A stretch of 64,000 bases of DNA from a virus: the IMG/VR virus record IMGVR_UViG_3300043773_000921, positions 24,549-88,548 of that record. One strand, written 5' to 3'. A program made the translations under genes and the position numbers. The stretch's first letter is position 1; each line of letters opens with the position of its first letter. The notes beneath the pieces were generated by a model that was given only the letters and a program-made list of their open reading frames with translations, had not been told where the DNA came from and did not search any database. Below are positions 1 to 64,000 of the stretch, piece after piece.

Positions 1-23
1 TGTCATTTTGTTATTTTTTTATG

Positions 24-608
24 TTATGAAAGTGTTGTTCCTGTTACTGTAAAAGTGCGACAAACTAAATATGCATTATTTGTAGATTTTGCTGCACTTA
101 ATACAAGACTACTATTACCTGTCCATACGTAGATATTATTTGTTGTAATTGCCATATCAGTATTTGATGTATGATATTGGTTAGATGCTAAATTAAAAGG
201 CGAATAATTTAACCTTGCTGTTAATTGCCAATTAAAAATAGATAAATACTCCATAACATTTGGAAGCCTCCAACCCGTAGTAAATGGTGGAATACTAACT
301 AATAATGCTCCACTAACTGCACCTGCCCAAGGGGAAGTTGATGCTGTTCTTCTCCATCCTAAAACTGTGCTTCCATTATAGGTTGACCAATCAATTACAA
401 TATTTTTTGTATAAGTTTGTCCGCCTAATTCGTCCGTAAATCTGTTTGTATTGCCAAACACATTATTTTCTGCAAGTACTGTAAAACTTACATTTCTACC
501 TGCTTCAATATCTCCATCGTCACCTGTTGCATAAGACGTTGTTTGCCCTGTTTTCATTAGCTGTGCAGTGCTTCTACTTGGAGGAACTGCTTTTATATAT
601 GTGTCCAT
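24..608 (-). CDS. Tail-tip or adhesin protein with DUF1566/Lcl-like domain
   Basis: This 194-residue protein is probably exposed at the tail tip and may contact the host surface. Residues 112-116 read GWRLP, followed by an aromatic-rich segment. That is the core signature of the DUF1566 (Lcl C-terminal, lectin-like) fold often found at the ends of phage fibres and in bacterial surface proteins. The N-terminus has no signal peptide. It is the most downstream gene of a run of minus-strand structural genes and starts 3 bases after the preceding stop. The fold assignment rests on a short motif; the tail role is inferred from its neighbours. An ATG at positions 6-4 may start another gene that leaves the window. 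Confidence 0.6.
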   Translation of the reverse strand: MDTYIKAVPPSRSTAQLMKTGQTTSYATGDDGDIEAGRNVSFTVLAENNVFGNTNRFTDELGGQTYTKNIVIDWSTYNGSTVLGWRRTASTSPWAGAVSGALLVSIPPFTTGWRLPNVMEYLSIFNWQLTARLNYSPFNLASNQYHTSNTDMAITTNNIYVWTGNSSLVLSAAKSTNNAYLVCRTFTVTGTTLS

Positions 609-610
609 AG

Positions 611-1963
611 TTATGCTTTTGTTATGTTAAGATTTGTAACCCCTGCAACCGATGCTGTTACCGTTATTTTACTACCTACTAAAATGGTATTAGTCAAGGT
701 ATAAGCAGCGCCATCGTCTTGAATAGTAATACTTGGAGCATTTTTGATATTTGTAGTTGTATTTATTTTTAGGTCATATGGAGCATAAAAATCCACCGTT
801 AATGCATCCATAAGCTCAATTGTATAAACTATGCCATTGTTAACCCAAAGTGTTCCGTTATACTCTAATGTATCTCCTTTTTGTGGAGATGTAATATTTA
901 CGTCGTGAAGTTCATCGAGTTCCCACCCGTTCATCACCTTGACATATATTTTTCCATGAACAGCATGTGCATATTCAACATATCCAACGACAACAATGTG
1001 ACCGGAACCGGTTGGTTTGACTTTTGTAATAGCACCAGCTGTGGTTGGACTTAAATAAAGAACATCACCATCTGCCCAAGTTTCTCCTTGAAGTGAGCCT
1101 GTAGTGTTTATTTCTTCTATTTGACCAACGCAAATGATAAATCCTTCTTGATTAGTAGCAATTGTTTCTGTAACTAATCCGATTGTGTCAGCAGAATTTG
1201 CATCATTATTTGCCTGTGCTAACTCAACTGCTAATTTTTGACCTTGTGCTCCTGAAACTCGAACTGCTTTATATCCTGCTTTAGTCAATGTTTGGTTTGG
1301 TGTAACTTTGTTTACTACGCGAGCAACTAAATCAACGCCATTTTTAAGTACAACAGAACCGCCTTTAAGCATAGTTTCTGAACTACCAAGTGTATTGTTC
1401 CATTGAGTAGAACCAACAGAAAGAGTACCGCTTGGAGATACGTTTAATGCAAGTTGATCTGCAATTAAATTATATGTTCCTAAATCTACGTTTGCTATAG
1501 CACCTGTATATGGAACAAAACTTGCTAATACCCAAACAGCAGCACCAGTAGTATTATCTGTACATACATAGGTAGTTCCGTCATCTAAAGACCATCTACT
1601 TCCAGTCAGGTAACCTAATGTTACATCATCAGTTACAGAAGGAGTTATAGTAAAGTTATACAAAGACCATCTAATGTAGATGCCATTACCATCCATAACA
1701 TATAGTCGCCCGGCTTCCCACTTTAACTCATAACCAACAGCACAAATCTGAGCAATACCTTTTTGACCACCAAGCATTGCATCGATTGTACCCTCTCTTA
1801 ATCGTGAATAATTGCTAAACAAAAGACCTTGTGTTGCATCAAAATTTATATCATTGGAACCTGATGTGTTACCATTTCCTAATACAGTTGATAGATCAGC
1901 AGAACCACTTCCTGCTTCGTAATAATCAAGCTTTCCAGTTACGGGGTTAAATTTATACGGCAT
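611..1963 (-). CDS. Tail fibre-like structural protein
   Basis: A 450-residue protein starting MPYKFNPVTGKLDYY, an opening typical of fibre and appendage proteins of Bacteroidota phages. The body is rich in Gly, Thr, Asn and Val with short repeated beta-strand-like segments, as in trimeric fibres. The middle part (about residues 190-350) resembles the DUF2190/head-decoration style of sequence, with repeated 'GLV', 'GDVLYL' and 'VVVGYVE' strands, but I cannot assign a family firmly. It lies between two other putative tail genes with 2-base spacing, so it is probably in the same late transcript. No enzyme motif is visible. Confidence 0.6.
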   Translation of the reverse strand: MPYKFNPVTGKLDYYEAGSGSADLSTVLGNGNTSGSNDINFDATQGLLFSNYSRLREGTIDAMLGGQKGIAQICAVGYELKWEAGRLYVMDGNGIYIRWSLYNFTITPSVTDDVTLGYLTGSRWSLDDGTTYVCTDNTTGAAVWVLASFVPYTGAIANVDLGTYNLIADQLALNVSPSGTLSVGSTQWNNTLGSSETMLKGGSVVLKNGVDLVARVVNKVTPNQTLTKAGYKAVRVSGAQGQKLAVELAQANNDANSADTIGLVTETIATNQEGFIICVGQIEEINTTGSLQGETWADGDVLYLSPTTAGAITKVKPTGSGHIVVVGYVEYAHAVHGKIYVKVMNGWELDELHDVNITSPQKGDTLEYNGTLWVNNGIVYTIELMDALTVDFYAPYDLKINTTTNIKNAPSITIQDDGAAYTLTNTILVGSKITVTASVAGVTNLNITKA

Positions 1964-1964
1964 A

Positions 1965-2453
1965 TTAAGTTGTGATTACGCTAATAACATTATCAGCAGC
2001 ATTATACGATAAGGTTTTTGTCGCTACTAAAGTCGCACCAGTTGAATAAACAATAGTAAAAATGTTGTTAGTATTTCCACTAGGATTTCCAGCATCAACA
2101 CCAGGGTAATAAGTAATATCAATATTGTTACCCGGTATCATGTCAAAGTTAGCCAACACTGAAAGTTCATCTAGCATTGACGTAGTTGACAAGATAGGAT
2201 ATAGTAGTTCATACACATCAGCTCTTGTTGCGCCGTATGCCGTAGAAGTAATGTCTAATATATCATCAGCATATTCTACAGCAGCAATGTCTGTGCTATC
2301 TACTTCGCGCTCAAATAAAAAGCCTGATACTCCGTAGTTGCGTACCTTGACAGATCCTTTTGGAAATGCAGCAAATGGTGCCGGGTCTGCAGGAATTTTA
2401 AATACTATAGCGCCGTCCTGCTCGTACACCTGTATTGTTGAAAATAAACTCAT
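1965..2453 (-). CDS. Small structural protein, tail-associated
   Basis: A 162-residue protein that begins MSLFSTIQVYEQDGAIVFKI and has no signal peptide or membrane segment. The C-terminal part is rich in Thr, Asn and Ser and predicted beta-rich by eye. It is packed directly between two tail-fibre-like genes with spacings of 1 and 4 bases, which supports a structural role. I do not recognise a family. The plus-strand reading frame inside it is a shadow. Confidence 0.5.
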   Translation of the reverse strand: MSLFSTIQVYEQDGAIVFKIPADPAPFAAFPKGSVKVRNYGVSGFLFEREVDSTDIAAVEYADDILDITSTAYGATRADVYELLYPILSTTSMLDELSVLANFDMIPGNNIDITYYPGVDAGNPSGNTNNIFTIVYSTGATLVATKTLSYNAADNVISVITT

Positions 2454-2457
2454 ATGA

Positions 2458-3147
2458 TTATAGATTTATAACGCCCCACTGATTTGTTTTAATGTATTGA
2501 AATATCATTCCATCGCCATTTACCATACTAACAGAAGCTAAACTACCAACTATACTTTGTCCTACATTGGCATTGACTGTTGCCGTTAAATCTGTGCAGT
2601 ATATCTTATACATTTGTCCTAACACAGGAGTTGCAGGCAAAGTAAGAATAATTGCATCAGAATTTATTACTATGATATATTCAGTTAACTGCAACGTGCC
2701 AGAAGTATCATAGTAAACTAGATTATCTTCGCAGTAACATAATGGACCACGTACAGGAATAATTGGTGCTAAATCAACAGAAGTTATTACTTGCACTCCA
2801 TCGTGTTCGCCAGTTAGTTCAAGTGTTGTTCCATTTAATATTAACTCTAAATCATGATTATGAGTAATATCTATAGTGTTACTAAAAGGAATGCCGGCAT
2901 AAGTACCGGCAAGTGTAATAATATTTGTAGTAGGATTAAAAGTAAGGCCAATGGTTAATGGTTCTTGTAGATCTGTAAGGTTAACAGTTCTAGCTACAGT
3001 TGCATTATCGTAAATGTATGTTAATGTAAGTATGTTTGTTACGGGGTCATACGCTAGTTGTATATCTAGCGGACAACATGTTTCACAACCCGGAGGACAA
3101 GGGTTTGGAAACATTACTGAATCATTAAACTTATCAAACAATCCCAT
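2458..3147 (-). CDS. Structural protein with Cys-rich N-terminus
   Basis: A 229-residue protein. After a short amphipathic start (MGLFDKFND) comes a cysteine and proline cluster (PCPPGCETCCP, about residues 16-26), then repeated beta-strand units of the form 'D.VTNILTLTY' and 'PTTNIITLAGTY'. A C-terminal region looks like a small jelly-roll or carbohydrate-binding module. The repeated units and position suggest a tail or baseplate appendage. No close family is recognised; the function is inferred from context only. Confidence 0.5.
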   Translation of the reverse strand: MGLFDKFNDSVMFPNPCPPGCETCCPLDIQLAYDPVTNILTLTYIYDNATVARTVNLTDLQEPLTIGLTFNPTTNIITLAGTYAGIPFSNTIDITHNHDLELILNGTTLELTGEHDGVQVITSVDLAPIIPVRGPLCYCEDNLVYYDTSGTLQLTEYIIVINSDAIILTLPATPVLGQMYKIYCTDLTATVNANVGQSIVGSLASVSMVNGDGMIFQYIKTNQWGVINL

Positions 3148-3148
3148 A

Positions 3149-3700
3149 TTAACTTATTTTCATTCTTGCGTGATACGGTTTTTTATTCTCAGGAATCTCA
3201 AATAAATACAATGACAATCCTTCCTGTTCCTCGTTACCAGTTTCCATTTCAGACTTTAGTTTAAACTCTTCGCATAACCTAGTAGATACCTCTAATGCTT
3301 TAGCTATCTGAATCTCATCATCGGGAGTATTGTCAAGACTCATTAACATCTTTCTCCAGTGCTCTGCTTTAGCCTTAAACATATCGACATTCAGATCGTT
3401 TTCAGACAACTGTATTCTTTTGTAGAAATCAATCAGGTTAATAACCTGTTCCGTTTTCTCTATGTTTTTCCAGTTGGACCAGTCTTTAAACAGTCCGTAG
3501 TTTGCAGTGACCTGCTCTCTTCTTTCTACCGGTGGCAGTTGCCAGTAAGGGTTATCTTTCTTGGTATAGACAAAGTAAATGTAAGTAATCACCTGTGCAA
3601 ACTTTACCTCTTTTGGAAACTCACCTTTTACAGCTATATATTCCGGTACCGTTTGCCCTGCAGGAGTAACACATACTTCTCCCATATTAAGATAAAACAT
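3149..3700 (-). CDS. Hypothetical protein, first gene of the tail cluster
   Basis: A soluble protein of about 183 residues, mostly helical, with charged C-terminal half and no recognised domain. The reading frame is open upstream to a TTG at 3730, but the first ATG is at 3700 (MFYLNMGEVCV) and is preferred. Another ATG at 3685 is possible. The upstream sequence contains a TATGTTCG-like element close to the Bacteroidota TAnnTTTG promoter box. A terminator for the upstream operon lies just beyond, so this gene probably starts its own transcript with the four fibre-like genes downstream. It could be a tail-assembly or adaptor protein, but nothing in the sequence shows that directly. Confidence 0.5.
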   Translation of the reverse strand: MFYLNMGEVCVTPAGQTVPEYIAVKGEFPKEVKFAQVITYIYFVYTKKDNPYWQLPPVERREQVTANYGLFKDWSNWKNIEKTEQVINLIDFYKRIQLSENDLNVDMFKAKAEHWRKMLMSLDNTPDDEIQIAKALEVSTRLCEEFKLKSEMETGNEEQEGLSLYLFEIPENKKPYHARMKIS

Positions 3701-3745
3701 AGAATCGCTTTTATAGTGCGAACATAACAATATTATTTAATACCG

Positions 3746-3775
3746 CAAAAAAAATGCCCGAGTTTTTACTCAGGC
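3746..3775 (-). terminator. Intrinsic terminator after rusA-like gene
   Basis: Read on the minus strand: an 8-base-pair stem (GCCTGAGT with ACTCGGGC, one G-T wobble), an AAAA loop, then a run of T. It lies 26 bases past the stop of the RusA-like gene and separates that operon from the tail genes. Confidence 0.85.
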
Positions 3776-3800
3776 AAATCGAAACACTTTTAAACCAAAA

Positions 3801-4211
3801 CTATATGACAACTTTAATATGTCCATGTAAACCCCAAACTTTTGTCATTTTACCAATGGTATGAACATGACTGTCTTCTTTCATCAAGGCATCCATAAAA
3901 GCTTTGAGCATATTGTCAATATCCGGCTTCATCTTATGCGGCATATTAATCCTTTCTAAACGCTCTTTCATTTTTGGCTTACTTAATGTAGAACTAATTG
4001 GTATTGTTACCACAAATGTGATGCTTTTTATCTCATCAAACTTAAACTCGTCTGGCTTTATTCCAAGTTTAATAAGTTCTGAGTTCCACAAGATCCTAAT
4101 ATCGTCTTTCCAGCCCATATATTTCTTGTATCGCTTGTCGGCATACATCTGTTTCTGTGTAGTCCTTACGGCACCCATCGGTTCAATGTCCAAATACAAA
4201 TCTAGTTCCAT
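3801..4211 (-). CDS. rusA: RusA family Holliday junction resolvase
   Basis: A 136-residue homolog of RusA endonucleases, which cut four-way DNA junctions during phage recombination and before packaging. The diagnostic motif MKPDIDNMLKAFMDAL (residues 94-109) supplies the metal-binding aspartates D97 and D99 and the conserved Asn and Lys. A downstream EDSHV (residues 112-116) matches the usual DDSxV with the third acidic residue, D113. Length is normal for the family (about 120-140). It is the last gene of the 6679-3801 operon and is followed by a strong terminator. The plus-strand ERF and SSB genes are likely partners in the same recombination pathway (inference). Confidence 0.93.
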   Translation of the reverse strand: MELDLYLDIEPMGAVRTTQKQMYADKRYKKYMGWKDDIRILWNSELIKLGIKPDEFKFDEIKSITFVVTIPISSTLSKPKMKERLERINMPHKMKPDIDNMLKAFMDALMKEDSHVHTIGKMTKVWGLHGHIKVVI

Positions 4212-4214
4212 GTT

Positions 4215-4676
4215 TCACTTTAGTAAAATAGCTGTAGTAATAATCCCTGCTGCAAATCCTCCGATAATACCCCAGGTTGTCCCTATAAAGATACCTCTTT
4301 TTCGCTCATTTTTAGCATATTTAAGGCCCTGCTGCCAAAGATTATTTAACTCAGTTATTTTATCAGAACTCATATTGTACGCACGTTGGTAAGTACCTAC
4401 TCGTTCCTCTAAAGTTCGCTCTATACTCTTATGTTCTGCTATCTGGAAATCAAAAGATCTGATAGTATTTTCATTTTTATCAATGATACTCTTGTAGTCA
4501 CCAATAGTTTTTTCCTTAGACTTGATAATTCCAATCACATCATTCCACTTCTTAGTAGATATAAGCACCGTATCTTTTCTTGTCATATAGGATATGCTAA
4601 TATCGCCATAAACATGAACTGTATCAAACTGACTAAATGCCAGTATCGGAAGCAGTAAAAACAATATTACTTTCAT
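4215..4676 (-). CDS. Signal-peptide, coiled-coil, membrane protein (spanin-like)
   Basis: A 153-residue envelope protein. The N-terminus is a classical signal peptide (MKVILFLLLPILAFSQ). A long coiled-coil-like stretch (about residues 45-125, rich in K, E, I and N) follows, and then a C-terminal membrane segment (about 129-151, GIFIGTTWGIIGGFAAGIIT). This topology places the coiled coil in the periplasm and suits a spanin or lysis-helper role. The start overlaps the stop of the synthetase-like gene (ATGA), so translation is probably coupled. A second coiled-coil membrane protein at 5541-5873 in the same operon could be its partner. The lysis role is inferred; a tail chaperone or superinfection-exclusion protein is also possible. 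Confidence 0.6.
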   Translation of the reverse strand: MKVILFLLLPILAFSQFDTVHVYGDISISYMTRKDTVLISTKKWNDVIGIIKSKEKTIGDYKSIIDKNENTIRSFDFQIAEHKSIERTLEERVGTYQRAYNMSSDKITELNNLWQQGLKYAKNERKRGIFIGTTWGIIGGFAAGIITTAILLK

Positions 4677-5509
4677 ATCCGGACATCCTGTATTTTGTTT
4701 TCAAACTCTTTGATGTTCCAGGCTCTTGCCAATCTAGTCATTCCGATGCCACCACCAAAACGATCAAAGAACTTATGCTGCAAAAACTTATCTAGTTCAG
4801 CAACAACTCTTTTCTCGGTAAACAACTCAAACAATTTCTCGGCATACTTGCCACCTTCAATCGTATAAAAGTTCTCACGCATCTTCTCTGGATCACTGCT
4901 TCTCTGTGCCGAGCCAATAGTTTCCTGCCCATACATGATGACATCACACTTAGCATAAATATCAGCATACTTGCAGTACATGTTCCAGAAAGGATTAGTA
5001 CGTAATGGGAAGTTTTTCAAGAATACTACATCACCCTGCTCATCTCTCAACCTTGACTCATGCTCATTCTCGATAATCTCAGTACCATAGGCAACACAAA
5101 TATCGTTATAGTCAACATCAACACCAGTGCTAAACCCTAAATGCTGCAACAAATCCTTTTCAAGCTCTAGCATCACATTCATATCCCCCTTACTCTCAAA
5201 CTCAAACATAGGAAATATCAACTCATGCCGGCCAGGTATCGGATTCTTCTCCTGCCTGTAACTAGTACTAATACAATACACCCCATCCCAGTCAGGATTA
5301 TTAAGCAACTCATGCTCAAGCCACATCTGTCCAGTCTGTGGTAAAGGCCAGACATCTCTATTATAATCAAACACAGCAATACTATGCGGATTCTCACATG
5401 CCGCAAGTATCGATAACCTTGATTGAGTAGGAACTTCCTTGAACCCTCTGCCCCTAAAAAAAGCCCGCATCTTAGTTACGAGCAAATCATAAACCTTAGT
5501 TTCGTACAT
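4673..5509 (-). CDS. Class II aminoacyl-tRNA synthetase-like catalytic core (Asn/Asp type)
   Basis: A 278-residue protein with the three class II synthetase motifs. Motif 1 region is FFRGRGFKEVPTQSR (17-31). Motif 2 is SYRQE...GRHELIFPMFEFE (83-105), with the ATP-binding arginine R85 and E87. Motif 3 is FGGGIGMTRLARAW (251-264), with R259. The arrangement is closest to AsnRS/AspRS. No anticodon-binding OB domain is present; AsnRS and AspRS are usually 430 residues or more. Such free-standing cores include the archaeal-type asparagine synthetase that evolved from AsnRS. It could therefore make asparagine or another amide, modify an amino acid or nucleotide, or act on tRNA. The substrate cannot be read from the sequence. 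The start at 5509 is an ATG after an AT-rich leader; the end overlaps the next gene by 4 bases. Confidence 0.82.
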   Translation of the reverse strand: MYETKVYDLLVTKMRAFFRGRGFKEVPTQSRLSILAACENPHSIAVFDYNRDVWPLPQTGQMWLEHELLNNPDWDGVYCISTSYRQEKNPIPGRHELIFPMFEFESKGDMNVMLELEKDLLQHLGFSTGVDVDYNDICVAYGTEIIENEHESRLRDEQGDVVFLKNFPLRTNPFWNMYCKYADIYAKCDVIMYGQETIGSAQRSSDPEKMRENFYTIEGGKYAEKLFELFTEKRVVAELDKFLQHKFFDRFGGGIGMTRLARAWNIKEFENKIQDVRI

Positions 5510-5540
5510 AATACATTTATTTAAAAGTGAACAATAAATA

Positions 5541-5873
5541 CTACCATCTTAACAAGTCATCTTTCAAATCCTCTATCTCCTTAATGTCATCTAAAATAAC
5601 ATCATGTAAACTATCAATCTGCTTCTGGTTCATCTTACGAATCTCTGTCAGTTCCTCTATCTTCCGATAACTACTCTCAATACTCTTAACCAACATGCTA
5701 TCCCTCATCCTAACCTCAGTATTTAACACAAGCAAATCAGTGTTAATCTTGTCGATTTTATCCTGTAACTGATCATTCCTTACAATGCTATATCTAGTAA
5801 AGGCTATCTGCAACATCATAAAAAATAAACTAACAGCAGTAATGCCGCCATAAACAAGCATAGACCTATTCAT
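5541..5873 (-). CDS. N-terminally anchored coiled-coil protein (inner-membrane spanin-like)
   Basis: A 110-residue protein when started at the ATG at 5873 (MNRSMLVYGG), which is preferred because a GGAGGGG ribosome-binding site precedes it. The frame also extends 10 residues further upstream. One membrane segment lies at residues 5-25 (MLVYGGITAVSLFFMMLQIAF). The rest is a continuous charged coiled coil (about 35-108). This is the usual build of an Rz-like inner-membrane spanin; the neighbour at 4215-4676 may be the partner. It overlaps the upstream gene by 8 bases. Confidence 0.6.
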   Translation of the reverse strand: MNRSMLVYGGITAVSLFFMMLQIAFTRYSIVRNDQLQDKIDKINTDLLVLNTEVRMRDSMLVKSIESSYRKIEELTEIRKMNQKQIDSLHDVILDDIKEIEDLKDDLLRW

Positions 5874-6168
5874 TACAAGCCCCTCCCCTCTGACTACCAA
5901 CAATCACTTCCTCATAAGACACCCCCGGCTCATTATAAACATAATGATTACTGACATTCTCAACAACAGACTTACAATAAAGCAAGTAATCTACAACCAA
6001 TGCAGCAAACTTCTCATAGCGACCATCAGCACTACTACTCAACTCCCTCCAGCCATCATAACTCCTGCCCATACAATGAGCATCCTCCCAACCAATCCAC
6101 CACATACGCTCCTCATGGTCATCAACATTAACACCCCGCCATTCTAAATATTCCAATATAGACATCAT
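5866..6168 (-). CDS. Hypothetical acidic 100-residue protein
   Basis: A small protein rich in W, Y, E and D, starting MMSILEYLEWRG (a second ATG follows immediately). Its N-terminal half contains 'ERMWWIGWEDAHCMGRSYDGWREL', similar in flavour to small phage proteins of unknown role. No membrane segment or signal peptide. It sits between the coiled-coil protein (8-base overlap) and the 168-residue protein (4-base gap), so it belongs to the same operon. Confidence 0.5.
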   Translation of the reverse strand: MMSILEYLEWRGVNVDDHEERMWWIGWEDAHCMGRSYDGWRELSSSADGRYEKFAALVVDYLLYCKSVVENVSNHYVYNEPGVSYEEVIVGSQRGGACNE

Positions 6169-6172
6169 AATC

Positions 6173-6679
6173 CTACTTCTTTAACTTGTTAACAATCAAT
6201 TCTACCAACTCTGCCTTACTTAACCTACCATCGCCATCATCACCCAACAACTCCAGCAACTCAGCCTTCTTCATCTTACTATAATCAGGCTCTTTCAACA
6301 CACCAATACTCTCACTCGGAGCAGCACCAGCCTCATCCGCCTCAACAACCTCATCCCCAATAACCGGTGCAACATACTTATACCCCCCTATCTTCGGTAC
6401 AACAAACAACTTAATATCAATACTATCATCATACCTCAAACTCATAGACTGACTAGTATGACTAACAACAAAATCATACACACTCTCACTAGGAATACCA
6501 GGGCCATCAACAACCATCTTCCCATTAACCTCATAACAGTTCCACCCATCTACACCCAACAATCTTCCAACCTCCTCAACTACCCCCGGTACCCGACAAT
6601 CTTTAGTCGTAACCAAAGTACCCAACTTTACATGACCACCAGCAGCAGTCTTTACATAATAATTTATCCTTGTCTGCAT
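6173..6679 (-). CDS. Hypothetical protein with C-terminal SAP/HeH-like helix pair
   Basis: A 168-residue protein, first gene of the leftward operon. The body (1-120) is beta-rich and unrecognised. An acidic Ala/Glu linker (about 110-130) leads to a C-terminal segment, residues 135-168, with the pattern KMKKAELLELL...LSKAELVELI. This resembles the short helix-extended-helix (SAP, LEM or Rho-N) DNA- or RNA-binding unit often found at the end of phage virion proteins. Known members bind nucleic acid, but the match here is short. The start at 6679 faces the divergent plus-strand gene across a 160-base gap. Confidence 0.5.
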   Translation of the reverse strand: MQTRINYYVKTAAGGHVKLGTLVTTKDCRVPGVVEEVGRLLGVDGWNCYEVNGKMVVDGPGIPSESVYDFVVSHTSQSMSLRYDDSIDIKLFVVPKIGGYKYVAPVIGDEVVEADEAGAAPSESIGVLKEPDYSKMKKAELLELLGDDGDGRLSKAELVELIVNKLKK

Positions 6680-6839
6680 AATAATATAGTTTTAATAGTG
6701 AACGAATAATGGCACAATATACACAGATAGTACGTTTTATGCAAGTTTTTGGTAGGGGAAAAAGAAAAAAGACGGGAGGGCACTTAATGTATCGTACCCC
6801 CGCGTTAAATCATTATCTAACTTTTTAATTTCATGTATT
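6680..6839. promoter_or_regulatory. Divergent intergenic region at the strand switch
   Basis: This 160-base gap separates the leftward operon (start 6679) from the rightward one (start 6840), so promoters for both must lie here or overlap the genes. The right half has a TAACTTTTT element at 6818-6826, near the TAnnTTTG -7 box of Bacteroidota promoters, 14 bases before the rightward ATG. A purine-rich stretch (GGGGAAAAAGAAAAAAGACGGG) lies in the middle. No convincing -33 box was found, and the promoter call is weak. Confidence 0.4.
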
Positions 6840-7217
6840 ATGAGCAAAGTTTCATTGGGAAAAGTAAGTGAAATCATTGAAAGAGGTGAGAAAAACTCTC
6901 CACTTTTCATGAAAGAAGGAGAACATCTTGTTAAATTGTTGGGAAAAGGCACTTGGGGGCAGAAAGCTTCGCAGTGTATCTTGACTGATAAGGGTACCAT
7001 TGGTGCCTATCAGTTGATAGACCAAATGAGAAAGGATGGTATCCTGGAAGATTTCCTGGACGAAGCAGAGTTTGTGTTTGAAACTGGTGAAGAGTTATTC
7101 GTCACCATAAATGCAAAAGCTGTAGTAGAAACTCGACTTCCTGACGAAGAAGAAGAGGAGGAAGAAGACGAAGAAGAAGTCGTCGTCGTCAAGAAGAAAA
7201 CTTCTACAAAGAAGTAA
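6840..7217 (+). CDS. Hypothetical protein with acidic-then-basic tail
   Basis: A 125-residue protein, the first rightward gene. Residues 1-100 form an unrecognised globular part. The tail is extreme: an uninterrupted Glu/Asp run (about 102-112), four valines, then KKKTSTKK. The coding DNA there is a degenerate GAA/GAG then GTC trinucleotide repeat. Acidic tails of this kind occur in nucleic-acid mimics and in SSB-like proteins. Position at the start of the early strand and its own strong terminator suggest a highly expressed early protein (inference). The start ATG is the only good one and lacks a Shine-Dalgarno. Confidence 0.6.
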   Translation: MSKVSLGKVSEIIERGEKNSPLFMKEGEHLVKLLGKGTWGQKASQCILTDKGTIGAYQLIDQMRKDGILEDFLDEAEFVFETGEELFVTINAKAVVETRLPDEEEEEEEDEEEVVVVKKKTSTKK

Positions 7218-7224
7218 GAAAGAT

Positions 7225-7253
7225 CCCTGCGCCTTCGGGCGTGGGGTTTTTTT
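7225..7253 (+). terminator. Strong intrinsic terminator
   Basis: A 9-base-pair stem (CCCTGCGCC with GGCGTGGGG, two G-T wobbles), a stable TTCG tetraloop and seven T. It lies 7 bases past the stop of the acidic-tail gene. Confidence 0.92.
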
Positions 7254-7512
7254 CAGATGTGCCTACTACTGTTAGTAAGAGGCACAACTATTAGATAATG
7301 ATTTACATATAGCGTTGACTGTCAGACTGTTAGTGCTATTGTTCCACGTGGAACATGATAGAGGAAAGGTGTGAGTGGCTACCATCTGCTGCGCATTACT
7401 CTACTCTACATCACATCGCACAACTCTATTAGTGTTATACATACTGATACTGTGAGTGATTGCGTGGGTTTTATTATAGGTGAGATTATTAACAATCAAA
7501 TATATTATTATT
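7254..7512 (+). other. Noncoding region with hairpin, short repeat and parS-like site
   Basis: No convincing gene lies here; the open frame from 7371 begins with GTG, has no family features and overlaps the next gene. The stretch holds a bulged hairpin (7259-7285: GTGCCT with AGGCAC, inner ACTA with TAGT), an 8-base direct repeat GACTGTCA/GACTGTTA (7317-7332) and the parS-like palindrome at 7340-7355. An ATTAACAAT element (7488-7496) precedes the next gene. The combination suggests a regulatory, partition or replication-related site. Confidence 0.5.
7340..7355. promoter_or_regulatory. parS: parS-like palindrome (ParB binding site candidate)
   Basis: The 16-base perfect palindrome TGTTCCACGTGGAACA matches the known bacterial chromosomal parS consensus (TGTTNCACGTGNAACA). 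It is intergenic, and the same strand encodes a ParB-like protein at 18921-20960. A 16-base perfect match in a noncoding gap is unlikely by chance. Which ParB (phage or host) binds it is unknown. Confidence 0.7.
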
Positions 7513-7806
7513 ATGGAGAGTACATTCAGTGTATATCAAGTCAGGACATATAACTATAATAGCAGAGAGCATAGCTTAGATCTTTCTTACAGCACATTAG
7601 ACAAAGCCAAAGAAAGATTATTTGAATACTGTGAGAGTAAAAATACTCACACGGAAACTGTTGACCTGGAAGGTAGGTGTGAAACATATCCTCATAATGA
7701 GGATGTTGATAACTGGATAAGTAGAGGAAAAGCGTCAATATATTATTTTTCTAAATATGGAAACTACAAATGTGTAGTTTACGTACAGGAAATATTTGTG
7801 TATTGA
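7513..7806 (+). CDS. Hypothetical 97-residue protein
   Basis: A small soluble protein, MESTFSVYQVRTYN..., rich in Y, S and E. The frame is open upstream to 7480, but the ATG at 7513 is preferred. It follows an AT-rich leader (TATTATTATT) like other genes here, and the upstream residues are low quality. No motif recognised. It is a single gene between the parS-like region and a weak terminator. Confidence 0.55.
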   Translation: MESTFSVYQVRTYNYNSREHSLDLSYSTLDKAKERLFEYCESKNTHTETVDLEGRCETYPHNEDVDNWISRGKASIYYFSKYGNYKCVVYVQEIFVY

Positions 7807-7813
7807 TTTCATT

Positions 7814-7850
7814 GCGGGCATGCTATTGTAGTGTGCCTGCTTATTATATT
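7814..7850 (+). terminator. Probable intrinsic terminator
   Basis: A 7-base-pair stem (GCGGGCA at 7814-7820 with TGCCTGC at 7834-7840, one wobble) with a small inner CTA/TAG pair, followed by TTATTATATTT. The T-rich tail is interrupted, so it may be weak. The remaining bases to 7910 are an AT-rich leader with another 5-base-pair hairpin (TGCCT/AGGCA). Confidence 0.55.
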
Positions 7851-7910
7851 TATTTACTGCCTCCGATATAATGTTGTAGGCATTTCTTTAACACTTAAAA
7901 AACTTTACTA

Positions 7911-8159
7911 ATGAAAAACTTGTCAAAAAAACATTTGCTTCGCTGGCTTATGGATCAGCAGCACAAGTTCACTCAAGGCAATAACCTCGAGGAGACAGAA
8001 CTTATTGTAGGATACTTTAACGGTGTATTGAGTGCAGAGTTTATATGCCGTAATGGCTATGGCTCTGTATGGAGTACTAACAGATATTTGTCTGTTAAGT
8101 GTCCGAAATGTTTTACTCATTTGTTTGCGGACAATAGTCCAATAACATTTGATTTATAA
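7911..8159 (+). CDS. Hypothetical 82-residue protein with one CxxC
   Basis: A small basic protein, MKNLSKKHLLRWLMDQQ..., with a single KCPKC near the C-terminus (residues 63-67), which alone would not form a full zinc site. No membrane segment. It stands alone between a terminator-like hairpin and the structured noncoding region. Function unknown. Confidence 0.55.
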   Translation: MKNLSKKHLLRWLMDQQHKFTQGNNLEETELIVGYFNGVLSAEFICRNGYGSVWSTNRYLSVKCPKCFTHLFADNSPITFDL

Positions 8160-8167
8160 GATTTACA

Positions 8168-8422
8168 ACCTGAGTTTACAGGTGCGAGGATAGTATGTAC
8201 TATCCGTTATTAACAATTATTTATAACCATTAAATGTAATCCCGTAAGATTACAACTACTATGAGCTTTTAAGCAAAAGTAAAGTGCCTTTTAGTACGTT
8301 GAGTTCCTTAAGTCCTAGGCAAGGTCTATTCGATATTGAATAGTAGGGTAAGACTCAACCAGGTATTCTCATTATCTGCCACAAAACAAGTTCCTAATCC
8401 TATAAGAGAAATGGATGGGAAC
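8168..8422 (+). ncRNA. Candidate structured noncoding RNA
   Basis: The 342 bases between the flanking genes have no usable reading frame but contain at least six local hairpins: ACCTG/CAGGT (8168-8183), GGATAG/CTATCC (8188-8205), TGTAATC/GATTACA (8235-8254), CTTTT/AAAAG (8266-8279), CTATTC/GAATAG (8326-8343) and GTTCC+ATCC/GGAT+GGAAC (8390-8422). An outer helix GTTGAGT/ACTCAAC (8298-8304 with 8353-8359) encloses CCTT/AAGG and the CTATTC hairpin, which makes a branched domain. Four of the loops are exactly six bases. It matches no RNA family I can name: it lacks tRNA, tmRNA or group I intron landmarks. It could be a free RNA, a long leader of the 8502 gene, or a replication site. The strand is inferred from its neighbours. 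Confidence 0.5.
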
Positions 8423-8501
8423 ATTTTAAAACAAATATTATTATAAAACAAGTATGCGTGTAGAGCTCGAGCACGTGTAAGGATGACAAGAGTATATAGT
8501 T

Positions 8502-8741
8502 ATGTGGGTAACACAAAATCAAATGGATGATACTACATTGAACAAAATGTTTAGTCGTTGGAATCAAGCATTAGCTAATGGAGAGATAACTGACATTGAT
8601 AATACTACAGAAATGTGGTATGGTGAGTTAGTTATGACACACGAAGATGGTATAGATTATATAACAGCACCTATACAGAAATATGATAAAGAAGGGTATA
8701 TAGATTTTGTTGTTAATGTTTCAATACCATTTGAAATATGA
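8502..8741 (+). CDS. Hypothetical acidic 79-residue protein
   Basis: A small acidic soluble protein (MWVTQNQMDDTTLNKMF...) with no recognised motif. It is the first gene of a run extending to about 10972, just after the structured noncoding region. An ATG at 8523 (MDDTTLN) is an alternative start. Its stop overlaps the start of a 48-residue membrane protein. Confidence 0.5.
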   Translation: MWVTQNQMDDTTLNKMFSRWNQALANGEITDIDNTTEMWYGELVMTHEDGIDYITAPIQKYDKEGYIDFVVNVSIPFEI

Positions 8742-8884
8742 AGCAGTTTATTTCTAACAACTGGGGGATGCTTATGACATTAGTGTTATCAGTGTTCCTC
8801 TATTATTACTGGACTCAACTGCCTACATTAGTAGGTTTTGTACTTGGGTTCTTCGCATGCATTGGTCCGGCATGCAAGAACTAG
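8738..8884 (+). CDS. 48-residue hydrophobic membrane microprotein
   Basis: A short gene starting in an ATGA overlap with the previous stop: MKQFISNNWGMLMTLVLSVF... and ending ...GFFACIGPACKN. Residues 10-25 and 29-43 are hydrophobic and could form a membrane hairpin. The C-terminal cysteines C41 and C46 are noteworthy. It fills the gap between two genes of the operon and overlaps the next one by 13 bases. Small membrane proteins like this are common among phage superinfection-exclusion and lysis-control genes, but no family is recognised. Confidence 0.6.
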   Translation: MKQFISNNWGMLMTLVLSVFLYYYWTQLPTLVGFVLGFFACIGPACKN

Positions 8885-9423
8885 ACGATATAATAAAGAA
8901 ATGCTCTACATTATTCTTGGCTAGTGATGTGGAGCTATCTTTGTTGTTATTGCAATCGATTATTGATAGTAGCGATAGAAAGATACTGTATGAGTATGCT
9001 GTTACATCATACTTAAGTTTCATAGCTGATGAGTTGGTATCTCATGCAATTAAATGTAGTGAGATAACATCTGATGATGAGTATAGTCTTGAATATTTTA
9101 ATGGTGATATCAAACATTTTGTTTATGATTGTATTCACTACGATATTAAAGATGACTATGACTACTCTACAGATTTTGAAAGTGGAAGTAGAATAATAAT
9201 ACATGAGCGTATGTCAGTTGTACTTACCATCTGGTTTAACTCATCTTACAGATTATTATTTTCACTTGATATAGTAAGAAGCTATGACAAATATAGGTCT
9301 GATTTGAACTTACATCAATGTTGTTATGAGATCCAAGATGGAGATATAACGACATCAGTTACTGGCGATACGTTTATTCAAAACATTCTTTTATTTTTAA
9401 AACAAAGTTATGTTAGACATTAG
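8872..9423 (+). CDS. Hypothetical acidic protein, about 183 residues
   Basis: A soluble Asp, Tyr and Ser-rich protein (MQELDDIIKKCSTLF...). The ATG at 8872 is preferred; an in-frame ATG at 8857 lies deeper inside the upstream microprotein gene. It resembles the next protein (9410-10027) in size and composition, so the two may be distant relatives, though I see no alignable motif. Overlaps at both ends indicate an operon. Function unknown. Confidence 0.55.
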   Translation: MQELDDIIKKCSTLFLASDVELSLLLLQSIIDSSDRKILYEYAVTSYLSFIADELVSHAIKCSEITSDDEYSLEYFNGDIKHFVYDCIHYDIKDDYDYSTDFESGSRIIIHERMSVVLTIWFNSSYRLLFSLDIVRSYDKYRSDLNLHQCCYEIQDGDITTSVTGDTFIQNILLFLKQSYVRH

Positions 9424-10027
9424 TATGATTGTTGAACTTATGTTTTCTTATGATGACAACAAAAAAGGATATGCTGAGATGCTGGCAAAAGAGCAGTTTG
9501 GTTATGAAGAAGGCACCAACAAAGGTGATTTTAATTATGACTTAACTAAATCATTTGCTATCAAGATCATGGAGCATATGTTTGATTTATACAGCAAAGA
9601 AATACTTGTATCTTTTTATTCACTTGAAGAGTTATATAGAGATAACAGAGAGAGTGTTTTTAACTGCCCAGGTTTTCTATGCACAGCTAAACCAATAGAA
9701 AGAGGTTACACTAAATCTTTTGATGGTAGCACTGAAAAGATTGACATTAAGTTTAAAGTAAGCAAGTTTGTTAATGTATCACATTTACTTGTTGATAACA
9801 TATATGAACATATGTTTAGCTTTAACTTAGTTGTTAAGAAACACACATTGTCTAATTTTATTTGTTGTGAAGCTTCTATTCCAAATCATTGGAGTGATGT
9901 TCACAACGATGAGTTGACATACAGTATAGATGACTTAAGCTACTCTAGAGGTACATATATGATGACCTTTAAAAACAAGTACGACGTAATGGAAAAATTA
10001 TTTAAGCACTTTTTAATAAATAAATAA
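9410..10027 (+). CDS. Hypothetical 205-residue protein
   Basis: A soluble protein, MLDISMIVELMFSYDDNKK..., mixed helix and strand by composition, with scattered Cys and His (C86, C91, C149, C150) that do not form an obvious zinc motif. It overlaps its neighbour by 14 bases and is followed immediately by a two-helix membrane protein. Not recognised. Confidence 0.55.
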   Translation: MLDISMIVELMFSYDDNKKGYAEMLAKEQFGYEEGTNKGDFNYDLTKSFAIKIMEHMFDLYSKEILVSFYSLEELYRDNRESVFNCPGFLCTAKPIERGYTKSFDGSTEKIDIKFKVSKFVNVSHLLVDNIYEHMFSFNLVVKKHTLSNFICCEASIPNHWSDVHNDELTYSIDDLSYSRGTYMMTFKNKYDVMEKLFKHFLINK

Positions 10028-10225
10028 ATGAAAACAGAACTATTAGTAAAAATATTCATGACTATTATGGGTATGTTCTTTGGCTATATATCATTCGTTT
10101 TTGCCACAAAATTACATGAAACTACTATCTATGTAAACTTTATAACAAAAGTATTAGTGTTTGTTGGTTTACTTATCATGATGACATTGTGTTTTTGTGT
10201 TTCTCATCTTTATAAAGAAGATTAA
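10028..10225 (+). CDS. Two-helix small membrane protein
   Basis: A 65-residue protein with two hydrophobic segments (about residues 6-26 and 38-60) joined by a short polar loop (KLHETTIY), and short charged ends. It starts on the base after the previous stop. The topology fits a small inner-membrane protein with both ends on the same side. It could alter host membrane functions or phage exclusion; nothing more specific is visible. Confidence 0.6.
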   Translation: MKTELLVKIFMTIMGMFFGYISFVFATKLHETTIYVNFITKVLVFVGLLIMMTLCFCVSHLYKED

Positions 10226-10227
10226 CT

Positions 10228-10569
10228 ATGAGAGCAATATTTATTGATAGTAATGACAGAAATGTCTATGAAGCTAGAATTAAAGGCAATGACTTTCGTG
10301 AGATTTGCAGTCTTATAGGCTGTAATATTATAACTGGAGGCTATAGCTTTGAAAATGGCGACTACATGTATGTTGATGATGAAGCAATTTTTACAACAAA
10401 TAGAAATGGTTTTATCATTAGTGTACCAGGTAATAGCTGGGGTGCACAACAGCTGATTGGCAATGCTCTTATCATCGGCAGTAGTAAAGACGATGATGGC
10501 AGTGATGCTGATGCAGTGAGTAGTATTGAAGAGATTAAAAATCTTATTTCATTTAAAACATTTATCTAA
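10228..10569 (+). CDS. DUF3846-like small protein
   Basis: A 113-residue protein. Residues 30-95 follow the pattern of the DUF3846 family: a Gly-rich strand (ITGGYSFENGDY), 'MYVDDEAIFTTNRNG', then 'QLIGNALIIGSSKDDDGSDADAVSS'. DUF3846 proteins occur widely in phages and mobile elements of Gram-positive and Bacteroidota hosts with no settled function. The match is by pattern only. It is the penultimate gene of its run and lies directly upstream of a secreted protein. Confidence 0.5.
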   Translation: MRAIFIDSNDRNVYEARIKGNDFREICSLIGCNIITGGYSFENGDYMYVDDEAIFTTNRNGFIISVPGNSWGAQQLIGNALIIGSSKDDDGSDADAVSSIEEIKNLISFKTFI

Positions 10570-10570
10570 C

Positions 10571-10972
10571 ATGAAAAAGTTATTAGTTTTATTATTCGTA
10601 ACGTCTTTTGCATTTGGTCAAGCAGAGGATCCGGAACAGTTTGACCAACAGATAAGATATAGCAGTCTTGCTGATTTGTGTGACTGCACATCTTATGCTG
10701 AGGCATTGTCTACGTTGTATGATGTAAGGCCTAGCGATGTATTAAATGATATGAAAAACTATGTCAATGATTACATCATTACATTTCAGCTAGCTGGTTA
10801 TTCTTACGAACCAGATGAAGATGTATTAAATAAAAAAGTATACTTTAACAAGTCAGGTTATGTTATACCATACGATTGCGTGTTAAACATAATCAATGGT
10901 AACAAAACTGATGTAAAGATAATGCGTGATGATGAGTACCAGCGTGTACACCATTACGATATTAAGGATTAG
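10571..10972 (+). CDS. Secreted protein of unknown function
   Basis: A 133-residue protein with a clear signal peptide (MKKLLVLLFVTSFAFGQ, predicted cut before QAED). The ATG at 10571 is chosen because the longer frame from 10526 would put 15 charged residues before the signal peptide. The mature part is acidic with C37, C39 and C103. A periplasmic role is expected, for instance blocking injection of other phages or interacting with the wall, but no family is recognised. Confidence 0.6.
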   Translation: MKKLLVLLFVTSFAFGQAEDPEQFDQQIRYSSLADLCDCTSYAEALSTLYDVRPSDVLNDMKNYVNDYIITFQLAGYSYEPDEDVLNKKVYFNKSGYVIPYDCVLNIINGNKTDVKIMRDDEYQRVHHYDIKD

Positions 10973-10994
10973 ACTAGTGTTTTATTAAGTGTTG

Positions 10995-11020
10995 GGGCAG
11001 CTGTGGTGGCTGCCCTTTTT
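10995..11020 (+). terminator. Intrinsic terminator
   Basis: A perfect 7-base-pair stem (GGGCAGC with GCTGCCC), a 7-base loop and five T. It ends the 8502-10972 run and overlaps the 5' part of the next open frame, which affects start choice for that gene. Confidence 0.88.
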
Positions 11021-11044
11021 ATTTCATCATTAAAATTCTTCATC

Positions 11045-11644
11045 GTGAACGATATTAAAGAAACAATCGATAAGTTCTCAGCTCAGCTTATCGAGGCTAA
11101 AGAAACCTTCGAAGGTGAGCTGGCTACTAAAGAAGAGAAGCAAGTTATTGTTGATGCATGCTCTGCTATCGTTCGTAAGTTTGCCGGCTTGCAAGCAAAG
11201 CATAGGAACTTTTTCCATTACAAATGGGACTATGAGTACCAAGGAAGACAGTTTGGCTTTAGCTATCTATCTCATTATATTTCTGCACTGTTCGTTGAAC
11301 TAGCACGTAAGAGATATGAACCCATCAGTAAAAAGAATATGAGCGCTGTGATGACTATAGCACATAGTTATAAGCGTAATGGTAAAGAGCTTAGTGCTGC
11401 TATGACCAAAGCATATACTGTTGTAGATAGAACAGGTTCGTTGAAAACAGAAAGCATCCAGGAAGAATGCAATGTTATAAGTAACAGTTGTATATTAGGC
11501 CTCTGGAATACAAAGATGCCATCATATCCTTCATTAAACAAAGGATTAAATGGATTAGATGACAACGCTAGACCCAAAGCTAAAGCTGTTATGCTTGTAG
11601 CTGATATATTGGGACCTCTATGCGCAATGATTGGTTACAGATAA
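11045..11644 (+). CDS. Hypothetical helical protein, GTG start
   Basis: The frame is open from 11003, but those first codons lie inside the terminator hairpin and would give an implausible hydrophobic start. The GTG at 11045 (V/M NDIKETIDKFSAQL...) yields a 199-residue soluble, mostly helical protein and is preferred with moderate confidence. No motif is recognised. Its stop overlaps the next start (TAATG). Confidence 0.5.
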   Translation: MNDIKETIDKFSAQLIEAKETFEGELATKEEKQVIVDACSAIVRKFAGLQAKHRNFFHYKWDYEYQGRQFGFSYLSHYISALFVELARKRYEPISKKNMSAVMTIAHSYKRNGKELSAAMTKAYTVVDRTGSLKTESIQEECNVISNSCILGLWNTKMPSYPSLNKGLNGLDDNARPKAKAVMLVADILGPLCAMIGYR

Positions 11645-11853
11645 TGGACAAAAGAACAGTAACAATGTTTGCAGATAATATGATTAAACAATATCCTGAA
11701 TTATTTAATGATATTATAGATTTCATTTATCTTGCAATAGATGAAATAGATGAAGGCGGATCTCCTACGCATGAGTGGGAGCTTGCTTATAACTCTATTG
11801 ATGAACTAGTTCAAGAACATATTAAAAACAAACAAAATGAAAGTATTAATTAG
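11644..11853 (+). CDS. Hypothetical acidic 69-residue protein
   Basis: A small acidic helical protein starting MDKRTVTMFADN at 11644, in a one-base stop/start overlap with the previous gene. An upstream in-frame ATG at 11620 is less likely. Overlaps the following secreted-protein gene by 17 bases. Rich in D, E, I. Function unknown. Confidence 0.5.
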   Translation: MDKRTVTMFADNMIKQYPELFNDIIDFIYLAIDEIDEGGSPTHEWELAYNSIDELVQEHIKNKQNESIN

Positions 11854-12325
11854 TATTTTTATGCTTATGTCGGCATCATTATTTGCACAAGATTGCGATA
11901 TGCTAGATGTCCATTACGATAAGATGGATGACAAAAAGACAAAAACTATTAAGAAACGCATTGCAGTATCTGAATCCGGTGATAAAGGGTTTATAATAGA
12001 CTTTTTAAAACCTAGTGTTATTATTTGGAGTATTGATGTTATAGGCGGGCCGAGTAAATGCATAGAGAAAGGTGCAAAGTTACAGGTATTGTTTGATGAT
12101 GACACAAGACTTACCATGACCAATAACAATGATTTTAACTGCAAAGGTAGCTTTGTTATTTATTTTGGTGCTAACTTTGGCAATGAATACAATCTTATTC
12201 AGTTTAGAACTAAAAAGATAATAACCATGCGTGTGTACACAAGCAGTGGTTACCACGAAGAAGATCTAAGCGATGAAGTTGCTACAAAGCTGATGAACAC
12301 GTTTGATTGCATCAGCAAGAACTAA
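11837..12325 (+). CDS. Secreted beta-rich protein
   Basis: A 162-residue protein with a signal peptide (MKVLISIFMLMSASLFAQ, cut before QDCD). The mature region has four cysteines (C20, C75, C101 and C158) and looks beta-rich. This suggests a disulfide-stabilised periplasmic protein. The signal-peptide ending FAQ is common in flavobacteria and supports such a host. The gene ends an operon and is followed by a terminator. Confidence 0.6.
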   Translation: MKVLISIFMLMSASLFAQDCDMLDVHYDKMDDKKTKTIKKRIAVSESGDKGFIIDFLKPSVIIWSIDVIGGPSKCIEKGAKLQVLFDDDTRLTMTNNNDFNCKGSFVIYFGANFGNEYNLIQFRTKKIITMRVYTSSGYHEEDLSDEVATKLMNTFDCISKN

Positions 12326-12340
12326 ATTATTTTATAACCT

Positions 12341-12375
12341 ATGCCTGTAGATCTAACGAGTCTGCAGGCATTTTC
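12341..12375 (+). terminator. Intrinsic terminator
   Basis: An 11-base-pair stem (ATGCCTGTAGA with TCTGCAGGCAT, one wobble), a 9-base loop, then TTTTC. It lies 15 bases past the secreted protein's stop. The T-run is short. Confidence 0.75.
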
Positions 12376-12392
12376 ATTAACAATAATCAATT

Positions 12393-12734
12393 ATGGAAAA
12401 GTTTAAAGCATCGGAATTATCTGAAAGAAACTACAGAGAGGGCGATCGAGTCTTTTTGTCCTTTGAAATTAAAAGCCTTAAGATGAGTACAGATGATGAA
12501 CTCTGGCTACATTCAAGTGATAACAATAACAATGTCTGGCTTAAACAGGATGCTGTTGTTTATGGTGTGCCATACAGATATCGTGATGGTGACATCGTTA
12601 ATTACAATGGTAGACTTAGTAAAATTGTTAGCGGATTTAACGATGACTGGCATGTTTTGACTTCAGATGGAACTATGTTTGATTTGAATCCAGCATTAAT
12701 TAACACAGTAATCACAGAAAACAACGTACTGTAA
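12393..12734 (+). CDS. Hypothetical protein, possible SH3-like barrel
   Basis: A 113-residue beta-rich protein. Residues 65-110 (YRDGDIVNYNGRLSKIVSG...WHVLTSDG) have the strand spacing of small SH3-like or KOW-like barrels, though this is only a pattern impression. It opens the recombination cluster after a terminator, preceded by an ATTAACAAT leader, and its stop overlaps the Gp157-like start by one base. Confidence 0.5.
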   Translation: MEKFKASELSERNYREGDRVFLSFEIKSLKMSTDDELWLHSSDNNNNVWLKQDAVVYGVPYRYRDGDIVNYNGRLSKIVSGFNDDWHVLTSDGTMFDLNPALINTVITENNVL

Positions 12735-13216
12735 TGGCAAAGAATCTTTTTAATATCAACGAAGAAATGTTCCGATTGCATCAGCAGATCGAAGAAAATG
12801 GTGGTGATTTAACACCAGAACTTGAAGAACAACTAACAATAACTGAACATGACAGAGAAAGTAAATGTGAGGGATATGTTAGCGTCATTAGACAGCTTAA
12901 GTCAAAGTCTGAGCTCCTTAAAAGCGAAGCAAAACGACTTCTTGATGCAGCTAGAACATATGACAAGTCAGTTGAACGACTTGAAGATAACTTACTATCA
13001 TCTATTGTTCAGCTTGGAAACATTAAGACAAACTTCGTCAGCATCTCAACAAGAAGAAACAAATCCGTAGAGATTGCAGATGATGTTGAAATACCGCTGC
13101 AGTACCAACGTGTAAAAATCGAAGCAAACAAAACTGCTATTAAAGAGGCCATAGAATCAGGCATTGATGTCCCTGGCGCTACAATAGTAGAGAAGTTTTC
13201 ATTACTAATCAGATAA
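12734..13216 (+). CDS. Siphovirus Gp157 family protein
   Basis: A 160-residue protein with the layout of the Gp157 family. It has an N-terminal helix with 'EENGGDLTPELEEQLTI', a long coiled coil with 'KCEGYVSVIRQLKSKSELLKSEAKRLLDAA' at about 43-72, and a conserved C-terminal block. In that block IPLQYQRV is followed by 'KTAIKEAIESGIDVPGATIV' (about 133-152). Gp157 proteins of lactococcal and streptococcal phages are linked to phage DNA metabolism and resistance, and are typically encoded beside ERF or other recombinase genes, as here. Overlaps of one and two bases with the neighbours indicate co-translation. Confidence 0.8.
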   Translation: MAKNLFNINEEMFRLHQQIEENGGDLTPELEEQLTITEHDRESKCEGYVSVIRQLKSKSELLKSEAKRLLDAARTYDKSVERLEDNLLSSIVQLGNIKTNFVSISTRRNKSVEIADDVEIPLQYQRVKIEANKTAIKEAIESGIDVPGATIVEKFSLLIR

Positions 13217-13218
13217 CA

Positions 13219-14052
13219 ATGAAAAAGCAAGAACAGAAAAGAATAGCTGAAGTCCTTGCATCGTTTATGGGTGATACCGAGCGCGGTGATCACTTCTCTA
13301 TCAGTCAGAATCTTATTGGGTTTCAGACTGACAACGCTGCAAGACTATTAGAAACTTACATCAGCCTACAACCGGAAGAGATGCTTACTTGGGAAAACTC
13401 TCTTGCTGGTGTAGACCCAATATATTACTCACAGTCAGAGCATACAGCACATACAGCTAGACATCTATTAGAAACAGATGATGCAGAAAATGTATTAAGT
13501 GTTTCGGGCCAGGAGCAGCAACTGAAAGAGATGAACTTCTTACCTACGTTTGAGCTTATCGCTCGTATGGGTAACACATCAGGCAAATGCTTTCGTATGG
13601 CTATGCAACTAGAGAACTACTACGAAAAAGTAGCAACCAAGCCAGTAACACTTGGTGTGCTAAAGCTAGCAGTAAACTTGTTGTACAAGATGTCTGAGCA
13701 AACACAGAATAACATTCAGCTTATTCGTAATAGGTTGATGTATACCATGGATATGCAACTGAACTTCGAAGGCAAAAAGCTTGAACTATTGAAGTCTAAG
13801 AAAGCACACTTAGTGCCAAACATAGATAACTTCTTTAAGCTTCGTGAGCATAAGCAGATACGTTATTTCGACCCGCTTAACTGGTACTTCGAAATATACA
13901 AAGATACGCTGAAAGACATACCTCATAAGCTTTACCAAGATGTCAAGCATCACAAGGAAGCGCAACAGGCTATTACAACTTATAGCAGTATCATAGAACA
14001 TATCAAGTCGGCACACAATGTCGTTACGGGAGTTACTAAAACTCCTTTCTGA
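13219..14052 (+). CDS. Hypothetical 277-residue protein
   Basis: A helical, soluble protein starting MKKQEQKRIAEVLASF. Residues 65-85 contain clustered His (SQSEHTAHTARHLLE), and residues 215-255 another basic and aromatic region; neither forms a metal motif I recognise. Conserved size and the neighbouring Gp157-like gene place it in the DNA-metabolism cluster. The 3' end overlaps the next gene by 35 bases. Confidence 0.5.
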   Translation: MKKQEQKRIAEVLASFMGDTERGDHFSISQNLIGFQTDNAARLLETYISLQPEEMLTWENSLAGVDPIYYSQSEHTAHTARHLLETDDAENVLSVSGQEQQLKEMNFLPTFELIARMGNTSGKCFRMAMQLENYYEKVATKPVTLGVLKLAVNLLYKMSEQTQNNIQLIRNRLMYTMDMQLNFEGKKLELLKSKKAHLVPNIDNFFKLREHKQIRYFDPLNWYFEIYKDTLKDIPHKLYQDVKHHKEAQQAITTYSSIIEHIKSAHNVVTGVTKTPF

Positions 14053-14746
14053 GAAAAACGTCATTCCATTAGACGCAGCAGAGCGGAACTCTTTGCTGCG
14101 TTCTTTTGGTTTTGATTGCATAAGAACATTTCAACAGCTTGATAATCTTATTGCTATGTTATTCTTAGAAAAGGTATATCTTATCGCTCCTTGGACTATT
14201 AAGGTAAGGTATGCAGATCCAGTATTCAAAGTAGCACTATGTGATATCTATTTCGAACCAATAGAAACTGTTGTTCCTATGTGGTTATGTATTGACAGTA
14301 TCATAGAAGCAGGCAAGGCACCGTTGTTTAGCGTTGACAATAAAGAAATACAGGACATGGCTTTTATCACACCACAGCAGGAGTCTGACATACTTAGCTG
14401 TATGTTTTATCCAGCTGTCAAAGATGAAGAAGGTGAGTTGTATTATCCTGAGTTGTCATTTCATATTCAGTATGTACTTGATGTGATATATGGCATCAGA
14501 GGCTATGATAGTCCTAAAGGCCTGATATATGTAGCTACTGATCTAAAACTAGCAGACAAATGGCGGTTAGCTATCTGTGCTGAAGGCAAGCGTAAAATGA
14601 AAAAGCTTGTCGGTACACAGCGCTACACTATGTTTGTTGCCGGTATAGATAACTTGAATACAGTAAGAAAGGAAACTTCACCAGTGTTTGCTGAAGAACG
14701 CGAGAAGAGTTCCAATTCCTTAACAGCTTTAATGGCAAAGTTATGA
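14018..14746 (+). CDS. Hypothetical 242-residue protein
   Basis: A soluble protein, MSLRELLKLLSEKNVIP..., with a middle region rich in aromatic and hydrophobic residues but no clear membrane helix. It overlaps the previous gene by 35 bases and the glucosaminidase by 4. The start at 14018 is the only ATG that keeps the whole domain. Function unknown. Confidence 0.5.
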   Translation: MSLRELLKLLSEKNVIPLDAAERNSLLRSFGFDCIRTFQQLDNLIAMLFLEKVYLIAPWTIKVRYADPVFKVALCDIYFEPIETVVPMWLCIDSIIEAGKAPLFSVDNKEIQDMAFITPQQESDILSCMFYPAVKDEEGELYYPELSFHIQYVLDVIYGIRGYDSPKGLIYVATDLKLADKWRLAICAEGKRKMKKLVGTQRYTMFVAGIDNLNTVRKETSPVFAEEREKSSNSLTALMAKL

Positions 14747-15603
14747 AAACATTCAATGTGTCTTTATTTATGCTAGTAGTTACTATTGTAGCTTACTGCA
14801 TAGTAGAAAGACCAAGAGAAAAAGCAATAGATTACAAGACTAGCGTATCTGAAAGAAGTCATTCCAGTGGAAAAATGATTAGCAGAGAACCTGTCGAACA
14901 TAAACACATACATGCTGGGGCCGATGAGTTATATCCTGATGTTGGATATGATGAAGATGGCTGGTCTAAACGTGGTTATATGTCAACTAGTGAATTTCAA
15001 GGCAGTCATTTAAAAGGTGATCAAGAAAAGCTAGCAAAGCTAAAAACTAGAATAGGCAAAGAAAGACAAGCATTTGTAGATGACATATCTAAGAATGCTA
15101 AAGATTTGTCTGCTAAGTTTAATATTCCTGCTAGTATCATTGCTGCACAGGCTATTCTTGAATCAGGTTACGGCACTAGTAGACTAGCTGTTGTTGCTAA
15201 TAATCTATTTGGTCACATGGGAGGCAAAACTAAAGACTCTCGCGGAATAACAGGTAGCATTAAAGCATACGATAAAAACATCAATGGACATACTATTAGT
15301 TATGGATTTAGGATATATGAATCCAAATGGTGGTCCATGTGGAATCACGTACAGCTGCTGAATAAGACTTATGCACCAAGACTAATAAACATTCCAAACA
15401 AAAGAGAAGCCTGGCTTGCTGCTATTTGTGGATGTAGTGACAGTCGTATGCTTGCATCGGACTCCAAAAGACTTGCTGATAAAGGTGGTTATCTTTATGC
15501 AAGTGCTTGTGCTTGGCCGGCAAGCGATGGCGTTACTAGCAGATATGTAGCTGAGTTGAGGCATATTATTAACTCTTACAATCTATCAAAACTTGATGAA
15601 TAG
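14743..15603 (+). CDS. Membrane-anchored glucosaminidase (FlgJ/Bax-like muramidase)
   Basis: A 286-residue peptidoglycan hydrolase that would cut beta-1,4 glycan bonds in the periplasm. An uncleaved or slowly cleaved hydrophobic segment lies at residues 5-21 (NVSLFMLVVTIVAYCIV). A linker follows to about 100, then a mannosyl-glycoprotein endo-beta-N-acetylglucosaminidase domain with the hallmark IPASIIAAQAILESGYGTS (128-146). E140 is the expected catalytic acid, and ANNLFGH (152-158) and the 'YESKWWSMWNHV' region complete it. It lies among early or middle genes rather than next to the amidase endolysin on the other strand. It may serve entry, lysis timing or remodelling of the host wall (inference). 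Confidence 0.88.
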   Translation: MKTFNVSLFMLVVTIVAYCIVERPREKAIDYKTSVSERSHSSGKMISREPVEHKHIHAGADELYPDVGYDEDGWSKRGYMSTSEFQGSHLKGDQEKLAKLKTRIGKERQAFVDDISKNAKDLSAKFNIPASIIAAQAILESGYGTSRLAVVANNLFGHMGGKTKDSRGITGSIKAYDKNINGHTISYGFRIYESKWWSMWNHVQLLNKTYAPRLINIPNKREAWLAAICGCSDSRMLASDSKRLADKGGYLYASACAWPASDGVTSRYVAELRHIINSYNLSKLDE

Positions 15604-16468
15604 TATTGTTTATAGCGCAAGTAATTGTACAAAAGGGCATGTATCACTAAAAAGATATAATGCCCTTTACTTTTTTTCAATTATTGTAGATGAAAAAGCA
15701 GAGCATAAAACAGAAGATGTTGTTATGTCTATCTGCCAAAAGTTTGATGTAAAGTTTGATAATAATTATGGTACTGTAGAAAATAATCTGTACAATTATT
15801 TTATCAAAAACAAACTTGTTACCTGTCAAAAAGACCTATACTGGACATCAGAAATAGAGGGCATTGTTGATATTTACTATCAGTACATCGGACTAAAATA
15901 CATACCGGAAGCCAAAGATTGTGAATACCATTACAAATATGATGAGTATGCCTATCTTGTTATCAATGAGAATACTATTGAGTTTTCTGATTGGTATCAG
16001 GATAAAATAGAAACATTTGTTGATGACATTGAAACGCTATTCAACATAAAACCTACTAAAGATTATAGAAAGCCAGGCGAAATAGTTCGTTTGTTTGCGC
16101 TTGCTTGGTCTAGGTTTGAGAAAGGCGATAAATGGGCAACTAAAGATATTATGATCAATGCAGCATTACGTATAAACGGAGCTACAAATAGCACTGGCAA
16201 AGAACGTGATGATGCACAGTACAATGGATTTTTATTTATCATTAAGAAATGGTTTTTGTATCTTTGGGAATGTAAAGATAGTAATACTCCTGACGAGTAT
16301 ATCTTGTCGTTAAAAGGTTTTATTCAGAAGAATCTAGAATCTTGGATAAATGACAAAGAAAATATCTTAATTACTAATAAGATATACACTCCTGAACATG
16401 CCGAAATAAAGAAAATGTTTGTTAACGAACCAATAAGTTTCTATAAAGCACTATGGGACTTGATATGA
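15596..16468 (+). CDS. Hypothetical 290-residue protein
   Basis: A soluble, Tyr, Asp and Lys-rich protein. Start chosen at ATG 15596 (the frame also has TTG at 15593), overlapping the glucosaminidase stop by 8 bases. The C-terminal half contains 'SRFEKGDKWATKDIMINAALRINGATNS' (about 170-200), which may be a phage-specific domain. I cannot place it in a family. It overlaps the following gene by 4 bases. Confidence 0.5.
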   Translation: MNSIVYSASNCTKGHVSLKRYNALYFFSIIVDEKAEHKTEDVVMSICQKFDVKFDNNYGTVENNLYNYFIKNKLVTCQKDLYWTSEIEGIVDIYYQYIGLKYIPEAKDCEYHYKYDEYAYLVINENTIEFSDWYQDKIETFVDDIETLFNIKPTKDYRKPGEIVRLFALAWSRFEKGDKWATKDIMINAALRINGATNSTGKERDDAQYNGFLFIIKKWFLYLWECKDSNTPDEYILSLKGFIQKNLESWINDKENILITNKIYTPEHAEIKKMFVNEPISFYKALWDLI

Positions 16469-16809
16469 TACGCCGTAGACTGGCAAGGTCTAATCATGCT
16501 GAGATGCCGGCACGCGAGTACGGAAAGTATTTGTATGCCAAGCACAAAGATAAGTTTGAAAGACTTTTCCTAAACTACGATATGCTTGTGCCTGACAAAG
16601 ACATGGAAAATATATGTAGCGTTATGCTGCATGATATCTTTAAGTCTGTATCTCATTGCATCAGGAACAATGTTGAAGTGTCATTTACCGCAATGAAGAA
16701 TTCTAAAATTAAATATTTCACAATTAGTTACGCAAGAAGATATGGCGAAGACAGAAATATTGAAACAATCATCAGAAGAAGAAAAGACACCAGAGATACA
16801 ACTGATTGA
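16465..16809 (+). CDS. Hypothetical basic protein
   Basis: A basic 114-residue protein, MIRRRLARSNHAEMP... at the ATGA overlap at 16465; an ATG at 16453 is a possible alternative. Its C-terminal third (ARRYGEDRNIETIIRRRKD) overlaps the ERF gene by 68 bases in another frame, which is long for this window. Basic composition may indicate nucleic-acid contact, but no motif is recognised. Confidence 0.45.
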   Translation: MIRRRLARSNHAEMPAREYGKYLYAKHKDKFERLFLNYDMLVPDKDMENICSVMLHDIFKSVSHCIRNNVEVSFTAMKNSKIKYFTISYARRYGEDRNIETIIRRRKDTRDTTD

Positions 16810-17554
16810 GGCAGTCCTCAATGTAATGTCTGAGGTAAACTATCTTCAGAAAGATGATACTGTTGGCACTGGCTCTGGTTCTTACAAGGGCATCTCAGAT
16901 GAAAAAGTAAGAAATGAGATAAGAAAATCAATGATAACGCATGGTCTTATCTGTGTCCCTATTAAAATAGAAAAGGAGACCAAGCACGAGCGTTGGCAAG
17001 AACTAGATCCATATTCTAAAACTGGTGCTGTAAAGCAGAAGCAACAAATATTCTCTGATATTGTGTTTACTTTTAGGCTTTATCACACATCAGGTGCACA
17101 CATTGAGGGCCAATCATCGGGCCATGGCATTGACTCGCAGGATAAATCACCGGGTAAGGCAATGACATATGCTATGAAGTATTTCTTGTTAAATATCTTT
17201 ATGGTGCCAACTGGCGAAGACACCGACAAGATTCATAGCATGGACATTGAAACGCCAAAGATATCACCAAAGACTGAGGTAGTTACATTGCCTAAGCCTA
17301 CAGTTGATGTTCCAGAGCGCATTAACCCACAATATCCAACTGAAGAAGCTATACAAACTATGCTTTATGGAGGCGATGGTGTAATAATAGCTACTCATAT
17401 GGACGGTATACTTGCTAACTGGAAAAAGAATGGTGCTACACTTCTGTATGGCAAGTACATTTATACTTACACACAAGGTAAATTCAATTATTTTGTTGTA
17501 GATGACATCAGAAGAGAGCATATTGTAAAGCAAGCCAAGTATAAGCATGGGTAG
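16742..17554 (+). CDS. erf: ERF family single-strand annealing recombinase
   Basis: A 270-residue protein of the ERF superfamily, which anneals complementary single DNA strands in phage recombination. The core runs from about residue 15 to 165. It includes SYKGISDEKVRNEIRKSM (47-64), the metal/DNA signature GHGIDSQDKSPGKAMTYAMK (127-146) and KYFLLNIFMVPTGEDTD. The C-terminus is more variable, as is usual in the family, and ends in a YTQGKFNYF-type segment. It overlaps both neighbours, and the SSB-like gene is two genes downstream, a typical pairing. Confidence 0.9.
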   Translation: MAKTEILKQSSEEEKTPEIQLIEAVLNVMSEVNYLQKDDTVGTGSGSYKGISDEKVRNEIRKSMITHGLICVPIKIEKETKHERWQELDPYSKTGAVKQKQQIFSDIVFTFRLYHTSGAHIEGQSSGHGIDSQDKSPGKAMTYAMKYFLLNIFMVPTGEDTDKIHSMDIETPKISPKTEVVTLPKPTVDVPERINPQYPTEEAIQTMLYGGDGVIIATHMDGILANWKKNGATLLYGKYIYTYTQGKFNYFVVDDIRREHIVKQAKYKHG

Positions 17555-18455
17555 AAAGCCTGCTGAAAAGCCGAAGGTAGTAAAAGAGCCAAAGCCTAAG
17601 ATAGTAAAAGATTCTATGCTTAGGAGCTTCACAAAGCAATACAGACATAAGTTTATTGGAGGACATTTGTACATCGAATGTCCTCTTGTTTGTAGCTCTT
17701 ACATACTTGCATGTAACTGGGTGCCAAAAGATGAGTTTATAGCGGAAACAAATATAGAACTCAATAAGATTGGCAGAACAATTACCATGGCCTGTGTATT
17801 CTCTAAAGCTGATATGTGCTACTATGTTGTGTCACACCTTTGGCTTGCACAGATGTACACCTGGTGTAACTACGACATGAAGTTGTATCTCGAGAAGATA
17901 TTTACTACAATGCTAAAGAATGCATATCGTAAAGATATTGTAGAAACAACAGTAATAGTACCTCAGACTTATGTTGAGAAGCAGAAAGATGTTGAAGAAG
18001 ATAAAGATTTGAAGAATAAAAGATCTAAACTGCTTGATAGAATACATACTGAGGTCGAAGAAGATTCATTTTACAGAGAGTACGGACTAACCATAAAGAC
18101 CTACCGTGCTATGTGCGAAGACAGTAAAACTATTGTTGAGAACTTTGAAAAAGACACCCATGTGCTAGATTTTCATAAGTTCTTGTTCAATAAGTACAAA
18201 GTATTGCTGCGAGATACAATGAAAGTATTGGTAGAGCATGGCATCATTATACAAGATATGAATGATGCAAACTACAAGAACAACTACTTTCTTGCTAAAG
18301 AGTTTGTAGCCTATGGCTTTGGCGTCAATATACATGATGCAGACAAAAACACAACCTACCCATCATTTACAAGAAGAGGACTATTTACAGTGCTTCTTTT
18401 ATTACACGATGCTGGCGTATTATCTAAACAAGTTATTCCAAATTTAATATTTTAA
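17547..18455 (+). CDS. Hypothetical protein of the ERF-SSB operon
   Basis: A 302-residue protein with a Lys/Pro-rich disordered start (KPAEKPKVVKEPKPK, 4-18) and a globular remainder. The end reads TRRGLFTVLLLLHDAGVL, reminiscent of the C-terminal region of phage antirepressor or KilA-like proteins, but this is weak. No nuclease or ATPase motif is seen. It sits between ERF and SSB with an 8-base overlap and a 2-base gap, so it probably acts in the same DNA-processing pathway. Confidence 0.5.
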   Translation: MGRKPAEKPKVVKEPKPKIVKDSMLRSFTKQYRHKFIGGHLYIECPLVCSSYILACNWVPKDEFIAETNIELNKIGRTITMACVFSKADMCYYVVSHLWLAQMYTWCNYDMKLYLEKIFTTMLKNAYRKDIVETTVIVPQTYVEKQKDVEEDKDLKNKRSKLLDRIHTEVEEDSFYREYGLTIKTYRAMCEDSKTIVENFEKDTHVLDFHKFLFNKYKVLLRDTMKVLVEHGIIIQDMNDANYKNNYFLAKEFVAYGFGVNIHDADKNTTYPSFTRRGLFTVLLLLHDAGVLSKQVIPNLIF

Positions 18456-18457
18456 TC

Positions 18458-18859
18458 ATGAAAACACAGAAGTATCTCCCTGGCACACAGTTGTCGGGTA
18501 AAATTCTTGACACTAAAGTAGAAGATTTCTCAACTGAAAGAGGCCCGGGAGTAAAGTTTGTTATCCTCATCAAAGATGTCTGGAAAGACAAGGAAGGTAA
18601 CAAGCAGGAAAGTGAGCCATATTATGCTAACTGCATTGCCTATGGTGAAAAGCTTGTAAGACAAGTGAAAGACATCGTAATGCAAAAGCAGATGGCTGTT
18701 GTTCGCGTATTGCCAAAGCTTGAGAAGTGGACTGACAATAATACTAAGCTTGAAAAGTCTACTGTTCGCTACAAAGCAACATGGGTTGAAGGTTGGTATT
18801 TTGAATCAGGTTCTTGGATTTGCTCACAAGAAGAACCTGTTGGCGACCTACCGTTCTAA
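18458..18859 (+). CDS. ssb: Single-stranded DNA-binding protein-like
   Basis: A 133-residue protein with an OB-fold-like strand pattern (LSGKILDTKVED, VKFVILIKDVWKD, YYANCIAYGE) and an acidic C-terminal tip ending EEPVGDLPF. This resembles the DDDIPF tail by which SSB recruits repair and replication enzymes. It lacks the full Ssb consensus, so it is a divergent phage SSB. Its place right after ERF supports the call. Confidence 0.75.
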   Translation: MKTQKYLPGTQLSGKILDTKVEDFSTERGPGVKFVILIKDVWKDKEGNKQESEPYYANCIAYGEKLVRQVKDIVMQKQMAVVRVLPKLEKWTDNNTKLEKSTVRYKATWVEGWYFESGSWICSQEEPVGDLPF

Positions 18860-18874
18860 ATATTATTTCACTAT

Positions 18875-18909
18875 GCCTGCACAAGGAAACTGTGTGCAGG
18901 CTACTTTTT
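18875..18909 (+). terminator. Intrinsic terminator
   Basis: A perfect 9-base-pair stem (GCCTGCACA with TGTGCAGGC), a 9-base loop, then TACTTTTT. It ends the 12393-18859 operon; the parB-like gene begins 12 bases later with an AT-rich leader. Confidence 0.9.
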
Positions 18910-18920
18910 AAACTATTTGT

Positions 18921-20960
18921 ATGGCTTCTAATATTAAAATTAAAAACGAAATGTTAAAAGTAACTCCAGATTTGCTTGACTTTTCTATACCTAACCCTAG
19001 GTTTGCTGGCATAGATTATGACGTAAACGATGCTACTCCATATGGTGATGCTATTGATAAAATGTATGGTTCGATGGTTGAGACCTATAAAAAGACAGGT
19101 TCTTTATTGCTGCAGCCAATCATATGCGAGCAAGTAAAAGGTAAGTATGTTGTTCGTGCCGGCTACACTAGAGCAATGACTTTTGTTACTCGTTATGAAG
19201 ATTTGTGTAAGGAGATTGGCGCTACTGCAGAAATACCAGTTTATATCATGGATGGCATTAACATTGTCGATTCATTGACTGAGAATGTATTGCGTAGTGA
19301 GCAACACTTTATTACATTGGCCCATGCAATCAGACAGGCTGTTGCTGTTAAAGGCGTGACACTACCAAAGATTGCTAGTCAGCTTGGCATTTCTGTAAAT
19401 AGAGCAACATCACTTCGCAAGATAGCTGCACTGAACAAAGAAGCTATCAAGCTTTGCTTTGAAGGTGTTATCGATGAGTCTGGTGCCACTGCATTGTGCG
19501 ATATGCCTGATGCTATACAGAAGATGATTATTGACGAGATTTATGATCGTGATTTGCACACAGAAGGAGAAGCACTTGATGACAGAGAAATAGTGAGATT
19601 GTCTAACTATTGCATGCCGGAAATATCTGAAAGTGTTCCAGAAGAAAGCTTTGTTGATTTGTATGGTAATGTGCATCCAAATATCAAAGAAGAAAAATGG
19701 TACATCAACGTAGGTAATATGTTTGATAGGCCTAGAACATCTGATAGCGATGCAACAAAAGCTAGAGCAAGAGCATACTGGGAAAAGTTTATCGAAGAAA
19801 ACAAACTCAAAGTTGTTGACAGATATGACATCATGGGCTATATATCATGCGATATGGGTACTCATCCTGAAGAAGTTGCCTGCTGGGATTATGATGGCAA
19901 CATCAGGTTCTTTGTTAAGCCATCTTTGATTGAAAGCGTTAAAGCAGAAGAAAGCTATGTTGAGAAAAAGCAAGATGCTGCTATTGAGCGTGTCAATCGT
20001 AAGATTACTAGCTTAAAAGAACAAGCAAGAAAAGATGTTGTATTCAGATTGATGAAACAATTAAATCAAGATGGAGCATCACTAGATTATGCTGTACTTG
20101 CTTTCTTTAAAGGTATGCATATCAACAATGCTTTAAGGACTTGTATCGAGCATTTACTTGGTGACAGCATTAGTAATGGCGCAGACCTTGTTGATAAAGC
20201 TGGTGCATCTTATGCAATGACTGTGTTTCTTCAGGCCAATCTGATGACTATGGCATCTTATACTCCTAATGTTCTTAGTATGTTCTTTAAAGACAATAAC
20301 ATTGATTTGGAGAAAGAATACGAGAATGAATACAGTTCTATAGAGCTTAAGCGTGCAGATATGACTGAGAAAGCAACAGAAAGATCTGAAGAGATTGATG
20401 ATGATGCTAAAGCAAGACGCAAGTTTGTTGTAGATATGTGCTACACTAATGTCTATGAAACAGGCAAGAGTGTCTACAATTCTATCGATGAAGCTGATGA
20501 AGCATTGCTTACTTACATCTGCAAGAACATTGGTATTCCATACAAGGGTAGTGAGTTTATCATGAGAATGCGTGTTAAGAATCTAGTAAATCAGATACTA
20601 AACACTATTGACGATGATGCTGATGCTGAAAGTATGCTTGCTGGACTTAAAATGCTAGATACTTGTAAGTCTAGATCTATTAGAATGTTTAACGACGCTA
20701 CAAAAGAAGAAACTCTTAACGGTACAGACTTAAACACTGAACTAAAAGAACTTGCTTCAATCCTGCATGAATATGACTTTGTCAGTGCAAATGCAATGTT
20801 GCAGACATTTGATATCAAAGGCATCATAAAGTCTAGTGATACAGAGCAGAGAAGAAAAGCAATGTTTGTTTCGTTCTTTACGAAAGTGAAAGAATGCTTT
20901 AACTTCAAAACAGCATTTGCTTACAAAAACGATAAGAATAAATACCAAGTTATTAGCTAA
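18921..20960 (+). CDS. Large ParB-like DNA-binding protein
   Basis: A 679-residue protein. Its N-terminal third matches ParB/Spo0J. A nuclease-like/CTPase-type domain has GYTRAMTF (81-88) at the GxRR position and ENVLRSEQ (121-128) at the ENxxR position. A helix-turn-helix follows at about 147-170 (TLPKIASQLGISVNRATSLRKIAAL). ParB proteins bind parS, load with CTP and spread on DNA; ParB-like domains also occur in phage transcription and nuclease proteins. The remaining 480 residues are highly charged, probably helical, and unlike any ParB C-terminus I know. The usual ParB is about 280-330 residues. An exact parS-like site lies 11.6 kb upstream. No ParA ATPase is seen in the window. It follows a terminator, so it likely has its own promoter. 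Confidence 0.8.
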   Translation: MASNIKIKNEMLKVTPDLLDFSIPNPRFAGIDYDVNDATPYGDAIDKMYGSMVETYKKTGSLLLQPIICEQVKGKYVVRAGYTRAMTFVTRYEDLCKEIGATAEIPVYIMDGINIVDSLTENVLRSEQHFITLAHAIRQAVAVKGVTLPKIASQLGISVNRATSLRKIAALNKEAIKLCFEGVIDESGATALCDMPDAIQKMIIDEIYDRDLHTEGEALDDREIVRLSNYCMPEISESVPEESFVDLYGNVHPNIKEEKWYINVGNMFDRPRTSDSDATKARARAYWEKFIEENKLKVVDRYDIMGYISCDMGTHPEEVACWDYDGNIRFFVKPSLIESVKAEESYVEKKQDAAIERVNRKITSLKEQARKDVVFRLMKQLNQDGASLDYAVLAFFKGMHINNALRTCIEHLLGDSISNGADLVDKAGASYAMTVFLQANLMTMASYTPNVLSMFFKDNNIDLEKEYENEYSSIELKRADMTEKATERSEEIDDDAKARRKFVVDMCYTNVYETGKSVYNSIDEADEALLTYICKNIGIPYKGSEFIMRMRVKNLVNQILNTIDDDADAESMLAGLKMLDTCKSRSIRMFNDATKEETLNGTDLNTELKELASILHEYDFVSANAMLQTFDIKGIIKSSDTEQRRKAMFVSFFTKVKECFNFKTAFAYKNDKNKYQVIS

Positions 20961-21586
20961 TGGACGCATTTCCTTTTAACAAGTTTCAAAATAGAAATAT
21001 TGCTGTGGCTGTCGTTGTATACGGCGGCCCAGCTGTTTCTTTTGATGGCTTGTCAGTATTTCAGCAGAACTTGTTTCTCAATCAATTATTCGAAAAGAAT
21101 ATCAGGGATTTTGAGAACTACATTACGCAACATACAGATCCCCGGGATTGGTATCTTCATTATGTACATCACACATCAATAGCAACTCCTGTTTACATAG
21201 TTGTTGTTAGAGGTGGTAGTATTGTAATGAGCGCACCAGTTACCAACGTGCAGGACATGGCATCTAAGTTTGCCAGTGTTACTGATGGTGTAAATGTGTT
21301 TGCGTACAGCAAAGAAGATAGCAGAAACTTTAATCGGTATGTGCTTAACAAATGCTTTTCTGGAGAGATCATAAGCGACAATCATATCAGAACCAAACCA
21401 TACGTGGAGTTGGTTCATGATGAGGCTACATTTGATACACTTGATGAGCATATCTGTTATTTGAACATGAAAACTGGTGAATTTGTCAATTCTCCTCATT
21501 ATCTTTACATTAACGCTGTTGAAAGACTAAAAGAGTCAACAGAGGAAAAAGCATTATCATTTTGGAAGATTTCACAGGAGTTATGA
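20960..21586 (+). CDS. Hypothetical 208-residue protein next to parB
   Basis: A soluble alpha/beta protein starting MDAFPFNKFQNRNIAVAVVVYGGPAV; it begins in a TAATG overlap with the ParB-like stop, so expression is coupled. Strands such as VYIVVVRGGSIVMSAPV suggest a small Rossmann-like or beta-sheet fold, but no catalytic motif is seen. It overlaps the RadC-like gene by 4 bases. It may be a functional partner of the ParB-like protein; no family recognised. Confidence 0.5.
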   Translation: MDAFPFNKFQNRNIAVAVVVYGGPAVSFDGLSVFQQNLFLNQLFEKNIRDFENYITQHTDPRDWYLHYVHHTSIATPVYIVVVRGGSIVMSAPVTNVQDMASKFASVTDGVNVFAYSKEDSRNFNRYVLNKCFSGEIISDNHIRTKPYVELVHDEATFDTLDEHICYLNMKTGEFVNSPHYLYINAVERLKESTEEKALSFWKISQEL

Positions 21587-22182
21587 TATTTAGAGAAAGC
21601 GAAGCAGACTACAAAAAGCCAAACAAAGAACTTATCCAAGAGCTTATCGGCGTCAAGGATACTGAAAAGCTATATGGCTATTTTCCTAATGAGTATGTTG
21701 CTTTGATTGCATCTGAAGAAGATTATATAAAGATTGGACTGAGTAAGACCGGTGCCAGAAAGCTACACATAGCAAAGAATATTGTGCCTGCTGATATAAA
21801 TAATGCTCAGATAACTAGAAGTCAAGATTGTTATCAATACTTTAAGTTTATGGGCCTATTGAATCATGAAGAGTTTTATTTCTTACCATTAACTAGAAAT
21901 AATGTTGCTCTTTGCAAACCAATACAACTTTCTAAAGGTGGTGTTTCTGCAACAATAGTTGACACAAAGATATTGTTCAAAAAGATATTAGAACACAATC
22001 GTGTGTCTAGTTTTATCATTGCGCACAATCATCCTAGTGGTAGTTTAAATCCATCGCAAGACGATATTACTCTTACAAGAAAGATAAAAGACGCTGCTTT
22101 ATTACTTGATTTAAAGTTACTAGAACATTTGATTATTACTATTGATGGGTATTATTCTTTTGTCGATAATAGTATTATATAA
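21583..22182 (+). CDS. radC: RadC family protein (JAB/JAMM domain)
   Basis: A 199-residue protein from the ATG at 21583, which overlaps the upstream stop and is preceded by GGAG. A longer frame from 21562 is less likely. Residues 148-161 give the complete JAMM pattern HxHx7SxxD (H148, H150, S158, D161), within AHNHPSGSLNPSQDD. RadC proteins are widespread on phages and mobile elements; a metallopeptidase-like fold is established, but a role in DNA repair is debated. The N-terminal helix-hairpin-helix of bacterial RadC is absent. Surrounding recombination genes support a DNA-related role. Confidence 0.85.
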   Translation: MIFRESEADYKKPNKELIQELIGVKDTEKLYGYFPNEYVALIASEEDYIKIGLSKTGARKLHIAKNIVPADINNAQITRSQDCYQYFKFMGLLNHEEFYFLPLTRNNVALCKPIQLSKGGVSATIVDTKILFKKILEHNRVSSFIIAHNHPSGSLNPSQDDITLTRKIKDAALLLDLKLLEHLIITIDGYYSFVDNSII

Positions 22183-22191
22183 TCACCTACA

Positions 22192-22278
22192 ATGAATAAA
22201 ACAGCAAAAAGATTATTAATATTTGCTCTAATGATATTTTATATATTAGTCTTTTTGTATTGTATATTTGTAGGATGA
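22192..22278 (+). CDS. 28-residue single-pass membrane microprotein
   Basis: A very short gene (starting MNKTAKRLLIFALMIFYI) with a basic N-terminus and one continuous hydrophobic segment (8-27). It fits between the RadC-like gene and the next gene, whose ATG overlaps its TGA (ATGA). The exact fit of start, topology and overlap supports a real gene; function unknown. Confidence 0.55.
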   Translation: MNKTAKRLLIFALMIFYILVFLYCIFVG

Positions 22279-22550
22279 ACTTACGTCAATATAGAGATAA
22301 ATGTTATAAAATAGCTAAAGCCACAGGGGTTTATCTGAAAGTCAAAGGGCATGGCACAGGTAAACCCAAATGTGGCAGATTACTTAGAGCTTATGAAATA
22401 AATGACAACGAATGTCTGCTTGATATGTTTTTTGATAAAGGCTATGAAATGTATGATCTCAAAGATGTTATCTGTTGGGTAAAAAATGGTAAGGAATATC
22501 CCTGGCCAGTATTCAAGCCTGAATCAAAAGACTTGTTTTCAGATGTTTAA
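22275..22550 (+). CDS. Hypothetical basic 91-residue protein
   Basis: Start at ATG 22275, overlapping the microprotein stop; an upstream ATG at 22260 is inside that gene. A small basic protein with 'YLKVKGHGTGKPKCGRLLRAYEIN' (20-43). No known motif. First of a chain of small overlapping genes continuing to about 25600. Confidence 0.5.
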   Translation: MNLRQYRDKCYKIAKATGVYLKVKGHGTGKPKCGRLLRAYEINDNECLLDMFFDKGYEMYDLKDVICWVKNGKEYPWPVFKPESKDLFSDV

Positions 22551-22561
22551 CACAATGTTTA

Positions 22562-23011
22562 ATGCGATATATTAACTTAAAAAAATACATTGAATCGGAG
22601 AAAACTGTCGATGACTTTATCGACTTTATGTACTATGTTAAGCTTGTTGGCTACGAAGCTGTAACAGATGAAGCCTGGGAGATAAGCTCATTTAATATTA
22701 TGCGGCACGATACTCCAGATTGTGTAATCAATGAAGTAGAGATGTGGTCACAGTCTTTTACATTTGACAAAGGTTACTTTGAAGTCATGACATACAAACC
22801 AAAAGACGGTCGTGATTATATGGCATGCTGGTATATGTTACGAGCAAACAACACAGTTTATGGATCTGCTGATTTTGTTGAGTTTCCCGGAGAACACAAA
22901 GAATGGTTTGTTAAAAACTTTTTACATTTTATAAAAGAATATTATGAGCAAAAGCCAGATGGAAAACCACAAGATGCTACAAACTTGGAAAGAAACATTA
23001 ACTTATCTTGA
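22562..23011 (+). CDS. Hypothetical 149-residue protein
   Basis: A soluble, aromatic- and Asp-rich protein (MRYINLKKYIESEKTVDDFIDFMYYV...). No motif recognised. Its last 68 bases overlap the next gene in another frame, one of the longest overlaps of the cluster. Confidence 0.5.
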   Translation: MRYINLKKYIESEKTVDDFIDFMYYVKLVGYEAVTDEAWEISSFNIMRHDTPDCVINEVEMWSQSFTFDKGYFEVMTYKPKDGRDYMACWYMLRANNTVYGSADFVEFPGEHKEWFVKNFLHFIKEYYEQKPDGKPQDATNLERNINLS

Positions 23012-23177
23012 AGGTAAAATGCGCGGATTGCAAACTTTGATTGGTTTGATTAGCGATGATGCAGATAAAGTTATAGAACTTCACAAAGAAAAAGTAAGAA
23101 GAGATATTGATTTTGCTTACGATAAAGTAGAGCAATACACACAAGAGTTATTAAAAAATGAACGTAAGGAAGGGTAA
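22944..23177 (+). CDS. Small coiled-coil-like protein
   Basis: A 77-residue mostly helical protein. Start at ATG 22944 is uncertain; 22959, 22974 and 23019 are alternatives, the last giving a shorter protein with less overlap. Residues 27-77 (GLQTLIGLISDDADKVIELHKEKVRRDIDF) are likely a continuous helix. It bridges two genes whose ends overlap it, so a gene is expected here. Confidence 0.45.
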   Translation: MSKSQMENHKMLQTWKETLTYLEGKMRGLQTLIGLISDDADKVIELHKEKVRRDIDFAYDKVEQYTQELLKNERKEG

Positions 23178-23697
23178 TGTCTATTGCGTAAAAGATTCAA
23201 CAAGCTCTAAACAAAAGCTTGTCATTGCCACTGGTAAGAATAAGAAAGTGAGTAAAAGCAATAAAAGCGAAACAACTACTCTCTTTGAAAGCTTTCTTAT
23301 ATCTTACACTTATACAGATACTTTTGATACTAATAAGATAATGATTTCTTCCGGCCAGGAACATCTGTTTTCTAAAGATGATATTTTATACGAGTGTGGC
23401 ACCAAAAAAGGCATAAGTAAGTTACTTGATAATCTTAACAAGGTATTGTCGGAAAACAACGAGCAATACTTTGAAATAGGTTCTGTGGTTTATTATGTTA
23501 CTGAAATGACAGAAATATTATTGTACGAGGTTAAGCGATACAAGTATGAAATATTGGAAGAGCAAACTGATGTTTACCTAGTAAACCCTTTGAACAATAG
23601 TGATTACATTATCCTATGTGAATCAACCTGGAGGAATCCAATGCGTCTTAACAAATCAATCAGCAATCTTAAAAAGTTATGGGAACATACAAAGTAA
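23158..23697 (+). CDS. Hypothetical 179-residue protein
   Basis: A beta-rich protein with a basic start (MNVRKGNVYCVKDSTSSKQKLV...). It overlaps both neighbours by 20 and 19 bases. Nothing specific is recognised. Confidence 0.5.
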   Translation: MNVRKGNVYCVKDSTSSKQKLVIATGKNKKVSKSNKSETTTLFESFLISYTYTDTFDTNKIMISSGQEHLFSKDDILYECGTKKGISKLLDNLNKVLSENNEQYFEIGSVVYYVTEMTEILLYEVKRYKYEILEEQTDVYLVNPLNNSDYIILCESTWRNPMRLNKSISNLKKLWEHTK

Positions 23698-23891
23698 AAG
23701 TTAGGTACACTTTCAATGTAGAATACACATTTGTAGGTCCCGAGTCATTAGACGAAGCAAAAGAATGGGCAGAAAAACATGTCGCTATGTCTTCTTCGGG
23801 CCTAACAACATCATTGCCACATGATCAATGCGATTGGAAAAATAGTGTTTATGCAGAAAAAACTATTGTTAGAGTAATAAAAGAAAAGTAA
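23679..23891 (+). CDS. Hypothetical 70-residue protein
   Basis: A small protein with beta-strand and helix pattern, MGTYKVKVRYTFNVEYTFVGPESLDEAKEWAEKH, as in small ferredoxin-like or dsRBD-like folds. Fold is a guess. It overlaps the previous gene by 19 bases and the next start by one base (TAATG). Confidence 0.5.
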   Translation: MGTYKVKVRYTFNVEYTFVGPESLDEAKEWAEKHVAMSSSGLTTSLPHDQCDWKNSVYAEKTIVRVIKEK

Positions 23892-24160
23892 TGCTAAAAA
23901 TTAAAGCTGTAGAAATAAGCCTTTTAAAACCAGCTTATTTTGACGAGAGGTCTCTAATCAACAATATATCGGCGTTTCGACGTGATATGGAAGAGTCATC
24001 CGCTAACATTGGAGTGACTATTGAGGACATTTATCTTGACGAATCTACTGGAGATTTTGTGGTGAGATTTGAAATAACAGATAGTGAAGAGTTTGTTGGG
24101 CAATATAGATTAACAGCTTGGATGGGTAGGATTGCAAAGAAACACTTAAAGTATGAGTAA
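23891..24160 (+). CDS. Hypothetical 89-residue protein
   Basis: A small soluble acidic protein (MLKIKAVEISLLKPAYFDERS...), coupled to its neighbours by 1- and 8-base overlaps. No recognisable domain. Confidence 0.45.
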   Translation: MLKIKAVEISLLKPAYFDERSLINNISAFRRDMEESSANIGVTIEDIYLDESTGDFVVRFEITDSEEFVGQYRLTAWMGRIAKKHLKYE

Positions 24161-24563
24161 GTTAGTAGCAAAAAGAGTTAAAGTAAAAGTTGAGCTAACA
24201 AAAGAAGAATATCAAATAAGAAAAGAGCATTACTACATGCTACTTACATCATTAAACACTGTTAAATATTGTATTGCACAGATTGGTGTAGATACATTAA
24301 AACATGAGCATAAAATGATGTTCAAAAACATGCAGATGAATGCTACTTATTTCCTAGATAACATTTTTGCTAAAGCAACAAAACAACAAGACATTGATAT
24401 TTTGCAGGACATATCGTTTAATAACGTAGCCGCTGCAACAACGGTATTTGGTTTGATATCCAAGATGCCACAAGAACAAATAGATTGGTTCACAGAAGAA
24501 TGTGTTAAGCTGTCTTATGTAGCTTATAACAGACAAAATATGCAGAAAAATGAAAAGTTATAA
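24153..24563 (+). CDS. Hypothetical 136-residue helical protein
   Basis: A predominantly helical protein with a basic N-terminus (KLVAKRVKVKVELTKEEYQIRKEHYY). No motif recognised. Overlaps of 8 and 14 bases with its neighbours show that it belongs to the polycistronic cluster. Confidence 0.5.
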   Translation: MSKLVAKRVKVKVELTKEEYQIRKEHYYMLLTSLNTVKYCIAQIGVDTLKHEHKMMFKNMQMNATYFLDNIFAKATKQQDIDILQDISFNNVAAATTVFGLISKMPQEQIDWFTEECVKLSYVAYNRQNMQKNEKL

Positions 24564-24825
24564 ATCGGAAGCAATATTCTACAAAGAAGATGTAAACGGA
24601 GTAGAAAGAAAGATTAGTTTTGATTATCAATATCATCCATTTTGTAAAGGTTATCGCGATAGTTTAGGCGTACCTGAAGAACCAGATGAAGAAGCATACT
24701 TTGAGATTCTTGACTTCTATGTAGATGGAGAGTACAAGACAGATCAAGAAGCAGAAAACATATTCGGAATGGACTGGGAGGCTATGGATGAATGGCTACA
24801 GGAAGCATTATTAGATGAACAATAA
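24550..24825 (+). CDS. Hypothetical acidic 91-residue protein
   Basis: A strongly acidic small protein (...EPDEEAYFEILDFYVDGEYKTDQEAENIFGMDWEAMDEW). Acidic phage proteins of this size are often DNA mimics or inhibitors of host enzymes, but there is no direct evidence here. Part of the overlapping cluster. Confidence 0.5.
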   Translation: MKSYKSEAIFYKEDVNGVERKISFDYQYHPFCKGYRDSLGVPEEPDEEAYFEILDFYVDGEYKTDQEAENIFGMDWEAMDEWLQEALLDEQ

Positions 24826-24836
24826 AACTATTAGTT

Positions 24837-25061
24837 ATGCCTAAACAAACAGCAGTAGAATGGCTAGCTGCCCATCTTAATGCAGACTCATTTATATCTA
24901 CATACGTTAATCCGGAGATGATAAATAGAGCTATTGAAATGGAAAAAGAGCAGATAGAAGACGCTTTTAATGCCGGTGTTAATAGCGAAGACTATTTTTA
25001 TCCACCTTTTGAACTTTCAGAAAGTGATTATTATTACAATCAAACGTATAAAAAGCCTTAA
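24837..25061 (+). CDS. Small protein of a common Bacteroidota phage type (KQTAVEWL)
   Basis: A 74-residue protein of the kind MPKQTAVEWLAAHLN...AIEMEKEQIEDAFNAG...DYYYNQTYKKP. The KQTAVEWL start, the EMEKEQI helix and the YYNxTY end form a pattern frequently seen in small phage and prophage proteins of Bacteroidota. The family has no known function. It supports a Bacteroidota host. Confidence 0.6.
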   Translation: MPKQTAVEWLAAHLNADSFISTYVNPEMINRAIEMEKEQIEDAFNAGVNSEDYFYPPFELSESDYYYNQTYKKP

Positions 25062-25119
25062 CGATACTTGGTTTTGGTAGTTCCAGAAGGGCAGGCCGCT
25101 AAACAAAAACCACCTGACA

Positions 25120-25140
25120 GCTGGAAAGACAGCATTTTTT
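25120..25140 (+). terminator. Weak terminator-like hairpin
   Basis: A 4-base-pair stem (GCTG with CAGC) with a 6-base loop, followed by A and six T. It lies in the 99-base gap between 25061 and 25161, which shows nothing else apart from a possible GGTTTT/AAAACC long-range stem. The short stem makes termination uncertain. Confidence 0.4.
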
Positions 25141-25160
25141 AACTTTAAGACAAACACACA

Positions 25161-25346
25161 ATGGAAGAACTAACAATTGAAATGGCAAACCAAATGCCTT
25201 ACATTGATTGGGTTAAACATTTTAGGCCCGAATGGACAGATGAGCAATGTGAGTTCTATATTTGGGAGTATACTTGTTTTCCATTTGTAATTAAAAAGGT
25301 AATTAAGCAACTTAATGAGCAACTTAATGAGCAACTTGAAGACTAA
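25161..25346 (+). CDS. Hypothetical 61-residue protein with LNEQ repeat end
   Basis: A small aromatic-rich acidic protein (MEELTIEMANQMPYIDWVKHF...) that ends QLNEQLNEQLED. The end is encoded by a 12-base tandem repeat shared in another frame with the start of the next gene. No family recognised. Confidence 0.5.
   Translation: MEELTIEMANQMPYIDWVKHFRPEWTDEQCEFYIWEYTCFPFVIKKVIKQLNEQLNEQLED
25307..25339 (+). repeat. 12-base tandem repeat spanning two gene ends
   Basis: GCAACTTAATGA occurs at 25307-25318 and 25319-25330, followed by a partial GCAACTTGA copy. It encodes LNEQLNEQL at the end of the upstream gene and MSNLMSNL at the start of the downstream gene in a different frame. Confidence 0.9.
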
Positions 25347-25605
25347 ATACAAAAACATTGTAGAAGCATATATGGATGCGTTCTGCGAAAAACAAGACAT
25401 GATTCTAGAGTCATGGGTAGCTAATGAAATCGGTACAATAGCATGCTTTGGCGATGTTATGTATTTTGGATTTGATGACATACGTTATGACGTAGATACT
25501 AAGCAACCGGCAGGAAGAATACTTGATTGGCTTTACAATACTATTGATCATCCCGAAACTCACATGAACTACAAAAATTGGTGTAAAAGCTTTAAATACA
25601 ATTAA
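25315..25605 (+). CDS. Hypothetical 96-residue protein
   Basis: A small aromatic-rich protein. Two starts are provided by the tandem repeat, ATG 25315 (MSNLMSNLK) and ATG 25327; either could be used. The body (residues 10-96) contains 'IGTIACFGDVMYFGFDDIRYDVD' with no motif recognised. It overlaps the previous gene by 32 bases. Confidence 0.5.
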   Translation: MSNLMSNLKTKYKNIVEAYMDAFCEKQDMILESWVANEIGTIACFGDVMYFGFDDIRYDVDTKQPAGRILDWLYNTIDHPETHMNYKNWCKSFKYN

Positions 25606-25608
25606 AAT

Positions 25609-26025
25609 ATGATAGAAGTACGCAGAAAAACTTACACATTGCTACTTAGTTTTAATCCTTGTGAAATCTTTGACTACTATGGTGAAAGAGAGATGCACGG
25701 TTTGAAATATGACGAATGTGTAATGCACAAAAACAACAAACAGCAGGCATACATTGCAGGCTTTTCTAACTATGTTCCTGTACATTTAACAGAAGCAGAA
25801 AAAGATGATTTTGAGTACGAGCATGGTGATGATTTCTTTGTCTTTATTAATCTTAGCAGATGTAATAGTACAGTTGAAACTGTAAGACTTATCTTTCATG
25901 AACTAATGCACAGATCATTTGAACTACATGACTGGGATATTAATAAGGAAGAAGAGATTATTACTTGGGCAGACGAAGAAACAGAGGAAGTATTCAAGAT
26001 TGTAAAAGAAAACCTAAAGCTATGA
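25609..26025 (+). CDS. Small HExxH metallopeptidase-like protein
   Basis: A 138-residue protein with a zinc-binding motif HELMH (H97, E98, H101) after a hydrophobic strand (TVRLIFHELMH), preceded by FFVFINLSRCNST and followed by acidic residues (EEEIITWADEE, 114-124) that could supply the third ligand. This is the usual build of small phage and plasmid metallopeptidases such as ImmA-like proteins. It may cleave a host protein or act on a repressor, but the target is unknown. Its stop overlaps the SPL-like gene start (ATGA). Confidence 0.65.
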   Translation: MIEVRRKTYTLLLSFNPCEIFDYYGEREMHGLKYDECVMHKNNKQQAYIAGFSNYVPVHLTEAEKDDFEYEHGDDFFVFINLSRCNSTVETVRLIFHELMHRSFELHDWDINKEEEIITWADEETEEVFKIVKENLKL

Positions 26026-26885
26026 TTACAAAAGTAGTTAGAAAAGCATTAGATATAAAACCATCTGGAAGGAGTAGTGATTTCATTACTCCTTCTTTCA
26101 TTCATGGGTGTTTATATAAGTGCCATTATTGTTACATGCGCCGTAATAAACCAGAAGGATTGTCTGTGGCTACCAACGTAGATGAAATACTAGATGTAAT
26201 TAACAAGCATGCTTTATTTACTCCAGTTACAAAGCCTAACCAGACGCATCCAGTGTACATCACCTACGATATTTCTTGCAACGAAGACTTTGCCTTGCAC
26301 TTGAAGTATCACGAATGGCAGAAGATATTTGATTTCTTTGTAGAGCATCCTATTGCCATGGCTACATTTGCTACAAAGTATGTAAATCAAAAGCTGCTAG
26401 AATACAATCCAAATAGAAAGATACGGATTAGGTTTTCTCTAATGCCTCAATCACTATCCAACATATTAGAGCCAGACACATCAAGGATTATAGACCGCAT
26501 TAAGGCTATCAATGATTTTTATGCTGCAGGCTATGACGTTCACATTAACTTTAGCCCTATACTGGCATTGGCAGAATCAAAAGCTTTATACACAGAGCTG
26601 TTTGAACAAGTCAATGACATTGTAGATGATGAAATAAAAAAGCACGTTCTCGCAGAATGTATCATGCTAACTCATAACGAGAAAATGCATATACATAACT
26701 TAGGGAACGCGCCGGCTGACGTGGAAAATCTATTATGGAATCCAGAATGGCAAGAGAATAAAACTAGTTCTTTTGGGTCTGAGAATATCAGGTATCGTCA
26801 CGACTTGAAAGCAAAACTTGTCAATCGTTTTGTATCTTTACATGATAGCATCATCCCTTGGAACAAAATACGCTACATCTTTTAA
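26022..26885 (+). CDS. splB: Spore photoproduct lyase-like radical SAM protein
   Basis: A 287-residue radical SAM protein; the ATG at 26022 overlaps the previous stop and is preferred to an upstream one at 25965. The cluster motif CLYKCHYC at C30, C34 and C37 (CxxxCxxC) binds [4Fe-4S], and TPSFIHGC precedes it as in SPL. ISCNED (84-89) with C86 corresponds to the conserved cysteine region of SPL (the hydrogen-donor cysteine, ~43 residues after the cluster in Bacillus; ~49 here). SPL reverses UV-induced spore photoproduct in DNA by direct thymine repair. Bacterial SPL is about 340 residues; this one is shorter. A related phage-encoded enzyme acting on other modified bases or DNA lesions is possible. 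It ends the plus strand, with the minus-strand amidase 6 bases away. Confidence 0.78.
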   Translation: MITKVVRKALDIKPSGRSSDFITPSFIHGCLYKCHYCYMRRNKPEGLSVATNVDEILDVINKHALFTPVTKPNQTHPVYITYDISCNEDFALHLKYHEWQKIFDFFVEHPIAMATFATKYVNQKLLEYNPNRKIRIRFSLMPQSLSNILEPDTSRIIDRIKAINDFYAAGYDVHINFSPILALAESKALYTELFEQVNDIVDDEIKKHVLAECIMLTHNEKMHIHNLGNAPADVENLLWNPEWQENKTSSFGSENIRYRHDLKAKLVNRFVSLHDSIIPWNKIRYIF

Positions 26886-26891
26886 ACATCA

Positions 26892-27839
26892 CTACAAAGA
26901 TAGAATCATTTCAATCATACGAGGGTCCGGGTATATATCGTTTTTACCTTGAAACACATTGCCATGGGTGTATATGCCCGGCACTCTGTTTGCGTAATCG
27001 AGTATGTACCCGAATGCCTTTTCTACTCCATACTTTCTGATATGCTCGGCAAGTCCGGCTTTTACATTCATTCCATATTCATCGCGACAATGCTCTGCTA
27101 TTATTCTACATTGCTCTATCTGTTTGTCGGAATACTTATGGAAATACCTATGGAATCTATATGTCCATCCCAAATCATAAACTTGTGATTCAGACACTAC
27201 ATTGCCATAAGCAGTATAGTAAGAGTTTGTTTGTCCTGCTATCCAAGTATGCTTTCCATTTACTATTGTATAGTACCCACCTTTTGTCAGTCCTCCCATA
27301 CTACATATCTCTACACCAATAGACTCTCTGTGTAGCGGAGTATTACCTACTGACGCATGCCAGGCATATGATCCTTTTGGCATACAACGGACAGTTATCC
27401 CATCATGTCCGTTATCTCTCCCACTAATATGAACACCACCAACTACAAACTCGGTAGCAATAGAGTTTGAATCATTACTCCAAAAATCTACTGTAGCTTT
27501 TGGATTATCCCATCCGGCAGTATGATGAAACATCAACCATTTCTTTTGGAAAGGGCCTGGATAATAGTTTGGAATCCATTTGTCTTTTTCCTGCTTACCT
27601 TTTGTTAGCATGTATTCAACAAACTCAGTTTCTTTACCAACACTAGTATCACCTGTACCTTGTAATGCTGCCCAAGTAATAGGTCCTACAATACCATCGG
27701 CAATAAGACCGTATTGTTTTTGAAATGATATTACTGCATCGTGTGTATCAGCGCCAAAGAATCCATCTACGGCAATTTCTAGTATTTTTTGAAGCGTTAT
27801 AACATCTTGTCCTTCGCTTCCTATTTTTATTGTTGTCAT
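26892..27839 (-). CDS. N-acetylmuramoyl-L-alanine amidase endolysin
   Basis: A 315-residue lysin. Residues 7-60 form a peptidoglycan-binding (PG_binding_1) domain with VDGFFGADTHDAVISFQKQ and DGIVGPITW. Residues about 98-300 form an Amidase_2 (T7 lysozyme/PGRP-like) domain with the zinc region WLMFHHTAGW (H105/H106), a second His in YAWHASVG (H161) and SIGVEICS. A third His lies near the end in GIYTHGNV, followed by KNDIYPDP. It would cut the bond between muramic acid and L-alanine during lysis. It is the most downstream gene of the late minus block, directly behind the tail collar gene (its start overlaps that gene's stop by one base). No signal peptide or membrane segment is seen, so export needs a holin (not identified). 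Confidence 0.93.
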   Translation of the reverse strand: MTTIKIGSEGQDVITLQKILEIAVDGFFGADTHDAVISFQKQYGLIADGIVGPITWAALQGTGDTSVGKETEFVEYMLTKGKQEKDKWIPNYYPGPFQKKWLMFHHTAGWDNPKATVDFWSNDSNSIATEFVVGGVHISGRDNGHDGITVRCMPKGSYAWHASVGNTPLHRESIGVEICSMGGLTKGGYYTIVNGKHTWIAGQTNSYYTAYGNVVSESQVYDLGWTYRFHRYFHKYSDKQIEQCRIIAEHCRDEYGMNVKAGLAEHIRKYGVEKAFGYILDYANRVPGIYTHGNVFQGKNDIYPDPRMIEMILSL

Positions 27840-28990
27840 TATTTTACGCGCATTTTAAGAAAGAAATTAGTGTATCTAGGAGTTACTGATGTAGCAATGT
27901 TCCATACTGGATCTGGCGATATTTCTCCCCATGAATCAGTAGTTCCTGTTACTGTATGTGTGTGAGTCCCAGCATTATTAGTGTTTGTAGTGTTTGGCGT
28001 TCCTCCATCTCCATCACTTTCAATAAAACTACCAGTTCCAGGACCTGGATAAACATTTACAACGTGATTATGATCTCCACTTGGTAATGTAGTAGCAGAA
28101 AAAGTATGAGTATGATCTGGAATATCTAAATCTCCTAATGTTCTTGTTGCTTGACCGCCATTTAATGTAAAAAGTAATCCACCTTGTGTTTGCTTTGCTC
28201 TAAAATAGTTTTCCTGCTGTACTAAATCAGGTATCTTAAAATAGCCAGGTGCAGCAGCTCCGTAAGTATTTGTAAATAAAGCGTACAATTGTAGATGGTC
28301 TGCTATTAAAAGGTCTTGTCCTAATGGTTCTGCCCAGTTAGTTCCCCAATAACTAGGCGGAGTAACAGTTAAAATAACATCGCCTAATGCTACTTGTGTA
28401 TCTTGCGAATTACATAAAGCATCTGCAAGTTCTATTATTTTTACATTTGCATTATGTATTGCATTTTCCAATGTTTGCAATTGTACGTTTAATGGCGTTG
28501 TTGCTGGATTATTAACTACTATTTCAGACAAATTACATATTCCTACACCATCTACTATTCTTGTATCGTAATCTTGATGTAGTTCTACGGTTTGTGTTGT
28601 TTCAACTGGATCTACTGGAAATTGTACAGTTGCTCTCCAGTCTTCAATACCTACACCTGTATCTGTGTTAGTTGCACCGCCTCTTGGTACTTTAGTCCAG
28701 GTTATTGATGGGCTATCAAGTATTTTTGGTATCTGTGCTGGTCGAACAAATGATGTAAATCCTAATGGAGATACACCGGCCGCATCTACATTAACACCAG
28801 TATTTATCTTTGCATCAGTTGTAGTCTTTGCAATACCGGCTCTTGTAAGCTGTGCGCGGTCTGTTATTTCTTTTATAAATGGTACTGAATCGCACCAGTC
28901 AGACATTGTTTGCTCTGTTGGTATGTCTTGAGAGTTAAACCTATCTGCGTTTCCTGCGTCGAAAAAATAAGTTCTTTGTCGTAATGCCAT
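27839..28990 (-). CDS. Tail collar / fibre-tip protein with HxH motifs
   Basis: A 383-residue protein, probably part of a tail fibre or its tip. The middle (about 220-300) has the tail collar-like region PGYFKIPDLVQQENYFRA. The last third contains the repeated histidine motifs DHTHTF, DHNHVV and THTHTV (about 292, 306, 342), separated by a Gly/Asp/Thr-rich linker, which bind iron in fibre tips such as T4 gp37. It lies upstream of the amidase and next to other structural genes. Confidence 0.8.
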   Translation of the reverse strand: MALRQRTYFFDAGNADRFNSQDIPTEQTMSDWCDSVPFIKEITDRAQLTRAGIAKTTTDAKINTGVNVDAAGVSPLGFTSFVRPAQIPKILDSPSITWTKVPRGGATNTDTGVGIEDWRATVQFPVDPVETTQTVELHQDYDTRIVDGVGICNLSEIVVNNPATTPLNVQLQTLENAIHNANVKIIELADALCNSQDTQVALGDVILTVTPPSYWGTNWAEPLGQDLLIADHLQLYALFTNTYGAAAPGYFKIPDLVQQENYFRAKQTQGGLLFTLNGGQATRTLGDLDIPDHTHTFSATTLPSGDHNHVVNVYPGPGTGSFIESDGDGGTPNTTNTNNAGTHTHTVTGTTDSWGEISPDPVWNIATSVTPRYTNFFLKMRVK

Positions 28991-29006
28991 GGCTTTATAT
29001 TTTTAG

Positions 29007-29474
29007 TTATACGAAATCAGTTCCATAAGGTTTATCAATTTGAAATAGTCTATTGTCGCAAGGTGGATTACCACTTTCAATGTGCATGTAATCAATACCA
29101 TCTGGCTTACCTTCCAATGGCAGTACACCAAACTTTCTTAGTATTGTTCTGATGTCTATGCCTTGGCAATGAAAGTGCTTTACTATGCAGTCTACAAACT
29201 TTTCATCTACAAAGTTACCCGGGTATTTCCACTCAGGGCAATTGTTTTCATCGTATGTAAGGTTATATGTGTTATGCTCCATTGCTTTCCACTCTAACAT
29301 AGCAAGAAACAAATATAGCACTCCCATATCTTGAAGCATTAGCATCTGTTTGCCATTACTGGTTATGCCCCATTTACCAAGTTCGTAGTAGGAACATGCC
29401 CAGTTTTGTGTTACTTTGTTGGCAATCTCATATACATTGCCTACTCGTCTATCGAAGTCTGTTATTACTTGCAT
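29007..29474 (-). CDS. Hypothetical structural-block protein
   Basis: A 155-residue protein, MQVITDFDRRVGNVYEIA..., with scattered Cys and aromatic residues. It overlaps the next upstream gene by 10 bases and lies 16 bases before the collar gene, so it is probably a virion or tail-assembly factor. The middle reads 'MLMLQDMGVLYLFLAMLEWKAM', a moderately hydrophobic helix, perhaps not membrane-spanning. No family recognised. Confidence 0.5.
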   Translation of the reverse strand: MQVITDFDRRVGNVYEIANKVTQNWACSYYELGKWGITSNGKQMLMLQDMGVLYLFLAMLEWKAMEHNTYNLTYDENNCPEWKYPGNFVDEKFVDCIVKHFHCQGIDIRTILRKFGVLPLEGKPDGIDYMHIESGNPPCDNRLFQIDKPYGTDFV

Positions 29475-30751
29475 CCGCAGGGAGTTGATGGGTTAGAAGG
29501 AGAAGGTGCATAGCTATATCCGTTACATGGTTGGCAGTCGCCGCAGTTATCCGGGCATCCACATCCGCAGTCAAAGCCACAGTTTTTAACATAGTCGCGC
29601 ATCTTTTTGTAAAGCTCTAATATGTTATTGACATTGCATAGTCTTTGGTCCGATATATCCCAGTTTCCAAGATACCAAAGTCTGTCTGTTGTTACTAATG
29701 GCATTAGCGCGTGAAAGAACATAGTGCTTAGTTCTACTGCCTTGCGCCTTGCTTCTTCGTAAGATTCTCCAGCGGCCGTACATTTGTCAGCGCATGGGTC
29801 TTGGCATAGCCAACGATTCATTAACCGAGATAGGCAAGCATACAAATCACAGAACTCGTAAATGTAATCGCATTGTGTTTCGCCCGGGCCTAACTCTACA
29901 GCAGTAAGTTCTATGTCGTCACAAACTATTTCAGGGCTTGGATTTGTTATATAAATCTTTAAAGACAAAATATCTGCTACTGAATAACCATTATTTCCTA
30001 AAAATGTGTTAATAGTTGTTTCTGCCTCAGTTGTTCCTTGTACGGTTGACATATTCCATACAGTATTTACAGGTACTACTTCAAAACCATCTATTATAAG
30101 TGATGATACGTATTGCTTGTTTTCGTCAAATACATATTCATAAGCGCAATACAAATTTGCATCAGATGTATTTTCAAGTTGACCTGGAGGATAGCTTTCA
30201 TTTACAGATGCTAAGTAAACATCATTTGCTTGAACTACAAGTTGATATGCATTATTATTAGCTGGAACATTTGGTAAAGAACTACCAGGAGCAAGCATTG
30301 TAACTGTTCCACCACCATTTGCCGTAACATATCCTTGCAAATCATCAACAAAATCTTGATAGGATGCAGGCACAGAATTAAATAAACCTGGAGTAGGAAT
30401 AAATACAGTATAACTTGTATCATAAAATCTTACTGAAACTAGATTTAATCCAGGTGTTGATGAAGTTAAAAATCCTATAACAGACAACCTACCATTTGTT
30501 GTTTCTAGTTCTTCTGGATTAAGTGGTAAATCAAATGCATAGGCACATAACTTAAACACACCATCGCCAGGCAAAATTATAGTGTTTATCCCATCAGGAG
30601 CAAGATTAAATGTTTCTGTATACGTACCAGTTTCATCTGTTATGACTACGTTGGCATTATAAACACTTGATATGTTTGATATGGTATACTGGTTACATTC
30701 CGTCTTGTCCCAGCGTATAGCATAGTTTTCGTTTGAGATTAAAGTTGGCAT
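29465..30751 (-). CDS. Structural protein with Cys-rich C-terminus
   Basis: A 428-residue protein. The N-terminal two thirds are beta-rich with Thr, Asn and Gly (ITDETGTYTETF, VRFYDTSYTVFIPTPG), as in appendage proteins. The C-terminus is unusually Cys-rich (CGFDCGCGCPDNCGDCQPCNG, then PCGCK), like a zinc-binding or disulfide-linked cap. The pattern resembles a metal knuckle but no named motif. It directly follows the giant gene and precedes the collar genes in the same late transcript. Confidence 0.6.
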   Translation of the reverse strand: MPTLISNENYAIRWDKTECNQYTISNISSVYNANVVITDETGTYTETFNLAPDGINTIILPGDGVFKLCAYAFDLPLNPEELETTNGRLSVIGFLTSSTPGLNLVSVRFYDTSYTVFIPTPGLFNSVPASYQDFVDDLQGYVTANGGGTVTMLAPGSSLPNVPANNNAYQLVVQANDVYLASVNESYPPGQLENTSDANLYCAYEYVFDENKQYVSSLIIDGFEVVPVNTVWNMSTVQGTTEAETTINTFLGNNGYSVADILSLKIYITNPSPEIVCDDIELTAVELGPGETQCDYIYEFCDLYACLSRLMNRWLCQDPCADKCTAAGESYEEARRKAVELSTMFFHALMPLVTTDRLWYLGNWDISDQRLCNVNNILELYKKMRDYVKNCGFDCGCGCPDNCGDCQPCNGYSYAPSPSNPSTPCGCK

Positions 30752-30754
30752 ATT

Positions 30755-33700
30755 TTATTTTTTAGTTGATTCACCGATATAATTTAACATGTAATCGTAA
30801 GTGTCATGTACATCCCTATAACCACCACCAAGAGGCATATTCTTACTTAAATCGTAGAAATATTCATCAAGTTCATTAGTAATGCCTTCGATATCTTGCT
30901 GTTGATATAATGTCCAAGGCAACATCAATGTAGAAACAAATGTTTGAGCTACATTATCAGCTTGCATAATATGAGTTGATGGCATATTGCCTATGTCTTG
31001 GAACATTCTATATGGAGATACATAAGACAACTGTTCTTCAACACCTTTTAAAAGTATGTTTTTGGCAAACATTTCAGTCATAGACAAATCACCTTTTAAT
31101 GGCATATCATATTTTGTATCATACAACATAGATAGTAATCTTTCAGAAATCCAAGGCTCATCAATATCTACTCTTTTACGTTTACCTGTTTTAGGGTCTT
31201 TTTCATAACGGTATTTTTTAACTTTCTTTCTATCTTCATCATATAACATTGAATCTGCAAGAAGATAAACACCGGCCATGATACCAGTAAACGTAGCCAT
31301 TGCTATAAGATTACGCTTTTGAAAACTAGACATGTTTTTATAATCATCAAATGTACCTGTTTTTACAAAATTTCTCAAACCTTTAGCACAATATATTAAT
31401 GTGTTGATCATACCCTCTGTAAGTTCCGGTGCCCAAACAGGTTCTTTTTTACCATCAATTTCAATTACTTTAAAATCACCAAGATGTACTGTTTGGCTAG
31501 GGTTTTTCCACCATGCTTGTGCTACATTGTACATGTAACTTCTCATTGATGAAGCAGCGCGAACAAATGAATAACTTGATGCTAAGTTTTTGTATTTAGG
31601 ATCAGTTAACTCACCAACAAATCTTTGCACTTGCAATTTTACATGGTTCTCTTGTCTTTGAGTGTATGCGTGTGTCATTTTGCCATTATCAAGAACATGA
31701 TATCCTTCTTTGTATTGTTGTTCAATAATAGCATTTTTGATGTACTCACCATCTTCACCAACAAATCTTTTGTCTTTGGTTTCATCGTAGTTTCCTTCAT
31801 CGTCGTGTGCATCATAAGTACCATCATTAATCATTTGAGCGATACCGCCAATAAGTTGATTGTAATAATCACCAAACCAGTTAAGAATCATTTGAGCATC
31901 TGGCTCAGTAGCATTTGCTTTACTTATTACATGTTGAAAGTGATTGATTAAATCTTTTTCGCTCATGTTTACAAACTGATACTTTTCATTTAATGCTCGT
32001 ATTTTTTCACCATTAGAAAACATTTGCTCTACAGCGCGAGTAACATTAGCAATATTAAAATTCTTGCCTGAAATCTGATTTATTAAAGCATTGATTAAAA
32101 GTTTAGATGTTGTAGCTACTACGTTTTTCATTGCAACACCAGGCTTAACAGCAAGGTGTGCCATATTTATAAATCTGTTACTAGCATCTAACATATAGTC
32201 AATATTTACAGATATGTTGCCAAGCATTACTTTAGGCATTTCTGGAAGATTACCATAAATCTGTCTGTTAATATAATTTTCTACATGTTCTCTTGCATCT
32301 TTAGTATTTACACCACGCATTGCTTCTTCACCTCTAAGCATATCCATTGCAATATTTGCAGATGCTACTGCTCTTTGCATGTACTTTGTGCGCTTAGATG
32401 CCATCATGGTATAGTTACCTATATTCTGAAGGTTATATGACAATGAGTTTTGTAGTTCAGGAGCGATTACTTCAAGAGATCTATCTTGATTTCTAACCTT
32501 TAGATCTAGTCCAAGAAGTTTCATTCTAAATGAACCGCCGTATAGTTCTGCATTTTGGAACTGATTCCAGAATGGCGACATAAGTTTTCTGAATGATTCT
32601 TTTTGGTACTCCGCATCTTCTGTTTGTGTAAACTCTTCATACAATGCACCTCCAATAAATCTACCAGCATTTTTCATGTACATATTTAATGCATCCATCA
32701 ATTTGCCTTCACTTAAAGCAGAACCTGTAGAACGTATAAATACAGGCATCATACCTCTTTTGTATCGTCTTGCTACTTCATTTTCTGCTGCTGCTCTAAG
32801 CTCTACCTCGGTCATATTTGCGCGCTGTGATATGTTTTTGCGTTCAACGGTCATTACGTACTGAACAAACTCTTCATACATGCTATCGGCTAACCATTTA
32901 CCAAACTCTAATTGCTCTGTAGTTATTTCTCTATTAGCTAATGCTCTTGCAGTTTCAGCATCATTTATATCACAATGTATTTCGTGAGTTGATATTGGAA
33001 CTTCTTTACCATTTTGATCATAACCAGTTGCTTTTTTAAATAATGGTTTAAATAAATCATGTGATTTGTCAAGACCATAACTTAAAATATTACCAGAAAG
33101 TGTGTTTAATGTTTTTGTTCTTTTGTTCAACTCTTTGTTAAACGGCACCATTTCATCAACACCTTTTCTAGAAGCAAGATCAACTTGGTCAAATAACCAT
33201 GTTCTTATTTGTCCTGTCCAGCGATCGGCAGTCTGTATTAGCTTTTCATCAAATGAAAGTTCGTTAAATCTTTGAGTATTAATCTCATTGTACCCAGTTA
33301 ACTCTCTATACGTTTGTAGTAAAAACTGATATTCTTCGTTGGCAGCCTTTGCTACATCGCTATCTAGTTCTTCGGCTAAATGCATTATTCTACCAAATAC
33401 AGCTTTTTGAATATCTTGGTAAAATGAGTTATCACCATTTTCAAATACTTTAATACCTTGATCTATTGTGTTTTGTACACTTTTTTTATAGTTATCATTA
33501 GGCTTTAAAGTAGATATTAGCGTTCTAAAATAGTTGAGCAGTCTAGTTCCAACAGGTACTTTGTATAAGTTCATGTTGTACAAAGTTTTATCGGATACAA
33601 TATCTCTTATATCCACTTCTAGATTATCACGCAATTGCGGAACATTGTCAACAAGCAACTCAATCTGTCTTACAGTGTCATCCACATCACGACTTCTTAC

Positions 33701-36700
33701 AGATATGTTACTACCATTTACATGCATAGCACCTACTTTTCTAATGACTGTACCAGGACTAGATTTTTTAATAGCCATAGCAATTATAGCTGTTTTAACT
33801 GCTTCAATATGGCCGTTATCATTAGATAAAGTTACGTTTTGTAATTTTTTAGCACGTTTCTTTTCTTTATTAGTCAAGTTTTCTCCAATAAATGCTGCAG
33901 CAATATTGTTTTTTTCCACACCATGATTACTAAGGTACTCTGGAGAAACATTTAATATTGATATTTCTTGTGCCGGCTTTCCAATGTTATGAACAATTAC
34001 AATTGTGTTATCAAGCTTTACTCCATTTGGCAACTTTAATCCAAGTGTTTGTTCTGCTTCACTTAGCATCATTGCTTTGTCAAGATTTGGATTGTAGCCA
34101 AGTTTATTCATCATTTTTATTACGTTCTGAGTAAGTTGCTCTTTCTGTACTTCTGTAGCATTAGGCAAATCATAACGCTTATTCCAAGATGCAAATAAAG
34201 ATTGTTTTGCTGCAGCTAATGGTTCAAGATCTTTAAGTTCGTCTAAGAACTGAATGATGTTTTTTTCAATACCACCATAGAACGCCATTTCATTTTCAAC
34301 TATTTGAGCAATAAACTTTTCTTTACGTTTTTGATCGTAATTACCATTAGGGTCATAGAAATCTTTGTTTCTCATGGTCAAGTCATAAGTACCTGACAAT
34401 CCAGAAAATGTATTACCTTGAATAGAATCCATTATTTGTCTTCTAGCCTTGTCATCCTTTGTATTGTGCGACTTTCGCTGAAATAACGTATCTATATTTG
34501 TTAAGTTTATATTCTTAACCGATGAAGCAGATGATGCCCTCATTGTATATGGCAAGAACCTGGCAATATTAAATGCTTCTTTGTTTCTGACTACAAACTC
34601 CTTGCCTTTTAGCATATCATTTAAGATAGCATCAGATATAGAGTTAAGGTCAGCAGTTTTAAAATCAACATTGTCAATACTTGATTCTGCATTTACATCA
34701 CCAATTAACGCTTCTTTAAATATAGAACCAGCCTCAGCAAAAAACATTTCCCAGTTTGCTCTTTCTTCTGGTGACATTTCGTGCGCCAATCTTGCGTAAT
34801 ACCTAAACTGAATGTATGTTGGTATTGCTTCAAGTATCATTGCTTCTTCTGTATCAAGATCATCCTTGTACATTTTTCTAACATAGTCCATTACACTAGA
34901 TTGAGAAACCTGTTGTGCTATTGCGTTAAATAGTTCAGGTTTTTCTATCTGCATTGCCAATGTTAATGGATGCGCAAACTCGTGAATAGCGACACCTCTA
35001 TCAGCTTTATCTACATTTATGTAAACAATACCATCCTGGTAGAAAGATACGCTGTCATGTTCAGATCTTTGTATTTGACGGGCTTCTTCGTCATTAACAT
35101 ATCTATACTCAACATTTGGCATAATGCCGGCTATTGTTCTAACAAAACCATCAAGTGCAAACCTTGTGTTGTTTTTCTGCATGATGTTTTCTAGACTAAC
35201 AACAGCTCTTTGTGCATTGAATATGTTTCTATTGTCTGTAAGCTTATGGTTAATAACATAGTTTACATTGTTTTCTGATGTAACATTAATGACAATACCA
35301 ACTATACCATCAGGAAAATGTATCATATCGCCAACTTCATATGGTGTTTCTTGATACCTTTGCAATGTTTCTACAGTTGATTTTATAGAGCCAAAAAGTT
35401 CAGTTATTTTTCCTTCTGCAATACTCTTATTGATGTTGTGATATTTAGTAGAATGTCTTTTACTTATATCTTCATCAATATTCCTATCAACATGTTTGTA
35501 ATATGTTTTAAATGCAACTTCTTTTAATAAATCTATATTGCTTGTAGATACAGTCGATAATGAGTTTATTCTATTTTTCATATTAGCTGTAGACATTCCT
35601 ATAGAATCAGCTATAAGAATATTAGCAAGCAATGTATTAAGTTGATCGTTCTTTAAACTTGTATCTTGAAATATTTCTTTTGCTGCTTCGTAGAACAAGT
35701 CTTTTGTTCCTACTCCGTTTGGACCTTTCATGTTTACAGCAACAACATAACCAGAATCTCTAGCATTTTCTCTAGTAAAGTAATTGCCAAAAGTACCAAG
35801 TAAGTTTACTAACGGAGCATCTTCGTTTGATTGAACTCCATACGTATCGCTAAATATTTCTATTGATGGTATAGATTCTATTGCTCTAAGATTTTCTATA
35901 GTAAAAGGTTTGCCTTCAGCTTTAAGCATATTTAATGCAGCGTGCAATGTATACGATGGAGCTATATCGCTATAGTAGTATTCATCTTTTAGCATTTTAC
36001 CATCTAAAGACTGCAATACAGCATCAGCATTTGGACCATGTTTCTGTAAAATAGAGTTAACAGTAAGGTTGAAAACATTGTTTCTAATCATGTTTTCCAT
36101 ATCCATTGCAGTTTCTTTATCTTGCAATGCAGGAATACCTTTTTTGTTATAAACATTGTTTAAATCCCTTGACATTACATCATTAACTATCTGCAATACA
36201 TCTTGTGGAGTAAGTTCTACGCCTTCTTGTGTCTGCCTTTTAATAGCTTTTTGTATGTCATTTTCTAAATGTCCATGCAATATATTTTTGATGTAAGCAT
36301 GTGGCCTTAAATTTAATGCAAATGACATTGGTATATTTAAGTTTCTTAGTATTGTCGGAGTGTAACTAAGTGATATCGTAATAGGATTACCCATTGCATC
36401 TGTATCGTTATACATATTGATAACAGAATCAAATGGAACTACATTAGACAATGATGTTCTAGTTGCAGAACCCTGAGTAAGTGCAACGCCATTTATACCA
36501 TTGGTAGTAGCAAGAGCATAAGTTCTTATTGTTGTGCCTACTTTAGATTTTTGCGTTTGTATTGTTTTCTTATAATGCTTTGCTACGCCATACCAGGCTG
36601 ATGGGGCCTGTGAAAACTCTTTACCATCTTTGTAAATGCGTTTTTCATTTTTAAGCAAATCAAGACTTGTGTTAGACAAAATCATGTCTGAAATGTTATT

Positions 36701-39700
36701 CAAATCCTGACTTATTTCTTTAGTAGGCAATACTTCTTTTAAAAACTTAGAGTAATCGATAAGAAACTTTTTAGGCAATACTTCACCAAAAAACGATCTA
36801 CTTGTGTCAAACTGATTCTTAAGAATATGGTACAATGCCAACAATGTTTGTGTTTCATTTGACAACTTATTAAAGCCATCTCTAAGCATTTCATTTTCAT
36901 TAGCGTTTTGCACTCTTGACTTTTGAACTTCAAGATAATCCATACGGTTGTATGAATACTTTTCTATTCTATCTATAAACTCATACGCAGATTCAAGATC
37001 TTGTGCAGTAAACTTACTACCCATTTCTTTCAACCTTTGCATTTCTGATTGTCTTATGACTTGATCAAAAAACTCAGGGAAGTTTGAAATAAAGTTTCTT
37101 ACACCAATAGGATTACCAATATTATGCATCATTCCATTTGACGTTGCCGAACCAGATGTCATTGGAAGCGTAAGAATGTTAAACTTTTCTAATGCTTTAA
37201 ATATATCTTCTTTTACTTCTGATTCAAAACCATTGTTGTTGATTTCGGAAAGATACAAATGGACAAAATACTTACTAATCTCTTCTTTTAAAACTATGCT
37301 TTTAGCTTCTGGAAGTATATCGTAAGCAATGTTATCTGTTATGGTGTCTATCATAGATTGTATTTCCGTAGACTCTATGTTAAATATTGAAGAGTTAATG
37401 TCTTTAAACATTTGCGATGCTCTAAAACTTTCCATTACATCTGGCCTAGAAAGCAATATAGATGCAAAATCAAATATCTTGTGGTAGTCTTCGTAGTAGT
37501 TTATTACTTCTCCGGTTACAGGCGACTCTATACTATCTCTCATATAAGAAAAATCAACCTGAGCCATAGTATTGGCTTTTGTTTTAAAAGCTGTTTCTCT
37601 TACTGCTTCAATAGGTTTTTTCTCATTAGGGTTAGCATCAAAATAATCACCTATTGTACTGCTTGCTCCATTGTCTTTTTTCCAACTGTTAAATCTGTCA
37701 TAGATACCAATAAGTTCATCAATAGTATAACCAGTGGCAAATGTAAAATCGTTTTCAAACTTCTTTTGATCATAAGCTTTAGATTGTTTAAACTGATTGA
37801 TATTAGCAACCTTAACTAAATCGCTCATAATATCACCAAGCATAGCATATTTTGTAACAAGATATACTTCATTGATATAATTAGGATCTGTTTTTCTAGA
37901 AAGGTTTCTATTTTTATCAAGATTGTCTTTATAAGATTTTAGGTCTTTGAAAAACTTCTTATACTTTTCAGACAATAACTTGCTTTCATTATTTATATTT
38001 ACTAGGTTATCAGCAGGCGACATACTAGCTATACTAGTAACAATATCATATGATGCTTGAACATCTTTAGAGTTAAGCGCTTTTTCTATTTCAGCTTTAA
38101 ACTCATTATCTGTAATTTCATCAAGATTGTTTTTAATAAAGTTGTCTAGTACGTTTTTAAGGATATTGTGTTTTTTAGAAATTTCTTTACTAATATTATT
38201 AATATTGATATTTCTAATCATAGATAACAAAACATCACCTTTGTTTTCTGTTTGAGCAGTTGCTATTGCTGTATTTATAAATGCCTCATCATATCCTACA
38301 TCATTGATAAGAAATGAAACCATACTATCAAAAATATCACTATTTTTATTTAAGTTATTTTTGTATTGTTCTTCATATTCTGAACCATGAGCTTGTAGTT
38401 TTTTGTAATAGTTGTATGCCGTATTGTAGTAAGATCTTGAAAATCCACCATTGTACATACCTGAGTTTGATTTGACATAATTAAATATGTCTTTATTTGC
38501 ATCAAGTTTCAAGAAGTTTAATACTGCATCCACTTCATTCATATTTTCATTACCGGGTATTGATCTCATGTAATCATGAATATCCTTTGGCGCAAACATC
38601 ATAGCAGATGCCATATCAGCATTATTCATTGTAATATTCATGGCGCCTAAAATCAACAACTTTGGATTATCCGTAGCTGCATTTATAAGCATCTCCATAT
38701 ACACTGGAACTTTGCTGTATTCATCTTCTAACTGGCCGATAGCATTTTCTACTTTGTTAATCTTAAAGTTGTAAATACTTGAATCTATGCCTCTTCTTTG
38801 GTTCATACTATAACCAGAATAAAGCAATGTTTGTAGTTTCTGAGCATTAGCAAACGGACCTACTGCTTGTCCATCCATTGCAATATTTCTATACACAAAT
38901 GAATGTCCAATGTTATGAGCTAAGTCACCATCTTTAAACAATTCTCTATATGTACCATCTGCAGCTTTTTTAACCGGGTCAAGGTCAATAGCGGCCATAG
39001 TAAGCTCAGCATTTAATGGGTCTGAATAGTATCTTTGAAGGTGTCTGATTAGTCTGTTGTTAATAACCTTAGCTTCTTCATTAGATAATGCATCGTAGTT
39101 GCCATCTTTCTTTTGCTTATCTTTCCAGTTGTTGTATTCCAAAATAGACATCTTACCAGAGTCAAGCATTGTACTTGACAAATAGTAGATTGTAAACTGG
39201 TCAACGTCTTGGTCAGAACCATCAATAAGGTTTTTGATAGTATTTACATAACCAACAGAACTAGCATCATTTATAAACCCTACAATGTTGTTAATAAAAC
39301 CAGAACCTGGTCCTGATGGAGTACGCATGCCAATGTTATCTTTTAGCGTTATGGCTACAGATGTTATAGCATCGGTATATTTGTCAACTAAGTTTGCTAT
39401 TTCAGATTGAGCAAAAGCAGTAGACTCTTCAGCCAGTCTTGTTCTTAGTTCTTGCTTAATATCTTCTACAGATTTTTCAAGTGAACCTTCTTTCATAGCT
39501 CTATATGAGTCGCCATGCTTTAGCTCCATTTCCTTGTCAACCTTAGCATAAATACTCCCAAACTTTTTATAGTTGTCTTTGAGGTACTTGTTTAACCCAT
39601 CAACAAACATCATTTCAAAGTAAGTATTTAATCCTGATTGGTTTTCGTTGTACAGTACTTCAACTCTAGGCTTACCATTGCTATTGTATTTCATTTCAAA

Positions 39701-42700
39701 AGAAATGTTATCATTTACAAAGCTCTGTATAAGTTCTTTTGTCGCATTGTAGTCTGAACTAGCTTCCATTAGATTGGTCTCATTGACAATACCATCTTTT
39801 TTACCATACAATCTAAATATCTCATTTAGTCCAACATTGCTAGGTATGTTAAACTTTTTGAACATTACTGCCGGAACAATAGCTTCTCCTTTTGATACAT
39901 CTAGTAGGTTTTGCTCTGCTAGATATTTCATTTTAATCCTTGAAAAATCTTTTCTAATCTGCTTTTCATTGGATGGATTTTCCGCTATTGCCTGATTCAT
40001 AACTGTATCAATAGCTCTAACCTGTGCTAGTTGTTCTACTGATAAGTCAGGTTTAGTGTCAATTGTAGTATGCTTTAATCCTCTTACAGAGTTTACATCA
40101 AAAAGAGAATCAAAACTTACACCCATTTTTGCAGCATGCTTATATGCTTCTGCTAACATAAATACTTCACCAGTTTCTTTATGTTCCACTATGTCAATAA
40201 AGTTTCCGGCAACTTGTACCAGACGCATCGCATCAACCTTTCTTTTAACAGCTTCTTTTCTTAGGAATGCTGCTACGTATTGCTGGGCCCTAGTTACTGC
40301 ACCATGAGAAACATTTAAACTTATTTGGTCGTCACTAATGATCTCTGATAGCATTGTCGTGTCATCAGATTGCGACATAGACTTTTTAATTTTACTTTTT
40401 ACAAAGTTTTCAATAGTTGCTATTTCTTTATTAGATAAACCAACACCAGTTTCAGATGTAATAGCACCTGTTTGTATTTTTAAATCCTTTATTCTTTGGT
40501 CTACGTCTTCACTCCATTTACCTTCATTTGTTATGAAGCGCATTACATTTTCTAATCCTACGCGCATTAGAGAAGATAATTCTGTTGCTATTTCTTGTGC
40601 AAGACCTGTATTTAAACTATTTGGGTTTGCAAGAATAATAGACATTGCCTGAACCATTGGCGATTCTTCATTATCATCTATTTCTCTTTCAGGATTTAAC
40701 TGTGTTATTTCCTGTGTATTGTCAAACATGTATGTCCATTTATCATAAGGAGCATCTTCTGTTTGGTTTTTCCAGTAATCAACAAGTTCGTAAAAGTTAG
40801 TAGGTGCAGCGTCGCCATCTTTAACAAACATTGGCATAGGCCTGCCCTGGTTAAATTGACCATTTGCATCAGAATGCGTTGCTCCTGCGGATTTATTAAA
40901 TGCAACAAACGGCATCTCAAAATCTTTAGTTTGGTCCTTTTTGTTACCAGTAAACTGTATTGATGATAAATATGGATATTTTGTTTTGTATGTATCAGGA
41001 TTTTTGGCTCTGTATTCAGCGTAGAAATCAACAAGCATTTCAATAGCTCTACTATGGTCTTTTTCTCCCTCTTGTGACAGCATACCTTGATTGTTGGTGT
41101 CTGCTAATACTTTACCAATGAAATCGTATTGACCTACAATAGTATCATTAAACTGACTGTTTTTCCAATCTGACAAAATAGAATCAACGGCCGGAGCATT
41201 GTTTTTGTATTTAATGCTACCTTCAAGCATGGTTTTAAGATTACCAAACTTACTGTTGATATTACTAAGCGTTTGCTTTAATGCAGTTTCAGTAGCAGTT
41301 TGATCAAAATAAATCAAATACCTTTGATATAAGTTATCATTAGCCAGGTTATCAATATCAGATTTTTTCAAGAATGATATTTTATTTAAATCTTCACCTT
41401 TAATGACTAGTCTTAGCGCTGGATTTAACATGTATTCAAACATGTTAGCCATATCTACACTTGAATCAATAATAGTTTTTGATAATATTACACCGTTATG
41501 TTTTTTAAGGAATGTAGAACCATTGCGATAGTTAAATTGCTGTGCTATTGATTTTTGTATTCTTCTATTTAAGCTACCATTATTTCCGCCAATACTATTA
41601 AAATACATTTCCATGTAAAATGGATTATTCAAACTCTGACCATCTGCAACTATGTGATCTTTATTTATTTCTCCATTTAAAGTATTTATAGAAGCATTGA
41701 CTTTTAAATCTTTGATAACAAGTATTCTAGTTTCTTCATCCATACCATTATGTGTCTTAAATGAAGGAGTAAAACCTGTAGAAGTATGCGATAAAGCACG
41801 TTTATTTCTATTTACACCATAAGCCAATGGGCCAGATTCGTTTTCATATACAACGCTGGAAAGGTGATTTGCTTCTGTACCCTCTATAGCATGATCGGAA
41901 AAATAGTTAACCATAGCATGTCCAATAATAAGACCTTTCCAAATAACAGATGGAGTAGTGCCATAAATATTGATACCATCTACTACTTTTATATTGTCTT
42001 CGTATGGATATAAATCAAACACGTTTTCACTGGTCATTTTATAACCATCTGCTAATGCTATTTCATTAGTTTCTTTATAATGCTTTTCAAACAAAGAATC
42101 TACAATCTTTTGTAAATCATCGTCTGTAAACATATATGTTTGCGTCAAACCTAGATTATCTATGTAGTTTACATAAATCTGCTCATTATTAAAATCGTCT
42201 GTTCTTAATACTTCGTGTAGTTTAAATGTTATTTGATTATTATCGTCAACATCTATTGTTACATCGTTATTATAATTAGAATAGTTAAATAATTGTTGTG
42301 CAATACTTCTAAACTTAAGTGACCCATCTTCATTTCTAGTAAGCACTTTATTCATCATAGAAGCATCATGACCTAAGTGCAATCTGCCTCCTCTATCATT
42401 TTTATTGGCTTTGATTATTAAGAAATCAGAACCTAATCTCAGTCCACTACCCTCAAATCCAACTACATCATCTTCAATTATCCAAGCGTCATAATTTTTT
42501 AAATATTCAACTAATGCAGGAACTGTTGCATCACGTTGTGCTTTCCACCCAGGCATAGTTGTATCGATTGGTGATAAGCCTAATCCTAGTGAAGCAAAAT
42601 AAGAACTTGCATTATTAGTAACTTTATTGTTAGCTGGGTTCATTAAAAAGTTCATCCATCTGTTAATACTATGAACTTGTGCTTCTTCTTTTATAGCAAA

Positions 42701-45700
42701 ACCACGTTTAAGTTGACTGGTAATATTTCTTACATCAAGCTTAAATGTATCAACATTATCAATGGTTTGCTTTGTCAAAAATCCATTTCCATTACCATTA
42801 AAATGACCTAGTCTAACTTCAAACAAATGTTGTCTGCCACGATTACCACCATTATTTACTGGTATTAAAACTGGAGATATGTTGTACGTTAATGCTTTTT
42901 GATTTTCATTTTTGGTAAAGTTTGCTAATGCAGCATGTAGGTTGTCTTGTACGGTCATATTTTTCAACTCGGCAGTTTTACCTGTTGAGTCTATACCCAT
43001 CATGTATGGCGTTGAAGTTATTACTCCTTTTCTTTCAAGAATTGGATTTAATATCTTACCTCCTCTAGCATTTGGATTTGTATGTGGACCCTTTACTACT
43101 TCTTCAAACTTTTCAACAAGTGAATCATTTTTACCATTAGAAAACTTGTAGTTAAAGTTGTGAGAGTTTCCAATAGTATATAGCTTTCTTCTACCATCAA
43201 GACTTAAAATTGTTGGATTGTTTTCATTGTAAGTCATGATTTCAGCAAGTGCCTGAAGCTCTTTATAGAATCCAGTTGGGAAGAAATACTCTTCACCATC
43301 TTTTAATATATTAGATCCTGCATCTTTATCTAAAATGCTATCTATAGTAGCATCGGTTATTTTGCCATAGTTTTCTTTTTGTCCAGAATCCTTTGCAGCG
43401 TTTGCTAGTGCTTGTAAATATAATGGATATACAGGCTGTGTTGCTAAAATCTTGTTTGGATCTACGGTTCTTTCAACAGTATATACATACATTGAAGCTA
43501 TAAGTGGAGCAAGTACATCACTAAGATTTTCTATTCCATGTGAATTGCTACCTACTTTTGGAACAGACAATACTTTAGCTGCATTTTTAGCTGTACTTGA
43601 CTTACTCATATTGAAGAAATCAGTAAATACTTTTCTGATTATACCACTAATATTTGTTTGTGCGTTTTTAGCGTATTGTGTAAGTTTATTTATTTCATCT
43701 GGTTTCATGTTTCTAAACTTACCATTTTCCAAAGGCATTATTATTACACCTAAATCAGATGGATCATTTGTTTTATGTCTGTATCTGATACCTCTGTCTG
43801 TCATTGTAAAGTAAGAGTTTGATTTTTCTTGTCCTTCTTTTACTTTTAATGGCCTTTTTCTATTGATAAACAAATCAACATACCTATCCGGCATTAAACC
43901 ACCATTGATTTGTAGGTTAGATATAATACTTTGTTCCAGTTTTAACTTTGTATCGTGAGCAGAACTTGATTGCTTGGCCATTGACACAAATGTAGTTCTT
44001 TTACCTTTGCCATATTTTTTTACATTCTCAAACTTATTAGATGTAAGAGAACCAAAATGCGTGATAACAGAGTTTAAGATTGTTTCTGACAACTTTGATC
44101 TTTTGGCAATATTTAACTCAAACTCATCTTTTGTTAATAGAGTCTGTTTTCTAATAGTTTCGTCAGATTCTTTTTCTGTATTTACAGCAGTTAAGTATTC
44201 AGCGTAAAATCTATCAAGAGCATCCTGATAATCTTTAGTTCCTCTGGTTTTAGTTGATAACTGTTTGTTCCAGTTATAAATCCTTGTGTGAGATGGATAA
44301 TAATACCTGTCTGTACTTTGTTTTGCTTGTGGATCAAAATATGTTTTATAAATTGAGTATGCACTTATAAACTTAGCATCAGAGTTTAATTCAGTTGGAT
44401 TTGTATTGTTCATCATTTTATATTCAATGAACATTTTCATGCTTTTAGCAAAAGCTTCTATTCCGTCTTGACTATTACCAATCCAAAGATTACTATGAAT
44501 GTCAGTAAGTATTTTGTTAGCTACTTCATAGTTTAGTTTTTTACCACGCATTTCAACAACACTACCATCAGGTGAAAAATGATATACCGGGATAGTATTA
44601 AGCATCAGTTTCATTATATCCGATTGCTTATCCATTGGATTTAACTCCTCTTCATTTTTTCTAATATTAGCATCCTGTACTCTAATAAGAGATTCTAGAA
44701 TATCACTGTATCTTACCTGGCCATCTCTATTTATAATCGTATCAACATCAAGAGAAGGAAATATTCTATTAATCATTGCTTTAAATACTTTTCTATTAAG
44801 TAGCATTGCATTTTTATACAGAACCTTATCTTTATTGCTGATGATACCTTTAAGTTTCATCTTGCCTTCTACTGTCTTGTCGACAACGCTTACAAGGCCG
44901 TTTACTGTTTCTATTTCAAACTCATCAACAGACTTTTGTAGCAATCTTCTAAACTCTTCTCTCTGTCTTTTTTCAGTAAAAAATATACCCTGAGAGTTTG
45001 GAACTGCAGTTTTATATCCTTTAATACTTTCATCGTAATATTGCAAATGCAGACCGGTTACTGAGTTTCCATTTTCATCAGTAGCATTATAGTTCCAGCG
45101 TAAAAATGGTTTAGTGTAATCAACAGTAAGTTCTCTGATTACTGGCAAAAACATTGATTTACCATTTATTATTTGTTCTTTATAAATCGTATTGCCGTTT
45201 TCATCAGTATCATACATGACCTTTTCTCTAGAATTGTTTTCAATCCTATTGATCATATCTGTAAATGACATGGCACCATCTAAAAACATACGTCTGTTCA
45301 TGGATGGCATAATAACTTCTTTAGCAGCTATTTCTGCAACATTATTAGCTACCTGTCTTGCTATCTGGTTATCGTAAAAAAAGTTATTAGCTACAGTATT
45401 AAAAGATGAATCGTCATATATTATTCTTGAATAAAGACTATCATACGGCATTTCATCTCTAACAGTATTTAATGCCATTCCAGATAGTGATTTATACTTT
45501 TTGGCTACATATAAATCATAGTAAAAATCATTTATTTTGTCATTGATAATGCCTATCCTTGACATAAATCTATTAAACCAGTCAAAGAAAGACCTCATTA
45601 CTTTTGAAATACCTTTAAGGTTTCTTCTGTCTGATTTATATCTTTCTCCGTCATCAGCAAGATGCTCTGCAACAGTTCTTCTTGCATCAAGGTCATTTCT

Positions 45701-48700
45701 CCAATTGCCTTGTTTTTGTGTTACTCCATACTTTTTATCGACTTCATCAAATAATTCAGCTTGCTTTTCATCAGTTAGCAAAAATTCTGATACATAGTGC
45801 GATATTTCGTGGCTTAATGTTTTAGGATTAAATGCGCCATTATGCATGTTCATGTGTATCTTTCCAAGCTTGTCTACAAAACCATGATATAAATCTGATT
45901 TTATAATGCCAAGTTGAATGCCTTCACCAAGGATATCTTCAAGTTCTGATTGTATTTCGGCAAATGAGCTAGTATAGTTTTCTAGTTCTTGTTGATTTGT
46001 TATTTTAGAAGCAAGACCTTTTGTATCGTCAAGTAGTATGCCGGCAGAAATATCTATTACAGGCATTCTTAAAAATAGTCCTTTAACAGTTGACATGTAC
46101 TCAATGCCAGTTACTTCTTTTCCGCCTTGCATTTTTGTATTTAATCTAAACTGAGATACTAAACTTTCATACTTATATTTATAGTCTGCATCTTTTACTG
46201 GAGATAAAAATGCAGCTAAATCGTTTAGAACTTCAAGTCTTATTTTAATCCTTTCGTTTATTGTTGTTTCGTTTTCTGCATCTTTTTCGGTGTAAAGCTT
46301 TTGAGCTATTACTGAATTATATCGTAGTGAAAAAGAGTTGTTAAATGCAAATATAGAATCGGTACCTTGAAGTGCTTGTTTGTTTACAGCTTCATTTGGT
46401 TTTTTCTGGTTAACAGCATTTTGCAAAATACCACGCATTCTATTTACTTCGTTGAGCATAAGATTTTTCTGCTCATCGTTCATATTGCTTGCAGTAACAG
46501 ACTGGAATATTATTTTCTGCCCATTGTCTTTATTTCCAAAATGTGCTATTGCGTAAGTTTCCGCTATACCATCTTTATTAACTCCCTGGAAAGTTTCTGT
46601 AATTTCCATACCATACATACCAACCATATCTTTTACTTGGCTGTATGACATTACCGGTATGTCTTTATGGAATCCAATAAATGACGATGCGCTAATATTG
46701 TTTTTATTGGCAGATGTATAAAACTCAGTTCTATTTGCGTTGTATAACTTTTCTACTATTCCAAATAATGTATTGTTGTACACTTCAAGATTTTCTTGTT
46801 GTGGGTTATCTGGTACGGTTTTATTTGCTCTTTCTGGATTTTGTAAGTAGTGTGTTGTAAAATATTTAAATCCATCACCATTGTCAATAGACACTTGAAG
46901 TACGTATGGAAATGCTGTATTTACACTACCATTCCAATCTACTGTAGGCATGTTTTTAACAATCTCAATTTTTACTTCAAATCTTTGACCAAGATTTTTG
47001 TAGAGCATTGCCGTTGCATTAGCCATTTCTTGGTACTTAGCAGCTAATGTCTTCTTGTCTGTTAACGGCCCCATTGCAGGAGTATAACCAATAGTTTTAC
47101 CAAACAATGTCAATATGCCTGATTGAGTAAATGATATTAAAGCATTTTCATACTTGTCTAAAATATCAATAGAAGGAGATAATGCAAGTTCACTAAATTT
47201 TTCTAATGGTATTACCATTTTTAATTTATCTGTTTTTACAGAATATGTGCCATCGTCATTTGATATTATTCTAGTTACTTTTATTATTTCTCCATCTGGC
47301 TTTCTATAAGTACCACCAACAACAACAACAAATGGATTACCATTTACAAAAGTTGTAACTAGATTTACATTGTTTTCGCCTGTTTTAAGTGTTAATCCAA
47401 ACTCGCCATTATCAATAGTTGATTCAATATTAGAATGGTCTGTATCTGTATCTTGATTACCGTCTAAGTTGTCTAGTTCATCTTCTGACATATCACCCTG
47501 ATTGCTTACGTTTTGCTCGTATGCAGTTACCGGTTCGTTTGTTTCTTCTTCAAGCGCTTCTTGTTGTTCCTCGTATTGCTTTTTATTTTTGTTTGTTGTT
47601 TTACGCTTTTTGTTAGTTGATTTAACCTGTGTTGTTTTCTTTGGTTTTTTTGAGTTAGACTTTACACCTTTACCTTTTGTGTTATTTGATGCAGCATTTT
47701 TTTCAGGTTTTTCTTCCTCTTGATTTAAGTCTTCTGTTTGAACAACTGGTGCTTTTGGCTTATTTGTATTTCTTACTGGTAATGGTACAGGCTTTACAGC
47801 AGTAAGACCTTTTACCACACCAGATATTCTATTCCAAAGCTGTTGCTTTCTTTCAACTTTTGATTCAGCACTATCATCAAATGATTCTATTTTATCTTCA
47901 CTGACTTTAACAGAGTTTTTGTTGCCTAGTCCATCACCTGTGTAAACAGATACAAACTGAGAAGCACGGCTAACAGCAGTAAGCATATACATATTGTATA
48001 GCTTATTATTGTTATACTGGCTTTTAGTGTCAGTTGTACTATATGGCATATAAACATAAACCTCACCATCTAATGTTCTGCCTTGTGGCGATTTGCTTAA
48101 CTGAGTCATTAAAAATACTCTGTCGTGCTTATCAGGTGATATGTCATTTATTATTTCGTTGTACTCTTTTTCAGAGTGAACAATAATATAACCTATGCCA
48201 GATTCAACTGCAGCTTTTGATTCAGCCAAAAATCCATCCTTGTCATTATTTAACTTGACACCTTTTTTTACATTGTCATCTTCGCTATATGAATAACCAA
48301 ATAACTGCGGAGGGCCTAATTCATTATTTTTAGCATTTCTTCTAAACTCAGTTTGTATTTTATAGATTTCAATAAAGCTACTTCTTTTTACTGAAGTTAT
48401 ATTAAAACCATGTTGAGTAAACTGTTCTATTCTTGGTGAATTGTCATATATTTCACCAGATGGAGGTGCTTGTAATGTGTCGCCAAGCAGGAATACTGTG
48501 TTGGATTCATCAATAAAACCTACATTGTCTACGGTAGATATTTTTTTACCACCTATTTTGCTATAGTTAAATGCAATGGAGTTTTTCTCTTCATCGCTAT
48601 ACAATGATATTTCATCGGCAAATATTACATAGTCCTTGTATTGGTCTTGTTTTTTAACAAAATCACTAACAAGGTAAAATTCGGCATGAACGCCTTTAGG

Positions 48701-51700
48701 AAAGATATTTTTTACTGTGCTTTCAAGTATGTTTTTTTGCTCTATATTAGGCGCTATAAAAACAAAGTTCTTTTTACCTAATGATAATGCAATCTCAGAT
48801 AATGTTTTGATTATAAAAGTAGATTTACCTACACCACCATAACCAAAAAATGACATTACATTGTCTTTTATATGTTTACCATCTTTATTATATTTTCCAG
48901 TTGCAGAATTTTTTACTCTTTCATATAAACCTTTGGCTTTATTAAATCTGCCTTCTCTGCTTGCACCTATTTTCATGGTACTTTTCACATGATCTAATAA
49001 TTCTATAAATGCTACATCTGGATTTGCTTCATTTCTTTTTATATTTTCTGATAAGTGAGTAATACCTATCATTACGTTCATAATCTGTTCTGCGGTATGG
49101 TCGCCTGCAGGATATTTTGACTTATCAAGTTCAAACTTTTGACTAGCATCTACGGCATCAATAACATTACTTATAGCACCAAATGCAATCATTGGGTCTA
49201 CATTCATCATCATATTTATGGCATGATAATAAAATAGTTCTCTGTAAGAATTGTTTTTGTTATGATATTTACTCTTAGTATATCCATCTTTAAATGCTTC
49301 AAAATCAAGCATTAAATCAAATCCTTCAAGAAACATACCTTGTTCTTTTGCACTAGGTATAGAATCTTTACTTTCTACTTTAGTACTCCAAAACTTATCA
49401 AATGTTTTTTTGAATTCATTTTTCTGATCTGGTGTAAGATTTTGAATAAAATAATGCATCCACTGATATGCTTGCATTACTTCTGTTTCGCTTGAATCCA
49501 AAGATATTTCACCAGGAAACTTTACTGTTTGTCCATTAACAACAATGTCATCACCATTTAACTCAGCAACAAGTTCATTATAAACATGTGCCTGCATTTT
49601 AATGACGTTATCTTTTAAATCATTGAGTTTTTTATCTCGATCATCTTTTGATAATGTACTGATAGCAACATTCATAAAATAAGATCTATCTACTGCTATT
49701 TTATTTATATAAGCAGGTAGATTTATTTCATTAAATGTTTGCATATCCATATACTCTTCCTGTATAGGAGAAAGTATTTTATTTTCAGATAACATTTTTG
49801 CCCACTTATAAACAGATAACATTTCCTCTTGGTCTGTTATATTTTTGTTTATTTCTTTGAGCCTTTCTTTCATTTGAGCAGTAAGAACTTTTGTTTCATC
49901 ATACTCTTTTGAAATTTTATTAAGTTCTTCTCTTATATTCATGCCACCAACAGTAGGCATTTTCAAAAATAGTTCATTAACATCATCTATTTCTAAAAAG
50001 TCAAATAACTGGGAGTCATCTACTAGTGTACTTCTGTCAACTGCTTTTTTACCATCAACTTTAATCTGATTAGAGTCCTCGGCAATAAACATTTCTCCGT
50101 TGTACTCAAAAGAATCTTTGCCTTGTGCTTTTGCAGCATCCTGCATTGACACAAATGTCTTTTCATCTATTTCAGTTTCAACATCTTTGTTGACTTTTTT
50201 GTATTTTCTTTGGTTGGCTTGTTGGGTAAAATAATCACCATTATTCCATTCTCCAGTTCTTGTATCTATTCCTCCACCAGGAACATATTTTACTGAACCT
50301 CTATTTTTTAATAATAGTTTTGCATTTTTTATTTCATTGTCAACGCCATTAAGGCCGCTAAATCTTTCTACTTTGTCTTTATTTTTACCAAGTATTTCAT
50401 TGATGGCAGCATCTATTTCATCATTACCAGTTTTGTTGTATAAATCATCAAAAGTAACATCGTCAAATCCAAACTTTTCCCTTACTGAGTTAAAGTCAGT
50501 GTCAAGTTCATTTTGTATTTTTTCCCTTTCGTCATTGATTTTTTTGCTAATATCATCAATCTTTTTACCTACAATTTCTTCAAGATGATTACCATTTACT
50601 TTTTGCAATACATCTTTGATGCTATCAAGATTAGTAAAATCAATAGAATCAAACTCTCCTACAAAATCATTACTTTGCTTAGTTCTTTCTTCTATTGTAG
50701 CTTTTGACTGCTTGAACTGTTCTAGTATTTCTCTGCTATTATAAATAAGATTTAATGCTTTTTCCTGGTCTTTCCACAAATCTCGTTTTTGTGCATTATC
50801 AATAGAATCATTAAATGCTTTTTGCGCTTTTTGTCTTTTGACTTCTGGGTCAGTTTCACTTTCTATGCTACTATAAAGATTATTGTATTCATTATTTACT
50901 AACAAGCCACGAACAAATGTTTGCGCTCTATAGTTTTCAATAGCTTTTCCAGACAATACATCATCAGCGAGTTTACTTACTTGTTTTAAATCTACTTCTT
51001 TTTCTTGTATTTGCCTTTCTAGTTCTTTGTAGTTTACATCTTCAGGTTTTGTGTCTTGAAGTTGTTTTTTTAATCCTTCTATTTCTGTAGATAGTTTTCT
51101 TGCGTTAACAAGATTTTCTACTGTGTCATTTACTAATCTCATATCACCACCGGCAATACGAGCTATTTTATCAGCATCAGTAAGTTTAAATGTTTTAATG
51201 ATTTGACATGCAGCTCTAACGTCTTCAACTAACGATTCAAATGCTATATCGTTTCTACTTTTAATATCTTTTCTTTCTGACTCTGGATACATTGATAAAA
51301 AGTTATCACTAGGATCTGTTATCTTAGAATCAATTCCAACTCTTTCTTTCCAACTTACTAATGCATCATAAGCTTTGTCAAAATCACCGCCAAATTGCAG
51401 TGCATATTCTATTGCATTTTTATCAGAAAAGTTTCTTTTCATTCTACCGCCAAATATAGCACCCATGATACCACCACCAATAGCGCCAGCAAAAAACTCA
51501 TCATAAGGTTTTGAATGAACGGTATTGTCAAACATTCCTTTGCCAGGAGCAGCATATTGATCAGGTCCATCAATGCCAATCATGCCTGAATTATATGCTT
51601 CCTTAAACCAATAATTCATTTGTTTTTCTATCTCTTCTTCCCATCCTTCCTCGTAAGCAGATGCAAATGCTCCAAGTGCTCTACCTTTTAAAGATTTTGG

Positions 51701-53248
51701 TGCCGTAGTATAACCCCATCTTATTGGAAAACTTACTGCATATTGTAATTTTGATAAAGCTGCTTTGCCTAAATTTTTACCTAATACTCCTGCTGACACA
51801 GCAGCTTTCATACCATTAAGATAGTATCTTCCAAGTGTAGATGACGCTGCTTCTTTTGCTGCTTCTTTTTCTGCAGTAGAAGCTGTTTTAGATATTATAG
51901 TAGGAGCAAACCTTTTCATAACTTCTGCATATCCTTTTGTCATATTTTGCTCTACAATCTCTCTACTTGCTTTATTAGCAAATCCATCAGCTATACCTGT
52001 TGCACCAAGAAACTTTGAAGTAAACTTTTCAGCAGCAAACACAGATCCGCCAGCAAGTAAGTTCATAAACATTCTATCATTATCAGATAGTCCTGCAGCC
52101 TTACCTTCTTCGTTCATTCCATTTGCAGCGTAAATAGCACCAAATAAATATGGAGCGCCATTCATCATTCTAGCAGCAAACTGACCACCTTTTCCAATAG
52201 CTTGAACATACGCAGAAGCACCACCAGTCAAATATCCAATACCGGCCTGTACTGCAAGTTGTGGTAACATATTAGCTACTGTACCAAATCCTGCTCTCCA
52301 AGAACCAAACATACCTTCATTCTCAGCAGCTTCAGATATTTTTGATTTTTGTGCATTACCATAGTTTTGAACAGATCTACCCCATTTTTGCCATGAGTTT
52401 ACATCATCGCTACCTGACATAAACTTACCCATAGTACCCATAGTTTCAATCATACTACCCCACATGTTAGATGTTAAATCTACAGTGCCGTTATAAAAAC
52501 TATCAGATATATGTTGAAAAAATCCAGAATCTTTTTCTTTAGTGCCCCATGTTGATCTTAACTGATTACCAGCAATAACATCATCTTCGTCAACTTCAAC
52601 CCACATTTTGTTAGCATTATCCATTACTAACATTTTCTTTGTTCCATCTTCTGCATATCTATATGGAGAGCCAAAGTAATTAGATTGTTGATACACTTCA
52701 ATACTTTTAAATTCTCCAAGCCCACCATTAGCTTTTGGATCAAAATATTTTTTTCTTGATTCTGCTATCTGGTCATTATTTAAAACTTGTCTTCTAGTAC
52801 CACGAAGTCCATATTCATATCCTATTTCAGAAAGTCTTTTTTGTGAATCTACATATTGATATTTCCATGCATTTTCAGGACTTACGCTCCATGATTTAGG
52901 ATGTGCTTGTATTGGCAATCCAGGTTTAGACTCTGCTGGGGTTCTTATAGATTGTAAAAAATCATAACTTGCATCTCTGTTTTGATCATACCTTCTACTC
53001 AAAGCTGCTTCGTACATATCTTCTTCCATATATGTGCGATATAGCTTTTGGTATTGGAATGGACTCATGTTTCCAATAGAAGGTTGATTTACTCTATAAC
53101 TTTCTTCAAGAGTCATAGGAACAACAGTTAAACCTTGTTCTTTAGCTTCGTACTCTGTTATATTGTTAAGCTTAAGAGTAATAGGATCAATAAATTGTTG
53201 TTTTTGCGGTTCTGGTGTATTGCCAATAATTGGATCTTCTCCTGCCAT
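30755..53248 (-). CDS. Giant virion-type protein: RNA polymerase + SF1 helicase + metallopeptidase fusion
   Basis: A single intact frame of 7,497 residues (22.5 kb). By residue: ~320-610 glycine-rich hydrophobic segments (YLTGGASAYVQAIGKGG; GAIGGGIMGAIFGGRMK). ~650-1000 coiled coil. ~1460-1775 SF1 helicase with Walker A GYGGVGKST, Walker B FADEIS, motif III FLLGDTLQ and motif VI-like AVSRASQF. ~1820-1940 a basic then acidic linker. HEISH metallopeptidase motif H2480-H2484. RNA polymerase catalytic region with RTPSGPGSGF, then GSDQDVDQF (D4679, D4681, D4683), then LINAATDNPK at ~4855-4865, as in crAss-like virion polymerases. HEFAH motif H6089-H6093. A membrane-like segment at ~7309-7334 (AMATFTGIMAGVYLLA). 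Virion polymerases of crAss-like phages are injected to transcribe early genes; I infer the same here. The beta-like barrel was not located. Confidence 0.85.
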   Translation of the reverse strand: MAGEDPIIGNTPEPQKQQFIDPITLKLNNITEYEAKEQGLTVVPMTLEESYRVNQPSIGNMSPFQYQKLYRTYMEEDMYEAALSRRYDQNRDASYDFLQSIRTPAESKPGLPIQAHPKSWSVSPENAWKYQYVDSQKRLSEIGYEYGLRGTRRQVLNNDQIAESRKKYFDPKANGGLGEFKSIEVYQQSNYFGSPYRYAEDGTKKMLVMDNANKMWVEVDEDDVIAGNQLRSTWGTKEKDSGFFQHISDSFYNGTVDLTSNMWGSMIETMGTMGKFMSGSDDVNSWQKWGRSVQNYGNAQKSKISEAAENEGMFGSWRAGFGTVANMLPQLAVQAGIGYLTGGASAYVQAIGKGGQFAARMMNGAPYLFGAIYAANGMNEEGKAAGLSDNDRMFMNLLAGGSVFAAEKFTSKFLGATGIADGFANKASREIVEQNMTKGYAEVMKRFAPTIISKTASTAEKEAAKEAASSTLGRYYLNGMKAAVSAGVLGKNLGKAALSKLQYAVSFPIRWGYTTAPKSLKGRALGAFASAYEEGWEEEIEKQMNYWFKEAYNSGMIGIDGPDQYAAPGKGMFDNTVHSKPYDEFFAGAIGGGIMGAIFGGRMKRNFSDKNAIEYALQFGGDFDKAYDALVSWKERVGIDSKITDPSDNFLSMYPESERKDIKSRNDIAFESLVEDVRAACQIIKTFKLTDADKIARIAGGDMRLVNDTVENLVNARKLSTEIEGLKKQLQDTKPEDVNYKELERQIQEKEVDLKQVSKLADDVLSGKAIENYRAQTFVRGLLVNNEYNNLYSSIESETDPEVKRQKAQKAFNDSIDNAQKRDLWKDQEKALNLIYNSREILEQFKQSKATIEERTKQSNDFVGEFDSIDFTNLDSIKDVLQKVNGNHLEEIVGKKIDDISKKINDEREKIQNELDTDFNSVREKFGFDDVTFDDLYNKTGNDEIDAAINEILGKNKDKVERFSGLNGVDNEIKNAKLLLKNRGSVKYVPGGGIDTRTGEWNNGDYFTQQANQRKYKKVNKDVETEIDEKTFVSMQDAAKAQGKDSFEYNGEMFIAEDSNQIKVDGKKAVDRSTLVDDSQLFDFLEIDDVNELFLKMPTVGGMNIREELNKISKEYDETKVLTAQMKERLKEINKNITDQEEMLSVYKWAKMLSENKILSPIQEEYMDMQTFNEINLPAYINKIAVDRSYFMNVAISTLSKDDRDKKLNDLKDNVIKMQAHVYNELVAELNGDDIVVNGQTVKFPGEISLDSSETEVMQAYQWMHYFIQNLTPDQKNEFKKTFDKFWSTKVESKDSIPSAKEQGMFLEGFDLMLDFEAFKDGYTKSKYHNKNNSYRELFYYHAINMMMNVDPMIAFGAISNVIDAVDASQKFELDKSKYPAGDHTAEQIMNVMIGITHLSENIKRNEANPDVAFIELLDHVKSTMKIGASREGRFNKAKGLYERVKNSATGKYNKDGKHIKDNVMSFFGYGGVGKSTFIIKTLSEIALSLGKKNFVFIAPNIEQKNILESTVKNIFPKGVHAEFYLVSDFVKKQDQYKDYVIFADEISLYSDEEKNSIAFNYSKIGGKKISTVDNVGFIDESNTVFLLGDTLQAPPSGEIYDNSPRIEQFTQHGFNITSVKRSSFIEIYKIQTEFRRNAKNNELGPPQLFGYSYSEDDNVKKGVKLNNDKDGFLAESKAAVESGIGYIIVHSEKEYNEIINDISPDKHDRVFLMTQLSKSPQGRTLDGEVYVYMPYSTTDTKSQYNNNKLYNMYMLTAVSRASQFVSVYTGDGLGNKNSVKVSEDKIESFDDSAESKVERKQQLWNRISGVVKGLTAVKPVPLPVRNTNKPKAPVVQTEDLNQEEEKPEKNAASNNTKGKGVKSNSKKPKKTTQVKSTNKKRKTTNKNKKQYEEQQEALEEETNEPVTAYEQNVSNQGDMSEDELDNLDGNQDTDTDHSNIESTIDNGEFGLTLKTGENNVNLVTTFVNGNPFVVVVGGTYRKPDGEIIKVTRIISNDDGTYSVKTDKLKMVIPLEKFSELALSPSIDILDKYENALISFTQSGILTLFGKTIGYTPAMGPLTDKKTLAAKYQEMANATAMLYKNLGQRFEVKIEIVKNMPTVDWNGSVNTAFPYVLQVSIDNGDGFKYFTTHYLQNPERANKTVPDNPQQENLEVYNNTLFGIVEKLYNANRTEFYTSANKNNISASSFIGFHKDIPVMSYSQVKDMVGMYGMEITETFQGVNKDGIAETYAIAHFGNKDNGQKIIFQSVTASNMNDEQKNLMLNEVNRMRGILQNAVNQKKPNEAVNKQALQGTDSIFAFNNSFSLRYNSVIAQKLYTEKDAENETTINERIKIRLEVLNDLAAFLSPVKDADYKYKYESLVSQFRLNTKMQGGKEVTGIEYMSTVKGLFLRMPVIDISAGILLDDTKGLASKITNQQELENYTSSFAEIQSELEDILGEGIQLGIIKSDLYHGFVDKLGKIHMNMHNGAFNPKTLSHEISHYVSEFLLTDEKQAELFDEVDKKYGVTQKQGNWRNDLDARRTVAEHLADDGERYKSDRRNLKGISKVMRSFFDWFNRFMSRIGIINDKINDFYYDLYVAKKYKSLSGMALNTVRDEMPYDSLYSRIIYDDSSFNTVANNFFYDNQIARQVANNVAEIAAKEVIMPSMNRRMFLDGAMSFTDMINRIENNSREKVMYDTDENGNTIYKEQIINGKSMFLPVIRELTVDYTKPFLRWNYNATDENGNSVTGLHLQYYDESIKGYKTAVPNSQGIFFTEKRQREEFRRLLQKSVDEFEIETVNGLVSVVDKTVEGKMKLKGIISNKDKVLYKNAMLLNRKVFKAMINRIFPSLDVDTIINRDGQVRYSDILESLIRVQDANIRKNEEELNPMDKQSDIMKLMLNTIPVYHFSPDGSVVEMRGKKLNYEVANKILTDIHSNLWIGNSQDGIEAFAKSMKMFIEYKMMNNTNPTELNSDAKFISAYSIYKTYFDPQAKQSTDRYYYPSHTRIYNWNKQLSTKTRGTKDYQDALDRFYAEYLTAVNTEKESDETIRKQTLLTKDEFELNIAKRSKLSETILNSVITHFGSLTSNKFENVKKYGKGKRTTFVSMAKQSSSAHDTKLKLEQSIISNLQINGGLMPDRYVDLFINRKRPLKVKEGQEKSNSYFTMTDRGIRYRHKTNDPSDLGVIIMPLENGKFRNMKPDEINKLTQYAKNAQTNISGIIRKVFTDFFNMSKSSTAKNAAKVLSVPKVGSNSHGIENLSDVLAPLIASMYVYTVERTVDPNKILATQPVYPLYLQALANAAKDSGQKENYGKITDATIDSILDKDAGSNILKDGEEYFFPTGFYKELQALAEIMTYNENNPTILSLDGRRKLYTIGNSHNFNYKFSNGKNDSLVEKFEEVVKGPHTNPNARGGKILNPILERKGVITSTPYMMGIDSTGKTAELKNMTVQDNLHAALANFTKNENQKALTYNISPVLIPVNNGGNRGRQHLFEVRLGHFNGNGNGFLTKQTIDNVDTFKLDVRNITSQLKRGFAIKEEAQVHSINRWMNFLMNPANNKVTNNASSYFASLGLGLSPIDTTMPGWKAQRDATVPALVEYLKNYDAWIIEDDVVGFEGSGLRLGSDFLIIKANKNDRGGRLHLGHDASMMNKVLTRNEDGSLKFRSIAQQLFNYSNYNNDVTIDVDDNNQITFKLHEVLRTDDFNNEQIYVNYIDNLGLTQTYMFTDDDLQKIVDSLFEKHYKETNEIALADGYKMTSENVFDLYPYEDNIKVVDGINIYGTTPSVIWKGLIIGHAMVNYFSDHAIEGTEANHLSSVVYENESGPLAYGVNRNKRALSHTSTGFTPSFKTHNGMDEETRILVIKDLKVNASINTLNGEINKDHIVADGQSLNNPFYMEMYFNSIGGNNGSLNRRIQKSIAQQFNYRNGSTFLKKHNGVILSKTIIDSSVDMANMFEYMLNPALRLVIKGEDLNKISFLKKSDIDNLANDNLYQRYLIYFDQTATETALKQTLSNINSKFGNLKTMLEGSIKYKNNAPAVDSILSDWKNSQFNDTIVGQYDFIGKVLADTNNQGMLSQEGEKDHSRAIEMLVDFYAEYRAKNPDTYKTKYPYLSSIQFTGNKKDQTKDFEMPFVAFNKSAGATHSDANGQFNQGRPMPMFVKDGDAAPTNFYELVDYWKNQTEDAPYDKWTYMFDNTQEITQLNPEREIDDNEESPMVQAMSIILANPNSLNTGLAQEIATELSSLMRVGLENVMRFITNEGKWSEDVDQRIKDLKIQTGAITSETGVGLSNKEIATIENFVKSKIKKSMSQSDDTTMLSEIISDDQISLNVSHGAVTRAQQYVAAFLRKEAVKRKVDAMRLVQVAGNFIDIVEHKETGEVFMLAEAYKHAAKMGVSFDSLFDVNSVRGLKHTTIDTKPDLSVEQLAQVRAIDTVMNQAIAENPSNEKQIRKDFSRIKMKYLAEQNLLDVSKGEAIVPAVMFKKFNIPSNVGLNEIFRLYGKKDGIVNETNLMEASSDYNATKELIQSFVNDNISFEMKYNSNGKPRVEVLYNENQSGLNTYFEMMFVDGLNKYLKDNYKKFGSIYAKVDKEMELKHGDSYRAMKEGSLEKSVEDIKQELRTRLAEESTAFAQSEIANLVDKYTDAITSVAITLKDNIGMRTPSGPGSGFINNIVGFINDASSVGYVNTIKNLIDGSDQDVDQFTIYYLSSTMLDSGKMSILEYNNWKDKQKKDGNYDALSNEEAKVINNRLIRHLQRYYSDPLNAELTMAAIDLDPVKKAADGTYRELFKDGDLAHNIGHSFVYRNIAMDGQAVGPFANAQKLQTLLYSGYSMNQRRGIDSSIYNFKINKVENAIGQLEDEYSKVPVYMEMLINAATDNPKLLILGAMNITMNNADMASAMMFAPKDIHDYMRSIPGNENMNEVDAVLNFLKLDANKDIFNYVKSNSGMYNGGFSRSYYNTAYNYYKKLQAHGSEYEEQYKNNLNKNSDIFDSMVSFLINDVGYDEAFINTAIATAQTENKGDVLLSMIRNININNISKEISKKHNILKNVLDNFIKNNLDEITDNEFKAEIEKALNSKDVQASYDIVTSIASMSPADNLVNINNESKLLSEKYKKFFKDLKSYKDNLDKNRNLSRKTDPNYINEVYLVTKYAMLGDIMSDLVKVANINQFKQSKAYDQKKFENDFTFATGYTIDELIGIYDRFNSWKKDNGASSTIGDYFDANPNEKKPIEAVRETAFKTKANTMAQVDFSYMRDSIESPVTGEVINYYEDYHKIFDFASILLSRPDVMESFRASQMFKDINSSIFNIESTEIQSMIDTITDNIAYDILPEAKSIVLKEEISKYFVHLYLSEINNNGFESEVKEDIFKALEKFNILTLPMTSGSATSNGMMHNIGNPIGVRNFISNFPEFFDQVIRQSEMQRLKEMGSKFTAQDLESAYEFIDRIEKYSYNRMDYLEVQKSRVQNANENEMLRDGFNKLSNETQTLLALYHILKNQFDTSRSFFGEVLPKKFLIDYSKFLKEVLPTKEISQDLNNISDMILSNTSLDLLKNEKRIYKDGKEFSQAPSAWYGVAKHYKKTIQTQKSKVGTTIRTYALATTNGINGVALTQGSATRTSLSNVVPFDSVINMYNDTDAMGNPITISLSYTPTILRNLNIPMSFALNLRPHAYIKNILHGHLENDIQKAIKRQTQEGVELTPQDVLQIVNDVMSRDLNNVYNKKGIPALQDKETAMDMENMIRNNVFNLTVNSILQKHGPNADAVLQSLDGKMLKDEYYYSDIAPSYTLHAALNMLKAEGKPFTIENLRAIESIPSIEIFSDTYGVQSNEDAPLVNLLGTFGNYFTRENARDSGYVVAVNMKGPNGVGTKDLFYEAAKEIFQDTSLKNDQLNTLLANILIADSIGMSTANMKNRINSLSTVSTSNIDLLKEVAFKTYYKHVDRNIDEDISKRHSTKYHNINKSIAEGKITELFGSIKSTVETLQRYQETPYEVGDMIHFPDGIVGIVINVTSENNVNYVINHKLTDNRNIFNAQRAVVSLENIMQKNNTRFALDGFVRTIAGIMPNVEYRYVNDEEARQIQRSEHDSVSFYQDGIVYINVDKADRGVAIHEFAHPLTLAMQIEKPELFNAIAQQVSQSSVMDYVRKMYKDDLDTEEAMILEAIPTYIQFRYYARLAHEMSPEERANWEMFFAEAGSIFKEALIGDVNAESSIDNVDFKTADLNSISDAILNDMLKGKEFVVRNKEAFNIARFLPYTMRASSASSVKNINLTNIDTLFQRKSHNTKDDKARRQIMDSIQGNTFSGLSGTYDLTMRNKDFYDPNGNYDQKRKEKFIAQIVENEMAFYGGIEKNIIQFLDELKDLEPLAAAKQSLFASWNKRYDLPNATEVQKEQLTQNVIKMMNKLGYNPNLDKAMMLSEAEQTLGLKLPNGVKLDNTIVIVHNIGKPAQEISILNVSPEYLSNHGVEKNNIAAAFIGENLTNKEKKRAKKLQNVTLSNDNGHIEAVKTAIIAMAIKKSSPGTVIRKVGAMHVNGSNISVRSRDVDDTVRQIELLVDNVPQLRDNLEVDIRDIVSDKTLYNMNLYKVPVGTRLLNYFRTLISTLKPNDNYKKSVQNTIDQGIKVFENGDNSFYQDIQKAVFGRIMHLAEELDSDVAKAANEEYQFLLQTYRELTGYNEINTQRFNELSFDEKLIQTADRWTGQIRTWLFDQVDLASRKGVDEMVPFNKELNKRTKTLNTLSGNILSYGLDKSHDLFKPLFKKATGYDQNGKEVPISTHEIHCDINDAETARALANREITTEQLEFGKWLADSMYEEFVQYVMTVERKNISQRANMTEVELRAAAENEVARRYKRGMMPVFIRSTGSALSEGKLMDALNMYMKNAGRFIGGALYEEFTQTEDAEYQKESFRKLMSPFWNQFQNAELYGGSFRMKLLGLDLKVRNQDRSLEVIAPELQNSLSYNLQNIGNYTMMASKRTKYMQRAVASANIAMDMLRGEEAMRGVNTKDAREHVENYINRQIYGNLPEMPKVMLGNISVNIDYMLDASNRFINMAHLAVKPGVAMKNVVATTSKLLINALINQISGKNFNIANVTRAVEQMFSNGEKIRALNEKYQFVNMSEKDLINHFQHVISKANATEPDAQMILNWFGDYYNQLIGGIAQMINDGTYDAHDDEGNYDETKDKRFVGEDGEYIKNAIIEQQYKEGYHVLDNGKMTHAYTQRQENHVKLQVQRFVGELTDPKYKNLASSYSFVRAASSMRSYMYNVAQAWWKNPSQTVHLGDFKVIEIDGKKEPVWAPELTEGMINTLIYCAKGLRNFVKTGTFDDYKNMSSFQKRNLIAMATFTGIMAGVYLLADSMLYDEDRKKVKKYRYEKDPKTGKRKRVDIDEPWISERLLSMLYDTKYDMPLKGDLSMTEMFAKNILLKGVEEQLSYVSPYRMFQDIGNMPSTHIMQADNVAQTFVSTLMLPWTLYQQQDIEGITNELDEYFYDLSKNMPLGGGYRDVHDTYDYMLNYIGESTKK

Positions 53249-53250
53249 AA

Positions 53251-56235
53251 TTATTTAGTTATTGGATTTGCTTTTATTTCTTTCTTTTCTGGTTGTGTCA
53301 TTGACCTTAAACGATTATTTTTATATGTAATAATCTTTTGTTCTGTTTTAGGTGCATTAGCAGCTGCCATTTGTGCTTGTATTTCTATAGCAGCAGTAGT
53401 TCTATATAATGTTTCTCCTTTACTATTTTTGTCTTCTTGTAAATATAGTTGAGTTTTTGCCCAATCTTTTACTTTGCCATTTGTTCCAACTATTGTTTCA
53501 TTTACAACTCTAGGCGATTTATCCCAGTTTGCATAACCTGTTTTACCATCACGAATAGATATTGCTTTTGCTAAAGTTTCTTGTATTTCTTGTCCTGATG
53601 CATTTTTTTTCAACATATATATTTCATCAAATGCTCTAGAACCTGGTTTTATATTTAATTTTTCAGCAAATACAGCATTTCTTTGTTCGTGATAATTTGG
53701 ATAATTTTCTTTATCGTGCCGAAATGATATTCTTGAAGTCTTTTCAGCTTCTTCCCATACTGCTTTTTTATCTTCATCTTGTGCATATGCAGGAAGTTGT
53801 CTTGCAAGAGTAGTTCCATTTTTTTGCCAATAAGCAATAACATCTTCTTTTTTACCTACAAGATTTACATTAGATGTAATAGATGTTCCACTTTCTGCTA
53901 TAGCATTTGCACCACCTGATTTATTTAGTTCAAATAATACTTTTTCAGAGTTTTTACCCATTCCTGCAACTCTTTTAGTTTTATCAGGATATCCATTAGT
54001 TGTAGCCATGCCATTTTGAATGTTCCAATATCCATTTGAACCATAGTCAACTTTAGTATTAAAGTCTTTTAATTGTTCTTCATTCATTTGATCAACTACA
54101 GATAAAGGAATGAATGCACCTTGTTTATATTCTTTGCCATTTATTGTCATTTTATACTTCGCTTTAGCTCCTGCATTAGACGCTATACCAAGATTTACAA
54201 ATGAATGTTCTTCTGATATTCCCTCAAATCTAAATACATTACCAAATAGTTGACCACCATTAACTACGGTTATACCTACTTGTGCAAGTTGATTGTTAAA
54301 TAGTTGGTCTGCTTGCTTTCCTACTTTATTACCTCCAATATCATCATACCATGCATTTTTAATGTAACTTAATAAATCTTCATCTTGATATACAATCGTA
54401 GCTTTGGTTCCATCGTATGATGTCATTCCTTGTATACCACGTGTTAAATAATTATCATTTAATGTTTTATGAGCATATTTAGCTTTTTTTGTTTTTTCTT
54501 CTGCGTATGCTTCTGCATCTTCTTCTGACATTTTTCTATCTCTAATAGCATATTCTTTTAATGATTCTTTATAAAGATCTATTTTTTCACCACTAAAGTC
54601 AGGATTTGGTAAATATGTAGTTTTGCCATTTTCGTCTTTATTTAAAATAAATGGAGATATACTTGCATATGTCATTTGATTTATATCAAAATCTGTTGTT
54701 GGTAAATCAGGTTTTGAAAGAAAATTATTTATTATATCTTCAAATGATCCATTACCAAGTGTAAGCCAATTTGCTAAATCATTAAACGCGCTTAAATCAT
54801 CTTCATTGTTTAATAATTTTTTAAATTCCTCTTCTGAAATACCAATATTATTTGCTACTGCCACAGAAAAATCTTCTTGGTTTGCTGCTAGCACTGCTGC
54901 TTCTGCTGCTTTTGCATCATTATATCCTTGCTGCCAAGTATCAAGTGCTGTGACAGTTTTATTTTGATCTGATTTAAAACTATCAACAGTAATCAATCTT
55001 TTATCATTTTCAGCTTCTACTATTTCTGTTACAAATCTTTCGTAATCACCTAATAAAGCATCTTGGTCTAATGTACCTCCAATGTCATTTCCTTTTTCAT
55101 CTTTAGTTCCTGCTTTAAAATAATACCCATCATGAGTTTCGTAATATTTTTTACCAGCTTCTTGATTTTTAGCATTCCAATCTTCTACAGCTTTTTTGTA
55201 TTCTGCTTCTTTTACTTTGCCATCTGTTCCTAAATAATCACCTTGATTTGGATATCCATCTGTAAATATATCTCCGTATGCTTTAGTTTGAAATATGGCT
55301 TTTACACTTTTATTACCTGGAAGACCTACTTTACTAGCAGGTACAGTTTCGGCTGTTAATGACAAAAACTTATTAGCAAATCCACTTTTCATGTCATCAC
55401 CTTCTACTCCGTTCATAAAACCACCACTAAAAGCTTTTTTTAATGCTTCTTGTTTTACTGCTTCTAGTTGTCCTTTTTGTGTTGGATTTTCACCGTAGAT
55501 GTTATTATTACTCTTTTGAGTAGTTACTGAAGTATTATGTTCAGTTACTAAAAACACCCAATCATCTTTCAAATCTTGTGTTATTTGATCAGAGCCACCA
55601 CCAGATGTAAACTCGCTTGTTCCTAAACCAGCATATCTTTCGCCTAATGCTTTTAATGCATCATCAAATGTTGCTATATGTGAAGTAAAAGAAAAATCTT
55701 CCATCCAAGCAAACTCACCAGGATTAGTTATTTGTAAACCTTCATTTGTTTGAGCTCTTTGCATTAAATATGACCAATCTGAATGTGCTATGCCTACGCC
55801 AGTTCTACCAAGCATATCCATGTTAATTAAACCAGATGCTCTTTTTTCTTTTACAGTTGCATCGTATGCATCAAGTCTTTCTTTATTGTTTAAAAGTCTT
55901 TGCTTGACAGCTGGATTAGTAATATCATTTTGTTGAATAATCAATCTTTTATATTCTGGTTGCGTAATAGCAACTTCAGGCCCAAACCAGTTTATAAGAT
56001 TTTTTATTTCTTGTTGATTTCTTTTATACTGATCATACCATTGTTCGGTTTGTCCAGTTGTACCTTTTATTTCTGGATCTTTTTCATCTCCTTTAGCAGT
56101 TGTTCCAGATGATGGTGATTTTTTATTCATCATTAACTGCTGTATAAGAGGGGTTAAATCAAGCGCCTTTCTTTCTAAAGGTACTGTTGGAATGTCGACT
56201 GTGCCGCCTGTTGTAACGAAAGATGGGAATGTCAT
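53251..56235 (-). CDS. Large internal virion-type protein
   Basis: A 994-residue protein starting at ATG 56235 (MTFPSFVTTGG); a longer TTG-started frame from 56265 runs through a terminator and is unlikely. The sequence is charged with several helical stretches (KEKRASGLINMDMLG; EEFKKLLNNEDDLSAF), and long charged regions dominated by K, N, D and G. No enzyme motif is visible. It lies between the giant protein (2-base gap) and a Gln-rich protein, matching the large-protein block of crAss-like phages, whose members are packaged in the capsid or tail. Role in that complex is inferred. Confidence 0.6.
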   Translation of the reverse strand: MTFPSFVTTGGTVDIPTVPLERKALDLTPLIQQLMMNKKSPSSGTTAKGDEKDPEIKGTTGQTEQWYDQYKRNQQEIKNLINWFGPEVAITQPEYKRLIIQQNDITNPAVKQRLLNNKERLDAYDATVKEKRASGLINMDMLGRTGVGIAHSDWSYLMQRAQTNEGLQITNPGEFAWMEDFSFTSHIATFDDALKALGERYAGLGTSEFTSGGGSDQITQDLKDDWVFLVTEHNTSVTTQKSNNNIYGENPTQKGQLEAVKQEALKKAFSGGFMNGVEGDDMKSGFANKFLSLTAETVPASKVGLPGNKSVKAIFQTKAYGDIFTDGYPNQGDYLGTDGKVKEAEYKKAVEDWNAKNQEAGKKYYETHDGYYFKAGTKDEKGNDIGGTLDQDALLGDYERFVTEIVEAENDKRLITVDSFKSDQNKTVTALDTWQQGYNDAKAAEAAVLAANQEDFSVAVANNIGISEEEFKKLLNNEDDLSAFNDLANWLTLGNGSFEDIINNFLSKPDLPTTDFDINQMTYASISPFILNKDENGKTTYLPNPDFSGEKIDLYKESLKEYAIRDRKMSEEDAEAYAEEKTKKAKYAHKTLNDNYLTRGIQGMTSYDGTKATIVYQDEDLLSYIKNAWYDDIGGNKVGKQADQLFNNQLAQVGITVVNGGQLFGNVFRFEGISEEHSFVNLGIASNAGAKAKYKMTINGKEYKQGAFIPLSVVDQMNEEQLKDFNTKVDYGSNGYWNIQNGMATTNGYPDKTKRVAGMGKNSEKVLFELNKSGGANAIAESGTSITSNVNLVGKKEDVIAYWQKNGTTLARQLPAYAQDEDKKAVWEEAEKTSRISFRHDKENYPNYHEQRNAVFAEKLNIKPGSRAFDEIYMLKKNASGQEIQETLAKAISIRDGKTGYANWDKSPRVVNETIVGTNGKVKDWAKTQLYLQEDKNSKGETLYRTTAAIEIQAQMAAANAPKTEQKIITYKNNRLRSMTQPEKKEIKANPITK

Positions 56236-56243
56236 ATCTATAT

Positions 56244-56279
56244 AAATAAAGGCTTGATCATTCAAAGATAAACAAGCCT
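56244..56279 (-). terminator. Intrinsic terminator inside the late block
   Basis: Minus strand: a perfect 7-base-pair stem (AGGCTTG with CAAGCCT), a 16-base loop, then TTATTTA. It falls between the stop of the 580-residue gene (56302) and the start of the 994-residue gene, so it may tune expression of the giant block. The loose T-run suggests partial termination. Confidence 0.6.
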
Positions 56280-56301
56280 GCGTTAATAAAAAAATATTTT
56301 A

Positions 56302-58044
56302 CTATATTTCTAATGATTGCTTACTTCGGTCCAATGCCTCTTGCACTGTTTTTAATAGCTGTTCTGTGGTGTAGTAACCCCTTCGCTGCATGTACTGGTC
56401 TGCAAATCTTTTTCGTTCACCAGATTCATCGCGTTCATTACCTATTTCAGTCCAAAATTGTTGCATCTGTTCGAACTGTTTGTATGATTTATCTTCATTA
56501 AATGCTTTACTATTTGCTTCTGCTTTTTGGAAGTCTGCAACCGCTTTATTGTAATCATCATCATTAGCATATTTTGATTTATCAGGAGCTACGCCACCGG
56601 GGTATAATCTTTGGAAGTTTTCATAATCATTTTTCTTTTGATAGTAGGATTTAGTAAATGTAGGATCCATTGCTATTCTTTGATAGTCACTATATCTTGG
56701 CGACATTTCACCATAATATTCTTTTAGTGCTCCAAACCTTTCGTCTTTGATTTTATCTGTAGACATTTGATCTAGTGTTTTAGTCCAATGTTGCGCCCAT
56801 GCAGATTTATATTCATCTGAATCCATTGCATCTTTATGCATTTGATATTGTAGCATTGCATTTTGAATGTCATTAGTAGATTGAATAGCAGCTTTATTTA
56901 CAGCATCTTGTTTACTAACAATATCTTTCATGTTTACATACTTTGCGTATGCACCGGCAGTATCACCAAGTCTTTGCAACTGAGCAGACACCATTTGGTC
57001 TTTGTATTGCTGTGCTTGTTGTTGTATCTGATAGTTAGTAGCAGTTTCTTGATTTAGCATTTGTGTTTGTTGCTGCTGCTCCTGCATAGATATCTGCTGA
57101 TTGATGCCTTGTATCTGTTGCTCGGCGCCAGCTTGTTGCATACCTACTTGCATTAGCCCTTGTTGAGTTCCGGATGTAACAGCTGCTAATCCTTTCATAA
57201 GGTCGCTTGCTTGAGATATATTTTCTCTTTGTAGTCTGTATGCCTGTGTCCCTTGGTCGCGCATTTGAGAGCGCATAGCATCGTATGGTTCCGGATTAAG
57301 TCTTTGCCTTTCGTAATGAGGTATTTTCATCTGCAAAGATGGTGGCTGTGGCTGTACCATATTATTGATAAGCGCAGTAGCATCAAGCATAGACTTGCCT
57401 AAATAGTATGCCTCTGGAGTGCCAAACTTGTTTTTAGGAGTTGTAGGATTTAATGGCGCAACATAAGACATATCTACATCGCCTTTTATGTTACTTTTGT
57501 CATCATATATTAATTCAAATCCTACATCATCTGTTGTATATGTTTTATTGTATGGGTTTTCTACAGTTATTTCAGGTTCTTCAGGTCTTTGAGCTCTAAT
57601 GTATTCTACTTCATCTTTATATGGTGAAATGTCTAAACTTACCTTAGGGCCTTCTGTATTAAGTCCAAAGTCTGGAAATACATTTTGGTCAAACTTTTTT
57701 TGAATAGGTAATCCTGTAAAAGGATCGTACTCTAACGGTTTTGGCCTAATTGATTCTATATCAGATTGATCAAATTCAAGTACATTGGTTATTTTTGGAT
57801 TTAATTTTGGTATATTTTGCAGTTTGTAACTTGATAACGGTATATCATCTTCAGTAACCATTTCAAATCCATCTTCGTATTGTGGCGGACCTCCGTATGG
57901 ATTTACATAAGGATTTTTTACACTACCTGGCAACATACTGCCTGGCATTCTTACATCAGCTTGTGGATTATGATAAGCGTAATCTGTTAGTCTTTTTTTT
58001 ACACTTTCTGGAAGATAAGAAAAAGGAAATGGAGGGTATGGCAT
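56302..58044 (-). CDS. Gln-rich internal virion-type protein
   Basis: A 580-residue protein starting MPYPPFPFSYLPESVKKRL. Proline-rich disordered N-terminal half (1-230), then a long helical, glutamine-rich segment (about 255-345, QQAGAEQQIQGINQQISMQE) and a charged C-terminus. Such helical Gln-rich proteins occur next to internal virion proteins in Bacteroidota phages. No catalytic motif. The gene lies 13 bases from the next one upstream and just before a terminator. Confidence 0.6.
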   Translation of the reverse strand: MPYPPFPFSYLPESVKKRLTDYAYHNPQADVRMPGSMLPGSVKNPYVNPYGGPPQYEDGFEMVTEDDIPLSSYKLQNIPKLNPKITNVLEFDQSDIESIRPKPLEYDPFTGLPIQKKFDQNVFPDFGLNTEGPKVSLDISPYKDEVEYIRAQRPEEPEITVENPYNKTYTTDDVGFELIYDDKSNIKGDVDMSYVAPLNPTTPKNKFGTPEAYYLGKSMLDATALINNMVQPQPPSLQMKIPHYERQRLNPEPYDAMRSQMRDQGTQAYRLQRENISQASDLMKGLAAVTSGTQQGLMQVGMQQAGAEQQIQGINQQISMQEQQQQTQMLNQETATNYQIQQQAQQYKDQMVSAQLQRLGDTAGAYAKYVNMKDIVSKQDAVNKAAIQSTNDIQNAMLQYQMHKDAMDSDEYKSAWAQHWTKTLDQMSTDKIKDERFGALKEYYGEMSPRYSDYQRIAMDPTFTKSYYQKKNDYENFQRLYPGGVAPDKSKYANDDDYNKAVADFQKAEANSKAFNEDKSYKQFEQMQQFWTEIGNERDESGERKRFADQYMQRRGYYTTEQLLKTVQEALDRSKQSLEI

Positions 58045-58057
58045 AGTTGTAATTATT

Positions 58058-60904
58058 TTATATGTTTGTTAATGTGTATGGTCTTCTATTTGTGTTTAAT
58101 TTCCAAGAAGCTGCATTGTGATCATACGCTGCATTGTTTACGTTTCCTATTTTGCTAAAAACAGAAGAACCTTTTGGTTTCATAAGTATTACATTATTAA
58201 ATACATAAGTTACATTTTTGTCTTTTAATGTACTTGCTAAGTGTTTAAAATGTTCTTTAGTTTCTTCTGGATTCATCAATAAATCTATACTATTCGCTGA
58301 TCTTAAATATACATTTTCTTTGTCATTTAAATCTTTTGATTTTAATATTTGATCTATTGGAGTGTTATATGTAACTGGAACTTCTGAATAATCTATATCG
58401 TAAGCTTGTTTATTTCTTTGATGCATTTTAAATGTTTTGACTTCAGATGGAATATCTGTGGCTATTACTTTTATATTTTTTTTCTTTATAGATTGATTGC
58501 TTGCAAGTTCTTTTACTGAAATGCCAGCTAATGATGGATTTGTATTTCCTAGTGCGGATCCAATATCAATTATTACAGAATTTGGTTCTGCGTAATCTGC
58601 AAAAAAAGATTCAGAGTCTGCGTTTCTTTTTACATCAGTTCTATTTGCTATGTCTTTTCCTCTACTCATAAACTTGCCATACCTTTGATTGTCTGATGTT
58701 TGTCGACTGATTATTTCATTTTCCGTTTCAGGTGTTTCAAAGTTAGAAGATAAAGGTTTTTCTTTTTTATTTGTATTTGTCTTTCTAAACATAGATGGAG
58801 ATTCTAAATATTTAAAACCTCCTTTTTCTTCTGCTTGTTTATTTATTACTTTTTGTCTTTCTGACAATGTTCCTTCAGTAGGTATTATAGTTTTGCCAAA
58901 TATAGCTTCTCCTTCTACAACTCCAAGACTATCTAATGCATGAAATCTATCTGGATTATTAGGATCTTGTAGGTAAATATCCATTAAATCTCTACCATAA
59001 GTCTGTCCAGGTTTTGGTATTACAATAGCTTTAGATGATGATGATAACAACTTATCTATAAACTGTAATGATGTATTTATAGATCCATCTTTTGTTTTTG
59101 TTTGTTCTTTTTCTACGGCATCAAAAAAAGACAATGAATTGTCTCTACCTGTTGCCCTAACGCCTTTCTTGCTTTTTGATATTCCAGATATAGGAAAGTA
59201 TGTATCTAAATCTTTTCTTCTTAAATCTTTAGCATTTATTTCTATGCCACCTTCTTTTATCAATGCAGACTTTGGCCAGCCACTTGTTTTTTGAGAGTAT
59301 TTTTCTGCAGAGTATTTTGCAGCCATACTTTTAACTTTAGGCTTAGTTTCTTCTGGTCTTAACACTGTTCCATAACCAACTGGTTTGTTTGTAGGTTTTT
59401 GACTAAATGGGTTAAAGAAATTATACATTTCATCAAGCTGTGACTTGCTTTCTGCTTTTTGTTCGTTTTTGTTTTGGTATTTTTCAATAAACTCTCCAGC
59501 ACCTTGTATAAAATTACCAAATGCATTTACGCCATAATTGATTCCGCTTTGCACACCAGAAACAACATCTGACATTGATGGAAAATTAAATGATTCTTTT
59601 TCCTTAGGAGTTGTACTTGTATTTGTATTTGATTCTGCACCAAAATGTTTTTTAACCCAGTTAGAACTAAAAGTATTAGAAGATTCATTAGGGTTAAGAC
59701 TTTGCGTTTCTGTTTCCTGATTTTCTATCGATGATTTACTTTTTTGATTTTTATCCCATTGCTTTTTATACTCAGCAAGCCACTTATCTTTAAAACCCTC
59801 TGGTCTTGTGTAATTTCCACTTGATTCGTAAGCACGCATAGCTTTAAGTGTATTATCTCCTATTATATCATCTTCAACAAGTAAATCCATTTTTGCATTG
59901 CCAGTAGATATATCTTTTCTAATCAACTCATTTAACTTTATTTGCTCTTGTTTTGCATAACCCCAATTTGGCAATGACTTGTCAACAGTTTTTTTCTGGA
60001 ATGATTTTACTATATCTTTATATCCAAGTTGCTCTGTTCCTTGTGAAACATTATCGGTTACTTGCATAGGGCTTTTATTAGAAATAACACTTGCATTATA
60101 AGTTGGTTCTGGTGCATTAATAGCACCTTTACCTAACTGTATTTCTGTATCAGAAGTCATTAAAGTATTATCTGCAACTCCACCAAATTGATATTTTTTA
60201 GTAGGTTTTATATTGTCATTATAAATATCTTGAGATGAATCAATTGTATTGCCAAATAAACCTAAGCCATCATACCATTTATTGTATACTGTTTTGGGTG
60301 GAGCTCCTTTAAAAGCTTTAGTAATTTTGCCTAATCTACCTATCAACGGCAATGCTCCTAATGGTTCAGTAAAATCATTATAATCTAACTTTCCATCTGT
60401 CCATGTTTCATAAACATCAGGCCAAGAAGTTATACCTGTTGGATCTATTGCTTCAGCTATATTCCATTCTAAACTATGATTATACGGAACTTTGTTTTTG
60501 ATAGCATTTACGTCATATTCTTTATCAGGTTTATTATCATTTTCATACATACGGTCTATTGCATACTGTGTGTCAATGACACACTCTCCTTTTGCATTTA
60601 ATATATAACCAGGAGGACAGACTGGTTTTGTTATGCCACCTGATTTATATTTGCTTACATCATTTTTTTTTTTGGACCATCCAGTTTTACCACCAAACGT
60701 GTATTTTCCGCCACCGCACTTCATACAAGAACTTATAGTACCACCAGACTTGTGCATCTTACCACCGCATTTCATACAAGCCATGCCACCTGACTTATAC
60801 GTTTCTCCACCATTTGCCATTTTTTTTGGCGACATATCACATCCACATTTTGCACAGGTTTTACCACCAGCTTTCATTTGGCAACCGCTTTTACATTTTG
60901 TCAT
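58058..60904 (-). CDS. Virion-type protein: Cys-rich knuckles with C-terminal methyltransferase-like domain
   Basis: A 948-residue protein from ATG 60904 (MTKCKSGCQMKAGG); the frame extends 20 residues further upstream without better evidence. The N-terminus (1-75) has four CxxxC/CxxC units (CAKCGC, CMKCGG twice) separated by KSGG repeats, so it likely forms zinc knuckles. The middle is a charged region with no recognised domain. The last ~220 residues resemble a class I SAM-dependent methyltransferase: VIIDIGSALGN (motif I), VIATDIP (acidic end of beta-2), then a YLRSANSIDLLM strand and TYVFNNVILMKP. Catalytic residues cannot be confirmed. It belongs to the late large-protein block. Confidence 0.6.
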   Translation of the reverse strand: MTKCKSGCQMKAGGKTCAKCGCDMSPKKMANGGETYKSGGMACMKCGGKMHKSGGTISSCMKCGGGKYTFGGKTGWSKKKNDVSKYKSGGITKPVCPPGYILNAKGECVIDTQYAIDRMYENDNKPDKEYDVNAIKNKVPYNHSLEWNIAEAIDPTGITSWPDVYETWTDGKLDYNDFTEPLGALPLIGRLGKITKAFKGAPPKTVYNKWYDGLGLFGNTIDSSQDIYNDNIKPTKKYQFGGVADNTLMTSDTEIQLGKGAINAPEPTYNASVISNKSPMQVTDNVSQGTEQLGYKDIVKSFQKKTVDKSLPNWGYAKQEQIKLNELIRKDISTGNAKMDLLVEDDIIGDNTLKAMRAYESSGNYTRPEGFKDKWLAEYKKQWDKNQKSKSSIENQETETQSLNPNESSNTFSSNWVKKHFGAESNTNTSTTPKEKESFNFPSMSDVVSGVQSGINYGVNAFGNFIQGAGEFIEKYQNKNEQKAESKSQLDEMYNFFNPFSQKPTNKPVGYGTVLRPEETKPKVKSMAAKYSAEKYSQKTSGWPKSALIKEGGIEINAKDLRRKDLDTYFPISGISKSKKGVRATGRDNSLSFFDAVEKEQTKTKDGSINTSLQFIDKLLSSSSKAIVIPKPGQTYGRDLMDIYLQDPNNPDRFHALDSLGVVEGEAIFGKTIIPTEGTLSERQKVINKQAEEKGGFKYLESPSMFRKTNTNKKEKPLSSNFETPETENEIISRQTSDNQRYGKFMSRGKDIANRTDVKRNADSESFFADYAEPNSVIIDIGSALGNTNPSLAGISVKELASNQSIKKKNIKVIATDIPSEVKTFKMHQRNKQAYDIDYSEVPVTYNTPIDQILKSKDLNDKENVYLRSANSIDLLMNPEETKEHFKHLASTLKDKNVTYVFNNVILMKPKGSSVFSKIGNVNNAAYDHNAASWKLNTNRRPYTLTNI

Positions 60905-60917
60905 GATTTTATATTTT

Positions 60918-63900
60918 TTATGCTGTATAATCTCTTCTACCACCTGATGAATAAGGCTCACCACGAAGATAAGCTTTTTCTGCGTTATCTAACATCTTCT
61001 CTTTGATTTTATTAAACTCTGGAAGTCCACTTGCGGCATCTAAGGCCTTATAATATTTCTTTGGAAATACTAGTGTGCCGGGTCTAAGATGTAGCTTTAC
61101 ACCGCCTTCTTCGTGCGTTGGAGCATCAGCAGGAATCTCTTTAAGTAAGTTACCTTTTGAGTCGTAAATGCGCTCGCTACGTTCTACTTCTACAGGTACC
61201 AAATCAGACTCACCGCCTTTTTTATATTTTCCCCAGTTTGTCATTAGTGGCGCTACTTTTTTATAATTTTCATTTGAAAAATATTCAGCATCACTTTCAG
61301 TTTCAAACTTCATAGATTCTAAATCAGATGGACTAGCATTTTCATTAAAATACAAACTTCCGTCTTTTTTTTGTTGTATGAATGGTACGGCATATTGACC
61401 CATAGATGACATAAAATGTGTTCCGGTTGCCCCAGCTGGAACTCCAACTTCTTCACCATATATTTTTTCATTACCGGTAAACATATATGGATTTACAAAT
61501 GGAGATGTTAACCTTTTTGCAGCAGCATTCCCAAACTCTGCATCAGTTGCTATTCTTGCTTTCATCATTCCATTCATAGCAGCTGTATAATCATCAGACA
61601 CTGGATTATAATCAGAAAACATATTTGTTGAAGCTTTAGGTAAGTTTACTTCTAACCCATATTGTCCTTTAGCGTAACTATTATCGTTACCGCATTTGTG
61701 GCATTTGTAAGGGTCACTACCTCCATCAGAAATATCCCACGACCAACCACAATCACAGTTTACTTTTTTATTTGATGATTTAACGTAGGTTCCAGAACGT
61801 GCTTGCAAATATGGGTTAATTACACCTCCAAACTTTTTATATTCCCATCTAACTCCTTGAAGAGCTCTCCATTCATCTTCTTTATCAGCTCTAGGAACAC
61901 CTCTTTTAAAATCATTTTGATTTTCAAAAAAATAATCTATCCATTCTTTCTTTTTATCTCCTTGAATGGCATTGAATGTTTTATCAATTAATGCTTTTTT
62001 TTCTGGAGTTGCTTCAATTAAATTAACTCTACCTTTTTTAAAATCATGAATATATCTTATTCTTCCTGGAGGTAAATGATTAGTAGAACTTTGCATTTTT
62101 CCTCCTTGTTCTTTTAATGTTTTTTTAACCGCTTGAACTACTTCTGCTCCAAGGCCAGTATCTGCAGATTCAAGTAGAGGTTTATTAGAATATGGAAAAT
62201 CTAAACCTTTATAAAGTATAGGTCCAACTTGTTCTTCTTTTTTTCCTTTAAAAATATCGGCTATTCCTTCTGTAAATGTTTTTTGTTTTGATTGTATTCC
62301 TGGCGATAATTCACTAAAACTTATATCACCCATTAAAGAATATGATCCATCTGCTTCTTTAATAAATATATCATATCTTCCACCAGCATACCCTTGTCTT
62401 CCACTAGCTTTTACATATATTTCATCATTTGTTTTTTTAATACCTAATCCTTCTTTAAGCATTTCATTTATTCTTTTTTCGGAATCAGTAAATGTCCAGT
62501 CCGTTTTTTTAGGAAAAAATTTCTTACCTAATGATTGATTAATATTAGTAACTACATTACCTATTGATGATAATGCATTGTTTATTCTTCCTTGTAAAGT
62601 AGTAGTAGTTAGTCCTCGTAATGTTTGTGGATTTATAGAGTTTATTATTTGACTATTAAAATTTTGTCCTGTTAAAGAACTAGGTATATTTATTGTTGTT
62701 GGAGGTGCTGCTAGTTGATTTGATAAGTTGTTAGGTACATTTTGTAATCCTTGAATATAATTTTGAAATTGGCCTGCATATTGATTATTTGTATTAGTTC
62801 CTACAGTTAAGTTATCAAAATCATTTACTGATAATAGTGATGGTCTATTTTGAAAATAACTTTGAACATTACTAAGTTGATCTGCTATTTCATTTTGAGT
62901 ATAACTAGAACCGGGTCTTAATAATGGCAAACGATTTTCCATTTCTTGTAATAACATACTAACATTATCAAGATATTTTTCATTAGCTACATTACCTACA
63001 TTTGGATTATTTAATGGTGCATATAATTTTCCTCTTTGTACAAATCTTCCGTATTCATCTGCATTAACTCCTTGTGGCACTACATTCAATATTGCATTTG
63101 CTTCAAGTTGATCATAAATAGAGTGATCAATAATACCTCTATTAAATAGATCAGCATGATAATTTCTAGATTCATTTATTTCTTGCAACGTTCTTCTATT
63201 AAAAGGAATAGTAACAGGAGGAGTAACTTGTGAATTTATTGGTAATACTGGTTCTGTAGGTATTCTTGGCCTAAAGTTTAATATATCTAAAATACTATTA
63301 GTTGATGCATTTTGATATTGTTCAGGAAGTTGATTTTTTGTTAATGATTTACTAGCATTATTGAAAAAACGCATTGGATTGTCTATTGCATTTGTTAATC
63401 CTGTTGCTTTTGGTGTGTTTTTAATAGCGTTAGTAGTATTCATTGCTTTTCCTAATGCAGCTATAGGCAATGTAGGAGTAAGAATATCACCAAGTAATGC
63501 ACCATAAGGATTTGTTACTCTGTCTATTCCAATTACATCAGTTAATGTTTTTTGTTGTTCTTTTACTAAATCACTGTTACCAGATAAGTTTAATGCTATT
63601 CGTGTAGGATCAGGTAATGCGCTTTGATAGTTCGCAGATTTTCCACTTAAATCTCTAAAAGATTCGTTAGCAAGTGCAAAAGGAGTATTAAATAGTTCTC
63701 CAGTAGAACTTAATATAAAAGAACCAACATCTCCAACTGCTTTGTTTGCTGTTTGCAATAATTGATTACCAGGCATAATATTATTATAATCTCCTTTAAA
63801 ACCAACTTTAGAAGGTTGTGTTTGACTGTGGCCAGAACCATATGTTTCTACAACTTGTGTAGGCATAGATGGACCCCATGAATAGCCACCTGTATTTGGT

Positions 63901-64000
63901 TGTTGAGTTGGTACTTGTTGATATTTCTTTAAAGTTTCTCCTGCAGTACCAAGAGCGTTTAATGCATTTGCTCCTTGCGATAATCCATAGTTTAAACCTT
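60918..64000 (-). CDS. Large virion-type protein with zinc ribbon, 5' partial
   Basis: At least 1,026 residues; the frame is open to the right edge, with GLNYGLSQGANALNALGT upstream of the first internal ATG (63866), so the true start lies outside the window. The first visible part is Asn, Gln, Pro and Leu-rich and probably disordered. About three quarters along, CDCGWSW...PYKCHKCGND forms a four-cysteine zinc ribbon (DNA about 61690-61765). The C-terminal part contains APTHEEGGVKLHLRPGTLVFP, a motif typical of large Bacteroidota phage virion proteins. The gene leads the block at the right edge. Confidence 0.65.
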   Translation of the reverse strand, partial: GLNYGLSQGANALNALGTAGETLKKYQQVPTQQPNTGGYSWGPSMPTQVVETYGSGHSQTQPSKVGFKGDYNNIMPGNQLLQTANKAVGDVGSFILSSTGELFNTPFALANESFRDLSGKSANYQSALPDPTRIALNLSGNSDLVKEQQKTLTDVIGIDRVTNPYGALLGDILTPTLPIAALGKAMNTTNAIKNTPKATGLTNAIDNPMRFFNNASKSLTKNQLPEQYQNASTNSILDILNFRPRIPTEPVLPINSQVTPPVTIPFNRRTLQEINESRNYHADLFNRGIIDHSIYDQLEANAILNVVPQGVNADEYGRFVQRGKLYAPLNNPNVGNVANEKYLDNVSMLLQEMENRLPLLRPGSSYTQNEIADQLSNVQSYFQNRPSLLSVNDFDNLTVGTNTNNQYAGQFQNYIQGLQNVPNNLSNQLAAPPTTINIPSSLTGQNFNSQIINSINPQTLRGLTTTTLQGRINNALSSIGNVVTNINQSLGKKFFPKKTDWTFTDSEKRINEMLKEGLGIKKTNDEIYVKASGRQGYAGGRYDIFIKEADGSYSLMGDISFSELSPGIQSKQKTFTEGIADIFKGKKEEQVGPILYKGLDFPYSNKPLLESADTGLGAEVVQAVKKTLKEQGGKMQSSTNHLPPGRIRYIHDFKKGRVNLIEATPEKKALIDKTFNAIQGDKKKEWIDYFFENQNDFKRGVPRADKEDEWRALQGVRWEYKKFGGVINPYLQARSGTYVKSSNKKVNCDCGWSWDISDGGSDPYKCHKCGNDNSYAKGQYGLEVNLPKASTNMFSDYNPVSDDYTAAMNGMMKARIATDAEFGNAAAKRLTSPFVNPYMFTGNEKIYGEEVGVPAGATGTHFMSSMGQYAVPFIQQKKDGSLYFNENASPSDLESMKFETESDAEYFSNENYKKVAPLMTNWGKYKKGGESDLVPVEVERSERIYDSKGNLLKEIPADAPTHEEGGVKLHLRPGTLVFPKKYYKALDAASGLPEFNKIKEKMLDNAEKAYLRGEPYSSGGRRDYTA

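Follow-up and report, generated by a model that had tools for sequence, protein, structure and literature searches.

The PeSL cassettes are reportedly the subject of work by Arbiol et al. in 2010 and Comeau et al. in 2014. They are promoter-early stem-loop cassettes of T4-like phages, as described in PMC4503421. The locus considered here, positions 8168-8422 of a 64-kb window (the whole stretch of DNA that was analysed) within the 88,548-base virus record of an 88-kb uncultured phage, resembles them in that short, conserved intergenic stem-loop units lie between unrelated small genes of a hypervariable region, placed for gene swapping. So could this locus be a cassette of the same class? A stem-loop is indeed found in the intergenic spacer of a hypervariable region, and one unit, the leader at 8445-8504, recurs between unrelated genes, three times in two phages. 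However, an early promoter is not apparent inside the unit: sigma-70-like promoters in the spacer are at chance level, although a phage- or host-specific promoter may be present, and the spacer holds no TTG-n-TAnnTTTG promoter motif. Nor was a U-tract or intrinsic terminator found among the hairpins of 8160-8501, and because both the early promoter and the U-tract terminator were looked for and not found, the spacer is not classed as a PeSL. Furthermore, what is conserved here is a 5' leader that covaries and reaches a start codon, and the phage belongs to a different, unassigned group.

GOLLD and ROOL are established, widespread families of RNAs much longer than 8168-8422. The stretch shares with these large phage-borne structured RNAs (PMC12286853) the character of a hairpin-rich non-coding phage sequence. 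It differs from both in lacking an Rfam match. Translational operator hairpins are stem-loops with a conserved loop, located a short distance upstream of the start codon. The leader at 8445-8504 is likewise a stem-loop with a conserved loop just upstream of a start codon, comparable to such operators in the 5' leaders of phages, of which the T4 systems reviewed in PMC3014915 are an example, but it precedes unrelated genes and is a putative element with no known binding protein. Judged by sequence comparison, 8168-8422 is a composite, and its reading as one new RNA is not supported.

A hairpin-rich gap between two orphan genes

The leftward genes of the phage reach to 6679 and the rightward ones begin at 6840, the cumulative GC skew has a local minimum at 6669, and 8168-8422 sits near the beginning of the rightward gene block. 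No non-coding gap in the window is longer than the one that holds the stretch (8160-8501, 342 nt). This gap is bounded on the plus strand by an orphan ORF of 82 aa (7911-8159; no family, no match in phage records) and another of 79 aa (8502-8741; no PHROG, no Pfam match above cut-off and nothing similar in phage records). Elsewhere in the window, the minus strand carries one open frame (30755-53248) that, at 7497 aa, far exceeds the other genes in size; the protein encoded at 4673-5509 resembles Asn/Asp-tRNA ligases or asparagine synthetase A (phrog_29758) and is common to Prochlorococcus phages and many IMG/VR contigs; and the product of 25965-26885 belongs to the spore photoproduct lyase family, with TIGR03886 below its cut-off and Pfam SPL above cut-off.

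An earlier note, made from the sequence alone, had proposed that 8168-8422 is a possible new structured RNA, free of open frames and of tRNA or tmRNA landmarks. The longest stop-free run is indeed 34 of 85 codons, with no long frame; ARAGORN is negative; and the Rfam search that the note had suggested matched no family. The stems are present where the note had placed them: two perfect stem-loops, ACCTG-AGTTTA-CAGGT (8168-8183) and GGATAGT-ATGT-ACTATCC (8188-8205), followed by TGTAATC-CCGTAA-GATTACA (8235-8254), CTTTT-AAGC-AAAAG (8266-8279), GTGC-CTTTTA-GTAC (about 8284-8297) and CTATTC-GATATT-GAATAG (8326-8343). The GTTGAGT/ACTCAAC helix, taken to close the structure, also exists but closes only 8298-8359 (62 nt) and not the whole stretch.

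The enrichment in hairpins is beyond what shuffling of the sequence yields. Perfect hairpins, defined by a Watson-Crick stem of at least 5 bp and a loop of 3-8, number seven against 1.8 expected from 2000 dinucleotide shuffles (P = 0.003), and three of the stems of 5 bp or more enclose a six-base loop, against 0.26 expected (P = 0.0035), these P values being optimistic because the tests were picked after the feature had been seen. The four six-base loops that had been remarked on are likewise confirmed, for stems of at least 4 bp (0.96 expected, P = 0.023). A first scan of the 64 kb reached the count of seven perfect hairpins in two overlapping scanning windows only; in a finer scan that included related records, 18 of 4634 were equally dense, those inspected being mostly coding, so that the stretch is enriched in hairpins yet not unique.

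What the relatives retain

Protein and DNA scans yielded four related IMG/VR contigs, L082, L084 (= L002), L003 (= L083) and L004. Common to all of them are the flanks of a variable orphan-gene region (7512-8735, plus strand) that contains 8168-8422. This region is 1.2 kb here and about 0.96 kb, with other ORFs, in L082; it shrinks to 225 nt with one small ORF in L084 and to essentially nothing in L004. The ORFs inside it are unrelated between phages and show no family match above cut-off. Another spacer of the variable region, at 7807-7910, holds a strong 12-pair hairpin (7814-7840; spacer RNA z -4.2).

For the stretch itself the nearest relative is L082, and in the other relatives the entire 8168-8422 is absent. 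The L082 equivalents of 8157-8205 (94% identity) and 8430-8504 (91%) lie only 10 nt apart, and hence about 224 nt, most of 8168-8422, have no counterpart there; the first 38 nt of the stretch almost adjoin the leader of the next gene in that phage. It is this omission of the middle that speaks against a single unit, whereas the non-coding, hairpin-rich character of the stretch and its lack of an Rfam match stand.

The part retained upstream is a two-hairpin 3' element (8160-8205, plus strand) directly after the stop codon of ORF 7911-8159, with the consensus ACCTG(AGTTTA)CAGGT + GGRTAGT(ATGT)ACTATCC. It is 94% kept at L082 9191-9239, behind an ORF that is non-homologous to ORF 7911-8159 at the equivalent position. 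The predicted RNA fold has z -2.85 here and -2.48 in L082, and the single stem substitution between the element and this one relative turns A-U into G-U. No further viral contig carries 8160-8205, and a covariance model searched against the related records recovered only its own two source copies.

The middle segment (8206-8422, plus strand, with an end uncertain by about 7 nt) carries at least five further hairpins and occurs in this phage only; when the second L082 leader is aligned, its boundary shifts to about 8423. This segment of about 217 nt was not found in L082, L084, L002, L003 or L004, so that the related records offer no homologue in which compensating changes could be sought, and phage and plasmid records gave nothing beyond a chance-level match (blastn to Klebsiella phage holin genes, E = 0.03, judged chance). 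A decayed gene was also considered, and tblastn of three plus-strand frames and one minus-strand frame returned no protein remnant. The segment folds with z -2.0 as RNA and -2.25 as DNA. The long hairpin inside it that is closed by GTTGAGT/ACTCAAC (8298-8359, plus strand) folds as RNA with z -2.57 on the plus and -2.97 on the minus strand, and no homologue of it was found. A tRNA-like reading of this hairpin, suggested by its 7-bp acceptor-like helix and a D-arm-like CCTT/AAGG, was rejected given that it has no T arm and that ARAGORN and Rfam are negative; an integron attC reading was rejected on sequence, the order of GTTRRRY/RYYYAAC being reversed.

A covarying leader next to the stretch

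Just outside 8168-8422, in the same gap, lies a conserved 5' leader (8445-8504, plus strand) that ends with the ATG of ORF 8502-8741. Its 9-bp stem is formed by 8453-8461 and 8471-8479, with the loop AGAGCTCGA, and is followed by AGGATGACAAGAGTATA. There is one copy here and two in L082 (9265-9324 and 9544-9604), the three preceding three different, mutually unrelated ORFs; they align with one 1-nt gap only, and the distance from the stem end to the ATG is 22-23 nt in all of them. The loop and the downstream AGGATGACAAGAGTAT are nearly invariant. Ten substitutions separate the two stem types and pairing is preserved in every case: of nine pairs, four show double compensatory changes, two one-sided changes and three none, with no pair broken. 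When the partners were slid by 1-3 columns as a control, at most one double change resulted, and 6 of 500 shuffles matched the covariation, which amounts to about one independent comparison, given that the three copies come from two phages and two of them have an identical stem. The hairpin alone is thermodynamically not exceptional. The predicted leader stem is the sole covariation-supported structure in the gap 8160-8501.

The leader is also unusual in its setting, as most neighbouring genes of the region begin with plain A/T-rich sequence and show no obvious Shine-Dalgarno sequence, a trait from which a host among the Bacteroidota might be guessed. How far does it extend? A covariance model searched against the related records recovered exactly the three known copies and no others, and in scans of viral contigs L082 alone had genuine copies, the remaining matches lying in unrelated contexts. 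Covariance-model searches gave no match in 77 loci of other phages or in 296 genomes of one bacterial order. Many bacterial contigs were among the matches listed in a pattern scan of genome contigs; since the specificity of the pattern is low, these are taken as chance.

A second non-coding element, at 7250-7480

Another non-coding stretch, 7250-7480, is present in all relatives and is 93% identical between this phage and L084, compared with 74% for the adjacent gene. Its RNAalifold consensus comprises 83 pairs, of which 98.5% are kept, with two double and nine single compatible changes, a conservation that is only suggestive because the structure was derived from the same sequences. As a cis element or RNA common to the whole family, this stretch is a better candidate than 8168-8422, and both it and the leader 8445-8504 are better RNA candidates than 8168-8422.

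Two further features belong to this neighbourhood. An intrinsic terminator lies at 7225-7246, and its stem covaries between relatives, with C-G in this phage and L082 and T-A in L084 and L004. A parS-like palindrome, TGTTCCACGTGGAACA, occurs at 7340-7355, in a single copy in each of four phage records, and the 679-aa protein encoded at 18921-20960 has a weak Noc/ParB-like match at its N-terminus; together, the two possibly represent a phage partition system.

Possible roles of the stretch

The reading that we consider moderately probable is that of a regulatory spacer that separates two orphan genes, where small rightward genes form a mosaic region near the transcription divergence. It is suggested by the location of conserved spacer modules between exchanged genes, the modules being common to phages while the ORFs on either side differ. 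The hairpins at 8160-8205 would act at the mRNA 3' end, in stability or processing; the leader, which probably acts as a 5'-UTR element, would control or aid translation of whichever small gene comes next; the common modules would provide homology for swapping neighbouring small genes; and the middle segment, with no sign of a discrete functional RNA, would be an acquired or expanded spacer. All the same, the excess of hairpins in this segment may point to a function that the explanation does not cover, and the segment might instead be ancestral and lost from the other phages.

Alternatively, the interval from roughly 8168 to 8422 could be transcribed as a separate, trans-acting structured RNA that represents a new family. 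Such a gene would account for a hairpin density that is among the highest of the genome and significant against shuffles, for the location in the longest non-coding gap and for the negative Rfam result. The excess in RNA folding energy is modest (z -2.3 over 255 nt, equalled by 6 of 200 shuffles), promoter consensus matches are not above chance and no terminator marks the end of such a gene. The nearest relative keeps both edges without the middle, which, having no homologue, offers no covariation; moreover, the stems are largely Watson-Crick and the minus strand folds about equally well. We regard an RNA gene as unlikely. Could the palindromes then be a matter of chance, in an AT-rich orphan spacer that is a decayed gene or neutral sequence? 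In RNA folding the stretch ranks only 46 to 190 of 448 among the 120-nt segments of the first 27 kb, coding sequence elsewhere reaches the same hairpin count, and the relatives dispense with the segment; against this stand the shuffling results for hairpins and hexaloops, features picked post hoc though they are, and the four searched frames devoid of protein remnants. We regard chance as rather unlikely.

The near-equivalence of the two strands and the mostly Watson-Crick stems would be expected of an element acting at the level of DNA, where single-stranded or cruciform hairpins would serve to initiate replication, or in packaging or recombination, close to where gene direction and GC skew switch. 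Folding as single-stranded DNA is more exceptional than folding as RNA (z -3.55 and -3.35, matched by 0 of 200 shuffles), and the local skew minimum is about 1.5 kb away. This minimum, however, tracks gene direction and is located at 6669 rather than here, close relatives that also must replicate and package lack the stretch, and a better-conserved candidate is available in 7250-7480, all of which leaves a DNA element quite improbable. Comparably doubtful is the idea that 8160-8504 as a whole is one cassette of a new kind, in which the pair of 3' hairpins, an array of hairpins that can expand, and the covarying leader would move jointly between orphan genes of this phage group and set the expression of the gene behind.

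Implications

For 8168-8422 the outcome is mostly corrective, as the comparatively supported structure adjoins the stretch and does not lie inside it. In uncultured phages small orphan genes are exchanged rapidly, and the way in which a new arrival comes to be expressed is seldom evident. A covarying leader that is retained amid such gene turnover would, if real, represent a ready-made expression module and, at the same time, a marker of gene-exchange sites.
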